Origin: Rhodocollybia butyracea
Lineage: Eukaryota > Basidiomycota > Agaricomycetes > Agaricales > Omphalotaceae
Length of the DNA: 64,000 nt
Assembly: GCA_015501585.1 (NCBI GenBank)
Contig: JADNRY010000205.1
Span: forward strand, 43,998-107,997
Direction of reading: 5' to 3'
Numbering within the stretch: position 1 is the stretch's first letter; each line of letters starts with the position of its first letter. The notes under the pieces are model-generated. The model made no database searches. It was not told the DNA's origin and saw only the letters and a list, made by a program, of their open reading frames with translations. Shown in pieces: positions 1-64,000 of this stretch. A program made the translations under genes and the position numbers.

Positions 1-381
1 CCGGTGTGGAGCTCATTGTGTTTTATCTTATATTTTCCCATATATTATTCCGTATATTCTCGGTAGCTGTACTTTATTTAAACTCACTTAGAATGTTATT
101 TTTCCCCTGCGCGTTTGCTAGGGCTCTCTGCTATTAGACCGGAGTGATCTTAGAGCTTATTCAACAACTTCTTTCATTCACTCCAACAACTAGGGCTATT
201 AGTTGCGTGTGGGATATCAAGATTTCTGGAGAAACTCAATGGTGTAATGGGCTGTTCTAGTCCTAGTAGCTATACCTGTCTCCAAGCTTCAAGTATGATG
301 TGCCTAAGAACTTAGAAGTCAGGACCTACTAATCTTTTGGTTCCTTGTTGGTTCCTAAATTTGTCAGTTGCCCCTGTTGCT
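1..381. other. No recognisable gene
   Basis: AT-rich flank left of the hAT-type MITE. I see no open frame with splice logic, no RNA gene and no terminal repeat of an element. Confidence 0.5.
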
Positions 382-389
382 CTATCGGG

Positions 390-1003
390 CAGTGATGTGC
401 CGGCTCGGCCTGAAAGCCGTGGGCCGGGCCAAGCCGAGCCAAGCCAGGCCGTGAAAAGCCGGGCCGTAACACTTGCCCTGGGACGGCTTTTGGCCCGGCC
501 TGAGTTCTGGGAAGCCTTGAGCCGGGGCCTGGGCCGGGGCTTTTTTGACTTAGCAAATAACAGTTGTGTGACACATTTACAAGGTGTTTGAGGCATCTGG
601 GATAGTGTCTTTGCAATTTACTAGGTGTATACAAGCTGCTCATATTATTTTAGGTGATTTTTTGTATTAAGATATTGTATTCAGAGATTGTTTTCTCCAC
701 TCAGGAATTTTCTCACAGCCCACAGTCAATGATGAGTTCAAGGTGAGTTCAATTTCACTCACTGTGAAGAGAAATACTCAACTTATGCTATGGTGCTCAT
801 AGCTGACTCCTTGTATGATGTTTCAGCTAGTGGATTTTCTGTGTCAGAGTCTGTTCTGAACTCATACACAGCCACCTCCAAAGCCCCGGCCTAAGCCAAA
901 GCCAGGCCAGGCCAAGCCGGAGCCGTCTTAGCAGGGCCCGGCCTCAATTTCTTCAGGCCAAAGCCAAGGGCCTGTGGGCCAAAGCCGGGCCGGCACATCA
1001 CTA
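390..1003. mobile_element. hAT-type MITE (non-autonomous, 614 bp)
   Basis: The two ends are inverted copies: the left end reads CAGTGATGTGCCGGC, and the reverse complement of the right end reads TAGTGATGTGCCGGC. A perfect 8-bp direct repeat, CTATCGGG, flanks the element (382-389 and 1004-1011). An 8-bp target duplication with ends starting YAGTG is the signature of the hAT superfamily. Both subterminal regions are packed with short GGCC/AAGCC motifs in opposite orientation, as expected for transposase-binding repeats. There is no coding capacity; GC-rich frames near 340-590 are shadows of the repeat. Confidence 0.88.
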
Positions 1004-1011
1004 CTATCGGG

Positions 1012-3200
1012 AGTTGATCGGGGGCTCGGTTTAGAAACCAGTGACTCGCATTAGCCTACGACACTGGTACCGGGTTTTACAAAGGTTTAGAACAGCTCGA
1101 AGAGATCTGGGTCTCGCAAAACTTGACAAAGCTTAAATCTGGGCGCTCATGTCAGGTGCCGAGATCCCCTGACGATCACATGCACATGCCACGACTCTTG
1201 CTTTGAGTTTGTTGCGTTGGCTAATACTATCACTATCGCTTCCACCCAGTTGCATGCCCCTCATCTATTCACAAATCTCTTGCCAGTATCGTGAAAAAAA
1301 CTGTCTTTTAGGAGTTATTCAAATGCACTCATGTCCAGGTCCACGATACCTTAAGTATTATGGTACGGCGTTGCTCTACAATACTTAGCAGGTGGCGATG
1401 GCAAGACCAAACAGGCTGGCAGCTAGACGGATGCTTGATCTTGCATGATGTCAATGAACTTGGAATTTTGCTCTGGACAGTGCTTTGGAATCTAGCTACG
1501 TTGGTATGTCCACATGCACGCATTATGTTTACCATTCTCACCTATAGGTGATTTAGGCTCAATTGCAAATTGAGCACTGCGTACTGCGTGTCGCGCCGAT
1601 GCGTTTCAGACTCCGAATCCTCGCTAGTGCCTCAACTCTCTGGGTCTCTGGGTCATGGAAGGGTTCCTCGACGCACTGGACTCGATGTCTATGTTTTTTT
1701 TTCCATTTTAGGAAGAAACTTTCAACAGGACCTGGGTATTGTCTACATCGTTCGCTTTCGGTCGTTATTCCTTTACGCCTTCAACCTTTCGGCTCTCATC
1801 TCCTTTAGCCAGTATTCCGGGCCTTCAAATCTTCACCCTGCCGCGTGCCATCCCCCTGCCTCGGCCCTCTTTGTCGTCTTATGTCTTCGTTGTAGACACG
1901 TCAATGCGTCAACAGACCCAATAGTTGTCGTAGATCTTGTAGATGCGGTTTTTAGGTCCCAGCCGTCCTTGGGCTCGAGTGATGAAAATGACGGAGGCAG
2001 CACTGGTACGGAAGTGTATTTTTTGTTGTCGGTGAGTCTCATGGCTTACACCTGCCCCCTCCTTTATTTCGGCTCAAAACTTCGTCCGCTATTTACGATT
2101 CTCTTTAATCATCAATATGGCCCAGTCATACTTTTCTGTCTCAAGTCTAGCACACTTGCGCTCAACTCGAACTAGCCAGCGACGGAAGTCATTCATATTC
2201 ACCAGACCCGGATGTTAGCCAGCCACATCCTGACTCCTTCTATACCTGCACTGGTGCCCTTCAGAGCCGTGCGCATGAATAGCTATCTAGATCCTACGTT
2301 ATTCAATTAATTTCGGTGCCTCGCCGTGTTCTTTGTTCTTCTTTGCTCCAGATCTTAAGTTGGCTTTCCTGGCCAGACCAATTTGAGTTCACCGTGCTGT
2401 CCCCTCGCATCTTCTAACTCACGAAGCCAACTCGCGCTTTCACCTACAAACTATCCTTTGCTCAGCTTCAGCACTGTGCGTCTACTCTGCCTACCGAAAA
2501 ACTCAACCCAACATGAAGCAGATACACTTATCCAACCTTTGTGTATCCTCTCGTTTGGCGAGACCCGAGTGCCTCCTCGCCCGTACTACGCGAGTAGCAT
2601 GGGCTGTCCCAGAGCAAAGACGACACAGTGACGTGTGTTTCTTTTCATTTTCAGAACGTACTTCCGAGGTTCTAGTACTCGATGGGTTTCTCATCTGTAC
2701 CGGTATACATCAAACATATCATCCCATGCCCATTCGTCACAGCCATGTTTAATGAACCAGTGGTACGACCCTGATAGTCACTCTACAAACGAGATGCTGT
2801 TGTCTCTGGAACTTGAGGTGAATGATTGGATAGACGAATTGGGCTTATATGATACGTGCCAGCGGAGCGACTCAGAGATCCACTGCAATATCTTTAAGTA
2901 AGTGTTATGGAAAAAAAAGTGGTGTGCGGCACGCGGAGTCCTACTCGTACCTGTGGTTGCTTCTCACACTTATGGGGACGTCTACCTGTCTTTCATGTGG
3001 ACACTATCCTGGGATATCCCCCCACCTTCTCAATTGTGGCTAATGTGACAGGAGGCACCTGCAGGTATTTGTGTATTTATGCCAAAGAGTGTACTAATAA
3101 TCATTAATAAAGTACTTACCTGTTTTATGATACATACCATTTATAAAACATTGTACTGTAACTGTCTACTATTATTTCATACTTAGTTATGAAGTAAATA
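1012..3200. other. No gene recognised
   Basis: Only short out-of-phase open frames are present, and none resembles a family I know or links through plausible introns. The longest, at about 1570-2175, has biased composition and no detectable domain. I cannot exclude an old decayed element here. Confidence 0.4.
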
Positions 3201-3201
3201 T

Positions 3202-3308
3202 GTACTGACACAAAGGTTTTACATTGTAGACAGCTCACGGCGATGGGGCGCTTAAATTAGCGCCAAACATTGTGAGCTGTCTACAACCTCAAACATATGT
3301 GCCAGTAC
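3202..3308. repeat. Imperfect inverted repeat (stem-loop about 107 bp)
   Basis: A perfect 14-bp arm at 3225-3238 (TGTAGACAGCTCAC) is mirrored at 3272-3285. Pairing extends imperfectly outward to GTACTG at 3202 and CAGTAC at 3308. An inner GGCGC/GCGCC pair also stacks. It may be a tiny fold-back MITE or part of a decayed transposon end; I find no clear target duplication. Confidence 0.55.
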
Positions 3309-3399
3309 TTGATAAGTACTATAATAAACATGATACTATGAATTACTGTAAGTTTTGAGTGTTAACTGACAGATATTGTTGCTTGTACTATAAATTTTG

Positions 3400-3620
3400 A
3401 GCACTAATTCACAAATGTATGGGTTTACATTGCTTGTACAAGTCATAAATATACCCGCAAGTACCTGCAAGTCAGCTGAAATTATCCAAAGTCTGACCTG
3501 TGACCTGCGCCGGACCCGTGGGAAACTGATCCTGGGATCTGCGAGTCACATACTCGCAGGTTTTTCCCATGGATCTTACCTGCAAGTACCTGTAAAGACC
3601 TGGACTCGTGGACATCTCTA
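3400..3620. repeat. Possible hAT-like element end with internal CCTGCAAG repeats
   Basis: The right edge, read on the minus strand from 3620, begins TAGAGATGTCCACGAGTCC, which resembles a hAT terminus. The segment contains repeated ACCTGCAAGTACCTG motifs and a CTGCGAGT/ACTCGCAG hairpin near 3540-3560. No matching left end or 8-bp duplication was found, so it is either truncated or a coincidence. Confidence 0.3.
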
Positions 3621-3628
3621 ACTGAATC

Positions 3629-6600
3629 TAGTACTTTAGTGTTCCTCCCATTCCTCCAAGATACATCAGTAACTGCTTTTGATGAGGTAAAGATATATGA
3701 TTAGCAATAATCCGGAATGCTCTTTCTTGCTCTGTATTAAGAGAGTGTTTATGCTTACAAAATTTACCTGCGACAATATTAGCAATTAATGAATGTAGTG
3801 TATTATTATGCATATCAAATTTTACATTGAAGAAGGAATCATCAACAATATGTACATTGCCATCCATAGAGAGATTGTATTTGTATTGTAGATTTTTTAC
3901 TGTTGGTTGAGATTGTGAAGTCTTCATTTTAGCATTTCTTGTATTGCAAGCAGATTCTATGATTTTCTGCCAATCACAAGGATGTATGTTACCTGGAGTA
4001 ATAGGAATGGTATGATTAATTTCTGAATGCTTAGTTTCTGATAAGTGAAGATTATTTATAATAGATTTTATTTTTGTTAACTTGGTTTGTAGCTTATAAC
4101 CATATGATCCTTCAGCATACAAGCGATAATCTAATTCCAAACCATCCATGACATTGTCAAAGAACTGTTGATCATCACAGTTATTAGCTACTTCTTCTGA
4201 AAAATTCTGAAATGGTGTATACATAACTTTTATGGAATTGGAATCTTTGTGTCGCTGAAGAGAAAAATCATTGTGTGCATCACGACATTCATGTTTCATT
4301 TGAATGTTTCTCATTAATTCCTGCTGCCGCTCACTGAATATGCAACTCATGAAGGTAGCCTCCCATGTATCATTGTCATTTTTAAGATCATTTCCATTTC
4401 TCCATGGTTTAAATAAACTTAGCATACAACAAGCATAATGTTCCATATTATCTTTATCATATCTTGGTAAAGAACCTCTAGTGAAGTTAGCAACAATATC
4501 AGATCTATCATGAACACAATGGTATAGATGTGTTGGATATAAAGGATGTGAATACAATGGTCAGTAATAATTTTCTGGAACTTGAACTGGACAGCTTTGT
4601 TCATTTGTCCACAGAGTATCAAAATGATCATCAATATCAGATAGGTTATCATCATTGTTATCAATACATTTCCCCCCCCTCCCCTACTCTTAAAAATTCT
4701 TTCTGAACGATGCAAGCGAATCCAATCATATACACAAAGTGCTTCATATTCCTTGATATAGTTTATGACTGGAGAAAGACCTACATAATTACCATTAATT
4801 TTTTCTAATTTGAATCATATCATCTTCAGTTTCACCAACCTGTGTATTAGCGACTGTAGAAGTATCAATTTCCACTTGCCTCACAAATTTTCTCCATGGT
4901 AGTGATATAAAACTATGATCAGTGTAATGATCTGGATTGCCTAACAGATACATTGCAGCCATGGGTGATCCAATTTCTGAGTGAGCAGTGAGTGCATTTA
5001 CAATTTTATTGATCACTTGTCTTGCGCATTCCAATTGGTCAATTGCATTATCAGTAATAAGGTCTTGATTTCTTTTATACACAGATTTAATTGTATCAAA
5101 AACCATATAAGTTTTTAATGGATTTTTAGATACATAATCTGTGATATATGCTATCACACATTTAATAGCAGTACCTGAAAGAAGACATGTAACGTCAGTA
5201 TTACATCTTAATAAATATGTAATTACATAACTTATTGTGTTTATGTTAGGCTCTGATTTTTTGAAATTTATATGACCAGTTTGTGAATCAACTGTAGTAG
5301 AAGGGTAACATGGTCTGGGAAAGCAAGCTTTACATGATCCATACTTATTCCTACCACAATAACCCAATAACCCCTTTCCTTTATCATTCATAGACAACCC
5401 AAGTTCATGGTTATGTACATTACATTTCAAGAGAATGTAATCAGTGTGTTGTTGATATTTTAACCACCAAGCTTGGTTTGCATGACAACTACTACAATTA
5501 TGACATTTCTTTTTACACTGAATAGGTACAGGAACAGGAAGAGTATGTGTTGGTTGTTCCAATTCATGAGATGCTGACACTGTTTCTGCAAGAATATCAA
5601 TATCATTTTTGTTACCTGTGATGAAATCACCACTGAATACACTTTCTAAATAATTAATGAGCTCTTTACTAAACCTAGAATCAGTATCAATCAGGCGATC
5701 TCATATTTCTTGAGGTGAAAGTGCTCCACATATCCATAATAACATATGCAAATGTAGAGCTAAATGACCTTGCTGTTCTACTGTTGCATAAAAAGCTGCA
5801 GGTTTACCAAACCAACCTTCAGTTACTGAATCAATACCTATAATTTCTTTAAGAAATAGTTGAATGAAGAAATCAAAGAACTGAGCATGAGCCACAGGAT
5901 TATTTATGACTAATTTAGAGCACTCAGTTAAGCTATGTAAATTTGGTGTATATGCATGATTGTTATCATTATCTGCAAGATAAATACATATAGGATGTTT
6001 GGTATCTGATGGAGATACAGTAATATACCAAGAAGGACTACCCCAATGATCACAAAGTGCATTAATCTCACTGCACTGAAATTTTTTGTTGGTGTTGGGG
6101 CCGTCTGCATACCAAGCAAGTAGGCCCAAATCTTTTAATAAATGATAACAATTTTTTTCATCTTCAGAATTTGGATAAGCAATACTTTCAGTTTTCAGTT
6201 TTTCTGCTAGGTTTCCCAATGTCTCTGGATCAATACTTAGCAAACAATCCCTAATTTCAGGAAATTGTTGATCATGTGTTAAAATATGGCTTCCAGTAGT
6301 ACTTGACTTAATACAATGGTGGCTAAATGCTATTAAAGAAAATTCAGGATCAATTTGGAAACACTTAGAGCCTGTTCAGCAACATGAATCTCAGATTTTG
6401 TTTGGATTTTGCCAGGTATTGCCACCATATAAAAAAGCCATCAAGCATTTGTAAGTATTACTCAGATCAGCCAGTTGAGCGCTCCGTGTAAACGTGCATG
6501 CTGTCACAGCCTGTCAGACGTTTCTTCCATGTTGAGGTCAACACCCCGCTCGATGCTCAGACATGCCCGCCGCTCTCAAATGTAGTTCCTTACTTTAGGT

Positions 6601-8245
6601 TTCACTTGCTTAGACAATATAGAGGAATAAAATTGCTTTAACAATAATATACAATTACATTAAACTTGAAAGATGATAACCAGAACATGTTGGTCACTGT
6701 GTGGCATCATTGAGAGTGGTCGGGACGACTTGCAAGACAGCGAGAGGAACGTCCGACATGTCAGGGCAGGAGTTATGTCATTTTATGACATTTCCAGAGT
6801 CATGGCGACCGGCCAGCTGATTCAAACATTTTATATCAGTCTTCAAAATCTTGCCTCTGGCAAAATCACACAAAATCCAGATTTGTGTTGCCAAACAGGC
6901 CCTTATCATGGTAGAGCAGAAGATGTTTTATGTGTTCTACTTCTGACAGTGTTGAAGTACCAATACCTCCTGAACCATATGGAAAAAGCCAGGGAAACAT
7001 TTTTGGATATAACTGACTATTATCATAAATAGATTCCGTTTTGGATCCATGTTGAATCTCAAGTATATTACCACCTCCATTCATATATTGAAGTGCTTGA
7101 ATTTTCATTTCATCTAGACCCATTTCACTGACTTGTTTCTCAGTTAAACCATGTACCCTAAAAGGACATGGACCAGAGGATGTACCTTCTTCATATTCTT
7201 GGTTGTCTAATCCTGTAGCCTCTGGGATTTTGTTTGAAGTGGCATACTGGTAGTCCATTATTGCCAGAACACCTTCTTCAGGATACAATAATAAATTGTC
7301 GGCACTTTTTTGCATATCCAAATCAGCATAATCAGGATGATTAAGTTTAAGCCAAGTTAATGCATTTTCAATAACCTTTTTCCTAACAAAAAATGGTGAC
7401 CATCTTAAATCCTCTGGAAGAGGTTCTGAAGGCCCTGTGAATATGACAGCAAGAATATCATCTAAAGCATCTTCTATTGGAGGTGGAAGTGTTTCATATA
7501 ATTGTGCAGTAGGATTTACAAAGATTACAGTGTTTGCTATCAATTTAGTACCACCTTTAGAAAGGCGGGCAATACAGAAGTTATGACAAACACGTGAAAT
7601 ACATCCAGGTCAGTCCCAGTAGTTCCTTAGGTTGTGGACCTATCCACAAGTTATTAGCTAAAGCATGTTGTGGTGTATCTCCATTTGCTATAGCATTGTA
7701 ACACTCACGGCATATTAAATTACAAGTTTCAGCAAGAATTGGTAATTGGGAATAACATATAGGTTGCTCTGTGGAATGACGTTCCAATCTCACTACATTG
7801 TTAACACAGAGAATATCCATGTTATCCTGAATAGAATAATCACTAACCATTGAGCGTTTCAATGAAAGCCGTCCACAAATCTTACAACCACATTCCTCAA
7901 ACTCAGATAAATTGATATTGTTACAGAAATGATTGACAACTGTTTCTATGTCATCTTTGCTTCGACATGAAGGAGGGAATGCTTCATGATTGAGCTGCTC
8001 ATGCTGGATATGTAATCTTTCTACTGCATTTAAAGATATATGATGCTCTTTCAGTGGAAGTGACTGATTTGTAATTGCACAAAAACAGTAGACATCATTT
8101 TCACAACTCAAACAGTGATGGTTTGTAAGTAGTTTCTCTAACTCCAGTTCTCTCTCATCATTTGCATAACCTAGGGATGATGATAGCCATTGTGTCAGTC
8201 TATGGTCATTCTTCAGCAGAGACAGGCTTACCCTCTTAACCGCCT
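3629..8245 (-). pseudogene. Helitron Rep/helicase ORF, degenerate and truncated
   Basis: Read on the minus strand this is a Helitron replicase. It begins with a cysteine-rich N-terminal region (7581-8245) like that found in fungal Helitrons. A Helitron_like_N domain follows, containing FPWLFPYGSGG near 6950. The HUH motif HLHMLLW lies near 5740 and the Rep tyrosine region YITDYVSK near 5130. The GGSLPR-like and FKPWR motifs follow at 4390-4480. The PIF1-type helicase starts at 3650 with GGMGGT (Walker A), where homology stops abruptly. Defects: a frameshift near 7590, a MITE at 6368-6902, an in-frame TGA at 5701-5703, frameshifts in the A/T run near 4800 and the C run near 4675, and loss of nearly all of the helicase. 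It cannot encode an active protein. No Helitron 5' TC or 3' CTRR-hairpin end could be assigned. Confidence 0.9.
6368..6902. mobile_element. PIF/Harbinger (Tourist-like) MITE inside the Helitron
   Basis: The right end, read inward, is GGGCCTGTTTGGCAAC; the left end is GAGCCTGTTCAGCAAC. Similarity between the arms continues for about 45 bp. A TTA duplication flanks the element (6365-6367 and 6903-6905), the typical PIF/Harbinger target site. Removing the element and one TTA joins the Helitron frame cleanly: YHDK on one side continues as CFQIDPEFSLIAF on the other. That proves the insertion boundaries. There is no coding capacity. Confidence 0.9.
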
Positions 8246-8870
8246 CCCAGGAGATATGCAGAAATGAGAAGCAGGGTAGAAATAGGAGAGGTTACTGCAG
8301 GAAAGATTGCAAATGAAGATGCACCAGAATGTAACTGCATGCAAAGAATTAGTGATAGCCAGCAGCAGTGGAAAACTAAGGCTTACCTTGCATGGAGTGT
8401 AAAACTCTTCAGGTCAGGGTTTTCTATCACATTCCCAAAACAGAATCATAGAATCAACAGTCAAACTTTTACTTTCAGGTAATGAGTTACCTGCACTATT
8501 GCACATCCAGTTAAGAGATGTCCGTTAGTGGCAGCAAAAAACCATGAGACTGAAAGCGCCATGTTGGCAGCAATGAAGAGAAGAATGCCTGATCACATGA
8601 TTTATATCTGAATGAACATTGAGTGCTTCACATCTTTTGCCCGGTTATGTTTCGGACTACATATGACAATACTAGTAGTTTGGGCTTATCCCGACTGTTC
8701 AAACTATGACGATAGTAGGAGTTCGGGCTTTTCCCAACTTCTAAAGATATATTTGTATCCTGTGCCTCGATCATGGTCCATGACACCAGGTTGTCTTCCA
8801 GTACACGGACAGTTAGTGAAGTCAAGATATGATAGAATACACAAAGATAGGTACAACTGAAAGAAGATGA
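8246..8870. other. Intergenic flank of the Helitron
   Basis: No credible gene. Short open frames at 8264-8482 and 8612-8860 have no recognisable content or splice continuity. Confidence 0.4.
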
Positions 8871-8875
8871 TAACC

Positions 8876-10025
8876 TTACTGAATATTCATATGTTGAAGA
8901 TCACCACTAAGCCTCTGTTCAATATTTGCCAATTTTTTCTTCGGCTCCTCCTCCTCCTCATGCACTCGGTAGCGTTTACCAGATGGCAAAGTAATTGATG
9001 GTTTCATGCCTTGTTCGACATGACAAAATTGTGCATCCTGGAAGAGTAATAAACACCCAGTGGATGAGAACTAGTTCACTACATACCACCTGATATTTTT
9101 TTTCATGCAAACAGATTCCTTCAAGCAATTCCAGTCGCATATTGTACGCCAATTGTCTTGTTTCACTGTCGGCGTTCTTATGGGGGAAGATCAAAACATG
9201 AAAGGCAACTTCAATGATGTCCCTGGACCGCATCTCTGTCCGAAGAGCAGGTATGACACTATCAACATATGTCAAAATATAGAATCTCATACTAAAAGTA
9301 CACCTACATACCTTGAGGATGCATTACAAGAAGATGAGAACGTAACAACATTATCTGTTGTATAAACATAATTGTTGCCTATATGTTGTGCAAGGTAGCC
9401 GTGATAATTGATTGAATCCAAACTGATGCTCTGCTCAGCATACCGAGCCGGGGTCAGACATTTTTTGGCAAAAGTCACAGCGAGCTCTCCTTGGAATTCT
9501 GACGTATAAAGGCGATTAATTTGGTAAGGTTCCTTCATACATGAGATATAGGAGTGCACATCGGAAATACGCATCAACTGATCATTGAACACAACGCTAC
9601 CCGCACCAGTCAGCTCAACTCTCCGCATCAAATACCGGAATTTTGAGATGGGAGGGCTAGCAGATAACTTCACTTCATAGTAGGTAACTGATGTAAACGA
9701 TATTCACCTTTTCTGAACAGGATGCAAATCATGACATCCAATAATTCCATGAATTTTAAAGGTCGTATACTCAATAGTATCTTCATCAATAAATTTGCCT
9801 AATTTGAATGCTCCACTGGAGTGTTGAACAGGTACAAGGTCCGATTTACTCAGTAACTATGAAATCATTGGTATTGCATGACAAACCGACAGTACTTCTT
9901 ACCTGAAATGATCCTAACTTCATCAAACTATCTGACTCATTATCGGTAGGGAAGTTTGCTTGTTTGTGTTCAATAAACGCAGTAAGAGTTTCCAAAGCTG
10001 CCTCCCAGTCGTAATGGTTATCCAT
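8876..10025 (-). CDS. Uncharacterised fungal protein (about five exons)
   Basis: I do not recognise the family. The start is ATG at 10025 (MDNHYDWEAALETLTAF). Exon 1 ends at a GTAAGA donor near 9905 and resumes in phase with LLSKSDLVPVQHSS. Later exons carry YLMRRVELTGAGSVVFND, a block ending NAYVYT-like/NVVTFSSSCN, and MRSRDIIEVAFHVLIFPHK. The last exon ends with PSGKRYRVHEEEEE and a TAA at 8876-8878. Introns are 50-55 nt with GT-AG ends. There is no signal peptide or membrane segment. The acidic, lysine-flanked tail suggests a soluble, possibly nuclear protein. It lies head to head with the next gene, separated by only about 154 bp, so the two probably share a promoter. Exon phases agree throughout, so it may still be functional. 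Confidence 0.62.
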
Positions 10026-10179
10026 AACAGTGAGCAAATTTAGGGATTAACAAGTAACAACATTACACTTATTTGACGTAGTCAATCAAATTTTCTCGAT
10101 GATTGCTAAACTCATCATCGACATCATTTATTTGTCATATTTTCTCCTCGTCAAAAAATTTTATCTTCAACAACACACC
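10026..10179. promoter_or_regulatory. Probable bidirectional promoter
   Basis: A 154-bp AT-rich gap separates the ATG of the minus gene (10025) from the first ATG of the plus gene (10180). This is inferred from spacing only; no specific box is evident. Confidence 0.35.
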
Positions 10180-13081
10180 ATGCCTTCCAAAAATCCAAAG
10201 CCAATGACGTTGTATGTACTGAATGGTATATTACAAGTTTTCAAGAAATCTTTGACACTGTTCTCAGTGATTTGAAACACAACACAGCTTCTTCCTCTCA
10301 CGAGACTGAAGAATCTGCACAAGGAAGTGTTCGTATCGCACCTTCAAAAAGACGCATTCCTTCTGGTGATAGCGAAACAAAAGAGTTGGTCACCTATTAA
10401 TACCCGCTACTATTTTCTCTGATGCAATCTTCGTGAATATCATCCTTTAGATCCAACAAGAAACCAAAACTGGAAGCTATGAAGTCATTAACAACGTTCA
10501 TCGTTCAATCTTCTATCAAGTATGAACACTAATACTAGATATCACATGGAAAGGCCAGATACAATGGCATATGGGATTGTTTGCAATGAAGTCCAAGACC
10601 ATCTACTCACCGACTGTTACAAAAAACTTAACAACCAAAAGTATGCAATTATCCTCCATCTTCCAAACACTGTAATAACCAGTCATAGATACGTTGGAAA
10701 GTTTGTCGACTATAAGCACCACGAATGTGATGAATCGTTTCATCTACTCCATATCATTGATGATTTCACTGAAGATAGCAAGGAAATGTTGATGAGGTTG
10801 TTCATGATTGTGTTCTCAATACCAATCGCTAACACATTCTTAGTAACATGAAATATTGGGTAAAATTTGAGCAGGAATTCCCGTATATCAATACCTCGCG
10901 TATTGCTTTGGACCACTTGTACAAGATGTCCCTTTCGAGAGGATTCCTCCAATATCTTGCGAATGACAAGACCAAACCGAAAGTAGCAAAAGTAATATCT
11001 GTTGGGAAAATCAGCCACTGCTGCCTAGTTTCTACTGAACAAGTGAACGTCAAAGAGACTATTAAATCAGTGAAACAGGTCAAGTTTCAGTTCCTTTCGC
11101 AAGAAATGGAACTGGCTTGTGCTTGTGTATGCCATGTTTTCAACCGCGGTGAGCTAACCTGCAACATCTGGAATGGTGAATTCACTGCGGGTAGTAAATT
11201 TGGTCAACCATGTATGTATGAAATCAAACTGCAATCTATCTCTCTCTCTCAATTATCTTTCCAGCTCTCATCGGGATTCCTAGAGCTTCTGTCCGTAATC
11301 TTCCGGATGTTCCCAATCCCTCCGTTTTCAGTGAGTAAGCCATGTATTTTACCTTTCACTTTCTAAATTTCTGCAGTTCCCATTTACGACATCCGGAAAC
11401 AATCATTCACAAGTGACGATCTCAAAAACGACGGATTGAAGAGCATTCCGTATTTTAAGAAACCGGATCTATATTTTTTAAACATGGCTGGACATGTCCA
11501 ACGCTATTTAAACAGGTTTAAAGCTTCATTTAAATGAGGATTCATGTTCTTGTGCATAGCTTACAGTCCCACTTTGTTTACTCTACCGTGACTTCAAGTT
11601 TAAACAGGCATTTAAATCCGTAAATTAAACAAGTACTTAAATCAGTAAACTATCAAGCAAATTTACAAGTCACAGTCTACATATGGTCAGTGGTATTAAA
11701 CGAACATTTTAAACACCGTGCTTTAAACAGAATTCCTTGAATGTACTTACAACATTTAAATCCCACCTTTGAACAAAAGATCGAGCAGAGATCTGAGTCA
11801 AACATCTTTTTCTGTGAACACAGCGCTGAACAGATGCATGGGGACTGGGACATCTGTGTGGTAAAGCATTTGGATGCCAGATCTCCTTCTTTGAAGCACA
11901 ACAGCACACCTTATAAGATATCTCGCTCGTGTTGGAATTCGGGTGTACACTTGGCAGTGGCATGCGCAGCTATAGAATCTAACTCACGAAAGGTTGAGTA
12001 GTTGAGTACCGCCGTTAGGGCCAGTGCGGATGCATGCGGCTCATGCGACAGCTGTCGGCAAACTTGGGATAGTGGTCGGAATCGTTGGATAGTGGTGGTG
12101 GTGGTGGCAAGAGAAAAAGAGCCAAGTACCTTCAAATGCAAACAATAGACAATGGCCAATTACACAGTCATGTGCAAGCCTGGGCAACTCTTATTTGTCA
12201 TTCAAAGCTTGGGCCATCCATTATCTATTGTTCGGTGGCCAACCGATTGAAAGTAACTTGCCTCTTGTTCTCTCACCACCACTATCTGACCACTATCCCA
12301 AGCTCGCCAACAACCATCGCACGATCGTGAGCCGCATGCATCTGCGCTGGCCCTAATGGTTACTCAACCTTTTGTGAGTTAGAGTATATCGCTAATCCGG
12401 CAAGTGCATGCCCAAATTCAACAAGAGTGAAATATTTGATAAGGTGCGCTGTCGTGCTTCACAACAGGAGATCCGACATGATTCAAATGCTTTACCACGC
12501 AGATGTCTGAGTCCCTGTCCCCATGCATCTGTCCAGCGTTGTGCTCATATTCAGAACAAGATGTTCGATCTCTGTTCGATTTTTGTTCAAAGATGAGATT
12601 TAAATGTCTTCGTATATTTAAAGAATTTTGTTTAAATGCATGGTGTTTAAAATGTACGTTCAATACCAACCGTATGTTGAGCATGACATTTAAACTGCTT
12701 GATGTTTACTGATTTAAGTAGTTGTTAATTTACGGATTTAAATTTCTGTTTAAAATAGAGTAAGCAAAGTGGGACTGGAAGCTATGCACGAGAACAGTCC
12801 AATAGCTCATTTAAATGAAGTTTTTAAACTTGTTCAAATCGCGTTGGACATGTCCAGCCATGTTTAAAAAATATAGATCTGGTATCAGGTATTTTCGAAT
12901 TGACGAGAAACTTGCAGAAGTTCCGAAAGGTTCTTTGGCTCTTATTTGTTATATGATCCAATGTTTTGACGCTGAGAGAATCTCATTCGGAATTCAATGG
13001 ATCGCAGTAATGGCTATGCCTGAAGGTGGAGAAAAGCCAGACTTGGAACATGAACCCGAAAGAGAATTGTCTCCTGATTAA
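10180..13081 (+). pseudogene. Uncharacterised gene split by a fold-back transposon
   Basis: I do not recognise the protein. Exons follow each other with GT-AG introns. One contains CTEWYITSFQEIFDTVLSDL, then IQQETKTGSYEVINNVH, then MAYGIVCNEVQDHLLTDCYK, then YVGKFVDYKHHECDESFHLL and FEQEFPYINTSRIALDHLYK. A later exon reads LIGIPRASVRNLPDVPNPSV and PIYDIRKQSFTSDDLKNDG. That exon is interrupted after KSIPYF by the element at 11457-12888. The frame resumes at 12890 with RIDEKLAEVPKGSLALICYM and stops at TAA 13079-13081. The first codons (ATG at 10180) are one base out of frame with the exon body, a probable second lesion. The partner of the divergent gene at 8876-10025 is therefore likely dead in this strain, or present intact on another haplotype. 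Confidence 0.6.
11457..12888. mobile_element. Fold-back (long inverted repeat) element, 1.43 kb
   Basis: Two arms of roughly 650 bp are inverted copies of each other, about 80-90% alike by eye. The outer tips are CGGATCTATATTTTTTAAAC (left) and, reverse-complemented, CAGATCTATATTTTTTAAAC (right). A loop of about 120 bp lies near 12130-12250. A direct repeat GTATTTT flanks it (11450-11456 and 12889-12895); it could be a decayed 9-bp duplication as in Mutator-like elements. The arms are studded with about 18 TTTAAA hexamers. There is no coding capacity. Removing the element with one GTATTTT restores the host reading frame exactly. Confidence 0.85.
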
Positions 13082-13309
13082 AGGTCAGTACGACAGAATA
13101 TGCAACGAAAACTATGTATTATTGTACTAACATTGTACTACTGTACTATAAAAACATGCCATCTCTTCCTCACCCACTTCAGAAATGTAGCTCTAGTAAT
13201 TCATCCGATCAGCGCATTTCTTTCTTAATTAGGATATACTGCAGCGGAAGTAATTACCATAACGGTATTAAGGTACCGATCTTTCAGAACAGAAACTCGG
13301 CAATAAATT
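13082..13309. other. Intergenic, 3' flank of the split gene
   Basis: Nothing recognisable is present; this stretch lies between the pseudogene stop and the start of repeat R1. Confidence 0.4.
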
Positions 13310-14942
13310 GCCCTCGTAACTTCCGTCGTTCAACGTTCAACACGAGTCCGCAATCACCTAGATTCTTTTCAGCACCGAACAGAAATGGTCCTATCAGATG
13401 TGCCTCAAAGGCACTACACAGCTGTGTCCCACATCCCCTTTACGAAAAAGTCTGCCCCAACCGGTTTATCTGAAAAGATGCATTTTCTCAGATTGGTTTC
13501 AATGATGGTCGAGAGATGTCCAGAAAGAAATCCTCGGATGGTCGATTCAAGTGAGTACAAAACACCTAACAAGCTTTTCTTCTCACTCCTCTTCGCTGGA
13601 AGGCTCTTTTTCTCGATGAATATCGTCTGGCGGCCTCGTCAAATAATCCTTGCCCACATTTGTCTACCTTACACTCCATCGATCCATCCGTTACTTTTCC
13701 CCGCCACATTATTTCCCAGTCGTTTTACTTTGCAAATGGCAATGATGTTGATGGAATCATGTATCCCCTCATCAACATACTGTGACTTCCTCCCTTGTAT
13801 CATTCATGACGACTATCTTTGAACAAAGGATGGGTACAATGACGAGTACACTGCAAAATAGATGATTTTTACCGATTATCGATATCCCTTAAGCTCAAGT
13901 CCAGTCAGATACTAGTCACTAACGCCCTGGCAGCTTCGTGAATTGTCAGGTTGGACTGAGCGAAGCCTTTTGACTACACGTCATCGCACTCTGTTTTCGG
14001 CCGAAGATTATAATGCGAACCATCTAACGAGATGTTTCAGACCTATTTGTGACCTGTTCTTCGGCCGGTTCTCCCCTTCCCATGAACATACAGTGAACAT
14101 CGCCCAGCTACCCTTCCTCATATCCAAAACTACGGTCCGTCCATCCATTCACGCCAATTGTTCAGATGAAAACATCGACATATTGCAATCTCGACCCCAA
14201 ATCCTGTCAAGGCCCTATCTTGTCTACAGTATCATCATGACCCGCCTACCTACCATCGTTTAGGTGGAAAGTCGTATTTTTGCAGTCCAGTCTTCTCCTG
14301 CCCTCAGAAACGATGACTAAAAATGAACCTAAGGGATATCCTGTGGCTATTTGGTGGCTATCGCTCTTCGTATTGCACAGTCGGCGCTCTGCGGTTTTGG
14401 GTGCGTTTGCAGTTTTAAATGCTTCTTAGCAGTGTTCAATTCTTGGTAGCAGTCGAGCTCTGAAGTGCTAGTGAGGTATGTTTATAACCATTTTGGTGCC
14501 AGAATTCTGATAGCGATTTAATATTCTCTATCAGGATCTTCATTACGAGACCACAATGGGGCCGGGCGGGCGACCTCTTAAGTATGTCCAGCCTCTTTAT
14601 GAGCTATCGGCCAATAAACTGTGAACGCATAGTGTCTCGAGCACATTTTGAGGGTGCTCATGGACAGAGAGTCGACTCAGAAAGATTCACAAGTGGCAGG
14701 CCGAATGACGCGTATGTACCTTGTGCGGTGGTATGATGAAAGTTCCGGTGGTTGAGCTATTTAGGGTAGACACAAGAAATAAAAGTTTTGTGTACAGGGG
14801 CCACGAGAACCCAAATCAATCCCGCATTGAATAACTTGTATTCAGATTCGGTACACGCCGCAGGAACAGACTAAAGTATACCGACAAGATCCAATTCTCA
14901 AGCGATCAGTTTATTCTATGTCCGGCGAGTCCCCCTGGTTAA
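13310..14942. repeat. Dispersed repeat R1, copy 1 (left part)
   Basis: This stretch aligns over most of its length with 26610-27890. Shared landmarks include CATCGATCCATCCGTTACTT (about 13678 and 26961), TTTTCGGCCGAAG-type blocks, and GCAAGAAATAAAAG-type blocks before the end. Its continuation is found at 22596-22905, on the other side of the Mutator-like element. The open frames in it are short and not conserved between copies, so I treat it as non-coding. The identity of R1 is unknown. Confidence 0.65.
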
Positions 14943-14985
14943 GAGGCCGGGTTTGATGGGTCTCATTTCGATCCAGGAACATGAT
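14943..14985 (+). repeat. Left terminal inverted repeat of the MULE-type element
   Basis: Pairs with 22553-22595 in inverted orientation. It has two extra G residues after CCG, and few mismatches over the following 30 bp. Confidence 0.85.
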
Positions 14986-15311
14986 GTAAGTTGTCACCGA
15001 TGAGTCAGTCGTTACATTACATCATTAGTCTATTGGACTGGACCCGGGCCAGGAATCGGCACACTATAATAAATAAATCTTTGTTTCATTTTGGGCGAAT
15101 TTTTGTCACCATATGTGACCATTTTAAGAACTGTACTTCCCTGCCCAGTAGTTATTCATCCCTGCTTCATGTCTCGGGTTAATGGTTGAACAACTGGCTA
15201 TCTCTTGTCCATCCCTGCTTCATCTTTTGGTCTAATGGCAAAACCTCATGGTCAGCACTTCAAAAATCCCCTGGAAGTCGGCGAAACTGGAAAAATGAGC
15301 TCTTGGCCCTC

Positions 15312-18300
15312 ATGAAGGTGGAGTTCGTAGCCTCAAGTCCTGTTTCAGGTAGTCATTTATCGGTCAATTGGATAATGCTTGTTACTTGTTATCTGCTTGG
15401 TATCTAGTCTCTGTCGTCAGTTTTAGTAAGTTTATTATATTACCTTCCGATAATCGTAAGTGTCTATCCTTGGCTTCCCGAAACTCGCCTGAAGACTAAG
15501 TACCTACAGTGATACCCCTCACTTATACCTGTCGTATAGTTTCTGCAATCTATTATTTCCCCCCAGCTCTCGCAATGCCTATGTTACCATTGGCAGAACT
15601 CTTAAATCCTGCACCAGAAGTCGAGCCACAGAGCTCTTCCTTATGCGAAACTGCTTCCTACAAGATTGAAACTAATGTGACTGTCACCCAGAAGTGTACA
15701 GTTGTTCGCCTCTATACCTACAAAGCTGGGACTACAATCGAGTATCCAGAAACCACAGAACAGGGATCTGTAGGTCATCTTTTTGAGCTGGATCCTGAGG
15801 ACTGGGTCAACCCGAGTCAAGCCTTTGCATATTCACAAGGAGAACCAAAAGGATTTTCGAGGAATCGATTCTGTCGTATATTGCTTGACGATCAAGGCGA
15901 ATCTGTACCTTGCTATGTACGGCACTCGACATGTATGTACTGTATCTTAAAGTCTTTGTATTGATTTTTTTTGACTCGTGAAATTGCAACAGGCCAGGGA
16001 TGTAAAGCCTGCTCTTTTGCAGATAAAAACCTGGTGTCAGTGGGCCATACTACAGCAAATCGCAGTGACTTGGCTAATCAGCTTAAGCAATACTCCCAAC
16101 ATTGGCAGCTCGAATTGCCAACTTCAGGCTCAGTTACAAAGGACCTATTTGAAAAAACCCTCGCTTTGTGGAATGCATTCCAGAATGTTGGATGCTCGGC
16201 TCCTCTGAATGAGGACACACTCTATCTTGGGGAAGAACTTGAAGCCAGAAAAGTTCAGCTAGCTATTGACCATGATATTCGACGAGGACATACTCCTAAG
16301 CCAACTTGTCAGGGTCGAGTCATCTTGGATTATGATTCGAAGGGCACACCATATGTCCAGTAAGCTCGCCTTTTAGAACAGGTTGAATATCAGTACTTAC
16401 CTAGTCCTCCCAGCTGCGAGCATTATAGGTCTGCGACTTCGCGCGATCACCTGGTGAATTATGATATTAGTTCTGGTTTATATGACTTCGAGTATCTGAG
16501 AGCACTCTTCACAAATGATACTGAGGAGCTCGAGCTTATTGAGGATGGAGCTCAGGATAATGGGTATGGCCCTCTTGCTTTATGCTCGACTATCACAAAT
16601 GCCTCCTCTCAACATGTTAGTTGTCATAAGTTGGCTCTTTCGTACTGTTTTCTTACTTTCAACTAACTTACATTTAGCTGCATTACATTGCAACAGCTCT
16701 GGACAGCTCATGAAAGCCAAAGTGGATCGCATCGAATGTACTAGTCGCATTCGGGTGTTCGAACCACATGAGGAGTATCGTAAAGTCTGTCCTAAAATCC
16801 TGGTTGTCTGCACAGGCATGCACACTCACCCAATTCCCCTTCCGACCAAAACACCCCCAGGCCTGCGAAGAGAAATTTTAGCATTACTTCAGAGTCTTGG
16901 CCAGGATTTACCTGATATCACACCTCGTCGGTTCATCCGACATCCCACAACCTGTGCTTATATTCGTGACCAGCTCCCTAGTATGCAAAATCCAATGTTA
17001 AGTGATCTGCATATATCGCTTGCAAACCAAGATCACCTTCGAGCCTATATCACCCAGGCTCAGGAGATATCGTTTCCCTATGGAACAGGCTGGGCAGGTA
17101 TGTGATTATTTCGAGCCTGTTATGGAGAGTCAATGTTTCACTGCCCTGAAGGTGTTATATATGCGAAACAACTGCAGGACAGTAATGTTCCTGTATCCCA
17201 GCATTACATTCGGTTGATCAAGGAATATGAACTGGAGGATGATGAGCTCGTCTTAAATGGCGACACCTGCATGGCATGGATCTTAACGACTTCTGTGGTA
17301 TCCTACACTTTGCAGGCAATCAGCATGGTGGACAAGCGAAAGGTATATCTGGTTTCCATACTATATTCACCCTTACTGGATGTACTTCACAGGTCTTGGG
17401 CTTCACCTTTTAGCTCGATCAAAAGAAACTCCAGAAAAGTATGACTTACACAAACGTCGTCGTCTCCTTTCATCTCTCTTGGTGTACGAACACCTTCATC
17501 GTGTTTTTAGGCTCTGCGATGCCCACTTTAAACGTAACATCACAAAATGTAAAGTACCAGATGAAGTAAAGCAGAAGATGCGATTGCTTTCCTGTATCAG
17601 TCATCCTAACTTTGAACAAACAGTCCAGGAGATCAGATCCGAAGGTGGCAAAGCTGGAGTGGGTCATTTGCTTCTGTAAACCTCCTCTTTTTGTTCGCTA
17701 ATATTTCTCGTTAGACTGGGTTAGTGACAAGTATCGCAGCCACTTTGCTTTTGAGGCAATCTGCTGGGAGAAAAGCTTCATCCCTGCTGCAATATGACAA
17801 GTCGGCGATTCAACAACGAATATCATTGAAGGCCTTCATGCCAATATTAACCTTGAGGGTGTATTGTGTACTCTACTGGGCGGTCTTCAAAAAGGGCAGC
17901 ATTACGATAATATGAAGTATAAAATGATTGAGGCATGTGTTCATTAACTGCAGTTTAATTTTGTCAATGCTTAATGTATTTTTCAGGCCTACAAACTGAC
18001 AGGTGTTACTCCATCATATAATCCCCAGCATCTGTCTTATTCTGCGACTCGAAATTTCAAACGAAAAAGTGTGCTTTCTATTACCCAGATATCTATAACT
18101 GGCTGATCGAGCTCTAAAGGTCTTTCACGACACAAAAGTTTATTATCGCAGGACAGTCAGATCATGAAAAGGTCACAAAAGCTGCGAAAAACTGCAAACC
18201 GGATCGATATCATCAATTCTTGCCTTGTACAGGAAGTTGCTTCAGGAGGAGAAACATCACAGGCTGCTCAAAAGGCAGCAGTTGCTAGAGCCAAGGCTCA

Positions 18301-18391
18301 GGATGCCTATAACAAGGTTTTAGAGGAACATGTGAGACTTACTGCGACCAAAGGGACAGGAAAATTCAATATTGTATCATCGCATATGTAG
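15312..18391 (+). CDS. MULE-like transposase with WRKY/GCM1-type zinc finger
   Basis: A many-exon gene. The start is uncertain: ATG at 15312 is possible and ATG at 15575 is an in-frame alternative (MPMLPLAELLNPAPEVEPQS). A Cys-rich exon follows (STCQGCKACSFADKN). Next is a block with two cysteines and HTHP (IECTSRIRVFEP, VVCTGMHTHPIPLP, about 16730-16850), resembling the WRKY/GCM1-type finger of Mutator-like transposases. The transposase-like core contains RLCDAHFKRNITK (about 17510) and DSTTNIIEGLHANINLEGV (about 17805), then LLGGLQKGQHYDN. A basic coiled tail (KRSQKLRKTANRIDI to GTGKFNIV) ends at TAG 18389-18391. I could not assign all three catalytic acids, and one intron near 17340-17400 is ambiguous, so activity is unproven. 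It lies tail to tail with the dioxygenase gene, only 25 bp apart. Confidence 0.72.
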
Positions 18392-18416
18392 TGACTAAAA
18401 AGTAAAGTGATATTTA

Positions 18417-20347
18417 TTAATCTTCATCATCGTGCATCTCCCCAGCCCAGTCGTGATGTTCATCATCAAGGTTTCCTTGACCTGCACCCCAATCGCAAGA
18501 ACCAAACACTTCTCTCTTTACTGCATCCAGATCAGCGAATGCCTCTGCGATACTTCGTGAAAATGCAAAAGTAAAATTATAATTTGTGGTGCCCCCGGTG
18601 ACTGTAGTTCCATGAATATGTTCTGGTTGAAAGGCAAACATGGTCGAGGGAGCATTTGCAACAACAACACGGAGGTTGACATCGACAAAGTTTGCCCCAC
18701 CATAAGTCGGAATAGGAATTTTAGATGCTGCAGTGCGAGTCGGGAGCTGTTCGCGGCCTGCTGTAAGATTGAAAGCAAATCTGGAATAACATTTATCGGT
18801 GTGAGACCATCTGTATAGAATTATCAATGTGTCGCATATTTAAAACTATAACTAAAACTTACGCAGAATAACCTTTAGTCAGATATACCTCTGGCGGGGC
18901 TCGACTAGCTTCCGAAAATATAACCGCTTTATTTCCCAGGGTAAGCTTAAACCCTTTACCTGTAGACCCAGATTAGGTTGATTTCCTATTAATGGATGCA
19001 GTGGAATGTGAATAGCATACCTGGTTCCACAAAGCGGGTCGCGAGATGGGGAATTTTGTTTTCATGCAGCTCTCTGACTGCTGGTCCAGTAATTTCAGTT
19101 GGCATCATGGAAAGAATAAGCGACCAGAATATTCCAGCTGCACCATTTATATCTTCATCATGGGCAGTACACTCCTCTTCAGACAGCTTGGCTTGGTAAC
19201 TTTTTGCCAGTCCCAGCTGTCTACAATGGCAGGGACCAGTATTGATACCAACCTGGGTCATTGAACCTTCATGACCACCCCGCTCACCAACATGACGAGG
19301 AGGCTAGTAGGAGCAATCAGCAGTATATACAGTATCTATAGCATTATATACATACCCGCTGGTTGCGCCGGACTCCAACAGCGTAGAAAATAACATCAAC
19401 TAGCCATTCATACAGCATTTCACTGTTGGAGCCCTGATGTTGCTCTTCTCCAGGTTCAGAATCTGTCATTGCACCAGCAATATTGCGCAGAACAACTAGC
19501 TGGATATTGTCTGGCTCACACGTGTGGGCATCTGGCATAGGGTGAATATCATTGGGGACAAAAACCTAGACTGTAACACACCACCGCTGTAGAAAAGGAC
19601 CGACTCGCTGGTACTAACCACATAGAATCCATGTGCTGCATCAACTATCTGATCGCGTGCACCACTCGCAGCTTCCGCTAGATCGTACATATACCGATAG
19701 CGCCCAAATTTGGGTTTGGTGTCTGGGTCGCGACGCACAAGCCATACTTGCGTGCCACAAGGCATAATGATGTACTGGTCACCTCGGATTATTGCTTCTC
19801 TTACAGCATAAGAGCGGAAGTTTATTCCAAGGTTTACCATCTAAGAAATTTAATCAGAGGCTAATTATTAACTTAGCTGGTACAATTTACGAGTTTTCTT
19901 TTCTCTCCATGCGATGCTTGATCTGGTTTGTCTTGTGATTTCCACTGGAAGTAACGGAGCGAAACCTCATCGAAGACTGTTTTAATCTCCACACTATCGA
20001 CTTTGACACGCGAAATGTAGCGGAAAAGAATGTCCCACTGAAACTTGTGTAAGGAACTAGCAAAAAGTACCGAAGTAATATAACCTGCCTCGGGCTGGCC
20101 ATCCATAGTGACATAATCACTCATTCTCTGTAGCAAAGGATGGGTGGTGGATGCGAAGTCTTTCTTGTCCAGCCACTGTAGCTGTTTAAAGGTGTCCGCC
20201 TCATACACCCATTCTCTCGCTTGCCTTTGTGCTGGATACCTGGGATTGGACAGGCAAAATGAATCATATGTAGAAGTGCTTACATTCAGGATCCTCCTTG
20301 GGCTGCCGACGATTCATATTTTTGCCACTTTCTTTAGCTTTTGTCAT
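18417..20347 (-). CDS. TET/JBP-like 2-oxoglutarate/Fe(II) dioxygenase (transposon cargo)
   Basis: A minus-strand gene from ATG 20347 to TAA 18417-18419 with about seven short introns and consistent phases. Exon order: MTKAKESGKNMNRRQPK; a block with EWVYEADTFKQLQWLDKK; MVNLGINFRSYAVREAIIRG; VPNDIHPMPDAHTCEPDN; GINTGPCHCRQLGLAKSY. The C-terminal core carries HTDKCYSRFAFNLTAGRE (H-x-D near 18794-18802), then GGANFVDVNLRVVVANAP, AFQPEHIHGTT (distal His near 18615) and FTFAFSRSI. This H-x-D...H pattern with a late Arg/Ser matches the double-stranded beta-helix dioxygenases of the TET/JBP group, which oxidise methylpyrimidines in DNA. Substrate is inferred, not shown. The acidic tail (DDEHHDWAGEMHDDED) is unusual. 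Its position inside the element makes it cargo, perhaps for changing methylation on the element. Confidence 0.72.
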
Positions 20348-21009
20348 GACTGGAAGTGGTAAATGACCGAGGTGGTGGAGGTTGAAAGGAAAGATATGCT
20401 ATCTGCACCCAGATCGTATCCGACTGGATTCCCAGACAATCGGGTAGAAGGTCACAGCAAAAATCTGTTGATCAGTCCATCTGACTAGTCCAACAAAAAT
20501 TATTTGGCATCTGATACTTAGAATGGGAATCATGTGGGGAAAAGAAGACATTGATACCAAAAGGCAATATTACAGTTTAAAAATATCCCGCAGCAATCGA
20601 CACCAGTACTTAAATACATAATAGTAAACTTTACCCACAGAACATTATTTACGTTGGTACTAGTAGTAGCTTATACCTGGCACCACAGGGAATCGAACGG
20701 TTGACCTCAAGGTTTCGGTGATTATGAAAGCCAGCCTTACTCCACAGCCGGGGACATATCCAGGTACGCCAAGAAGACATTTTTATTTTTGGCAAACAGA
20801 CTCTACTTATGGCTTATTTAATAATATAAAAATCATGGTATTAAAAAGGTATGTACATCGAAGGCAGTAAATAAATAAAAAGTGGTATGCAGCCCTCTGG
20901 ATGTAAGAAGGACATTTTAGTAGATAGATTATGGGAAAGAGACGATAAATACTAAAAGATCTGAGAATAGTTAGAAATAAAATAAGCAGGAACAGCTGCT
21001 AATTGCTGG
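20348..21009. other. Intergenic inside the element; contains a tRNA-like segment
   Basis: AT-rich spacer between the dioxygenase start and the GRF-finger gene stop. Apart from the tRNA-like sequence at 20676-20754 I see no gene. Confidence 0.5.
20676..20754 (-). repeat. tRNA(Met-CAT)-like sequence, degenerate or SINE-derived
   Basis: On the minus strand it has a GGAGTAAGGCTGGC D-arm-like stretch, TTTCATAATC (CAT anticodon context) and CGTTCGATTCC, close to the pol III B box GGTTCGANNCC. The acceptor and T stems pair imperfectly, so it is more likely a tRNA-derived repeat or pseudogene than a working tRNA. Confidence 0.35.
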
Positions 21010-22002
21010 CTAATTGTCATCAAGGGTAAGGTCAATAATACTAGTAGGAGTAGTAGTCTGTCTAGCTGCTGTACGATGGCGGCGAATAGAGCCTGGGAGG
21101 CATCTGTGACCCGAAAAAGTTCTCTTTGTGGTCACCCGACCACAGGTGCATCTCCGAAACATAGCAGCGAATGCTTCCTCCTCAATGCCATTTCCATCTC
21201 CAGAGTTGAGCTCAAGTAGCAAGGATAGCAATGACCGAGGCTCAGTGGAAGCAGGTCCTGTGCGAGAAATTCCATCCATCTGGATGGGGAGAGCTGCTGG
21301 TCGGGTGGGTGAACTGTTTGTACTGTTTGTGCGAGATGAAGAGGGAAAGGGAACAGGGGCCTGCGATGGAGACATCTGGCCAGATGGCTGTGAGCCTAAG
21401 TCGGTCTGTTAGTATACCAGCTGCATGCACAGGAAAAAGTTGGACAAACTCATTAAGGCCATCTCAACTTCCTCGTCAGAGTCGATAAGCATGTCGAAGA
21501 GCGAGTCCATTGGACGAATAGCTGCAGCCTGAGAAGCCAAAGGTACATTGGGGACCAAAGATGATGGTATTGGGTCTGGTCGCTCAGGATACCTACCAAT
21601 CAGCAAGCCTCGTTGGGCATACATCTTCTCCAGCAGCACTATAAAATTCTTAAGCAATGCACAGTCTCCGAAATACTACTGAACTTACCCCAGTATCCAC
21701 ATCGTGTTTCTTGAGCACACGAAGCTACCCATTGGCCAGAAAGTCTCCCCGACATGGGCTGCCAGACTTTCATCTCTCGTGGGATTCCATCGGTCCTCGA
21801 ACATAGGCACATGGGATTGCGGAAATAATGGGTTAGCTTGTAAGTGTCCCAGTTATCGGGGGTAACTCGGGCAGTGATCATCGGCCTTTAAAAAGTTAAA
21901 ATTATTAGCTAGGTATATAGTAGAGTATGGTGGATAAGCCTACCATGGTTTTGCAACAAGGGAGTTGGCATCGACAGACCATTCCACGATTTCGGGCCCC
22001 AT
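21010..22002 (-). CDS. GRF-type zinc-finger protein (transposon cargo)
   Basis: Start at ATG 22002 (MGPEIVEWSVDANSLVAKPW); the first intron joins in phase to PMITARVTPDNWDTYKL. The next exon holds a four-cysteine block MCLCSRTDGIPREMKVWQ followed by WVASCAQETRCGYW, which resembles the GRF zinc finger (C-x-C ... C ... CGFF/W). After an intron comes VLLEKMYAQRGLLIGRYPE and an acidic DSDEEVE stretch. The last exon is Ser/Pro-rich with a second small CTCGRVTTKRTFSGHRC Cys/His cluster and ends IIDLTLDDN at TAG 21010-21012. The tail IDLTLDDN resembles a SUMO-interacting motif (hydrophobic core plus acidic residues). Function is unknown; GRF fingers in other proteins bind nucleic acid. The gene shares orientation with the dioxygenase, so both may be element accessory factors. 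Confidence 0.55.
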
Positions 22003-22112
22003 TCGTGCATTCGTCCTAACTCGGCGATTGAAAGGTCGATGCCGAGAGGGTCATTGACACTGGTATCTCGAGGGTCAAAAATCGGTGTATAGAGAAGAGC
22101 AGCCCCAGGGCA

Positions 22113-22180
22113 GGTCGTGGCCTAGTGGTAGATGTGGGCCCAGCTCGGGCTCTGGTGGTTCGAAGACGAGGCTGGACAGG
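22113..22180 (+). repeat. tRNA-derived SINE-like head
   Basis: GTGGCCTAGTGGTAG (22117-22131) fits a pol III A box and GGTTCGAAGAC (22157-22167) fits a B box, about 30 bp apart as in tRNA genes. The flanking sequence cannot fold into a full cloverleaf. It may be the head of a SINE reaching to the A-rich stretch near 22430. Confidence 0.4.
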
Positions 22181-22552
22181 CATTGCAAAGTAGATGGAGT
22201 GTTGGGGCTTACTTAGTAAATTTGAAGGAGCTTTTTATACCTAAAAAGCAGCACAACAGGCAAGTCGACTTTGTCGTTCAATTTTTTGCTGCTCATAGTG
22301 ATCGAACGAGGCCAAGCTTTCGGCTGCCAGTGCCCGTGGAGCGACAGTGACAGTCGTAGGCTCGTAGCGAGCAACTTTGTGCAGGGTGCAGCGCTGCCTG
22401 GCCGAGAGATCGCTTGCTAATTGTGACAGAAAAAAATAAACTTTACTGGTTATTTTATTTTACAATTTTTGGACCGTTGTCCGGATGTTGTCCGGCATCC
22501 GGAGTCTGGACCACTGAGCAATCCTCAGGTGATGTGACGGTTACAGACCTCG

Positions 22553-22595
22553 TGATATGTTCCTAGATCGGAATGAGACCCATCAAACGGTCCCT
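22553..22595 (-). repeat. Right terminal inverted repeat of the MULE-type element
   Basis: Inverted copy of 14943-14985. The adjacent subterminal stretch 22467-22500 holds direct copies of GTTGTCCGG. Confidence 0.85.
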
Positions 22596-22905
22596 CCCTG
22601 GTTAACCAACGTGGTACACGCGTTGTCACTTCAGTGCATATTGGAATTGGAACTAAAACTAATTCTTCCACTTGCCAAGCAACCGAGATAATTCCATCAC
22701 ATACCGCTCCCTACTCTAGGGTGACCGCAAGCACCTAGATGATCCCAGATTGGATACATGACTTCGTTCTTTGTTGAGAGTGGCCGCGCGCGGGATTGTA
22801 TAGGATACTAGGAGAAAAACTGTCCAGCGAAGGTACGGTTCTCGAACAGCCAGAGCGGAGATGATGGATCGTGTCACGCGGTTGGAAGAGGAGAGAAATT
22901 CGGCT
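22596..22905. repeat. Dispersed repeat R1, copy 1 (right part)
   Basis: Continues R1 after the transposon. It matches 27890-28150 through AGCAACCGAGAT, CTCTAGGGTGACCGCAAG and GGATTGTATAGG, and matches 34790-34960 more weakly. Confidence 0.7.
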
Positions 22906-23684
22906 TGAGCAAGGAGCTTAACAGACGAGCCTCCTCCTAGCTATGTCGATACCTAAGTACATGTACTTTTACTACGCATCAATATCTACAGATATTTAAA
23001 GAAATATCGGAGATTGAACTACTATATCGTCTTTAAAGTGTACCGCAGCACTCGTCAAAGCGACTATAGGACGGACGTCGACGCGTAAAATCGGGTGAAA
23101 TTCAAAATAATTATCGTGGTATTGAGAATTATGTGATGTCCCAACAGGGTGAATTGAGGTATAAGTGCATGGAAAAGATTGGACTATCTAAGCATAACGA
23201 CTCGAATCTTTCACTGTGGCGGGTACCATCAATAACAGCATGTGAACTTCACCGAAAGGCACAAGTATAGCCTCCTAAATTAAATACTTGACAAGTCCTC
23301 GCTAGGGACATCTCGTCAGCAAGCTCGGAGACCTGAACAATGCCACGGTCGCATTTCTGCCAGATTATGGCACCTTCAGTGCTCTTCACAGGAGCTGCCC
23401 ACCCACACGGCATGAATCGTTCGTTCACTCGAAAGTGACATGGGATGAACCAATGGCAGCACGCGACCAGCAACTTCTCCCATGTCCAATTAATATCATG
23501 ATCGATTGCCAAGCTACAGATGTCTGAGTCTAAAATACTTACACCGGATACGCGGTATACAGTGCCGCAGGCAACTATAAGCTGTTGAAGTTGCGGTCAC
23601 AGTGCGCATCCCACTATTTTTTGTCCTTCGTCCCATACTACCATTCTGCTCTTGACTCTGCTAGGCTTGCCGGTATACATCAGC
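22906..23684. other. No gene recognised; upstream region of the membrane protein gene
   Basis: Short frames only. Just before 23685 a frame-compatible hydrophobic stretch (TILLLTLLGLPVYIS) is open but lacks an ATG. It may belong to an upstream exon encoding a signal peptide. Confidence 0.4.
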
Positions 23685-25445
23685 ATGGTCCAGACTCCCG
23701 CAATTATCCTGAATAGTTCTGTCTTCGACACTTTTGGCCCTTGGATACGCAGCACCTCCGTTAACGATGTCTTGGGCTACAAAAATATGACTGTAACGCT
23801 TAATCCACCCTCGGGGTTTGAGGCTTCCATTGCGGGCAACGTCAGTATCCAGAGTGGTGTGTATAAAAGGCTCTTATATCCCACGAGAGGCTGGTTGCTA
23901 ATCAACGTTTGCCTTGAAGATGCTCAAGATGTGCTACTGTCTCTTATTGGACAGCTTCTTGATTGTGGTGGTTTGACCATTTCCGATGCAAGTTCTCCGT
24001 CGCTGGTAGGCTACGAGGCCCCTCCTATCACGATCCAGGATAATATACTATGGGACACTGCAGCTACTCGCATAAATATGCCAGTTATGCTTGATATAAG
24101 TCTAACAATATGTAATGGTGCTTCTCCCGGCTTGCTAGCCCTTCATTATGCTCTGATCACCCCAGCACCCACTATGGCTCTGGATAACCAACTGTTATTT
24201 GTGAACTATACCGATACTAGTATCGCATATAAAGGGCAGTGGCAGAACCCTGTAATGCAGCCTGTAGGGGACTCGGAACGCATTCCTCCCTACAAGATAA
24301 GCGTAACAGCGGGTGATATAATGAAGTTTCCCTTCACAGGTGTGCACCTTCTTCAGCTTGGCTCTTTCATCCTAGGTTCAATGAAACATAGGATGGAACG
24401 TAACTCTTCTTGGGCCTTTAAGCCCAGGGTTTCTTGACACTGGCATCACCTTAGGGGTTTCAGTTGATAAACAAGCCCAAATTCGACTTGTTTTCAATAA
24501 AGCGACATCTGAGATTGATTACGCCTACTTTGAGTTCTTCACCCTTGTCCAGGAATCAGATAGCGGCAACCATACCATTACAGTCGAAGTTGTGGAGGCT
24601 TCAGAGAGCGATATCTTCCTATTTCATGGATTCACCTACATTCCTGATTTCGACACATTGAATGACATGCCTGACCTCTCTATTTCAATATCCAACAAAT
24701 CTCTTCATGGAGGTGCCATTGCTGGTGTGGTTGTTGGAGCCATTGCTGGAATATGTCTAGTTGGGCTTATTTTGTGGGTAGCAAGAAGGAGATCAAAACG
24801 AAGATCAGCTGTATTGCTAGCCCAACCACAGCAGATGGAATCAACATTAGGTATGGCTGCACTGTTGGTTTACAGTGAACAAATGGCTTACAGACCTTCA
24901 CCTCAGTCTCTGAGGCATACATTCCCCCAACCCTCCCTCCAGATCCGAGCTTTGGCCCAGGCATTATCACTTTTTCTGAGAAGGGGTATAGTACTTTGCA
25001 TCCGCCGTATGCATCAACGGCAACCAATGCCCATGCTACTAGTAGCATGTCGTTTACACAGAGTTACGACATGCCAGTAAATGTTTTGACCTCTGGCTCA
25101 GAACATCCTGCATGGGGTAATACAGTCATATTATCGCCAGCTGAAGGCACTACACATGTGTCCTCGCTTCCGGCTGAACCTCAAAACTCTCCTTTCCCCA
25201 ACGCGCCAGCAGTTCTGAGCAATAATATTGCTCAACATCAAGAACAGCATGTACCGACCACCGAAGTCAATAGGCTTCTATCCGCACATCCTGATCAGTT
25301 GGCTGCTGAACTTTTGAGTATTGGGAATAACAGCCAAAATGGAGACCAGAGTCGCATATCCGAGCTAATCCTTGATAGGCTCAATACTTTGATGCACGCC
25401 ATTCAGCAACCCCCTGCGTATGACTCGCGAGAGGCGTCGCCGTAA
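23685..25445 (+). CDS. Putative single-pass (type I) membrane protein
   Basis: An agaricomycete-style cell-surface protein. The N-terminal 220 or so residues form a predicted extracellular part with N-glycosylation sites (NSS, NMT, NYT) and a late GQWQNPVMQPVGDSERIPPY block. An 88-nt intron (24340-24427) joins KFPFTG to FLDTGITLGVSVDKQ. A transmembrane helix follows (GAIAGVVVGAIAGICLVGLI), then a basic stop-transfer RRRSKRR and a Pro/Ser-rich cytoplasmic tail ending PPAYDSREASP at TAA 25443-25445. To keep the frame, the second intron must run about 24811-24893; the more obvious GTATGG donor at 24851 would shift it. The true start may lie upstream, because ATG 23685 has no signal peptide after it. 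Function unknown. Confidence 0.6.
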
Positions 25446-26609
25446 GTACTGTAGTAGTCCGGGAGGTTTTATTTTTCGAAGGACTTCGTTCAGTATTAGT
25501 TCTATTTTCAACTTGGACAATGTTTGCCCCTCCTTAGCACTCGGAAACGCCGAAGAACTTGTAAATGATCTGGAGAGCAGTTCCAGAATTTAACGCGATT
25601 TCCGCGATTTACTTCGATTATCATTGGGTAGTGATGTATATGGACTGAGAAGCCGACTGATGAGCAAGGTGCTGGATGCAAATAAGGATATATTACCAGC
25701 ACTATGCGATATTGACTGTTTGCTAGTTCTTATAACACAAGTACGAGATAAGAACAGTTACATGCCAAGGTTACTACTGGACTGTCGATAGGATACTGCG
25801 AAGGTATACATATCTCCTCTGTGTTAGGCATAAGTACTAAGTAATGGGTTACCCAAGTGAATAGAGCAGAGAAAAAGAAAATAAACTTGGGAGTGACCAA
25901 AACTGGAGCGGTAGCCGGGTTGTCAATTTGAAGCGGATACCAGTGGAAGAGTACTGCTCTGACGAATTAAGTGGCACACGCTGTATCTACTATAGCTATC
26001 TACTACAACTTCACTGCTTCCAGGCCTGGAGCCACACTAAAGGTGGAATCAACACGAGTTCAATTTAAGTCCGAGACGCTTTTCCGAATCTTCGTTGGAA
26101 GGAACCCCCATCTCTACCCAGACTCGAAACTGGAAGAGCTGGGGAAGTAATTCTCCAGTACTGCCTTTCGGAGTAAGTATCCGAATTAAAATGAATCATG
26201 TAGGGCTTTGTGCTGTAATCGGGGCTCGATGTGTTGTTGAACAGCCTGAGTAGTCCAACCAACGGATGCGTAACAAAATCGTAGTAGTAAGCACTTTGGA
26301 AGTGGGCGTACATGAACAACGCTCAAGCGCTCATATATATTACAGCACCAACACCACTTTCCATTTCCATCGTTCCATCGAATGATAATGGTCACTCGAT
26401 ACGCGACGCCAAACAGCAGTGAGTTGATGGATCAATAAGCGCAGGCGTTTACTAGCGCTTATTGGCGCGCCTATTCCTTCCACGCTCTCCGCTCTTGTTG
26501 GCATTTGATTCAGTGGCCTAGAGAACGTTCTCTATCATTCGTCCACTCTGATAGTACAATCTATACTATGCATAGTATCTCTTTTTTTACTTCAAGATTG
26601 ACGCTCAGA
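25446..26609. other. Intergenic, no gene recognised
   Basis: Short frames without plausible splice links. No repeats beyond short ones were seen. Confidence 0.45.
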
Positions 26610-28150
26610 CCATGTACTTCCGTCTTTCACCACGATTCCGCAATCCTCGATTCCTTTCAGCATTGAACAGAGTGGCCCTAGGGCGTTCCTCAAAGGCTCT
26701 ACACACCGGATTTCCTTTATGGGAAAGTCATGCCCAAACCTTTTGATAGCCGTTTTATGCGTTTTCTTACAATGATGCATGATGATGGTCGAGAGATGTC
26801 TAGAATTAGAAATCTTCGGACGGTTGGTTCAAGTGAGTACAAATATCTAACAAGCTTTTCATCTCACTCCTCTCCGGATCCACTGGCAGGTTCTTTCTCT
26901 CAAACATCACCTGGCTGCTTCACTAAATCATCCATGCCCATATTTGTCTACCTCACAGTCCATCGATCCATCCGTTACTTTTCGCCGTCATATCATATCC
27001 CAGTCGTTTCACTTATATAAAGGGCAGCGGTGTTGACCGGTCGACCTCCCACGGTGGAATCCTGTATCCCTTCATCGACATACTCCTTCGTGTCGTTCAT
27101 GGCGTCTATCGTTGACTGCAATAGATGGTCTTCATTAATTATTGATTATCCGTCAACGCGTCAACGGTCCAGTCTAGTACTAGTCAGATACTAGCCATTA
27201 TCGCTCTGACGGCTTCGTCATGCTGAAGCCTTTTGACCGTCACTCTAGTTTCGGCCGAAGGTCAAACCAAAAAAGGGTTTCTGCCTTATTTGTGGCCTGG
27301 TCCATCGGCCGACTCTACCTCCCCTTCTCATGGACATACAGCGAACATCGTCTAGCTACCCTCTCTCATAGCCACCACTACTGTCCGTCCGTCCATTATC
27401 TCTGTTGTCCATACCAATCGTTTTCTCGAGGTTATTATTTGATAGATGGAAACATGCGATTTCGACTCCAACTCCTGCTAAGACCTTACCTCGTTCACAG
27501 TATCATCGCAACTTGCCTACATACCATCGTTTCGGATGTATCCTGTGGATATCGCTCCCAATTTTGCCAACACAGTAGGCGCTCTGCGGCTTTGAGTGTA
27601 TGAGTGCTAGTAAAGTTCCACAGGTTTCTTTAATGCCAGAACTCTAATACAATAATCTATCAGGATGCCTGTTACAACGGAGACTACGATGGGTCAAGAG
27701 TAAGCAACCTCCTAAGTATGTCTTTCTTCTTTATGAGCCATCGGCTGACAGACTGAAGGCATATTGTACCTTGTGCAGTGGTTACTTGATTTGGAGCCCT
27801 GGGTGTAGACGCAAGAAATAAAAGTGTGTGTACAGCCTCCATGAGAATCTAAAACAGGTTCAATCTCGCATTGGGTAGGTCAGTCCCCTAATTAACCTGC
27901 CTGGTGCACGCTTCTCACTTTAGTCCATATTGAAACTGAAACTAATTTTCCCAATTTCCAAGCAACCGAGATGATTCCATCGCATACCACCCCGTACTCT
28001 AGGGTGACCGCAAGAACCTAGATGGAGCTTACGGATCCCATATTGGATACTTGACTTCGTTACTTGCCGAGAGCGGGAATAGCTGGCCGCAGGATTGTAT
28101 AGGCTAGGAGAAAACTGTCCAGCGAAGGGTCGATCATCGAACAGCCAGGT
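26610..28150. repeat. Dispersed repeat R1, copy 2 (uninterrupted)
   Basis: Matches 13310-14942 joined to 22596-22905. It crosses the site that the 7.65-kb transposon occupies in copy 1 (about 27890 here) without interruption. It ends about 500 bp before the small secreted protein gene. Confidence 0.65.
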
Positions 28151-28667
28151 TTACCATGCGACTTTACTTTAGCTTGAAGTACCTACTTACGAGGCCCTTG
28201 AGCCACCTATTCATTGTGGTTAGTACACGCTTCCCGGGTCGAAAGTGCTTGCGCAGGGGGGTTGAATTTACTCGTCCCATTGCCAAAAATACAGAGCAGA
28301 ATCGCTGGCTGAATTTATCAGGCGTAAATTTCATAAACAGGTACATCGATTATTTCTTGCCATAGCAAGTCTCCGAATCGTTAATCGTACCCGGCAGACC
28401 CCTTGATGCAGATAAAATAGAAAGAAGGTAAATTTATTCAAGCATATCATCTCAACGGTGAATCCATGGGACTCCATCTAGCATCTTGCGGTCGGGGAGT
28501 ACTGACCGACCTCTGTTTTCTCTCGAGTCTTGGCAAGTGCGTTCTATCTGAGAGACTTGCGCACAGTCTAACCCATTTCGAGAAGACAGTTTATTTCCAG
28601 AGTATAACAGAAGCACTATTTCTCGAACCGCCTCAGTGCAACAAACCAAAGCAACACTTTGAGCAAG

Positions 28668-29209
28668 ATGCAACTTTCATTCAATTCGTTCTTCTACGTT
28701 GCTGCCACGGCGGCAGCTCTTGTCAACGCCAGTGCCATTGGATCTGACTCTGTGGTGAGCAGTTGTTTCATGTATTAATGGATGTTTTTTGCCTTACACA
28801 TATCCAGGACATTCCTGAAGCCATTCCCGCTGGAACAATCTGCACTGACACTCAACTTGGCGGAACCTGTACCACACTCAGTGTCCTCAGTGTCCCAAGC
28901 GCATGCCTTACCCTCCCCTCTGGCTTTTCTGGGACTATCAGCAGCATGAGCCTCAATCCAGGGTTCGCCTGCACCTTCTATATGTGAGTTTGTACAGCTG
29001 GATCTTGGTGGTCACTAGTACTTAATTTTGCGACTTCCTAGAACTGAGAAATGCGGTGGTGCCGGAGGTTGGGTTGTAGTTCGCCCTACTGGAATCGCGG
29101 ACTTTTTGAACACGGATTACAATGATTCCTTGACATGTTATATCTGCCTTGGTGAGGTCTTCCATCTGCTTATCTGGGTTCTACTTATGGCTATCCATTA
29201 GCTGATTAG
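28668..29209 (+). CDS. Small secreted cysteine-rich protein
   Basis: ATG at 28668 opens a clear signal peptide (MQLSFNSFFYVAATAAALVN, then ASA). After a short intron (GTGAGC to CCAG) the mature part starts near DIPEAIPAGTICTDTQLGGT and continues with VPSACLTLPSG and MSLNPGFACTFY. A further exon gives TEKCGGAGGWVVVRPTGIAD and SLTCYICL; a last intron adds AD and a stop at TAG 29207-29209. Seven cysteines are visible in about 115 mature residues. Function unknown; such proteins are often wall-bound or effector-like, but nothing here shows it. TATAA lies upstream near 28601. Two relic copies lie at 30947-31080 and 35918-35988. Confidence 0.75.
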
Positions 29210-29601
29210 TAGCAACTCTGGACCCTGGCATTCTATAAAAACTTGTCTCGATTGCTTGTTCGATTGTTTGGGAGCCATCTGTGATATATATGATTCTGCG
29301 TGAAATTTACTATATGTTTGTGAGGTATTGAAAGCCCACCCTCAGTACGCGTCTAATCAGTGGCTGCGGAGACAAAAAAGGGGCAGGAAGAAAGAGTAGG
29401 AAGAAATAAGTATCCCAACTCTCATCATCTCAAATTGTTGTATGTCACCCCATTTCATTCTGGTTTTCATGGGAGGATCCCTCGTCGTAGTATTCTTACA
29501 AACAACGTACAAGGAAGGTACCTGCTTCAAAATTTGTCCAAAATCACACAAAAATTCCGCTCCATCAAGTATAAACTTGGCCGCTTGCTATGAACTTCAA
29601 C

Positions 29602-30341
29602 TCACGCATATGCAGCAGAGGCAGTGGCGAAAGCGGCATCAATACTAGAGGTAATTGAGGTTGCAGTAGGAAAAAGACTGGGCTGCTCATATCATGAACA
29701 ACTTGTATCAAGTACAGGACGTGAGTCAACGTACGGGAGTGTCATTGATGATTTCGTTTTCAAAATTCTTTGAGGACAACTGCATTGTCCCAATATCTAG
29801 GCTGTACAAAGCCGTGAAGCCCGTGACAGGAAGAGCAGCAATTAACGGCTGCTTCGAAGCAACTTCGGTGAGTGCACTGGAGAAGGTACTTTCGAATTGT
29901 TGAACCAGTTCGAGGACAGTTTCACCTTCGGATGTTGTGGTGAAAGGTCCATTCGCCTACAGTACCTATATTTAGTGGAAACTGGTAAGTACCTATAAAA
30001 GCAAAACTAACCGCAGTATCAGTTGCAGCAGCTGCCAGTGCGGTAGCTAAAGATGTCATTTGTATATGAATAGACTAAAAACGGTCAGCAAGTTGAATAA
30101 TCAGTCAAAATAAGGTTGGAATATTCAATAAGGTGCAGCTTGCCAGAGCCGACTCGACAGCCTGGGCTCCCCCGCTGGTTGGGAACACATTCATCGCACT
30201 ATTCAGAGCTATGGCCTGATCTGTGAGGCCGGAAAGATCTGAGATAACGCTTGCTTGTCGTTTCACGCCAGCAGCAAGGCAAAAAGTCAAAGGGAGAGCT
30301 GTGAAGCATGCAAGCCAAAGCATGTTGAGCCAAAGAGTCAT
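29602..30341 (-). CDS. HsbA-like secreted cell-wall protein
   Basis: ATG at 30341 gives a signal peptide (MTLWLNMLWLACFTALPLTF, then CLAAG) followed by a helical region (ASVISDLSGLTDQAIALNSA) like the hydrophobic surface-binding protein A / galactomannoprotein family. Further exons read MTSLATALAAAATDTA, then GPFTTTSEGETVLELVQQFE, TEVASKQPLIAALPVTGF and FENEIINDTP. The final exon IDAAFATASAAYA ends at TGA (29602-29604). The length of about 180 residues fits the family. All phases agree only if the first intron uses a GC-AG donor (GCAAGC near 30148). HsbA proteins coat hydrophobic surfaces and recruit enzymes; that role is inferred here. TATAAAAG lies 48-55 bp upstream. Confidence 0.68.
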
Positions 30342-30388
30342 AGAGATATGCAAATATGAGAATTGAGAAATCCCCCGGACGATTTTCT

Positions 30389-30396
30389 CTTTTATA
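30389..30396 (-). promoter_or_regulatory. TATA box of the HsbA-like gene
   Basis: TATAAAAG on the minus strand, about 50 bp before the ATG at 30341. Confidence 0.5.
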
Positions 30397-30714
30397 TCAT
30401 TCTAAGTCTTTGTAGTCAGCTGGGCGAAAATTTGGACTAAAAGTGATTTACTTCTTTTTTTCATCTAACATTTAGAAGACCAACCCGAGTTCATTCACAT
30501 GGGTGCCTTCCAGTTCAGGCACAAAATGCCAGGACTTGCGTCTGGGGAGGAAAAATCATAAATGAAAATAGTTGTTCAAGTCCTGTTGAAGTTCTGATCA
30601 ATCATCAGATAGATGGTGATAGGAACGATTGGTTTCCTCATCCTAGTTTACAATCATGGGACTTAAAACCACAGCAAAATAGATCCCACATCAAGTCCAA
30701 ACCTTGATACATAG

Positions 30715-30946
30715 GTGGCTTCGCGGCTTGAGACTTTGAGCACATTCCAAAGGCCTGGGTCCTCATGGGCAGAGAGATTCGCCTCAGAAGGATTCATAAG
30801 TGGCAAACTTCAAAATCATATATATCTTCAAGTTGAACTTGTGGGGCCCTGCCCCTGCGTAGGCGCGACCTTCATCTTCGTGTGTACAGCGGCCGTGATA
30901 ACGTCAGGATAACCTAGATTAAGTTCCATCCCACATTGGTATGGGA
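30715..30946. repeat. Dispersed repeat R1, partial copy 4
   Basis: Matches 34440-34680 and 14640-14830 through CTCAGAAGGATTCATAAGTG and a TGTGTACAGCGGCC-type block. It runs directly into the relic exon of the small secreted protein. Confidence 0.6.
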
Positions 30947-31080
30947 ATCACAGACTTTTTAAACGCGGACTCCTTGACGTATTTTGTCTGCAATTGTGAG
31001 TCTGAGGTTTCCGTATCTGTCTAACTTCTACTTAAGGCTCATACATTAGCTTTCTAACGTGGCCTTCCGTGTTGATATGT
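30947..31080 (+). pseudogene. Relic third exon of the small secreted protein gene
   Basis: The stretch around GGAATCACAGACTTTTTAAA and the following intron-like part match the third exon and last intron of the gene at 28668-29209, with substitutions and small deletions. No signal-peptide exon precedes it. Confidence 0.6.
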
Positions 31081-31323
31081 AAAGACTCGGTTACTAGAGA
31101 TAGACCATAAAGTTAAGTCTTGATGTCCTTTACCTGTGAACTTTTAATTGGGCTCATTGTATTCAGTGTTTATCCCGGGCCCAGCTTCACAGCGAAAGCG
31201 TATGATTTGCTCACACAAAAAAAACTATCATATCCACCTTCAAGTTGTCATGCGGAATTGCCATAGAGTAAGAACTGCACCAAAAGTTTCCTTTGGGTAC
31301 CGTGCATAGATTCAAGTACCATG

Positions 31324-32979
31324 CTAATATAATTTCCTTAACACTTGTGCACCCATTGACGAAGCTCTTGCAACATCCCACAACTCGTCTACCTTACGAA
31401 GGCTAATATTCAACTGTCCCGCACTAAGCATAGTGTTTACCTGAGCATCAGTAAGAACCTCTGCATCATGCTTTCCTAGAACGCTTGCCCCGGGAACAGC
31501 AAAATGGAGCCAACAACTCTGAGTCTCTCCAAAAGTAGGTATCCAATAATGCCATTTAAGATTGTAGCCTAGATTCGGAGATCCTTTCGGGATAAATGCA
31601 GGCTCATGAGGGTTTTCTGGATCAGTGGCAGACACAGGGTCTGGACCAGATAAAACACGAACGGCTGGGACAGAAATGATTTTTCCGGAGTGATTGAACA
31701 TAACAATGCAGCTGTCGTAGAGATCCATTGGAGACATTTTTGAGCCTATGATCCATGCTGCCGCTGAAAGCACTGTGTCTCCAATGACAGCCTTCACTAC
31801 CACAGGCGTGGCCGTATCTTCATCTTCCAAGGGATATCGATCTGAGAGCGAGTCGAGTATTGCAGGTAAGTCTTGTGAGGAGAATAGATCATTTTGATAG
31901 ACGCCTTCGCCACGGGGATGTCTATAAGTAAGGGACTTGCCCAATGCCAATGTCAAATTGAGCAAGCGACTTTTTAGCTCAGGCGAAAGCTGATGCAGTG
32001 GTGTACAAGCCAGCATGCGTGGTTGCTCTGACGAGGCGGTAGAATAGTGCACAATGATGCGAGCTACAAGCCATATGAATTGAAATGCTGTCCATAGAAT
32101 TACGACGATCGATGGCTGGGTGCTGAGATTTGCATAGGTGACAAGGATAGAACTGGTGCAGACCAGGGCGCCAATGCCCCACGCCACGCGCCACCAAATG
32201 GAAGTGGATCTTGGGTTACCATGTAGACCAAGGACAACGATGCAATGTCCACCTATATGCTTAGCAGAGGGAAGCTGGCCTGTAAGCAGATCGAGGGATC
32301 CCATATGATCAGTGGGGTGTTTTTCGGTAACCATAACAGCAACAGCGATAACAAAAAACACACTCCACGGTAGAGCTGTGGCAATTCCCAGAGTGAGACC
32401 TCCGCCCTGCCATAGGACATATATTTCAGTGATTTTGGCTAATGAAAGAACCATGAAGATCAAGTCGACATGATACTCCGAGGAAGACGCAAAAAATTTG
32501 AAGCTGGGATAAGTGTACACAACGAGGGAGCTATCTGAGAGGGGTTCGGCGGTACCTTCTAACAAGGCCGAAGTAGCCTGATCAAACGCATAAACGTCCG
32601 ACATTTCATTGTCCTGGCACATGATAGCCAGAGGCGAGCCAAGCATATCTCTCACTTTCCTCCTACCGTCAAGCCGCAGGCGCATCCCAACCGCGAGATC
32701 ACACGCCTTCGTGCGGAGGCCAAGTGTCTCCCGTATCCAACCTGGCATTGCAGCACCCATACATGCTCGGATGATAGAAAACATCCCAAAGGCGCTCATG
32801 GCGGCCCATGATATGCCGGCTGTGCCTCGATTACCAAGTACGAGGGATTCTGCAACAGTGGAGCCGACGACTGTCATGAGAGCACCGAAGTTTATAAGGC
32901 CATTGCCGAGGTTTAGGTTGGAGAGAGTTGCGAGCAAGGACTCTGATGAGGGCATAGGAGAGGAAATGAACGTGGACAT
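31324..32979 (-). CDS. Multi-pass membrane protein, paralogue A
   Basis: An intron-free ORF of 551 residues. I chose ATG 32979 (MSTFISSPMPSSESLL) because the paralogue starts at the equivalent codon, although the frame is open further upstream. Hydrophobic segments lie near INFGALMTVVGSTVAESLV, IFMVLSLAKITEIYVLW, LPWSVFFVIAVAVMV, GALVCTSSILVTYA and IVVILWTAFQFIWLVARIIV, giving roughly five to seven membrane passes. A soluble C-terminal half ends GAQVLRKLY. No known domain was recognised. It is a duplicate of the gene at 36218-37882. Duplication of the flanks as well (an AAGCTGTTC...GGATGGGAAGGCT block at 33280-33400 versus 38140-38240) shows a segmental event. Confidence 0.75.
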   Translation of the reverse strand: MSTFISSPMPSSESLLATLSNLNLGNGLINFGALMTVVGSTVAESLVLGNRGTAGISWAAMSAFGMFSIIRACMGAAMPGWIRETLGLRTKACDLAVGMRLRLDGRRKVRDMLGSPLAIMCQDNEMSDVYAFDQATSALLEGTAEPLSDSSLVVYTYPSFKFFASSSEYHVDLIFMVLSLAKITEIYVLWQGGGLTLGIATALPWSVFFVIAVAVMVTEKHPTDHMGSLDLLTGQLPSAKHIGGHCIVVLGLHGNPRSTSIWWRVAWGIGALVCTSSILVTYANLSTQPSIVVILWTAFQFIWLVARIIVHYSTASSEQPRMLACTPLHQLSPELKSRLLNLTLALGKSLTYRHPRGEGVYQNDLFSSQDLPAILDSLSDRYPLEDEDTATPVVVKAVIGDTVLSAAAWIIGSKMSPMDLYDSCIVMFNHSGKIISVPAVRVLSGPDPVSATDPENPHEPAFIPKGSPNLGYNLKWHYWIPTFGETQSCWLHFAVPGASVLGKHDAEVLTDAQVNTMLSAGQLNISLRKVDELWDVARASSMGAQVLRKLY

Positions 32980-33399
32980 GGTGCATGGAGCTTGAAGCAG
33001 GTGCATGGTACCTACATGATATATCTGACAGCTCATTATCTGGCCTAGTACCTCTAGAGGCAAGAATATCAATCCCATGACCGAGTCCCAGATCTTCTCA
33101 ATTCCCTGGTGTGAAGATCGACTTAGGCACTTTTGCATGCTGTGTTTGCCCAATATATTGTGTTGATCATAGGGCCTACATAGGGTACCTACGGTATATA
33201 CCTCAACTTCTAAATCCCATTCTTCGAATCCAAGCTACTAATCCCAACCCGAAATTTTCGGCATTTGCCGAATGATTCAAAGCTGTTCAGAGGCGACTTT
33301 ACTGTATACTTTCTATATTTTTTACAGCTTTTCTATAGCTTTTCTATCTCAAAATGAAAGCTGTAGAACGGATGGGAAGGCTGGTGACATTCTGGAGAT

Positions 33400-34439
33400 T
33401 CAGTATAAGTAGTCCATCTGGTTACACATACATTTTTCCGTGCACCCCATGCGTGGTGCGTGCTGGGGGCGTACAAACGCAGTGTGTGGTTCGTGTAAGT
33501 GTGCGCATGTTGCGGGCCGAGTACATCCAGTCTGCAGTGCGTGGTATAGCGTGGCTAGTAAGACCGTTCATCCGAGTTTACGACCACTGTAGCAGAAGGC
33601 CATAGACATGATGATGATAGGAGCATGAGAATACAGACTCGCACGTACGGAAAGTCGTCATATTAGCCATGTCCATTGTCGATCCAAGATTTCGGAGCCT
33701 ACCACACCTGACTATAGTGACAGTCTCCTCCCGGTTGCCAATTTGTACCTCCATCTGAAGCGGGCTTTTAGACAAACTTCTCAACTAGGTACTTATGATC
33801 AGAAAGCGTGAAATCCAGCGGGGAAGTTCGTATAAGAGCCTGCTTCAGATGGGGTGAATGCTAATTTCTTGGTCTCCCAACTTGTCTCTTCGAATGTATA
33901 TATACTACACATATAAGTAGTAGTACTACGTATCATCAGTGTATAACGAGTCTGCTTACAGTAGACTACTTCGAATGACCACTCTGAATTAATTAAGCAT
34001 ATATGACTCCTCAGAGTCCTCCTAGGCTCCTAGCCACTATCATATTATACATGGACCTTGGGAGGGCACAATACCTGTATTTTCCTCCAGGCTCTCCTCC
34101 AGGCTCTCCTCCAGGCTCTAAGAGGTTCACTGAATTGACACAAGCCATTACAAGTTAACCTTGTTACAATACGCAGGTTTGTACCCGCCGTATGAAATAT
34201 TGAAAGAAGTCCTACGCGCATTCGAGTCAGTTTGAAAACTGGAAAGGAGGAGCAAGGCCATAAGTAGTTTGAAGAGATGAGCGGTGTGAGAATGGAAAGC
34301 TCCTTTCGGGTATTTCTTTCCTGAGTTGAACCCAATGCAGAAGCTCCAGATTGAAGTCTTGAGCGGATAAAGTACTTATTAACGTTTAACCAAATATCAA
34401 CACTACAGACTTCAAAATAGCACTTAAGTAATCTCCTTA
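33400..34439. other. Intergenic, no gene recognised
   Basis: Includes the 12-bp minisatellite below. No plausible coding exon. Confidence 0.45.
34084..34120. repeat. 12-bp minisatellite
   Basis: About three tandem copies of CCAGGCTCTCCT. Confidence 0.7.
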
Positions 34440-34960
34440 AAGCTCACTGAATACATTCCAAGGGTCCTTATGGATAGAGAGATTCGTCTCAGAAGGATTC
34501 ATAAGTGGCAGCCTGAATGATGTACTATATCTTCAGCCTGTTGAACAGTTCAATGTATGATGAAAACGGAGTGATTAGACTTATGGGGCCCTGTGCGTAG
34601 GCACAAGAAATAAGGACCCTCATCTTTGTGTGTACAGCGGCCATAATAAACTAGGATCAGGTTTCATCCCCCATTATATTCAATTTTCCAAGTCGGAACA
34701 ATTTGCCGCAGGATAGAACCGGTGTACCGACAAGTCCACTTTCTACAGTCGGTTGATCATACGTACATATAGCTCAGTCCCCGACTAGCCAATGCACCCT
34801 CTGTTTCTGCTTGAATGTTATTGAACCTTCAACTGTCGAGCAACCGAAATAATCCCACCACATAGGCTACCATTCCCTACTTTACAGCAACCGCAAGAGC
34901 CTAGATGGAGCTTGTGTATCGTAGATTGAATACTTAACTTTGTCCCTTGTCGAGAGCGGG
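34440..34960. repeat. Dispersed repeat R1, partial copy 3
   Basis: Matches 14640-14942, 22596-22780 and 27760-28060 (blocks TCAGAAGGATTCATAAGTGG, GCACAAGAAATAA, AGCAACCGAAATAATCCCAC). A further R1 block lies at 35380-35460, after an unrelated stretch. Confidence 0.6.
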
Positions 34961-34979
34961 AAGGAAGGAAGGAAGGAAG
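34960..34979. repeat. GGAA microsatellite
   Basis: About five uninterrupted GGAA units. Confidence 0.7.
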
Positions 34980-35855
34980 TGAATTACTCGGCACGGTCCA
35001 AGATCTGAACGCCGGGGCAGCCGAAGCTCCCATGGTGCGGCACAAGCACCATGGTCTTCGGGCTGACTGCCATCAGACAGGGACGAGCTCGCAACTAGCA
35101 CTAAAACTGCTGCTGTAGATCCCTGCCCAACGACAGCCACCAATTATTTACAGTACAGGCATTGTACATACTTATATACGGTGTTATGTATTTGTTACCT
35201 ACAGTATGATGTTGCATTAATGATAGTGCATATATTGAGTGCGAACATAGAAGGAGGTTTGAATCATATATTCTCAAATATCCATATTGCAATGACTGAG
35301 AAGGGAATTTGATATGGGACCAGATAGCGTACACATGCTGCTTTCTTTTTGTTTATTGTGTGTCCACTGAGTCATACGCGGGAATAGCAGGCCGCAGGAT
35401 TGTATATGCTAGAACAAACTGTCCAATAAAGGCCCGTTTCTCGAACACTCAGTTTACTAGCATACAACCAAGGCATGCGACTTTACTTCACTCGAAACAG
35501 TTATTACGGTGCATGCTCTGAACTTTCCCACCGGGTCAGACCTGCATGCTGGAGTTCAAAGTAGCTCTTGCCGTTGCCAAAATAATGAGTACCTCCAGCC
35601 TGCAGGAGTTTGTCTTTTGCCAGAGCTCTCTGAACCGTTCCCAAGACCGTTCCTGAGTGGGGACTTAAATGCGCCGATGAAGTTGAGAGCAAATCCATTC
35701 AAAAACAATCCCAATGGTGAGTCCAAGGGACGCCATCTAGCGTCTTGCGGCCGGGGAGTAGTGACCGATCTCTGTTTCCCCTCTCTCAAGGAGTCTTGGC
35801 GAATGCATTTTGTCTAATTCAACTCACTTTGAGGTGTCAATTTATTTCCAAGCGG
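34980..35855. other. R1-derived and duplicated upstream sequence, no gene
   Basis: 35380-35460 matches the end of R1 copy 2 (GGCCGCAGGATTGTATA block). 35700-35917 matches the 5' flank of the small secreted protein gene at 28445-28667, including CCATCTAGC(A/G)TCTTGCGG. Confidence 0.55.
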
Positions 35856-35865
35856 TATAAAAAGG
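35856..35865 (+). promoter_or_regulatory. TATA box of the relic secreted-protein copy
   Basis: TATAAAAAGG lies about 60 bp before the ATG at 35918, in duplicated promoter sequence. Confidence 0.5.
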
Positions 35866-35917
35866 ACACTATTCCCCAAACCATTTCAGTGCAAACCAAA
35901 GCAACACTTTGAGCAAA

Positions 35918-35988
35918 ATGCAACTATTATTCAAATCGTTCCTCTACGTCGCTGTTACGGCGGCAGCTGTTAACGCTGGCATCATATA
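35918..35988 (+). pseudogene. Relic first exon of the small secreted protein gene
   Basis: Encodes MQLLFKSFLYVAVTAAAVNA, nearly the signal peptide of the gene at 28668, then hits a stop after GII. The cysteine-rich exons are missing; after about 90 bp the sequence passes into the 3' flank of the membrane protein gene. It could still make a 23-residue peptide but is best read as a deletion relic. Confidence 0.65.
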
Positions 35989-36217
35989 AGCGGGAAGTCG
36001 CTTTCCGGCACTGTAGAGCGCTAGGGGCCGCTGGGAGCCCTGTATGGTGCATAACGGCTCCAGCTCACCCACGTTTTCCCCAGCTTCGCAGCGAAAGTGA
36101 ATGATTTGATAGCTTCACATGAAAAATTATCGTATCCGATATGATGCTTCTTGTCATGCAAGAGCAACATATGCAAAGTATCAAAAGTTTCCTTTGAGTA
36201 TGTAAATTCATATCATG

Positions 36218-37882
36218 CTAATAAAACTGCCTGAACGCTTGCGCACCCGTTGACGAAGCTCTCACAACATCCCACAACTCGTCTACCTTACGAAGGCCAA
36301 TATTCAGCTGTCCAGCACTGAGCATAGCGTTCACCTGAGCGTCAGTAAGAACCTCTGCATCATGCTTTCCTAGAGCGCCTGCCCCAGGAACAGCAAAATG
36401 CAGCCAACAACTCTGAGTCTCTCCCATAGTAGGTATCCAATAATGCCACTTGAGGTTGTGACCGAGATTCCCAGATCCTTTCGGTACGAATGCAGGCTCA
36501 TGAGGGTTTTCTGGATCAGTGGCAGACACAGGGTCTGGACCAGATAAAACACGAACGGCTGGGACAGAGATGATTTTTCCGGAGTAACTGAACATAACGA
36601 TGCAGCTGTCGTACAGATCCATTGAAGACATTTTTGAGCCTATGATCCATGCTGCTGCTGAAAGCACTGTGTCTCCAATGACAGCCTTCACTACCACATG
36701 TATGGCCGCATCTTCATCTTCCAAAGGATATTGATCTGAGAGCGAGTCGAGTATGGCAGGTAAGCGTTGTGAGGAGAATAGATCTTTTCGATAGACGCCT
36801 TCACCACGGGGATGGACATAAGTAAGGGACTTGCCCAATGCCAATGTCAAATTGAGCAGGCGACTTTTTAGCTCAGGCGAAAGCTGATGCAGTGGTGTCC
36901 AAGCCAGCATGCGTGGTTGATCTGAGGAGGCAGTAGAATAGTGTACAATGATGCGAGCTACAAGCCATAGGAATTGAAATGCTGTCCATAGAATTACGAC
37001 GATCGATGGCTGGCTGCTGAGATTTGCATAGGTGACAAGGATAGAACTGGTACAGACCAAGGCGCCAATGCTCCATGCCACGCGCCACCAGATGAAAGTT
37101 GATCTTGGGTTACCGTGTAGACCAAGGACAACGAGGCGACGTCCACCTATGCGCTTAACAGAGGGAAGCTGACCTGTAAGCAGATCGAGGGATCCCATAT
37201 GATCAGTGGGGTGTTTTTCGGTGATCAGAATGGCAACAGCGATGCTGAAAAACACACTCCAAGGCAGAGCCGTGGCAATTCCCAGAACGAGACCTCCGCT
37301 TTCCCATAAGACATATATTTCAGTAATCTTGAGCAATGAAAGAAGCATGAAGATCAAATCGACGTGATACTTGGAAGGCGCAAAAAATCTGAGGTTGGGA
37401 TAGGTGTACACAACAAGGGAGCTATCTGACGGAGGTTCGGTGGTACCTTCTAACAAAGCCGAAGTAGCCTGATCAAACGCATAAACGTCCGACATTTCAT
37501 TGTCCTGGCACATGATAGCCAGAGGCGAGCCAAGCATATCTCTCACTTTCCTCCTACCGTCAAGCCGCAGGCGCATCCCAACCGCGAGATCACACGCCTT
37601 CGTGCGGAGGCCAAGTGTCTCCCGTATCCAACCGGGCATTGCAGCACCCATACATGCTCGGATGATAGAAAAAGTTCCAAAGGCGCTCATGGCGGCCCAT
37701 GATATGCCGGCAGTGCCTCGATTTCCAAGTACGAGGGACTCTGCGACCGTGGAGCCGATGAGGGTAGTGAGAGCACCGAAGTTTATGAGGCCATTGCCGA
37801 GGTTTAGATTGGAGAGAGTTGTGAGCAGGGACTCCGATGAGGACGTGGCGGAGGTGTTGGACGCAAGGTTGGACGTGGACAT
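36218..37882 (-). CDS. Multi-pass membrane protein, paralogue B
   Basis: An intron-free ORF of 554 residues starting at ATG 37882 (MSTSNLASNTSATSSSESLL). It aligns with paralogue A along its full length, with most residues identical by eye and the same five to seven hydrophobic segments. Differences cluster in the N-terminus, the segment near SSLVVYTYPNLRFFAPS and the C-terminus (STGAQAFRQFY). A 176-bp stretch (37458-37633) is identical to paralogue A (32567-32742), whereas the surrounding DNA differs at several percent. No known domain was recognised. Both copies keep open frames, which suggests they are under selection or recently duplicated. Confidence 0.75.
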   Translation of the reverse strand: MSTSNLASNTSATSSSESLLTTLSNLNLGNGLINFGALTTLIGSTVAESLVLGNRGTAGISWAAMSAFGTFSIIRACMGAAMPGWIRETLGLRTKACDLAVGMRLRLDGRRKVRDMLGSPLAIMCQDNEMSDVYAFDQATSALLEGTTEPPSDSSLVVYTYPNLRFFAPSKYHVDLIFMLLSLLKITEIYVLWESGGLVLGIATALPWSVFFSIAVAILITEKHPTDHMGSLDLLTGQLPSVKRIGGRRLVVLGLHGNPRSTFIWWRVAWSIGALVCTSSILVTYANLSSQPSIVVILWTAFQFLWLVARIIVHYSTASSDQPRMLAWTPLHQLSPELKSRLLNLTLALGKSLTYVHPRGEGVYRKDLFSSQRLPAILDSLSDQYPLEDEDAAIHVVVKAVIGDTVLSAAAWIIGSKMSSMDLYDSCIVMFSYSGKIISVPAVRVLSGPDPVSATDPENPHEPAFVPKGSGNLGHNLKWHYWIPTMGETQSCWLHFAVPGAGALGKHDAEVLTDAQVNAMLSAGQLNIGLRKVDELWDVVRASSTGAQAFRQFY

Positions 37883-38531
37883 GGTGGATGGAGTTTAAGG
37901 CGCGTGCCTGGTACCTCGTATTATATCTGACAGATCATTACCTTGGTACCTCCAGACCCGAGCTTCGTCAATTCAAATTTATAGGCTATCGGCTGTCCGG
38001 CTCTGAAGATCGACTATTCACTTTTGCGGACTGTGTTTGTGGAAGTATTCACCATAAGGACTGCATCGCGTACTTACAGTATACATATACCTTAAATCTA
38101 AATCCTATCATTCGAAAATCTCTGTATTTACCGAATGATCCGAAGCTGTTCACACTGTGTTTTGTTCATATCTTTTTATAGCCTTTTTATCTCGAAATGC
38201 AAGGTGTATAACGGATGGGAAGGCTAGTGACATTCTGGAGATTTAGTATAAGTAGTGCTATCCGATTAACTTATATACCAACTATTACGTTGGAAAAACT
38301 CGTATCGTATCGGTATTACTATTATATATAACGACTATTTACAACAGGCGAAAATACAAAGTGAATAGCATCATGCGAGACGTTCACCTTACAAGATACG
38401 ATAAAGAAATACACGGCAAGTGAAGGATCATAGAACAAAACTAAGGCACGTACAAGAAAAAATGCTATCATGATGACTCTTTGTGCAACTCGGCGAAAAT
38501 GAGAAACGAGAAACTGGCGAATGTAGTCGTA

Positions 38532-39967
38532 TTAAGCGAGCGGCGCATCTTGCAAGAGAAGGGGGTCTGGGAGACCCGGGATGTGTGGAATTTCGTACTC
38601 TAGAACGAAAGTAAAAAGCCAACGTACAATGATTTTCACAAGAAAAAAAAGACAACACACCTTTTGGCCCGAAGAGATATCGCAATTCTAGGCCCATTCG
38701 CTCCCTGTCCGTCAAACTATGACCCTCGAGCTTCGCTTTAATCTCCGCGCAAAGTGCGCGTTCCGCGTCGTGGTCTTCGTAGTCGTCATTGTCGTCAGTG
38801 CGTTCGGTGCGTTCAGTGTGCCCGGGTTGTAGCAGTCCTTCTTGAAGCTTTTCTTGACTACTTTGCTCGTTCTTCCTTGCATTCCTCAAACTTTCTTGTG
38901 CTTCCTTCCGAGCGTCCTCCGCTGCTTTCTCCTTTGCTGCCCGCTTTTCGCCTTCGGTACCAAGCTCCGGCACGAGATCCACGTAGAGCAACTCAACCAG
39001 TTTTCGGCTTTTTCGAGCAGAGCAAGAGCACGCGGTGACATTGTGGCAACTCCGTACTTCTGTCGATGGTGCGTTATCAGGTTCGCAGCGGCGATACAGA
39101 CCAAGTAGGGGTTGAGCCTATCTTCTGGACTACGATTGGTGTGATGCCGGAAAGGGGGGAGAATGTGCGGTTCAACTTGTTTGGATCATGTTTTATGACG
39201 ACGATCTCCTGGTCGATGACTTGCGTGAAGAGGTACAAATTATCTGGTTGCCGGATCAGTAATTGCTGGTCGAATGGCAGAAAGTGGGTCGGGATGAGAA
39301 GAGCGACATCGTATGTGAACTTGGCCCATAATTCATCATCGATTACATCCTACACGGGCTTAGTACTGAATCCAACATGCCAATAGCGCTAGCAGAATCA
39401 TACCATTAGCTGTCGAACACGTCGAGGAACGTGGCCAGATTCATTCATTGCACGCTGCCAGACGTTATTCTGTTTTTCCACAATGGCGATGAGCGCGTCG
39501 AGCATCGACTCGGACGGGACATAAGCAAAAATGCCATATCTATCAAACATAGGAAGAAGTTCGTCGGCGACTGCGCGTTGTCAATAAAGAAAGACAGATA
39601 ACAGAGCGAAAGCGACGAACAGCACATCGAATTCGAGTGGTGATCTAGGGTAAAGCCCTTGAAAGCTTTTGGGACAATACCCAGCTCGAACAACGCGTTT
39701 GCCTGGAATCCTTGGAGTAAGATTTTGGGAGAAAGAAAAAGCCCAACGTACCACATCCAGAGCCTTTGTCTTGTCGTCACAAGCTGGATTTAAGATACGC
39801 CCTTTCTTGGCTCCCAACGTGATGTTCCGGGTTAGGAGATCGCCATAGTCGAGGTTCAATAAAGTTTCAAACGATCCGTAGCTCCTAGGCGCGTCCGAGT
39901 CAGTTTGAATGCCTGGTAGAGTTTCAGGAGGTGAAAGGCCGTGTAGCTTAAATAAAGAGCTGGGCAT
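38532..39967 (-). CDS. Uncharacterised protein with charged coiled-coil C-terminus
   Basis: About six exons with consistent phases, from ATG 39967 (MPSSLFKLHGLSPPETLPGI) to TAA 38532-38534. Blocks in order: SFETLLNLDYGDLLTRNIT; FQANALFELGIVPKAFKGFT; YGIFAYVPSESMLDALIAIV; DVIDDELWAKFTYDVALLIP; DNLYLFTQVIDQEIVVIKHD; NPYLVCIAAANLITHHRQ; then an Ala/Glu/Lys-rich helix (EGEKRAAKEKAAEDARKEAQ). The tail EYEIPHIPGLPDPLLLQDAP follows a last intron. There is no signal peptide or membrane helix. Another ATG at 40016 opens a short out-of-frame peptide (MASQENPELNEDSHPR), possibly an upstream ORF. I do not recognise the family. Confidence 0.6.
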
Positions 39968-40019
39968 AGCGAGGATGGGAATCTTCGTTAAGTTCGGGAT
40001 TTTCTTGGCTCGCCATGAG

Positions 40020-40660
40020 AGATTCAGTCAACGTTCGATAGACGCTTGAACAAGACATGATTAGATATTAGCAAATTGATTGTATCAGCGTGTGAAATCG
40101 CTTATTTAGGAACTTAAATCTATACAGCTGGATGAGGCTGGATGGCGCTGGATTGCAGCTTGATTTTGGGAAACAATTCACCCTGTATCTGACTATAGCA
40201 TACAAATGATACATACCCCAATCGCCCACTCCAGACTCCGATGTATCTTGGCTGGATCTAGTGGTCCCGGTCAACGTTCAAAGTTAATTCTGGTAAATCG
40301 ATTGCGTACCTCGTTCAAACTGACGGAGACGCGAATCAGTAACTCAAGTGTTGAATATTGAATATAGCCATCATCGAGATCCTAGATTCAAGGTTACTCT
40401 ACTCAGTCGCACTGCATTGGTGTCCACAAAAATACGTACGACTTTTACAACTAGTACCGCGTCCCAGGACCTCATAAATCTCAGCTCTACCATTTCTTAC
40501 GAAACCTTTTCTTTAATTTTTGTGGCCCACAGAAATATCTTCAATAGCCTATGGACGTTGGAGGTCCACATGTACACGCTCATACGTTGAGCGAAAATAT
40601 TGGGAAAATTGGCGCGCGCTGCACTAAGCGCTCAGGGATCGTTCCTTGTTTGTTGCCGTC
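40020..40660. other. Intergenic between two divergent genes
   Basis: Probable promoter region for the gene at 38532-39967 (minus) and the F-box gene (plus). No open reading frame of note. Confidence 0.45.
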
Positions 40661-42179
40661 ATGTCCTCGCCTGTCGAACTCCCTGATGATGTTCTTTTCA
40701 ATATCATTAAGTTTCTGCGACCACCAGATATATTCTCCGTTCGAAAGGTGAGTTACAATCATGCTTTTGATTGTATCTGGGCCAATGCAGTGCAGACTTG
40801 TAAACGGTTACAAGCAATCACGATGGACCGACACGTCTGGATTACCGCATATAAATACTCTGAAAACGACTTTTCCCCTGTCGTCGATCTGCCTTCTCAG
40901 ACTGTGGGCAATCTGGAACGTGTTTTAATACGTTCTTATCGACTGAATAATCTCTGGGTAAACCCTTCTGCGAAACCTGTTTGCAAAAAAGTCTGGTCAA
41001 TTGATAGCTCTGCCTACGGTGGAATCGGTCATGAGATGGAATTTGTCGAAATCTACCAAGGCCGCTACCTCGTTCTCCGGCACGAGAAGGTAATCCTTGT
41101 CTTTGACCTCCAGACGAAACATGAGATCTTCAGATATAACGCACCCATGGATGAGTTATTTAATTTCTTATGGTTAGATGCTGGTCGGAACAAAATAGTG
41201 GATGACAACCCTTCAGACTTTTTTCTCCCATTTTGGACTTCAAAATCGACGTACGTCTGTTTCTTGTTCTTAGCTTTCTCATATTTTCAACTTTAGCTGC
41301 AGGAATATGTCATCGGTTAAAATCAGCCGTTCGGGAGCTGTATCTATCGTCGACCTCCCGGCTTTCAACCCTGAAAACGTATTTCACTTGTCTGGCAACG
41401 AGTTTGCTATTTTTGCTACTTTACAAGATTATATGACCAGAAGCCAACAAGCGGTACACTTTCCATCGCAAAAGGTCTATCCTCTTCATTCTGGACTCAT
41501 GGTATGTTTTTTATGCACTTCATCCTTGGCACGAGGGTCTGTAGGGCCGAACTCGCTCGAAATTTAGATTGATTACAATATCTTTTCGGACCCAGTCTTC
41601 CTACCAGGGGGATATGTTCTTGTATCTTTCGACTTTTTCGACCGACCCTCTGACCATCACTTCGAACTCTATCGCCTATCGTGCCACATTGAGGGGATGC
41701 CTCTTATGCCAACTCATCGAGGTTGTTTCGTTTGCGAAGATGTCGACCGTGTCAGTCTTCTATCCTCGGATATCACTTTGGGCGACCGCTCTGAATTGAC
41801 CGGGCGTATATGGATCTTCATGCACCTGACAGGGGGGCCACAACAACAACAGCTACAGTGCATTACACTTTCTGCAGATGGATGCCTGACTTTTTCGGAG
41901 GTGTCCCACCGCGATTCGCTACATGAGCTACAATTAACTGTGCATTCGGCGGGAAAGAGTCGGGGTACTGCTTGGGAACATAGCGAAGGGAAGTCAGGGG
42001 GGAAGCCGCGCTGGCTCCTGTGTCAGGTTTCGATTGACTCAGGAGAACCTCTCGTTTGCACCGGTGCCCAATTGGATGTGGACAAGATTGGGATGCATTC
42101 AGTAGAGGTTTCTCAAGGTTACCTCGTCACTAGGGAGCTTGGGGGTGAAATAAATATCGTGGATCTGGTTTCCTACTAG
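40661..42179 (+). CDS. F-box protein
   Basis: ATG at 40661 begins with an F-box (PVELPDDVLFNIIKFLRPPD, then FSVRK). Across a 47-nt intron (GTGAGT to TGCAG) it continues TCKRLQAITMDRHVWITAYK. F-box motifs bind Skp1 and place the protein as the substrate adaptor of an SCF ubiquitin ligase. The rest has short hydrophobic blocks (GRYLVLRHEKVILVFDLQTK; VKISRSGAVSIVDLPAFNPE; GRIWIFMHLTGGPQQQQLQC) that could form a beta-propeller-like fold, which is inference. There are three or more short introns. It ends INIVDLVSY at TAG 42177-42179. A decayed partial copy lies at 51020-51690. Confidence 0.78.
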
Positions 42180-43170
42180 CCGGTAATACAGATACCTTAA
42201 GTCTGATATCGACGTTTCTTCGAATCTTTGCTTCGCATCACTTCAAATCCGGCGAGCATGGCGAGCAAAGGCCTCCTTCTGACTTGACCGGCACGACAAC
42301 AGGTTTTGCGCCAGCGACAACGCTCTAGATTACTGTTTACTTTCTTACCGCCATCCTGGATCTCACTCGCGTCGTTTCTATCATACAACCTCTTATTAAC
42401 CCAGCGATCTCAGCGCTCAACGCATGTTTGATCAAACCGGAGTGGTGTTGAAGAAATGACACTAGTAGAGCAGGTCTGATGAATGAGATGAGATAGAGCA
42501 ACGCGCGAAAAGAATAGAACGAGGCCTAGGAGCTAAAATCATCCACCGAGTTATGAACCTCAGAGCGTATTAAATGTCAATATGTATCCAGGAACTCACT
42601 GTGTCTTGAAAAAAGTGTTTTCAGTACGAGCCAACCCATCCTCTTAAGTACCTACTTTAGTATATGCAGTCTTTATACCCTACAGTAAGGAAGAGATGCT
42701 AAATGCTTAGTCCGCTATGTAATGTCACTGGACCACAAGTTTATTTCCTTCGGGCAAGGAAGAGGAGGAATACACATGTAATGGATAGGCCTGTGGGCGG
42801 GCACAGCAAGACTGCCAGCTTTTGGACTGCCACCGACGCGATGGAATATGCCTTGGAATATGCACCTTTCAAGATTCAAAGTAATATATTACAGTTCCGT
42901 TCAGTTGCGCGTCCTAACTCCTAACTTGCTTCACTCATGCATGACTATCTAATTGAATGCTGTCCCCTTTGGGACCTTTCAAGTTGTCACTACTGTATCT
43001 GGCGTGCATGATGCCCTTGTCGCCAAACGGGCTCTGAAGTAATAAAATGTTCAATGTCACTCGATGATCAATAATAACATCCTGCTGCTACTGTATTCTG
43101 AAGTAGTCAGATATAGCCTTCGATTGGTGGATCTACAGCACCCGCACTCCTCTCTCAATGGTCCCGGCGT
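42180..43170. other. Intergenic, no gene recognised
   Basis: 42290-42420 is matched by 51540-51690, so the duplicated F-box segment includes this 3' flank. Nothing else was seen. Confidence 0.5.
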
Positions 43171-44385
43171 TCAAGCACTTGTATCATGTCCTGAGTCTTC
43201 CGAGGAGGAGCCGGGCCATTCTGCATGAAGCTCATCGCTGAGGGCATGCCATTCTTTGCCCTCTGCTTCAAGTATTTCGAAATCCTCTGTCACTTTCACC
43301 TCAGGTTCGCCCATAAATGGTTCAATCTTGTTCCAGGATCTAACGGCAAAGTACTCCTTCCCAAACCTCTGGGATTTTAGTTGTTTCCTGTTCTTGCTCC
43401 AAAAAAACTTTTCTAGAAAAGCGTATAAGGAACGCAATAAAGAACCAGATCTGGGGGCGAGCACTCACTACCCATTGCTATCCACATAAAACATGGCTTC
43501 TCCTCGCTCTTACATTCCAGGAGCAGTCCGGTGAGATCGAAACGCAGAAATTGCCGACCTTTAGGCTTATCCAGTACATATGAGCCCCTGAAGGTAATGT
43601 CATCTTCTTCGACGCCCTCTGCCATGGAACTAAGGACTTTGGCGATTACTTTTTTGTGTTCGGGTTGCACGTTGTCGGTTTTGGAGGTTTCACCTTCGCC
43701 GTCAAGGAGGCTGACAGTGATGTGACGTGTCTGGAAAAATCTGGGCATTAGATATAGCATGATTACCCCCGTAAGCACTTACCATCTCCAGCGTTGATGA
43801 TTTAGTACGTTTCTGGAAAGGTGTAGGTATTAGGTCTACCATAAACCCTTAGACACTTACAATTCCTTGCCTTGGCGGACTAGGGGGAGGACGTTTCTGG
43901 CAAGATTTGGGTACCAGGTATAGCATGATTCACCCAGTAAACGTTTACCTTTGTGTCCTTGAGGGGATAAACCGCAAGATGTTAGGTATAGTATAATTAA
44001 CCTAATAAGCACTTACTGTTGACGGTGGGGGCGGCGATTTCGGCTTGACGAGTGGTTTCTGCAAGACGTGGGTGTTAGGTATAGTATGATCCACCCGATA
44101 AATATTTACTGTTGGCGGCGGCGGGTGTGATTTTTTCAACGATGAATCTGACGGCTTGTCTAGTGATCCAGGTGTCTCTGTCAGCACTGGAATAGAGCAC
44201 ACAAGAAGCACGGAGCTAGCTATCCCCGACTCTGACCGAAGGGAAGGGAGGGTCTTGTCGGTGTCAAATGAGTGTTGGATTCTTCCAAAACCGCCAGATC
44301 GGGTATTTCTTTCCCACCTGATGTTCAGCCGCGATGCCGGTTCATCCATTTGGCAAGTCTTCTGATCCCGATTTGATACGGTCAT
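43171..44385 (-). CDS. Uncharacterised Pro/Lys-rich protein built from duplicated intron-exon units
   Basis: ATG at 44385 (MTVSNRDQKTCQMDEPASRL). Exon 1 ends in PPPPT at 44110. Four tiny phase-0 exons follow: 44017-44058 (KPLVKPKSPPPPST), a 9-nt microexon near 43949-43957, 43861-43896 (KRPPPSPPRQGI) and 43783-43812 (KRTKSSTLEM). The introns between them, except the second, are 48-52 nt and share a near-identical body. Exon 6 encodes a conserved-looking domain: TRHITVSLLDGEGE, SMAEGVEEDDITFRGSYVLD, QFLRFDLTGLLLECKSEEKP, CFMWIAMG. The last exon reads KKFFWSKNRKQLKSQRFGKE and ends EDSGHDTSA (TGA 43171-43173). Function unknown; the proline-rich linker has clearly grown by duplication. Confidence 0.62.
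43731..44109 (-). repeat. Tandem array of similar introns and exons
   Basis: Introns 44059-44109, about 43958-44016, 43897-43948, 43813-43860 and 43731-43782 all start GTAA(A/G) and share a GGGTNAATCATRCTATAYCT-like body. Four of the five end in T(T/C)GCAG or TTCCAG before an exon starting AAACG/AAACC/ACACG. The unit length is about 85-95 bp. In the second unit the expected acceptor CTTGCAG reads CTTGCGG, and a new downstream acceptor leaves a 9-nt microexon. Confidence 0.75.
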
Positions 44386-45799
44386 CGCCTTCTCATACTA
44401 AGCTTAAGTATGTTGCTGTGCAAGTGCCGGTATAGCCGCTATTCCAGTTACGCCTAGTTACGCCCGTTGTCTTATCTCGTTCTACCTTCAGAGGTAATCT
44501 CGTACCCAGATGTACGGAAACGCGGACCGCTACGCAATAAATACAGACATAAACATCGAACAAATAAACAAACAAACAACCAGAGCGTTTCCTAAACATC
44601 TGGTGCACTTTGATCGTAAGGGGGCCGAGCAGTACATAGCCACCCTAGTGTGACAGTTTGACGCCCAGCAGCCTGCGCCTCAATGAATAGTAAACTTGCA
44701 AAATCTTGCAATTCGGACTGGCAGTGGCCATCTGTAGCTTCCTAACATGATTGCTATAGACTTTCACTCAGAGAACTATAAAAGATACTAAGAAAAACCA
44801 AATGAAATGCTCAAATTGTCACAAAAGCTCTCTGCTGTGGTATATAATTCAGAAACAAGATTATTCATGGCAAACTTGGACTACGATGTTTATACTTCTT
44901 ATCATTGCCAAAAGTAAATGTCTTATCATCATTTTACCTTCATTTCCCCTCTGAAAACGTTGGAGGAGGTGCAAGTCACAGGCATGTCACTGTGGCTATG
45001 CTGTGCTCGGCCCCCTTACGGTCAGATTGCACCAGATGTCTTACGACGCAGCTCTGATGTTTGTTGTGTGTTTGTAGATTGTTTACATCTGTATTTATTG
45101 CGGCAGAGCGGTCCGCGTCGTATACATCTGGATCCGAGATTACTTCATAGGCATGCTCTCATGAGTCCAAGGCATTGTAATTGTGATAACTAATTTAAAG
45201 AGCTTGGAACAAGTGCATAAACTTGCCGATTTGTGCTATTTGCCAACTAAGTCCCAAATCTTCAAGATTTCATTCACATTTCAAGATGGTCTAGAGACAA
45301 TGGCGCCAGCGTATGGAAAGCCGAACTCAATGGTTAATACAATTTGTGGTGAGTTTATTTCAGATGGGCTTACCAACTGGAATGCCAGCTCCTAATAACA
45401 GACAGACCACAAGCGTGCTGACATCCCTGATAGCCGAATGGAATATGCTCCCCTTCTGTGACCACACAAAGGCCCGGCCTTTCCCTGAGGCATCTGGGGA
45501 TGCCATACGTCTGATCTTTGCTGCGAACACCTTGCTCTCAATTACAAACCTGCTGGTTCACTCATGAGTCACCGCAATGGCAGTTGTTTCAGAAGTCTTA
45601 TGACTGCTATCTAATCACATCATGTGCCAAGTACCAAATCCGCTATGTTGCGATATTTAACTGATGATCCGGTATGCGGGATAGTTGCCACTATCCCGAT
45701 CTTCGTGCTACGGCCATCACCTTCATTTGCTAGTAAAACCTGCATCTTGCTTTTTCCGCCTTTGTCTTACCCCGTCAACGATGGCCACTGACCTTGAGG
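44386..45799. other. Intergenic, no gene recognised
   Basis: Short unrelated frames only. Confidence 0.45.
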
Positions 45800-46830
45800 A
45801 TGTCTTTGTTAGAATCAACTTATGCTGCAGTTCGTAACTCCATACCAGTGTGGCTTCAAATGAATGAACCTCTTGTAGTTGAATTGAATTTAAAAAAATT
45901 AACCACTGCAGTTCTAAATTCAATACCTTCACGTCCGCTTGATGTTACGACAAAATCAAAGGCAATTAAGAATATTCTGGATGAATTGCCCTCAATTCTG
46001 GCCCATATGCGTCGTCTTCCTGTAGAACAAATCTATGTTGCATGTGCTAAAACTGTTATTGTGACATTTGGTACTGAAATTTCGAGAGCAATAATGAAGT
46101 CCTTTCCAAGAGAAGTAGTTGAACGTGCCAGTCATCCTTTTCTCAACGTACAATTTCTTCCTTGCTTGGTAAAGTTATTGGATGATATAGAACCTGAGAC
46201 TATTGACATGCTCAAACTTTACTTCAGAATTCATTACCATGAAAAAGCTTCAGTGTATATTTCAATGTCAGATCATGGCTTTGGTTCAATGCAGTCGTTG
46301 AGCCTGAATCAACTTATTGCATGATGTATTCAGAGAGAATTTCAGTTGTTGTATTATTTGTCATTTGAATCACTTACTGATACTTACCTTAGTGAGTTAA
46401 CATTCAGCAATGAAATCACTATGGACAACCTCTTTGACCATGAGGACATGGTTCTTGCAATTTTCATAGTACAAGGCTTCCCTCAATTCCTTCTCACTAC
46501 AATAAGTACTCAATTGGCAGAGTTTGCCGCTACAGGAGAAGCAAAGTTAAGTAGAACTGAACATCGCCGCCTTGTGCAACTTGCCACACGGAGGGCTCAA
46601 CATATTTCAAGGGCCAATGCATCTGTCAACGCAATATCAAATGCTTCAGAGGTATGGCCTCAACCTGTATCTGATGAGACAAAATTGACTTGTATTCGAT
46701 CTTACTGTGAGTCAATGAAGTATATCCCTCTTGATTGCTGTGCATGTTGCGGGAGTGAAGATCGACTGAGGACAGGATCATTTAACCTTCTTGTAGACAC
46801 TCCATACAGAATGTACGGTTCACATCCCAT
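45800..46830 (+). pseudogene. Probable Helitron N-terminal region, broken by a stop
   Basis: One long frame from ATG 45800 (MSLLESTYAAVRNSIPVWLQ) is interrupted once by TGA 46322-46324 and continues in the same frame (CIQREFQLLYYLSFESLTDT). It ends in VWPQPVSDETKLTCIRSYCE and IPLDCCACCGSEDR. A linker followed by a paired-cysteine block of this kind precedes the Rep domain in agaricomycete Helitron proteins. No Rep or helicase part follows; the sequence passes into the LRR-like gene. The Helitron call is by pattern memory and is moderate. Confidence 0.45.
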
Positions 46831-46849
46831 CCCACATCATTCGTCCGAG

Positions 46850-48092
46850 ATCTTTGCCTGGATAGCTCAAATGGTGCTTGGATTCCTCCTACTGATTGGG
46901 AATGTCGTCTTGCCCTTCAAGCCGTGTTACTTTCCCGAGATGGAAAGTTGGATTCCTTAAGACTTGAATCCTACCACCTCTCAATTGGATGGCTTCTCCA
47001 TGGACTCAAACCTGGCATTCATTTCGATATACATTGTGTTCGTATTCGGTTGTCTTTTCCAGAAAATGATGCAAACATAAACCTTACAGTAAGCCTGTGA
47101 TCACTTTGAATCAAGCTTTGAATATTGACTGCTTAACATGTACCACAGAAAGCATTGTTCTCAAACTCAATGACTTCCTTAAATTTGGCGTTCGATAATG
47201 TACATTTTTCACATAAGTAAGCAAATACCTTGGGCCTCATACATCCTAATACTGGTCTCATATAGCCGAGTACTTTGTAATTGCAAAAATTATACAAGAC
47301 TTGCACATAACAAGCCCTAACCTCACTACACTGGTTCTACATTTACACACGCCCATTACAATTCCTGTCACTGACCTACAAGCGGTTTTCAATGACCTTG
47401 ACTTTACCTTTCCAAAGTTAAGGTCATTCAGTTACTTAGGCGGTAATGTTCAGCTCAATACTTCGGGATTCCTCAGACGTCACTGGAGCTTGCGACACCT
47501 GGTATACAGCACCAATGACAGATATATTGATGATCTAAAGTCAACACTATGTCATTCACTATCCAACTTAATGCACTTCGACAGATTTACAACAACTGCC
47601 ATAGAGGTGATGCAGCATTGCTCACTTCAGAAATTACAAATTTGTTACCACGATCCGTCATCCTTTGTCACTTTCTGTGCTGCTTTAAAGATGTGCCACA
47701 CCATCACTTCTCTAAATTTCTACCCCACAAACGGCATATCTCTGGAAGATGTCCAGCCACTACTGGATGCTTGCATCCAACTGCAAAGCTTTGGGTGCAT
47801 ATTAATATGTCATAGCAATGATTTAGCAGTGAGCAACATTGAAATTTATCTTCATCAGATAAATCTAACCTTGTATAAGTCGAGCAGCATGGATTTTTAT
47901 GAGCGCGTATTCAACACATTACCACAACTCAATCAACTTACAGTGTCATTCTGGCCAGGTATTCAGAGTGGTATGGCCGGGATGCAGATATCTGTCTTGA
48001 ACAAGCTTGTACGCACCATGAAACTACCTAAAGTACATGTCCAAATCTGTACAGATAACCTATCTGTACCTTGTCTGGAATATGATACATAA
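46850..48092 (+). CDS. LRR-like (F-box/LRR type) protein, 5' end unclear
   Basis: Exons link in phase. The first readable block is AWIPPTDWECRLALQAVLLS and SYHLSIGWLLHGLKPGIHFD, then a 69-nt intron, KALFSNSMTSLNLAFDNVHF, a short intron and AEYFVIAKIIQDLHITSPNL. The long last exon has leucine-rich steps (LTTLVLHLHTPI; LRSFSYLGGNVQL; LRHLVYSTNDRY; LQKLQICYHD; ITSLNFYPTNG; LNQLTVSFWPG) and ends at TAA 48090-48092. The spacing suggests an irregular LRR solenoid as in fungal F-box/LRR proteins, but no F-box is seen and I find no clear start codon. It may be a 5'-truncated gene or one carried along by the adjacent Helitron relic. Confidence 0.5.
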
Positions 48093-50012
48093 CTTGTTAT
48101 GTAACAGTGTGCATTTAATGTGGATCATTCCGTTAACTTAGTTGTTCTGTGATCTTGAGTAGGCTGTGAGTGCGCATAGTTACCCTCCAGTTAGCGCTTT
48201 TACTCGTAACTGATCAATAGCTGGTACTTAATGACTTGAGCCTGGTAAATTTTATATAGTACTAATACCTGCATTGCTCTTTCATTACTTTCAAATTTAT
48301 GATAGCTCCTGAGTCCTTGGACCAGATAATGGCATAACATCTTGCAGAGCGTACCATTGAGACTGAGATAACGATGCGAGCCTTGGAAGTTTTGACCCAC
48401 ACCCGAGATCAGCGGAGCAAATTTATACTAGTGTAAGTCCCTTGAGCTAACGTTAACATCTCCATAAGGAGATCTACAGGCTAAGAGGAAAACCTGTGCG
48501 TTTCATTAGTAAATTCACTCCCTGGCTGCGTATTGGCCTAAACAGTGCTGAACTGGCACCAAAAGGTCACTCTCTCCTATTGTCCTTCATTGCTCCGTGG
48601 TTACGACAGGGGTAGAGTCACATGAGCCCCGGCACCGCACCCTGGAGTCCAGTGTAGCGAAGCAGCACTGCCACTACGCCCCTATCCCGCATGGATGGTG
48701 ATGGACTAGCCTGCAATTGACATGATTACCATTCGTGTAAAACAGGTGAGTGGTAATCAATGATACCGCAACGGAGATTTGTATCTGAACTGGCTCAAGG
48801 GGGATCAAGCATGAGAGCTTTCAAATTATCATGAGTGCTCGGTAATGATCAAGTGCACTGCTTAACTTGTGTGGCACCTTGTGGCGCCCTACTGAATATC
48901 ATAATCAAACAAGACAACGCGCTCCACTAACATAACTTACAATTAAACGGAAGGATCTTTGAAAAAACTTGGAGCAGGGGAAATAAAACACATAACTGGA
49001 AGGTGTAATATTCTGTCCACATTGATTTCACTCCATTATCATGTCAATGGAACGAGCAGTGACAGAGATTTCGATCAGCAACAACCGATATTATCTTTCT
49101 GGCCATGCATCGCAGACAACTGCCATCTCGAATATTACTCTTCCAATAATTGAATCACAGAAACGGGGAACTCACCACGTTCACACCCTGTTACTACATG
49201 GTCAGAAGTTGCACAACTTGACAAAATAGTTAATGTGTGTTGGGGGCAATATCTTGGTGGATACATAGCTGACATCATTTCAGCAGTGGGGCGGTGTGTG
49301 GCTCCTTGAACGTAGATCAGGAAATACAAAGACGTGGAAACAAGTCAAGGATCATCGCAGAAGAAGGGATCATGCAAGTGATGACTGAGTAAAGTTGGCA
49401 TGTACTGTAATTGATAGTTACGATTGTATCTGCTTCGTTGACTTAGCCTAGCTAGCTGTCTTTTGTGAAGAGAATACTCGTTCACGTATAAAGCCTAGTG
49501 GGCAGGGTTCAAGGGACCCTCGTGTTCGATTTTTTTAAACTCCGATCCTTTGCAGTGCGGTTTCCGGCCCCTTGTAATCATAACATCGTATAAGTCGCAG
49601 AAAATCCTTTCACCTACTTTGAAACAAGGAGTTCAGATACAGAAATTTCTATCTCTGGTGATGAATCGTAGACTCCCGGACCTTCTTCTCACCCAAATCC
49701 ACCCCGCAGACCATGCTTGAGCTTTGCCATAGACCGGCAACCACACGGCATCACGCGGCAAAGGCTCGGAAGGGTCCATCAAACCCTGGCCACAAGGCTA
49801 GCGTTGACTCGGTAAAATCATGCATGTCAACTGACCAAAACTGATGACCTCACCCCAACGACTACGCCGCAACACGGAGCGCTCAGAAAATGGTACCTAA
49901 GTTCTCCATTTCGAAAACCTGGTTCGCCATGCATCAAATATGGCACGCAGATTGTGAGGCAGACGTTTGCATCTGAACTATGATGGAGATTGGACCTATG
50001 TAGTGACCATTG
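48093..50012. other. Gene-poor stretch
   Basis: No gene recognised. A GC-rich segment at 48606-48705 looks weakly tRNA/SINE-like on the minus strand but lacks a good B box. Confidence 0.4.
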
Positions 50013-50105
50013 CTAAGTATGTAAAGCAGGCGTCAATCTTGTAGTCGGGGATTGCTGCGCAGCAGCGTTAAGGATGACGGTAAAGAGAAGAAGAACCCAG
50101 CGCAT
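50013..50105 (-). CDS. Possible very short secreted peptide or orphan signal-peptide exon
   Basis: ATG 50105 opens MRWVLLLFTVILNAAAQQSP, a convincing signal peptide, then stops after only ten more residues (TAG 50013-50015). A TATAAAAG box lies at 50209-50216, about 105 bp upstream. It could be a relic first exon like that at 35918, or a gene whose further exons I could not find. Confidence 0.3.
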   Translation of the reverse strand: MRWVLLLFTVILNAAAQQSPTTRLTPALHT

Positions 50106-50208
50106 TTTTGAGAGTTGTATTGCGTATAACAGGTTGACCGGCAAGCTGTATTCGCTGAGTGGGGGACTGAACCGGCAGAACGAGCGGAACATTTTGATCC
50201 CCAAGTTG

Positions 50209-50216
50209 CTTTTATA
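50209..50216 (-). promoter_or_regulatory. TATA box
   Basis: TATAAAAG on the minus strand upstream of the short secreted peptide. Confidence 0.35.
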
Positions 50217-51019
50217 ATGATCTGTAGTCTTCTGTAGTAGATGCGAAAAGATGCGAAACCGTACAGATCAGTCCCGCCCTGAGCGATTCGAGCACGTTTC
50301 GGATCGATCAATAGATGTTCGCTTCGCCGTAAGTAGGGTAGCCTAGGGTATCCTAGGGTGGTGTGGTCACTGCTGTGGTGTTCCGCAAGGGAACAGCCGG
50401 CTCTCGCCACACTGCCCCGCCACAGCAATCTTGACCTGCAGACACCTGCAGAGCGGGCTGAGGGAGAAAAGAGAGAACAAGGTCATTGCACATACTAGGC
50501 TACTCTCAGTGAAGGCCTGATGCACGACGACTCTCTTCCTCGTAAATGTTAACGAACCTAGCCATCGGGAGTCTTAGCGTTATCACGCAATTTTGAACGA
50601 ACGTTTGGAGCCATTCGAATTTCAACTTTGAACAACGCGTTGCGCAGGAACTGAGATCAAGAACTTCGGTTGTGTAGGGTCGTGTTCGTCAAACGCCATA
50701 AATTGGAAATATAAACCTTGGCGTCGACGATCTTCTCTTTGGAAGTTGAGCTTGCTGCCTGTGCCGCTGCTGGGACTGGCTGTTCCACGGTGTGATTATT
50801 TCATGTCATACTTAACTTAGAACCAACCTTGAACCTTGAAGCTCGTGAAGCTTGACCAGGACCTTTCATCGACATCGCTCCTTCCGGGCGTAAGTAGGAA
50901 GGAGCCTCACTAGTGGATCGATATCAGCTGTCAGCTCTTTTTGTGGTACCTACATACATAGTGTAGCCTTAGGTTAAATCCCTCCACCGCTCCCACAACC
51001 TCCTAATGGTGGACCTGGT
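50217..51019. other. Intergenic, no gene recognised
   Basis: Only shadow frames are present. Confidence 0.45.
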
Positions 51020-51690
51020 TGGCATGAAATGAAATTTATCGAGACTGCTACCTCGTTCTCCGGCATGTGGATGAGAAGGTAATATGTAATTGTTGTCTTT
51101 GACCTCACAAGCATGATGTCTCCCGACTCAGGTTCTGCGACCCGAAGCCTACTAGTACGAGCGGTGCACCTTCCACCTGCCTAAAATTTAACAATATTCT
51201 CTGACCATCACTTCGCGCTGTATCGCCTCTCGTGCCACGCTGCGGGGACGCCTCTGTTGTACTCATCGAGGTCGTTCCGTTTGTAGTGAGGTGTCTGAAT
51301 TAACTGGAAGATGCGCCTGTAGATCAGGGGCTGCAGCAAAGAGGAACGGAACACAAATATCGTGGATCTTGTTTCCTAGCTGCTAATACAGATATCTTGG
51401 TCGTCACTGAATTCAATGTATCTGATATCGACGCGTTTATCTGATTTTTTGCTTCAAGTCAGAGATTCCCATGCCGAGGATCATCTTGATCCGAACAGTT
51501 CAAATCTGGCAAGCGCGCGGAGCACGGACCGCCTCCTTCTGACTTGACCACGACAACAGGTTATGCGCCAGCGATAACGCTCCAGAACACTGTTTACTTG
51601 CTTACTGCTACCCTGAATTTGATCTCATTCGCGTCGCTTCTGCTATACTACCTCTTATTAGCTCGGCGATCTCAGCGCTCGACCTATCGG
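51020..51690 (+). pseudogene. Decayed partial copy of the F-box gene and its 3' flank
   Basis: Blocks match the gene at 40661-42179 in order: GCTACCTCGTTCTCCGGCA (51051; gene 41066), CTCTGACCATCACTTCG (51201; gene 41648), CTCATCGAGGT and an ATCGTGGATCT(T/G)GTTTCCTA block near the stop. It then matches the 3' flank (CTCTTATTAGCTCGGCGATC versus 42390-42410). Large internal deletions and frameshifts are present. Confidence 0.7.
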
Positions 51691-51924
51691 GATAGCCACT
51701 TGTAGCCACCTGTAAGTTGCCACCATTGAACTTGTGTCAGAACCTAGGAATCGATAATAATTTCTGGTATTTTTTTTTCGATTTTTAGCAGCGCGCGTTA
51801 TAATCAACTCGTAATTCCTCAGTCTTTACTCGCTGCTGCTGAAACGGTCCTTACTTGTCGGCAACTCAAGGTCCAAGAAACAGGACATAAGCTCGCAATT
51901 GAAGTAATCATTTAAGGAGAGAAG

Positions 51925-54674
51925 ATGACCATCGGCGATACTAGTCAGAGCCAAGGTAAAGTTGTCCGTTGATATCTTAATTTTTCCCTTTTCGCTTTCC
52001 GTGGAGAGTCCAAATGTTGGTAGGATGGCTGTTTGTATTGAATAACACCGGAAACGATTGAATACCTTCTTCTTGGGCTTTGCTGTTTCTATTGACACCG
52101 CTAACTACCTTTCGCCACAGCTTCCACGACGTTGCATAAAATTCCGAGCCCGATCCCAGACCAGGCAAATTCCACCCTTACATTATCTTTAACCAACAAT
52201 CCACCTGTCCCAGGTTTCCCATCACCGTCATCGAGCTTCGTGCCACCACCACCAGTGGCTTCAACCGAGTTTGCGAAAAATATGAAGGAGATAAAGGAAA
52301 AGCGGAGGGACGAGAAAAAAAAGCAGAGGGAAGATCCAACGACTGGGCGTCTCGCGAACGGGGGCACAACGAATTTGAATACCAACACTGATATGGACAG
52401 TCTAAAATCTCCTGCAATGGATCCAGATTCACTCATTACGCCAACGACACCGACGCCGGACAATCTTCATCGTCAAAGAAGTTTTCCAAATTCCGACGCC
52501 ACTCCAGTTATCGAGCTTCCAACAGATCTATCCACGGATGATGTATCCAACTTGACCGCATCAAGCTCTGCTGCGAAAGCATTTGGCGCCGCAGCTTCAG
52601 CAGCAGAGAATGGGTGTACGCCCTTGATACCCGCGACTCAGCCGCTCCCTCTCTCCTCTATTCCACCCAGAACATCCTCGAACCCGCCTACGCCCTCAAG
52701 CCCAGGTTTTTATTTTCCTCCTCCAACCTCATCCAAGAGACCAAATCGCGATTCGGCCATGTCGGATTTTTCAGTCGCGTCTACTAATTCTGTCGCCTCC
52801 GCTAATTCCGCAAGCTCACTCAAAAGTACGCGCCCAGCACCGCCGAGTCCTGCCCTGTCGAGACGAACGTCAGGAGTTGGCTCTGGCACAATCACGACGT
52901 CACCAGTGTCGGCGAAAAGGTTTTCAGCGGGACCTGGGTACGGGTCTCCAGGTGGAGTGGGACCAAGTACCTTGGAACGAAGTCATTCCCTGCGCACGAG
53001 TCCCACTACTTCGCGAACCCATACTCATCCCAACTCTAGTCCTAAACCGATGAGCTCGAACCCGAATCGGTTTTCCTCTCCTGCCTTCCGTCGCGATTCA
53101 TCGACCATGACTGTTCCCGCGCCGCTCCCTCTACCGCTGTCCCCGGTTCCGTCCAGTGCCGGTCTATTATACAGCCCAAGCCAGTCGAGCGCAGCTTCCG
53201 AGCTAAAGACAGCTACAACCGTTTCGGTGTCTACTGCGTTCACACGTAAAAGTACTGGCACAAGCTTGAGCACGGGCTTTGTGCGCACCCGAAAGCCAGT
53301 CAAGGTCCGGGATTTCGGTTACGTTTCGGTCGGAGCCCACGCCTTTGTACCATCCTTCCACAACGGTGGCAACTGGTCTGCAGATCCTCAGTTCCTAGGC
53401 TTGGGTGCAGACGGCAAGGGACTGCACGTACCTACGCCCAACCGTGTCAAAGTGGTGAACAAGGCTCTTATGACGTCCACTTACTCGACTTCGTCAGCGA
53501 TAACGAACAGCTTGAATGCGGCTTACGCAGGGTGGAAAACGTTGTATAAAGGGGAGAGGAAAGAGCGCAAGGCGGCTGAGAAGGCAGCCAAGCGGCGCGA
53601 GAAGGAGATGAAGGATTTCAATGCTAAAGCGAAGAGGGAGAGGGAGAGAGCGAGGCATAGTATGAACAGCGTCGGGAGTGTGGGAAGCACGAGCAGCTCC
53701 CATTCAAATGCTAGCTCCGTGTCTTCGACTTCCAGTCGATCGGACGTATCAGAAGCGGACGAGAGGGAGGATGAAGATGAAGATGACGATGGTATGAGTG
53801 GGTGGGCAGGATTCAAGTTTGGGTTGGCCAGGCTCAGCTGGGGTTTCGGACATCATACAGCGACTTCCTCGACGGCAACATCCAACGGTGCCCCAGCGGG
53901 TCCAAGCTCAACCTCTTCCTCGGATCCCGTACTAATCTCTCACTCGACATCAAACGCCTCCGACCTCTCCTCAGACGCCTTTCCCTCCCGTTCCGAACTC
54001 GAACGCAACTTCGCCATGGGCTTCGACGACGGTACCGCACCCTCCTCCGAATCAGGCGACTCCGAATCGAATAATTCCACCGATACAGAAGGAGAGCAGT
54101 ATCACGACGCTGCGGAATCGCATGTCCATTACCTGCGTAATGCCAATCTGGATCTCGACCTGGACGGGCATCTGGACTCGCCGTCTCCGCTGGACTATGA
54201 TCATCGATATCACTATTACGAGGATGACGAATACGGGGTCCCGCATTCTGCATACCCCTCTGCGTCGCCGTATCCTGTCGGCTATAAGCCTGGTTTGGGC
54301 GATGCAGGGTATGAGGGCGGCGGCGACGACTCGTTTGGGGAGGAAGAACCGCTGCATCCTGGTCTCTACCGCGCGATGTACCCTTTTGAACCTGAAGGAC
54401 CATCGGAGATGAGGTTGATCGAGGGGGACATTATTAGAGTTATCGGAAGAGGGGCGCAGGAGGCGACGGAGGCGGGGGTGGCTGGGCTGTGGTTGTTGAT
54501 AAATACGCGGAATCTGGTGCTGGCTCTAGCTCCACCGCGGATACTGGTGCGACGACTAAATACGCTCTTGTCCCGGAGAGCTATCTGGAGCTTGTCCAGC
54601 TGGACGATCTAGCGCAAGTGGCGGAAGGGGAGGGGCACGAGGAAGAAGAAGAGGAAGAGAAGAACAAAATATGA
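51925..54674 (+). CDS. SH3-domain protein (apparent one-base frameshift near the C-terminus)
   Basis: ATG 51925 (MTIGDTSQSQ) joins by a 165-nt intron (51956-52120) to ASTTLHKIPSPIPDQA. A long Ser/Pro-rich disordered region follows, with a basic segment (KEIKEKRRDEKKKQRE). Then come RKPVKVRDFGYVSVGAHAFV, a Lys/Glu-rich helix (ERKERKAAEKAAKRREKEMK) and an acidic stretch. The C-terminal SH3 domain starts YRAMYPFEPEGPSEMRLIEG and DIIRVIGR. The expected second half (GGWAVVVDKYAES, YALVPESYLEL) is present but one frame off: an indel in the GGGG run near 54450 separates them. Read straight, the ORF stops at 54612; with the shift it ends at TGA 54672-54674. SH3 domains bind proline motifs, often at cortical actin or polarity sites; the role here is inferred. 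Confidence 0.7.
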
Positions 54675-55348
54675 ACGATGCTGGCGTCGGAGAAGCAGAT
54701 GGGCCCCGAATATCGTGTACGTTTGATGTGTGTGTGTATGAGCGCTTTTTTTATAACGCTTGAACTTTTGTTTCGTATATATTTTATGCATGGTTTCGCA
54801 ACGAACATCTCCTGTATATTCATCCTGTGTTTGCTTCAGTTGTTTCCGTCATCGTTGAATCATTCATCTTGTTCATTACCAAGTCATCGATTGCTCGAGA
54901 GCTAGCTTTTGGTACTTTTTGAGGAGACTGCGCGACATAACTTCGACGCTCGAGGCTGACGCACTGTCGAACATCCTGCGTCTTGGGTTAAGACTCCTTA
55001 GAATTTGTGCGAACTATCCCATAGTTGATCCTTGATCGAAACTTGGAGGCACAGGACGGTTTAAGGATTCTGGAATTCTCGCAGTCATAAATAGCTCCAA
55101 ACTGTTCGGAAAGCTACTAGTCTCCACTATCTACCGCATCCAAAGTTGAAAGTCATAAGGCCTTGATCAGCTGGTTTGCATTCTCTTTTGTAGACTGGGC
55201 CGATAACTGGGCCCCACCAAGTGTGAAGTGGAAAAGGAATCTGACAACGAGCGGGAGACGGAGAAGTGTGCAGCCCCCAACAACTATAAGAAAAGTATGT
55301 ACCTACGTATTAGTAAATCTTTGTTTCTGTAAACACTATGTAGCCTGA
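54675..55348. other. Intergenic between convergent genes
   Basis: 3' flanks of the SH3 and helicase genes. No gene recognised. Confidence 0.5.
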
Positions 55349-58300
55349 CTACGCAAAAATACCATGGTACTTTTCTGTAAAGTTCTTCGTGATCAAATCA
55401 AACATTTCATACACTTTCCAATCATTGTGAGACGTTTTTGGAGGACGCTTAAATCCTTCAATCCCATCATCCTCCTGCTCGTCGTCATCATCGTATTCTT
55501 TCTGGTTTGCTTCAGAGTCTAAGAGCTCCGAAACGTCCTGAATCTCTTTACTCCTCGCCAACGATAACTGAATCAGTAGCTCCTGCAAGCTCGCACGAAT
55601 AGTCTTCAATGTCAACTCGAATTCTTGTAGAGCATACCACACGTCTCCTCGCCGTATCCCATTTGCTTCAGCCAGCGTAGATGCCTGCCCATGAGAATAA
55701 AAGTCAAAGATGTACGCGTTGAGCTCGTGCTCAGGCGCAACGGTGCGAAGGCCACTGTAATCAATGAATCTTTGCATGGAAGGGATGGCATGTTCGTGGA
55801 GGAAGATTCCATTGCGAACTGTATTGACGAGGTCATAGATGCTGGTGAAATTGTCGTCGAGTCCGGAGGTTGCAGCAAAAATGGAGCGGGCGGTGGGTTC
55901 AATCTTTGTTTGAACGAGGTGGTCAATGAAAGAGGAGTCAAAGGGTGATGTAGGGGCAGCAGGACCACTCAGTGGGAGAGCATTATCAATACCCAATGCC
56001 TCCTGGTGCTCTACTGCATAGCTCAGCGCGTATGACGAGAACATCTTGAGGATGTCGTTGTTATGCTGCTGAAGCTTCTTACCGATATTGGAAGGAAGCG
56101 TAGGAAGTATAATTCGAGAGGGATACTTTTTTCTAAGCCTCTCGATCAATTCCGGTTGACTGTAGTTGCCAGGGATATATTTCCGCCCAAAGAGATGGGA
56201 AAGCAGGAGCAAGAGGTCTGTCTCAGCTTTGACGGAGCTGGACTGTCCACAGATTTTGTGGATGACTCCAGTCTCGAAGAGATGCACAAGAGCAAAGTTA
56301 GAGGGTTCCGTGTGCTATGATAACCATCAGTCAAATGAGATATGGAAAGGGAACATAAAAACTCACGTAAAGATGAGTTGACATTCCAAACAGATTTGTA
56401 GGTTTCCCTTCGCGATTTAAAAGCCCTATGCGCCTTAGGTATTCGATGGAAAACCTTACATGATGAAGGACTTGATCTCTACCCATCTCAGAGCGATGGG
56501 AGATCCTGGGGAGATTCATCACACTTTTGATGGACTGGACAGCAAATTCAGCGTAATCTGATCCTTGAAGCAAGTTGAAAAGCCGCAGGATGAATGTCGA
56601 TGTAAGAGGGAATGAATCACCAAGTGCCGGTAAGCGAGACAGGACCAGACGTTGAACTCGCGAATAAGGAAGGCCATAGAAGACCACATTTCCAAGGAGG
56701 TCAAACCCTCGACGACCGGCACGACCAGCACACTGTCGGTACTAAGGGAACACATGGGATATTCAGTTACAATGATGATAAGCTGTAGCGTACCATTAGA
56801 GCAGTTAAAAACGGCGAGTCGGCGCAAAAGACACTGGTTCGTGCAGGAGCATTGATGCCCAAAGCGAGAGTGCCTACACGAACAAAATTAGCTACACAGG
56901 GAAACATTGAGATAGACGCACCAGTGGAAACCATTACACGAATGAAACCTTGGCGGAACAGGCTAGTAATCGTTGTTATTCAATAAGTATGGCAGAACGA
57001 ACCAGAGAACATTGTGCTCACTTTTCGATTGTTACTCGATAAGCCTTGGACATGCCCGCATGGTGAACCGCGACACCACGACGAAGTGCTTCAATGGCCC
57101 AAGTTGGTACAGGTCTCCAAGAGAGTTCTTGAATGCTTTCTTCTAATTCCTCCTGCGAGGAAGGCCTTCCCGCGAACGAGAATTCGGGGAGAGCATCGTC
57201 TTCATTGAAGGTAGCCTGCCAGGCATAAGATGAAGTATCCTCCTTTGGTGCATCATGGTCCTTCTTCTGCTTCATTTCTTTCTCACGTCGAGCAGTCCGA
57301 ATCTTGTCCATTTTCCTCCAATTCTCAACTTCCGCAAGTTTAGCCTTCCATTTACTGCTAGTTCGCTTCCACTCTTCCTCCGCGATTTGAGTCTCTTAAT
57401 AAGAAATTGGGCAATGAGTTCGCAGTCCGTTCGATCGAAGGAGAAAAAGATAGCTGGCTGAAACGCTCTGAGTATTGCACAATGTGGGAAATGAACGAGG
57501 AACTGACCAGGTTTTCAAGTTTGTGCAAGTCACAGACTAGCGTCAATAGACCTTCAAGGTATTTCTCCTTGGATGGTGGAACGTCAACTTCAGGTTTAGT
57601 AAGATCATAAGGAGTTAGCGACGAGATAAGTTTTTTCAAAGAACTTGGATTGTACGTCATTGAATGAACAACGACGTCCTTCAAGTCTTTCTCATACTCG
57701 AGAATGTCCTTCTGGCAAAGTAAGTCTCGTCCCTTGAAGAACGTATTAGGACTCAGACTATCATCCTCCACCAAAGAATGGCTATACAACGCGCGGTAAA
57801 GAGACAGACAATCGCGCGATTCCAAAGCCATATCAATTGGAAGCGTGTTGGAATCATCGGAGAGCAGTGAAATTGGATGGAGGAAAGTCAGTCGGTTAGA
57901 GACGGTATGGCTTGATAACGACGTCAATGAACACTCCGTTGACGAGGGAAGGAAAAATAATTTTCGGAGATGCGAGTATCGATGGGGGTGCTGAATGTAG
58001 ACATGTGGGAAAAGATGAGTTCGCTGAACTGACTCTAACCACTCATTGAACTTTTCGGGCGACCCAATTGTTGCCGATAACCCACTAAAAAAAAAGCCCA
58101 GTAAGTGCGAGTCCTGCTTAATGAGTATGTAATACTTACATGATCGGGCATGGTGCGAGTAGGATGATTTGTTCCCAGACGGCACCTCCTTCCTCTTGTC
58201 CTATGGAATGAATCTCGTCGAGTATTATCCTAGTTACCCGTTACTATTAATACAGCTGTTTACTCCATACACGGGAATCTTACCTTTTCACCCGGGATGT

Positions 58301-61286
58301 CCAGTTCCGAGCTAGCGCCGGTGAGAGTATCAGAATACCCAGCATCTCCGGTACGGTAATCAAAATCTGCGCTCTCTGGATGTCTCCAGTGCGCGTATCA
58401 CGAGTAAGAATTGCTAGAAGGGTCTCTGCAGAGAGGTACCTCAGTTGAATCTCATCAAAGGTAGAATCACGACTTACGATTCCCAGCGTAGTTTTTCGAA
58501 AACCGTCCATACACTTCTGCCGCAATCTGGTTCACAAGCGCCTTTGTAGGTGCAACATACACTAAAATACCGTCATCAGATCCACGGAGGACCTTCTCCA
58601 TAGCATAGAATGAGATAAATGTTTTTCCAGCGCTAGTCGGCGCTAACGAAAACAAGTAAGAAAAGCTGTACTAAAGTTGAAGTTGAAGAGGGTTTTACGG
58701 ACCAAGGGCAAGTAAGGATTCATTTCTATCAATGGCATCAAGTACTTCGCGTTGCCAACGATCTGGAGAAAAAACAACGCGGGTATCGGGAGCACTGTCC
58801 ATGGACCGGTCCATATATTCCCCGAAATGCTCGAGCTGCCATTCGATTGGCGACGAGGAGATGGCCATGAAAGAGTAAAGAGGAACGTTTTTGCTGACAA
58901 GTTTGATTGGCTTGAAGGCGCACGAATCGAGAGATTCGTTGACGTCGGAAACGAGGGAGCTTGTGAAAGACTCGAACCCGATGGACATGCAAAGGTCCTT
59001 GAGAAACTTGTGGGCATCAGCAGGGATCGTGGCGCGGAGTGCTTTGATCTCGGAGAGGAGGCGGAGTATCTTGACCACCGTGTCATCGCATTGAGTATCG
59101 GGGTTTGATTGCATCGTCCAAGCCTTCAGAACAAGATGGAGCTGATACAAGTGTATCTCGAAGGCAATCGATGGATGAGTAGCATTGGGAGAACGACTCC
59201 GCCTCAGAACAACCACAGATTCGAACTGTTCTTCTATGGTAAGAGGACTCATCGTTTTCAGCTTCCCTTTCCACCATTCAGCTGCCTCTTTATCAGTCTT
59301 CTTCGATTTCTCCTCTTGAATCTTAGCCCTAGTTTTATCCGCACCAGTCATACGCGCTGGTTTAGTGTTCTACACAAAATTATGAGCTTATTATCTGGTT
59401 GTACCTATACGCAGTAGAAAAACGCACCCGTTGCTTTGTTTTACCCGATCCCGATCCCACAGGAGAAATAACGATCTTCTGTAACATATTGCCACTCGCC
59501 CCGGTGAGCGAAGCCGCCTGTGTCTGCAACCTCGCTGATCACGTTGCATCCTCCTATCGCGTCGCCGCTTCTGCCATTCAGTAAGAAGCGTACTTTTCTG
59601 GCCCCGAGATACGTAGGCAGGATAGAGCGCGTGTTGTGCCAGTGCCTTGTATCTTCAGCAAGAATGTCCATCCCGAATATCGATTTCGGCAGGTCCGTAT
59701 CACCTTCGATCGTGTTTTGGATATGGACGTTAGCAAGAGCGCTGTCGAATACGGGGTTTGAAAATGGGAGTAGGAGATACTGCTGAGGAGGAGGTGCAGT
59801 TACCACGGGGATAGGAGGACAGGGATATTGAGTGGCGAGACTAGGACCGTCGGACGACAGCAATTCGGCATCAATGCCCTGAAGTGACTCGGAGGGGAAT
59901 ATCTGCTCAACGGAAGTCGCCTTCGTCTGGATGATGAACCACAAGACTTCCAAGAAAAGCCTTCCATCGATGTCAGGGGAACCAGCATCAGATTGAGCAA
60001 GAATCCGAAAGACAGAAGGTAAAAACGTTTCTTGGAGAAGAGACTCCAGATTTGCGTGGAGCACCGGGAGCTTGCGCGCCAGCAGCTGTACAGGGATTCG
60101 AGGAAGGACTAAAGCATGCAGTAGGAATATACGCGAGAGATCTTCATTGGGAAGAAGCGTGGACCACCACGCCAGAGGATGCTGTGGAGCCGAAACGGAT
60201 AGAGGGGTAAGATACCCCAGATGCTCATCGAGCTCATAGCGCGCGAGGCTGATGGTATGCTGTAGACCCAAACCAGGTTCTTTATATGCGCTCGGCTTTC
60301 GTAGACGAATGTCATGACTTAGGGATGAGTTGAGGATCCTGAACACGAGAAGATTTGCTTTTCGACTAACCTTGGAGTCTCGGTACTCCGCCCCTTTGAG
60401 AAGAGCGAAGGCCAAGCCTTGACATGACAGCTGGAAGAGCAAATGTCTTTGAAGAAGGGCCTGTTTGTATTGATTTTTCGTGAACGTCTATTGGTGTGCC
60501 ACCGTCGTTGGCCATTATGAACATGGGCTGACAACGTGTTCAGGGATTTTGTTTTCGAGTGCAATGATGTACATACCTGCTTGCGGGATACCAAGTCTAG
60601 CCAAGCAGGGTCTTCGGGCGACTCAAATGAGTGGTTAGGAATGTTTATATTTACCATATGATGGAACAGCATCTTGCGAGCGAGAGCGCGTGAATTTTGA
60701 CTGAAGCCTGAGCCACCAGTTCCAATGGACGTATGTCGAACACCTTCGTAAAGGCCAGAGACTGTTAGAACCAATAAGCACGATATAATTAGAACTTAAT
60801 ACCGTCGAAGAAAATTATCTCAAACGTCGCTTCTCGCTGCGTAAATTCTGAAATATATTTTTCAAGAATAAATTTTGCGTGTAAAAGTTGGAATGAGTTG
60901 TCGATTCTCATGTCTATAAGTAAACGGAAGTCAGAGCGCAACGGAATTAGTGTACAATTTTAGAATGTCACCTTCAAACGAGCGCCCCAAGGCTAAAGAC
61001 GGTGTGTCTAGCACCAGCTGGATGAGCGAATCACCTAAGCGTTTAAAATTTTTGATCAGCGTATGACAGAAAAACGTAGTGACTACACACCGTGGATGAA
61101 GAAAGTCTCCTTTCCACCATAATCACCAATCAAATCCATCCATCGGGCTCGACGAGTGGCTTGCGTGAACCATAAATCGTCCAATACGTGGAGAGCAACT
61201 TTCGGTGAGAGTTGTTGGCCAAGATTTCTGGGGCTCGCGCTCGAGTGCAATTCTGGGGGACCGTCTTCGAAATTTTCTAGGTCCAT
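55349..61286 (-). CDS. DDX60-type DExH-box RNA helicase
   Basis: A many-exon gene from ATG 61286 ([18 protein letters not shown]) to TAG 55349-55351. An N-terminal region ([28 protein letters not shown]) typical of DDX60-like proteins precedes the helicase core. The core has motif I APTSAGKT (about 58635), Ia APTKALVNQ, motif II DEIH (about 58215), motif [12 protein letters not shown] (about 58075), an HHAGM block (about 57055) and motif [13 protein letters not shown] (about 56715). The C-terminus ([20 protein letters not shown], then FA) also fits the family. This is a superfamily 2 Ski2-related ATP-dependent RNA helicase. Animal DDX60 is linked to RNA sensing and decay; the fungal role is unknown. 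It is much larger than its neighbours, with roughly 1,600 or more residues. Confidence 0.88.
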
Positions 61287-61566
61287 CGTGGTAGGCAGAT
61301 AAAAACTTAACGTGCCAGGCCGCAGTCAATTCAAAACACGAGGCTTGATGAACCAAGAAATTAGAGTTAGACGCCGAGCGAGATGGTTACCGACGCTAGC
61401 CGACGCTTCCTCTGAGATATCGTGTGCTAGAGGGCAGAAGAATTATTCTACTACATATATAATACTTAGAAGCTACGGAAATGGCGGTTTAGGGAAGCAA
61501 GGGCATAGTTTCAGTCGTTATTGTTACGATTTAGCCTGAATTTTGAGTACTTTGAGTGCTTGAGTT
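61287..61566. promoter_or_regulatory. Helicase 5' region
   Basis: Short spacer before the helicase ATG at 61286, with no clear box. Confidence 0.3.
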
Positions 61567-61572
61567 CTTAAC

Positions 61573-61689
61573 GGAAGCCTGGCAGTTGTGCCAGATAGCA
61601 AGACAGAGATATCTCTTCCGCCTTGCGCTCATTGATTTTGCGGTTGATGAAGTTTGAAAAGTCGAACAGTTGGGTCACAGTCATGTTTG
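61573..61689 (-). CDS. Short open frame, possible small protein
   Basis: From the ATG near 61689 the frame reads MTVTQLFDFSNFINRKINER and ends QLPGFR. This 38-residue, charged, partly amphipathic peptide has no signal sequence. It could be the last exon of a gene whose upstream exons lie at 61690-61950; I could not find them with confidence. Confidence 0.3.
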
Positions 61690-62316
61690 AGGAAGAATGA
61701 GAAGATATAACCGATAAACACTTGTCTGGGAGATAGACTCTGTATAACAAAAACAGAACCAAGGACGTGGTTGACGTTGAGGTCTTGAGGTCATGAGTAC
61801 GACTGAGTGTTGACTGAGTGAACCAAGAGAAAGGCAAGTTGACGTGAGAAAGTGAACTGCCCGAGAGGCCCGAGATCACCGAATGAATATCATCCCTTGC
61901 AAGTTTCAACCACCACTCCCGAACAACTGCAAAGCCGCACAAAGTTCGCCAATCAAAACTCCCGCGTCCAGCTAAAAATCACCGAGCACCCCGTACAAGA
62001 CTGCAATGTATTCTCAAGCTCAAATTTCAAACTGAGCGAATTATTTGGTTGAACCTAAACCATCTTTCAAGAACTTTACATAGTAACGCAGTGTAACCCC
62101 GGAACACGAAACCTAATTCCTATAACTTGGTATGGTTCTTTGGACATGTGCCAGAAATATCTTTCAACGCCAAAAGTCAGGTGCGTAGGCTGTCGACGCT
62201 CAAAACATTACCGCTGATTGATTATCTATTGCCCTGCGTTTTAGCACAAAGCTTCCAAGGACCCAGAGCCCATGGTTCATCATCCTTGAACTGGAGCTCA
62301 CATAGTCTAGTCGAGC
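61690..62316. other. No gene recognised
   Basis: Probable promoter DNA for the flanking small genes. Confidence 0.4.
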
Positions 62317-62936
62317 ATGCAGCCTGAACCAGGTCTCCTAGAGCACGCCGTTCGTTCTCAGCGTAATCCACAAACAACTCGCGTTACAGCGCCTCGACTT
62401 CAGTCCGCAACGACTTCCCCGTCATCATCGCGCAATCATGAGACCAACGATTTCGGACGTATAGAGCGAACCCGATATGAAAGTAAGGTCGAATCTTTCA
62501 TCGAATCTTTAGCGTAATCCTCAATACTTCACAGCGCCAGATCCTTCGCAAGATTACTTTGAACCTACTCGTCTTATTGGGCAGCCTCATCCTCCTCCAA
62601 ATCCAGAACAGATAAACCAGCTTGCTGAAGCATCTACGAGCAGTTTTATCCGTACCCTAAACCAAAATGCTTCACGCTCCCAAGAGACGCCAAACACCTC
62701 TTCAACATCACATATCTCGAACGTGTCTTCAACGGCAACGGGTAAGCCGAATTGCACCGCTTTGACTTGCCAACTTGATCAATGATCTTGCAGGAGATAG
62801 CCGCGAACACCCACCAACTTGGGGTTATTCAGCGGATAATACAGAATCTTTGGAGCGGTGTGCGCAGGCGATCGCTAACACAATCCGATTGGCCGCTTTT
62901 TACTCCGACTCCTACGATAGAATGATAATGCCATGA
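62317..62936 (+). CDS. Uncharacterised small Ser/Thr/Pro-rich protein
   Basis: ATG 62317 (MQPEPGLLEHAVRSQRNPQT). Intron 1 (donor GTAAGG near 62482 to TTCACAG near 62532) and intron 2 (GTAAGC near 62742 to TTGCAG near 62793) keep phase. Exon 2 reads PDPSQDYFEPTRLIGQPHPP and QLAEASTSSFIRTLNQNAS. Exon 3 reads HPPTWGYSADNTESLERCAQ and IRLAAFYSDSYDRMIMP, ending at TGA 62934-62936. About 170 residues, with no signal peptide or known domain. The clean splicing supports a real gene; function unknown. Confidence 0.55.
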
Positions 62937-63565
62937 AACATGCTGGAAGCATTTAGAGCGTTGTTAGGGTTGCTCTTCCCCTGGTGGTTAGTTGTGTGGC
63001 ATGCTCCTTAGGTGGATAACAGCCTATAACAGCTCGATATACATGTAGCTATATTTGAACACAACTTGATTTAGCTAAAGCAGTTGCCGCTTGCGATATT
63101 TCATAAATTTATCAAAAATTGAGTAAACAAGGAAATGGAACTCGAGTGGATGATGTCGATGGCTTCCTATCTGCGTATCCACTGCGTACGTACCTATCTA
63201 CCTACGCGGAGCGACTTTCGAACGCTCAAACAGAGAAATAATCCTGGGTAGAGGAAATTACGGCAAAGCCTTTCTAAATTTGAACATTCCTCCATCTTTC
63301 GGACAAATTTTGAGCAAAACAATTGAAGTATGTTAAGTCTACGCCGTGCGGAGCATTCAGCCATACCTCGACTGCACCTCGACTCACAATGTCATAGGAT
63401 TTTATGTGCATTCAGAACATCAGAATTCAACGTACCGCTTTGGCGAGGCTGACGCTTGGACAGTGCTTGGACTCCCTTGGGCCCCTTGCCATTGGAGCCC
63501 AGACTTGTAAACTAAATCCTACTAAATCCCGCTAAGTATATTGAAATACATTTTCCCAAACCCAC
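62937..63565. other. Intergenic, no gene recognised
   Basis: AT-rich, only short frames. Confidence 0.45.
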
Positions 63566-63781
63566 TTAAATAACAGCGCTTGAAAACTGGTGATTCGACT
63601 CAATTGCAAGAGGTGTGTGTGCTTCATCCGTAGTATTAACAACCGACTGGATAGACCCCAGGCCGCCAGGCCCCAGAGGCCCGTTTTGAGGCCCCCAGCT
63701 CGAGGTGGGAAATTCGTTCGCATGTATGGCGTTCTGAAGCTTCTGAAACGCAACTGGGTCAGGGATAACTCGGAAACCCAA
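63566..63781 (-). CDS. Possible C-terminal exon of an unknown gene
   Basis: The frame VIPDPVAFQKLQNAIHANEF, then PTSSWGPQNGPLGPGGLGSI and HTPLAIESNHQFSSAVI, ends at a TAA. The composition looks protein-like, but the upstream exons would lie at or beyond the window end. Low certainty. Confidence 0.3.
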   Translation of the reverse strand: MGFRVIPDPVAFQKLQNAIHANEFPTSSWGPQNGPLGPGGLGSIQSVVNTTDEAHTPLAIESNHQFSSAVI

Positions 63782-64000
63782 AAACCAAGCAACCTCGATA
63801 CGCGTTGTTCAGGTAGTAATTGAGGGATATACAGACATAAACAGTCGGATTCGTTGCGTTTCGTCAGGCTTTGTCATCAGCACAGCTACTTCTTTTGTGT
63901 TGTGCTTGGAAATTTTAGATCGTATACAAGTATGTGAATCTGAGCACTACTTATTTGAGCTCAAATCACTGCGGCAGCGTCAAAAAATACCGGGCGAAAT

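Follow-up and report, generated by a model that had tools for sequence, protein, structure and literature searches.

A probable Mutator-type transposon of Rhodocollybia butyracea carries a dioxygenase of predicted TET/JBP-like fold

Introduction

A survey of fungal DNA transposons named ten TET+ lineages, Dileera, hAT, Harbinger (PHISTA), IS3EU, EnSpm, ESTA, Helitron, Kyakuja, Zisupton and Plavaka (Kojima 2025, PMC12730594), so that the statement in the original prediction for the locus described here, that TET/JBP genes are best documented on KDZ-type transposons, is out of date. The main text of that survey mentions MuDR in connection with other captured genes only, and does not name a pairing of Mutator with a TET-like enzyme. 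Target-site duplications (TSDs) of KDZ elements are 7 bp in Kyakuja and 8 bp in Zisupton and a Dileera family (PMC12730594), while those of Mutator elements are 8-11 bp, and the Mutyl sub-group of Mutator-like elements combines 9-10-bp TSDs with 22-bp terminal inverted repeats (TIRs) and a second, antisense ORF (PMC6446971). A 2-oxoglutarate-binding arginine follows the distal histidine in CcTet (R385) and TET2 (R1896) (PMC11040006, PMC7854593).

The element described here resembles the TET+ transposons of the survey, among whose hosts are Agaricomycetes and whose related dioxygenases occur across several transposon classes, in pairing a transposase with a putative TET/JBP-type dioxygenase and in having TSDs (PMC12730594). 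It differs from those lineages in a transposase that makes 9-10-bp TSDs, and from the PE-type of Kojima in a dioxygenase with HxD where the PE-type has HxE (PMC12730594). With Mutator-like elements such as Mutyl it has in common TIRs, TSDs within 8-11 bp, a DDE transposase and a second ORF in antisense (PMC6446971), but its transposase falls below Pfam MULE detection and it has a dioxygenase aboard.

Results

Comparison of the inverted ends and of the copies placed the whole transposon, with GAGG...CCTC ends, at positions 14943..22596 (no strand assigned) of the window, the 64,000-nucleotide stretch of R. butyracea DNA that was analysed. The left TIR (14951..14982, plus strand) and the right TIR (22557..22588, minus strand) are each 32 nt long and 94% complementary. 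The 10-mer CCCTGGTTAA is present on both sides of the element and had been taken as a 10-bp duplication; since the other copies have the right terminus ...GGTCCCTC, the last C (22596) is part of the element, and the duplication, which does exist, is the 9-bp CCTGGTTAA at 14934..14942 and 22597..22605. Among the 17 copies whose flanks were compared, the window and C480 copies included, ten carried a perfect 9- or 10-bp duplication, which correspond to eight distinct sites because two pairs have common flanks; two copies showed one mismatch, two had only 7 or 8 bp and three had no duplication. The ends, the duplications and the dispersed copies are signs of mobility.

The second copy, at C480:8402-23140, is 99% identical to the window copy and gives independent support, as do shorter copies that match at the ends; the observation first described, of inverted ends, a duplication and three internal genes, was confirmed overall. 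The three-gene unit was found in these two copies only, in one genome. A sibling element has a 43-60% identical transposase, similar ends, an 18-bp TIR and a 10-bp duplication, and is without the dioxygenase gene. The original prediction had named copies with the same ends and no dioxygenase as evidence against it, and such copies do occur, as shorter copies matching the window element at the ends alone; we read these and the sibling as the result of gene capture or loss and not of a mistaken observation.

The transposase gene (15575..18391, plus strand, about 10 introns in the model) is broken in the window copy, which at 17250 lacks about 310 bp present in the C480 copy, has a stop within the frame and reads Asn for the second catalytic Asp, damage that the original prediction did not include. 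The D-D-CxxH-E pattern is kept in 115-117 of the 118 rows of the transposase alignment. A CxxH between the second Asp and the Glu is a signature of the MULE catalytic domain, and inspection by eye also showed it in the genome's own MULE proteins. Pfam searches with the transposase gave no family above cut-off, only scattered sub-threshold matches, and MULE PF10551 had no match in the composite transposase or in the 22 homologues scanned; the ten PF10551 matches in the genome include none on C501 (the window copy) or C480. Alignment of the transposase core with the PF10551 domains of the same genome using hhalign was not significant (P 0.04 local, 0.51 global), a further test (0.07 local, 0.34 global) was not clearly better than the controls (0.24-0.56), and the value with one protein was 0.69. 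When a profile of the transposase was searched against the PDB, chance matches alone came back. A Pfam non-match alone does not exclude a divergent Mutator member. TIRs and TSDs of 9-10 bp, within the Mutator range, are found here, and TIRs and a TSD in that range also in the sibling. The best fit for the transposon is a position inside the Mutator superfamily or next to it. The call of a MULE-like transposase agrees with the duplications and the D-D-CxxH-E pattern, but has the support of neither Pfam nor the profile-profile tests.

The dioxygenase gene (18417..20347, minus strand) has an open frame of 537 aa in seven exons (20347-20284, 20231-19891, 19840-19582, 19531-19356, 19303-19021, 18959-18863 and 18810-18417), whose splice sites were picked by hand from sequence alone; several searches, including those of Pfam and the PDB, used a 536-aa model differing by about 10 residues. 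The HxD (His-Thr-Asp) lies at 18795..18803 and the distal His block HGTT at 18603..18614, both on the minus strand. In Pfam no family rose above cut-off, Tet_JBP PF12851 and 2OG-FeII_Oxy_6 PF20515 included, and matches were scattered and sub-threshold. The PF12851 and PF20515 matches of the genome sit on other contigs, and those of PF12851 did not match the dioxygenase-family profile; no sequence link to TET was obtained through Pfam, PDB phmmer, PDB profile searches or the PF12851/PF20515 genes of the same genome. NCBIfam gave nothing for the four proteins tried and PHROGs gave chance matches only.

The fold was modelled on the Gelatoporia homologue P0125, which is 40% identical to P0001, itself 43% identical to the window protein. 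The solved structures nearest to the P0125 model (pLDDT 69.3) were TET enzymes, followed mostly by the nucleic-acid oxygenases FTO and AlkB and by a few other 2OG enzymes, with modest TM-scores and 10-15% identity in the structural alignment; families missing from the results of this search are no evidence against them. The HxD...H metal triad is kept in 12 of 14 rows, the distal His being Tyr in C339 and P0129 being partial, and HxD was present in the 13 of 14 rows holding the motif region, with no HxE of the PE-type. No R or K occurs at H+1 to H+18 after the distal His in the 12 HGTT rows; position H+10 is Asn and position HxD-His+16 is Arg in all 12. In predicted fold the family is nearest to CMD1 of Chlamydomonas, CcTet, NgTET1 and TET2, with which it shares HxD...H, but it differs from them in the low identity and in the 18 residues devoid of Arg or Lys; CMD1 is likewise without a working basic residue at this position (PMC7854593). 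A TET/JBP-like fold is supported by the homologue's model and not by sequence, and on this model the enzyme is a very divergent TET relative. The TET/JBP part of the original prediction therefore stood on predicted fold and metal triad, while sequence-profile similarity and the 2-oxoglutarate Arg were absent; as identity comes from the fold only and that Arg is missing, DNA-base oxidation is something we infer.

The second gene of the element (21010..22183, minus strand), antisense to the transposase, codes for a GRF-like zinc-ribbon protein, with the CxC...C...CGYW block in the exon at 21689..21885 and, common to the sibling element, a C-terminal CxCG...HxC block with the acidic IIDLTLDD end at 21010..21171, both on the minus strand. 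The 322-aa model includes a doubtful 43-nt intron, and its exon 1 is uncertain because of two single-base gaps between the window and C480 copies, unmentioned originally. The exon in the window had no hit to zf-GRF PF06839 at E<=10, and the six PF06839 matches of the genome are all on other contigs, so the name GRF finger has the cysteine pattern in its favour but not Pfam. All three genes, with the HxD, HGTT and CxC...C...CGYW blocks, lie inside the element. A tRNA-like stretch at about 20690 was negative in ARAGORN and Rfam, and a genome search found it only in the two element copies.

An excess of CpG transitions separates the window and C480 copies, and the two seem to be scarred by past DNA methylation. 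Another dioxygenase repeat pair, C447/C279 (57 substitutions), showed no CpG excess (9/41). In the stretches examined of the dioxygenase repeats C1272, C447, C279 and C339 no transposase was recognised by eye that would place them in a transposon class.

Discussion

The best explanation, to which we give a probability of about two in three, is that a cut-and-paste element within or near Mutator, its core a DDE transposase and an antisense zinc-ribbon partner, took up a dioxygenase of TET/JBP-like fold with a presumed anti-silencing role. The host would methylate CpG within the element, the dioxygenase, when expressed, would act on the transposon's DNA by oxidising 5mC or a base related to it, and this oxidation would weaken silencing so that transposase is made. 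The zinc-ribbon protein may recruit proteins to DNA. Counting against this explanation are the outcomes of the Pfam, NCBIfam and PHROGs searches, the hhalign values, the missing basic residue after the distal His, the excess of nonsynonymous changes between the two copies, the C447/C279 pair with no CpG excess, a fold modelled on a homologue with modest TM-scores, and a trio limited to two copies in one genome.

It is unlikely that the transposon represents a DDE superfamily of its own that has yet to be named, or a distant relative of KDZ, which happens to produce 9-10-bp duplications, although the absence of Pfam MULE matches in 22 members and the profile tests agree with the former, and a sub-threshold KDZ match (E 0.07) in one of the 22 members, with none in the other 21, with the latter. 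The duplications fit the Mutator 8-11 bp (PMC6446971) and not the KDZ 7-8 bp (PMC12730594), the CxxH is placed as in the MULE proteins of the genome, and the KDZ model has 144 places in the genome but none on C501 or C480. A KDZ origin was rejected on TSD length and the KDZ model (PF18758) results, and the claim of a non-KDZ transposon with TIRs held; the original interpretation as a whole was partly supported.

About equally doubtful is a passenger dioxygenase, captured with another substrate (RNA, protein or small molecule) or none and playing no role in transposition or silencing. The missing 2OG-binding Arg favours it, as do the 17 nonsynonymous against three synonymous changes between the copies, which give no sign of present constraint, the sibling and shorter copies that manage without the gene, and the CpG decay of both copies despite it; both three-gene copies are decayed, and the dioxygenase did not save them. 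Against it stand the nearest folds, TET and then mostly FTO and AlkB, the kept metal triad and the paralogues elsewhere in the genome, which look constrained. A dioxygenase that moves as an element of its own and sits nested in the Mutator-type element has relatives in other repeated stretches (C447/C279 and C339/C929) to recommend it, but seems very improbable: 25 bp separate the 3' end of the dioxygenase gene from the stop of the transposase, the 15 inverted-repeat pairs of at least 16 nt listed for the region include none that brackets the gene, and both copies have the same arrangement.

Within the preferred reading of a Mutator-type element with an acquired dioxygenase, a more speculative idea, improbable on present evidence, is a fourth transposon-borne TET/JBP type, on Mutator, which like CMD1 would not bind 2-oxoglutarate in the customary manner; it would use another co-substrate or hold 2-oxoglutarate by a different Arg, that at HxD-His+16, and would give the CpG sites of its own element a base modification distinct from 5hmC.

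With this locus the TET/JBP-carrying transposons gain a probable Mutator lineage and a divergent type of enzyme. One genome holds kindred transposon cores, some equipped with the dioxygenase and some lacking it, and this system with a likely methylation footprint lets the silencing-escape idea for transposon-carried TET/JBP enzymes be tested.

Element termini, target duplications and copies

Analysis of the window (G000:C501:43998-107997) from the 95.6-Mb genome of Rhodocollybia butyracea (Agaricales, Omphalotaceae) indicated that the element at 14943-22596, composed of a transposase gene and, in antisense, a dioxygenase and a zinc-ribbon partner gene, has the matched inverted ends and the flanking repeat of the original prediction. 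The repeat had been given as 10 bp; since its terminal C belongs to the element, the target duplication is 9 bp. A whole-genome search with the element revealed one more near-complete copy, on contig C480 (G000:C480:8402-23140; 99%), and many short matches to its ends, the counts of which are lower bounds. Flanks were compared for 17 copies, including those of the window and C480. Perfect duplications of 9-10 bp were found in 10 of them, representing 8 sites (two pairs have common flanks), while two, C480 being one, showed a single mismatch, two had a duplication of just 7 or 8 bp and three had none. Nested in the C480 copy, between positions 14682 and 21449 of that contig, is an insertion of roughly 6.8 kb, which starts with TG, finishes with CA, has a 6-bp AAGAAG repeat at either side and resembles an LTR retrotransposon.

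Transposase and partner gene

A composite transposase, built from the window and C480 copies, gave 214 protein matches at E<=1e-3; the species named among the 120 matches listed are presumably Agaricomycetes, and none of the best 120 of the 214 carried a precomputed Pfam domain. Alignment of 118 of the 120 listed matches, two from R. butyracea being left out, showed that D562 (117/118), D643 (117/118), C692 (116/118), H695 (117/118) and E779 (115/118), numbered on the homologue P0008, were kept, and the family carries an N-terminal C-x16-C-x10-H-x-H block that we take to resemble WRKY-GCM1. A Pfam scan of 22 family members yielded nothing above cut-off, only isolated scattered weak matches, one of them to KDZ (E 0.07). 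When the transposase was aligned by hhalign with eight PF10551 (MULE) domains of the same genome, P was 0.04 (local) and 0.51 (global); a larger query gave 0.07 and 0.34, and P against one PF10551 protein was 0.69. As controls for the larger query, a KDZ protein scored 0.34 and 0.28 and the dioxygenase 0.24 and 0.56, from which the PF10551 values did not stand clearly apart. The element is probably of Mutator type, with a divergent gene of predicted TET/JBP fold. No Mutator element with a TET/JBP-type gene was found among the titles and abstract openings listed from the open-licence PMC literature. The main text of Kojima 2025 (PMC12730594) contains no word starting with 'MULE' or 'Mutator' and mentions MuDR twice, for other captured genes.

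Compared with C480, the window transposase is missing a stretch of about 310 bp in which the first catalytic Asp falls; it also contains a stop codon and has an altered second Asp; thus, this copy is not autonomous. Several single-base gaps separate C480 from the window in the transposase, dioxygenase and partner genes and may reflect decay or assembly error; as assembled, neither copy is intact. The N-terminal exon of the partner gene is unbroken in C480, while two single-base gaps break the window version. The partner had been described as GRF-like: its CxC...C...CGYW pattern is present and is followed by a C-terminal CxCG...HxC block and an acidic IIDLTLDD end, while the Pfam GRF profile was unmatched at E<=10. 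The acidic IIDLT end lies behind the CxCG...HxC block in the partner proteins of both the window (21010-21040, minus strand) and a sibling element (L079:6189-6434), and it resembles a SUMO-interacting motif.

The dioxygenase as an optional module

The sibling, on contig C795 (L079:1643-8358), is bounded by an 18-bp perfect inverted repeat and a 10-bp duplication (CATATGTCAG). Its transposase shows 43-60% identity to that of the element, varying by stretch, and its partner gene is likewise in antisense. No dioxygenase was detected in it by tblastn at E<=0.05, nor on C795 in the genome search. The transposase family (C-terminal query) occurs on at least 13 contigs of the genome and the dioxygenase family on at least 11, and with these lower-bound counts only C501 and C480 are common to both. 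The dioxygenase-free sibling and this distribution indicate that the dioxygenase is an optional module, and we infer that it was likelier captured than repeatedly lost.

With 17 nonsynonymous changes against 3 synonymous ones between them, the C501 and C480 dioxygenases both seem to have escaped selection; the paralogues at C1272:45370-46726 and C447:139791-141172 gave dN 0.065 and dS 1.27 (84 codons, last exon). Further family members lie on C279, C1109, C339, C929, C750, C942 and C109. Some relatives were observed within near-identical repeats (C339/C929, 99.9%; C447/C279, 91-97% by piece), so other mobile elements may carry the family too. KDZ transposase matches are plentiful in the genome (144 places), and Tet_JBP (PF12851) gave just four matches at E<=0.001, below cut-off. 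The stretch at window 20680-20780, between the dioxygenase and zinc-ribbon genes, shows by eye a tRNA-like B-box motif, and short pieces resembling this stretch occur in the sibling and close to the dioxygenase on C1272.

CpG footprint and putative role

Comparison of the C501 and C480 copies revealed 82 substitutions, 69 of them transitions, and 61 of these struck CpG sites (27 lost in the window copy and 34 in C480), although CpG accounts for just 14.4% of the C/G bases (binomial p 1e-42). In the C447/C279 dioxygenase repeat, with 57 differences in 1618 bases, CpG transitions were 9/41, with no excess, which argues that the effect is not general among the repeats of this genome. Six short-copy pairs gave 5/27, 5/23, 6/29, 8/21, 6/7 and 25/99, and two PF10551 pairs gave 101/375 and 101/697. 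Of the short-copy pairs, the youngest (6/7) resembles the C501/C480 pair; several older pairs may be saturated. The element has a CpG observed/expected ratio of 0.65 and the sibling one of 0.77; for the window outside the element the ratio is 0.82, with values of 0.54 to 0.99 for its individual 8-kb blocks. Judged from these substitutions, the CpG excess between C501 and C480 likely reflects deamination of 5mC, that is, cytosine methylation of young transposon copies. The likeliest putative role of the dioxygenase would be to counter silencing of the transposon by base oxidation.
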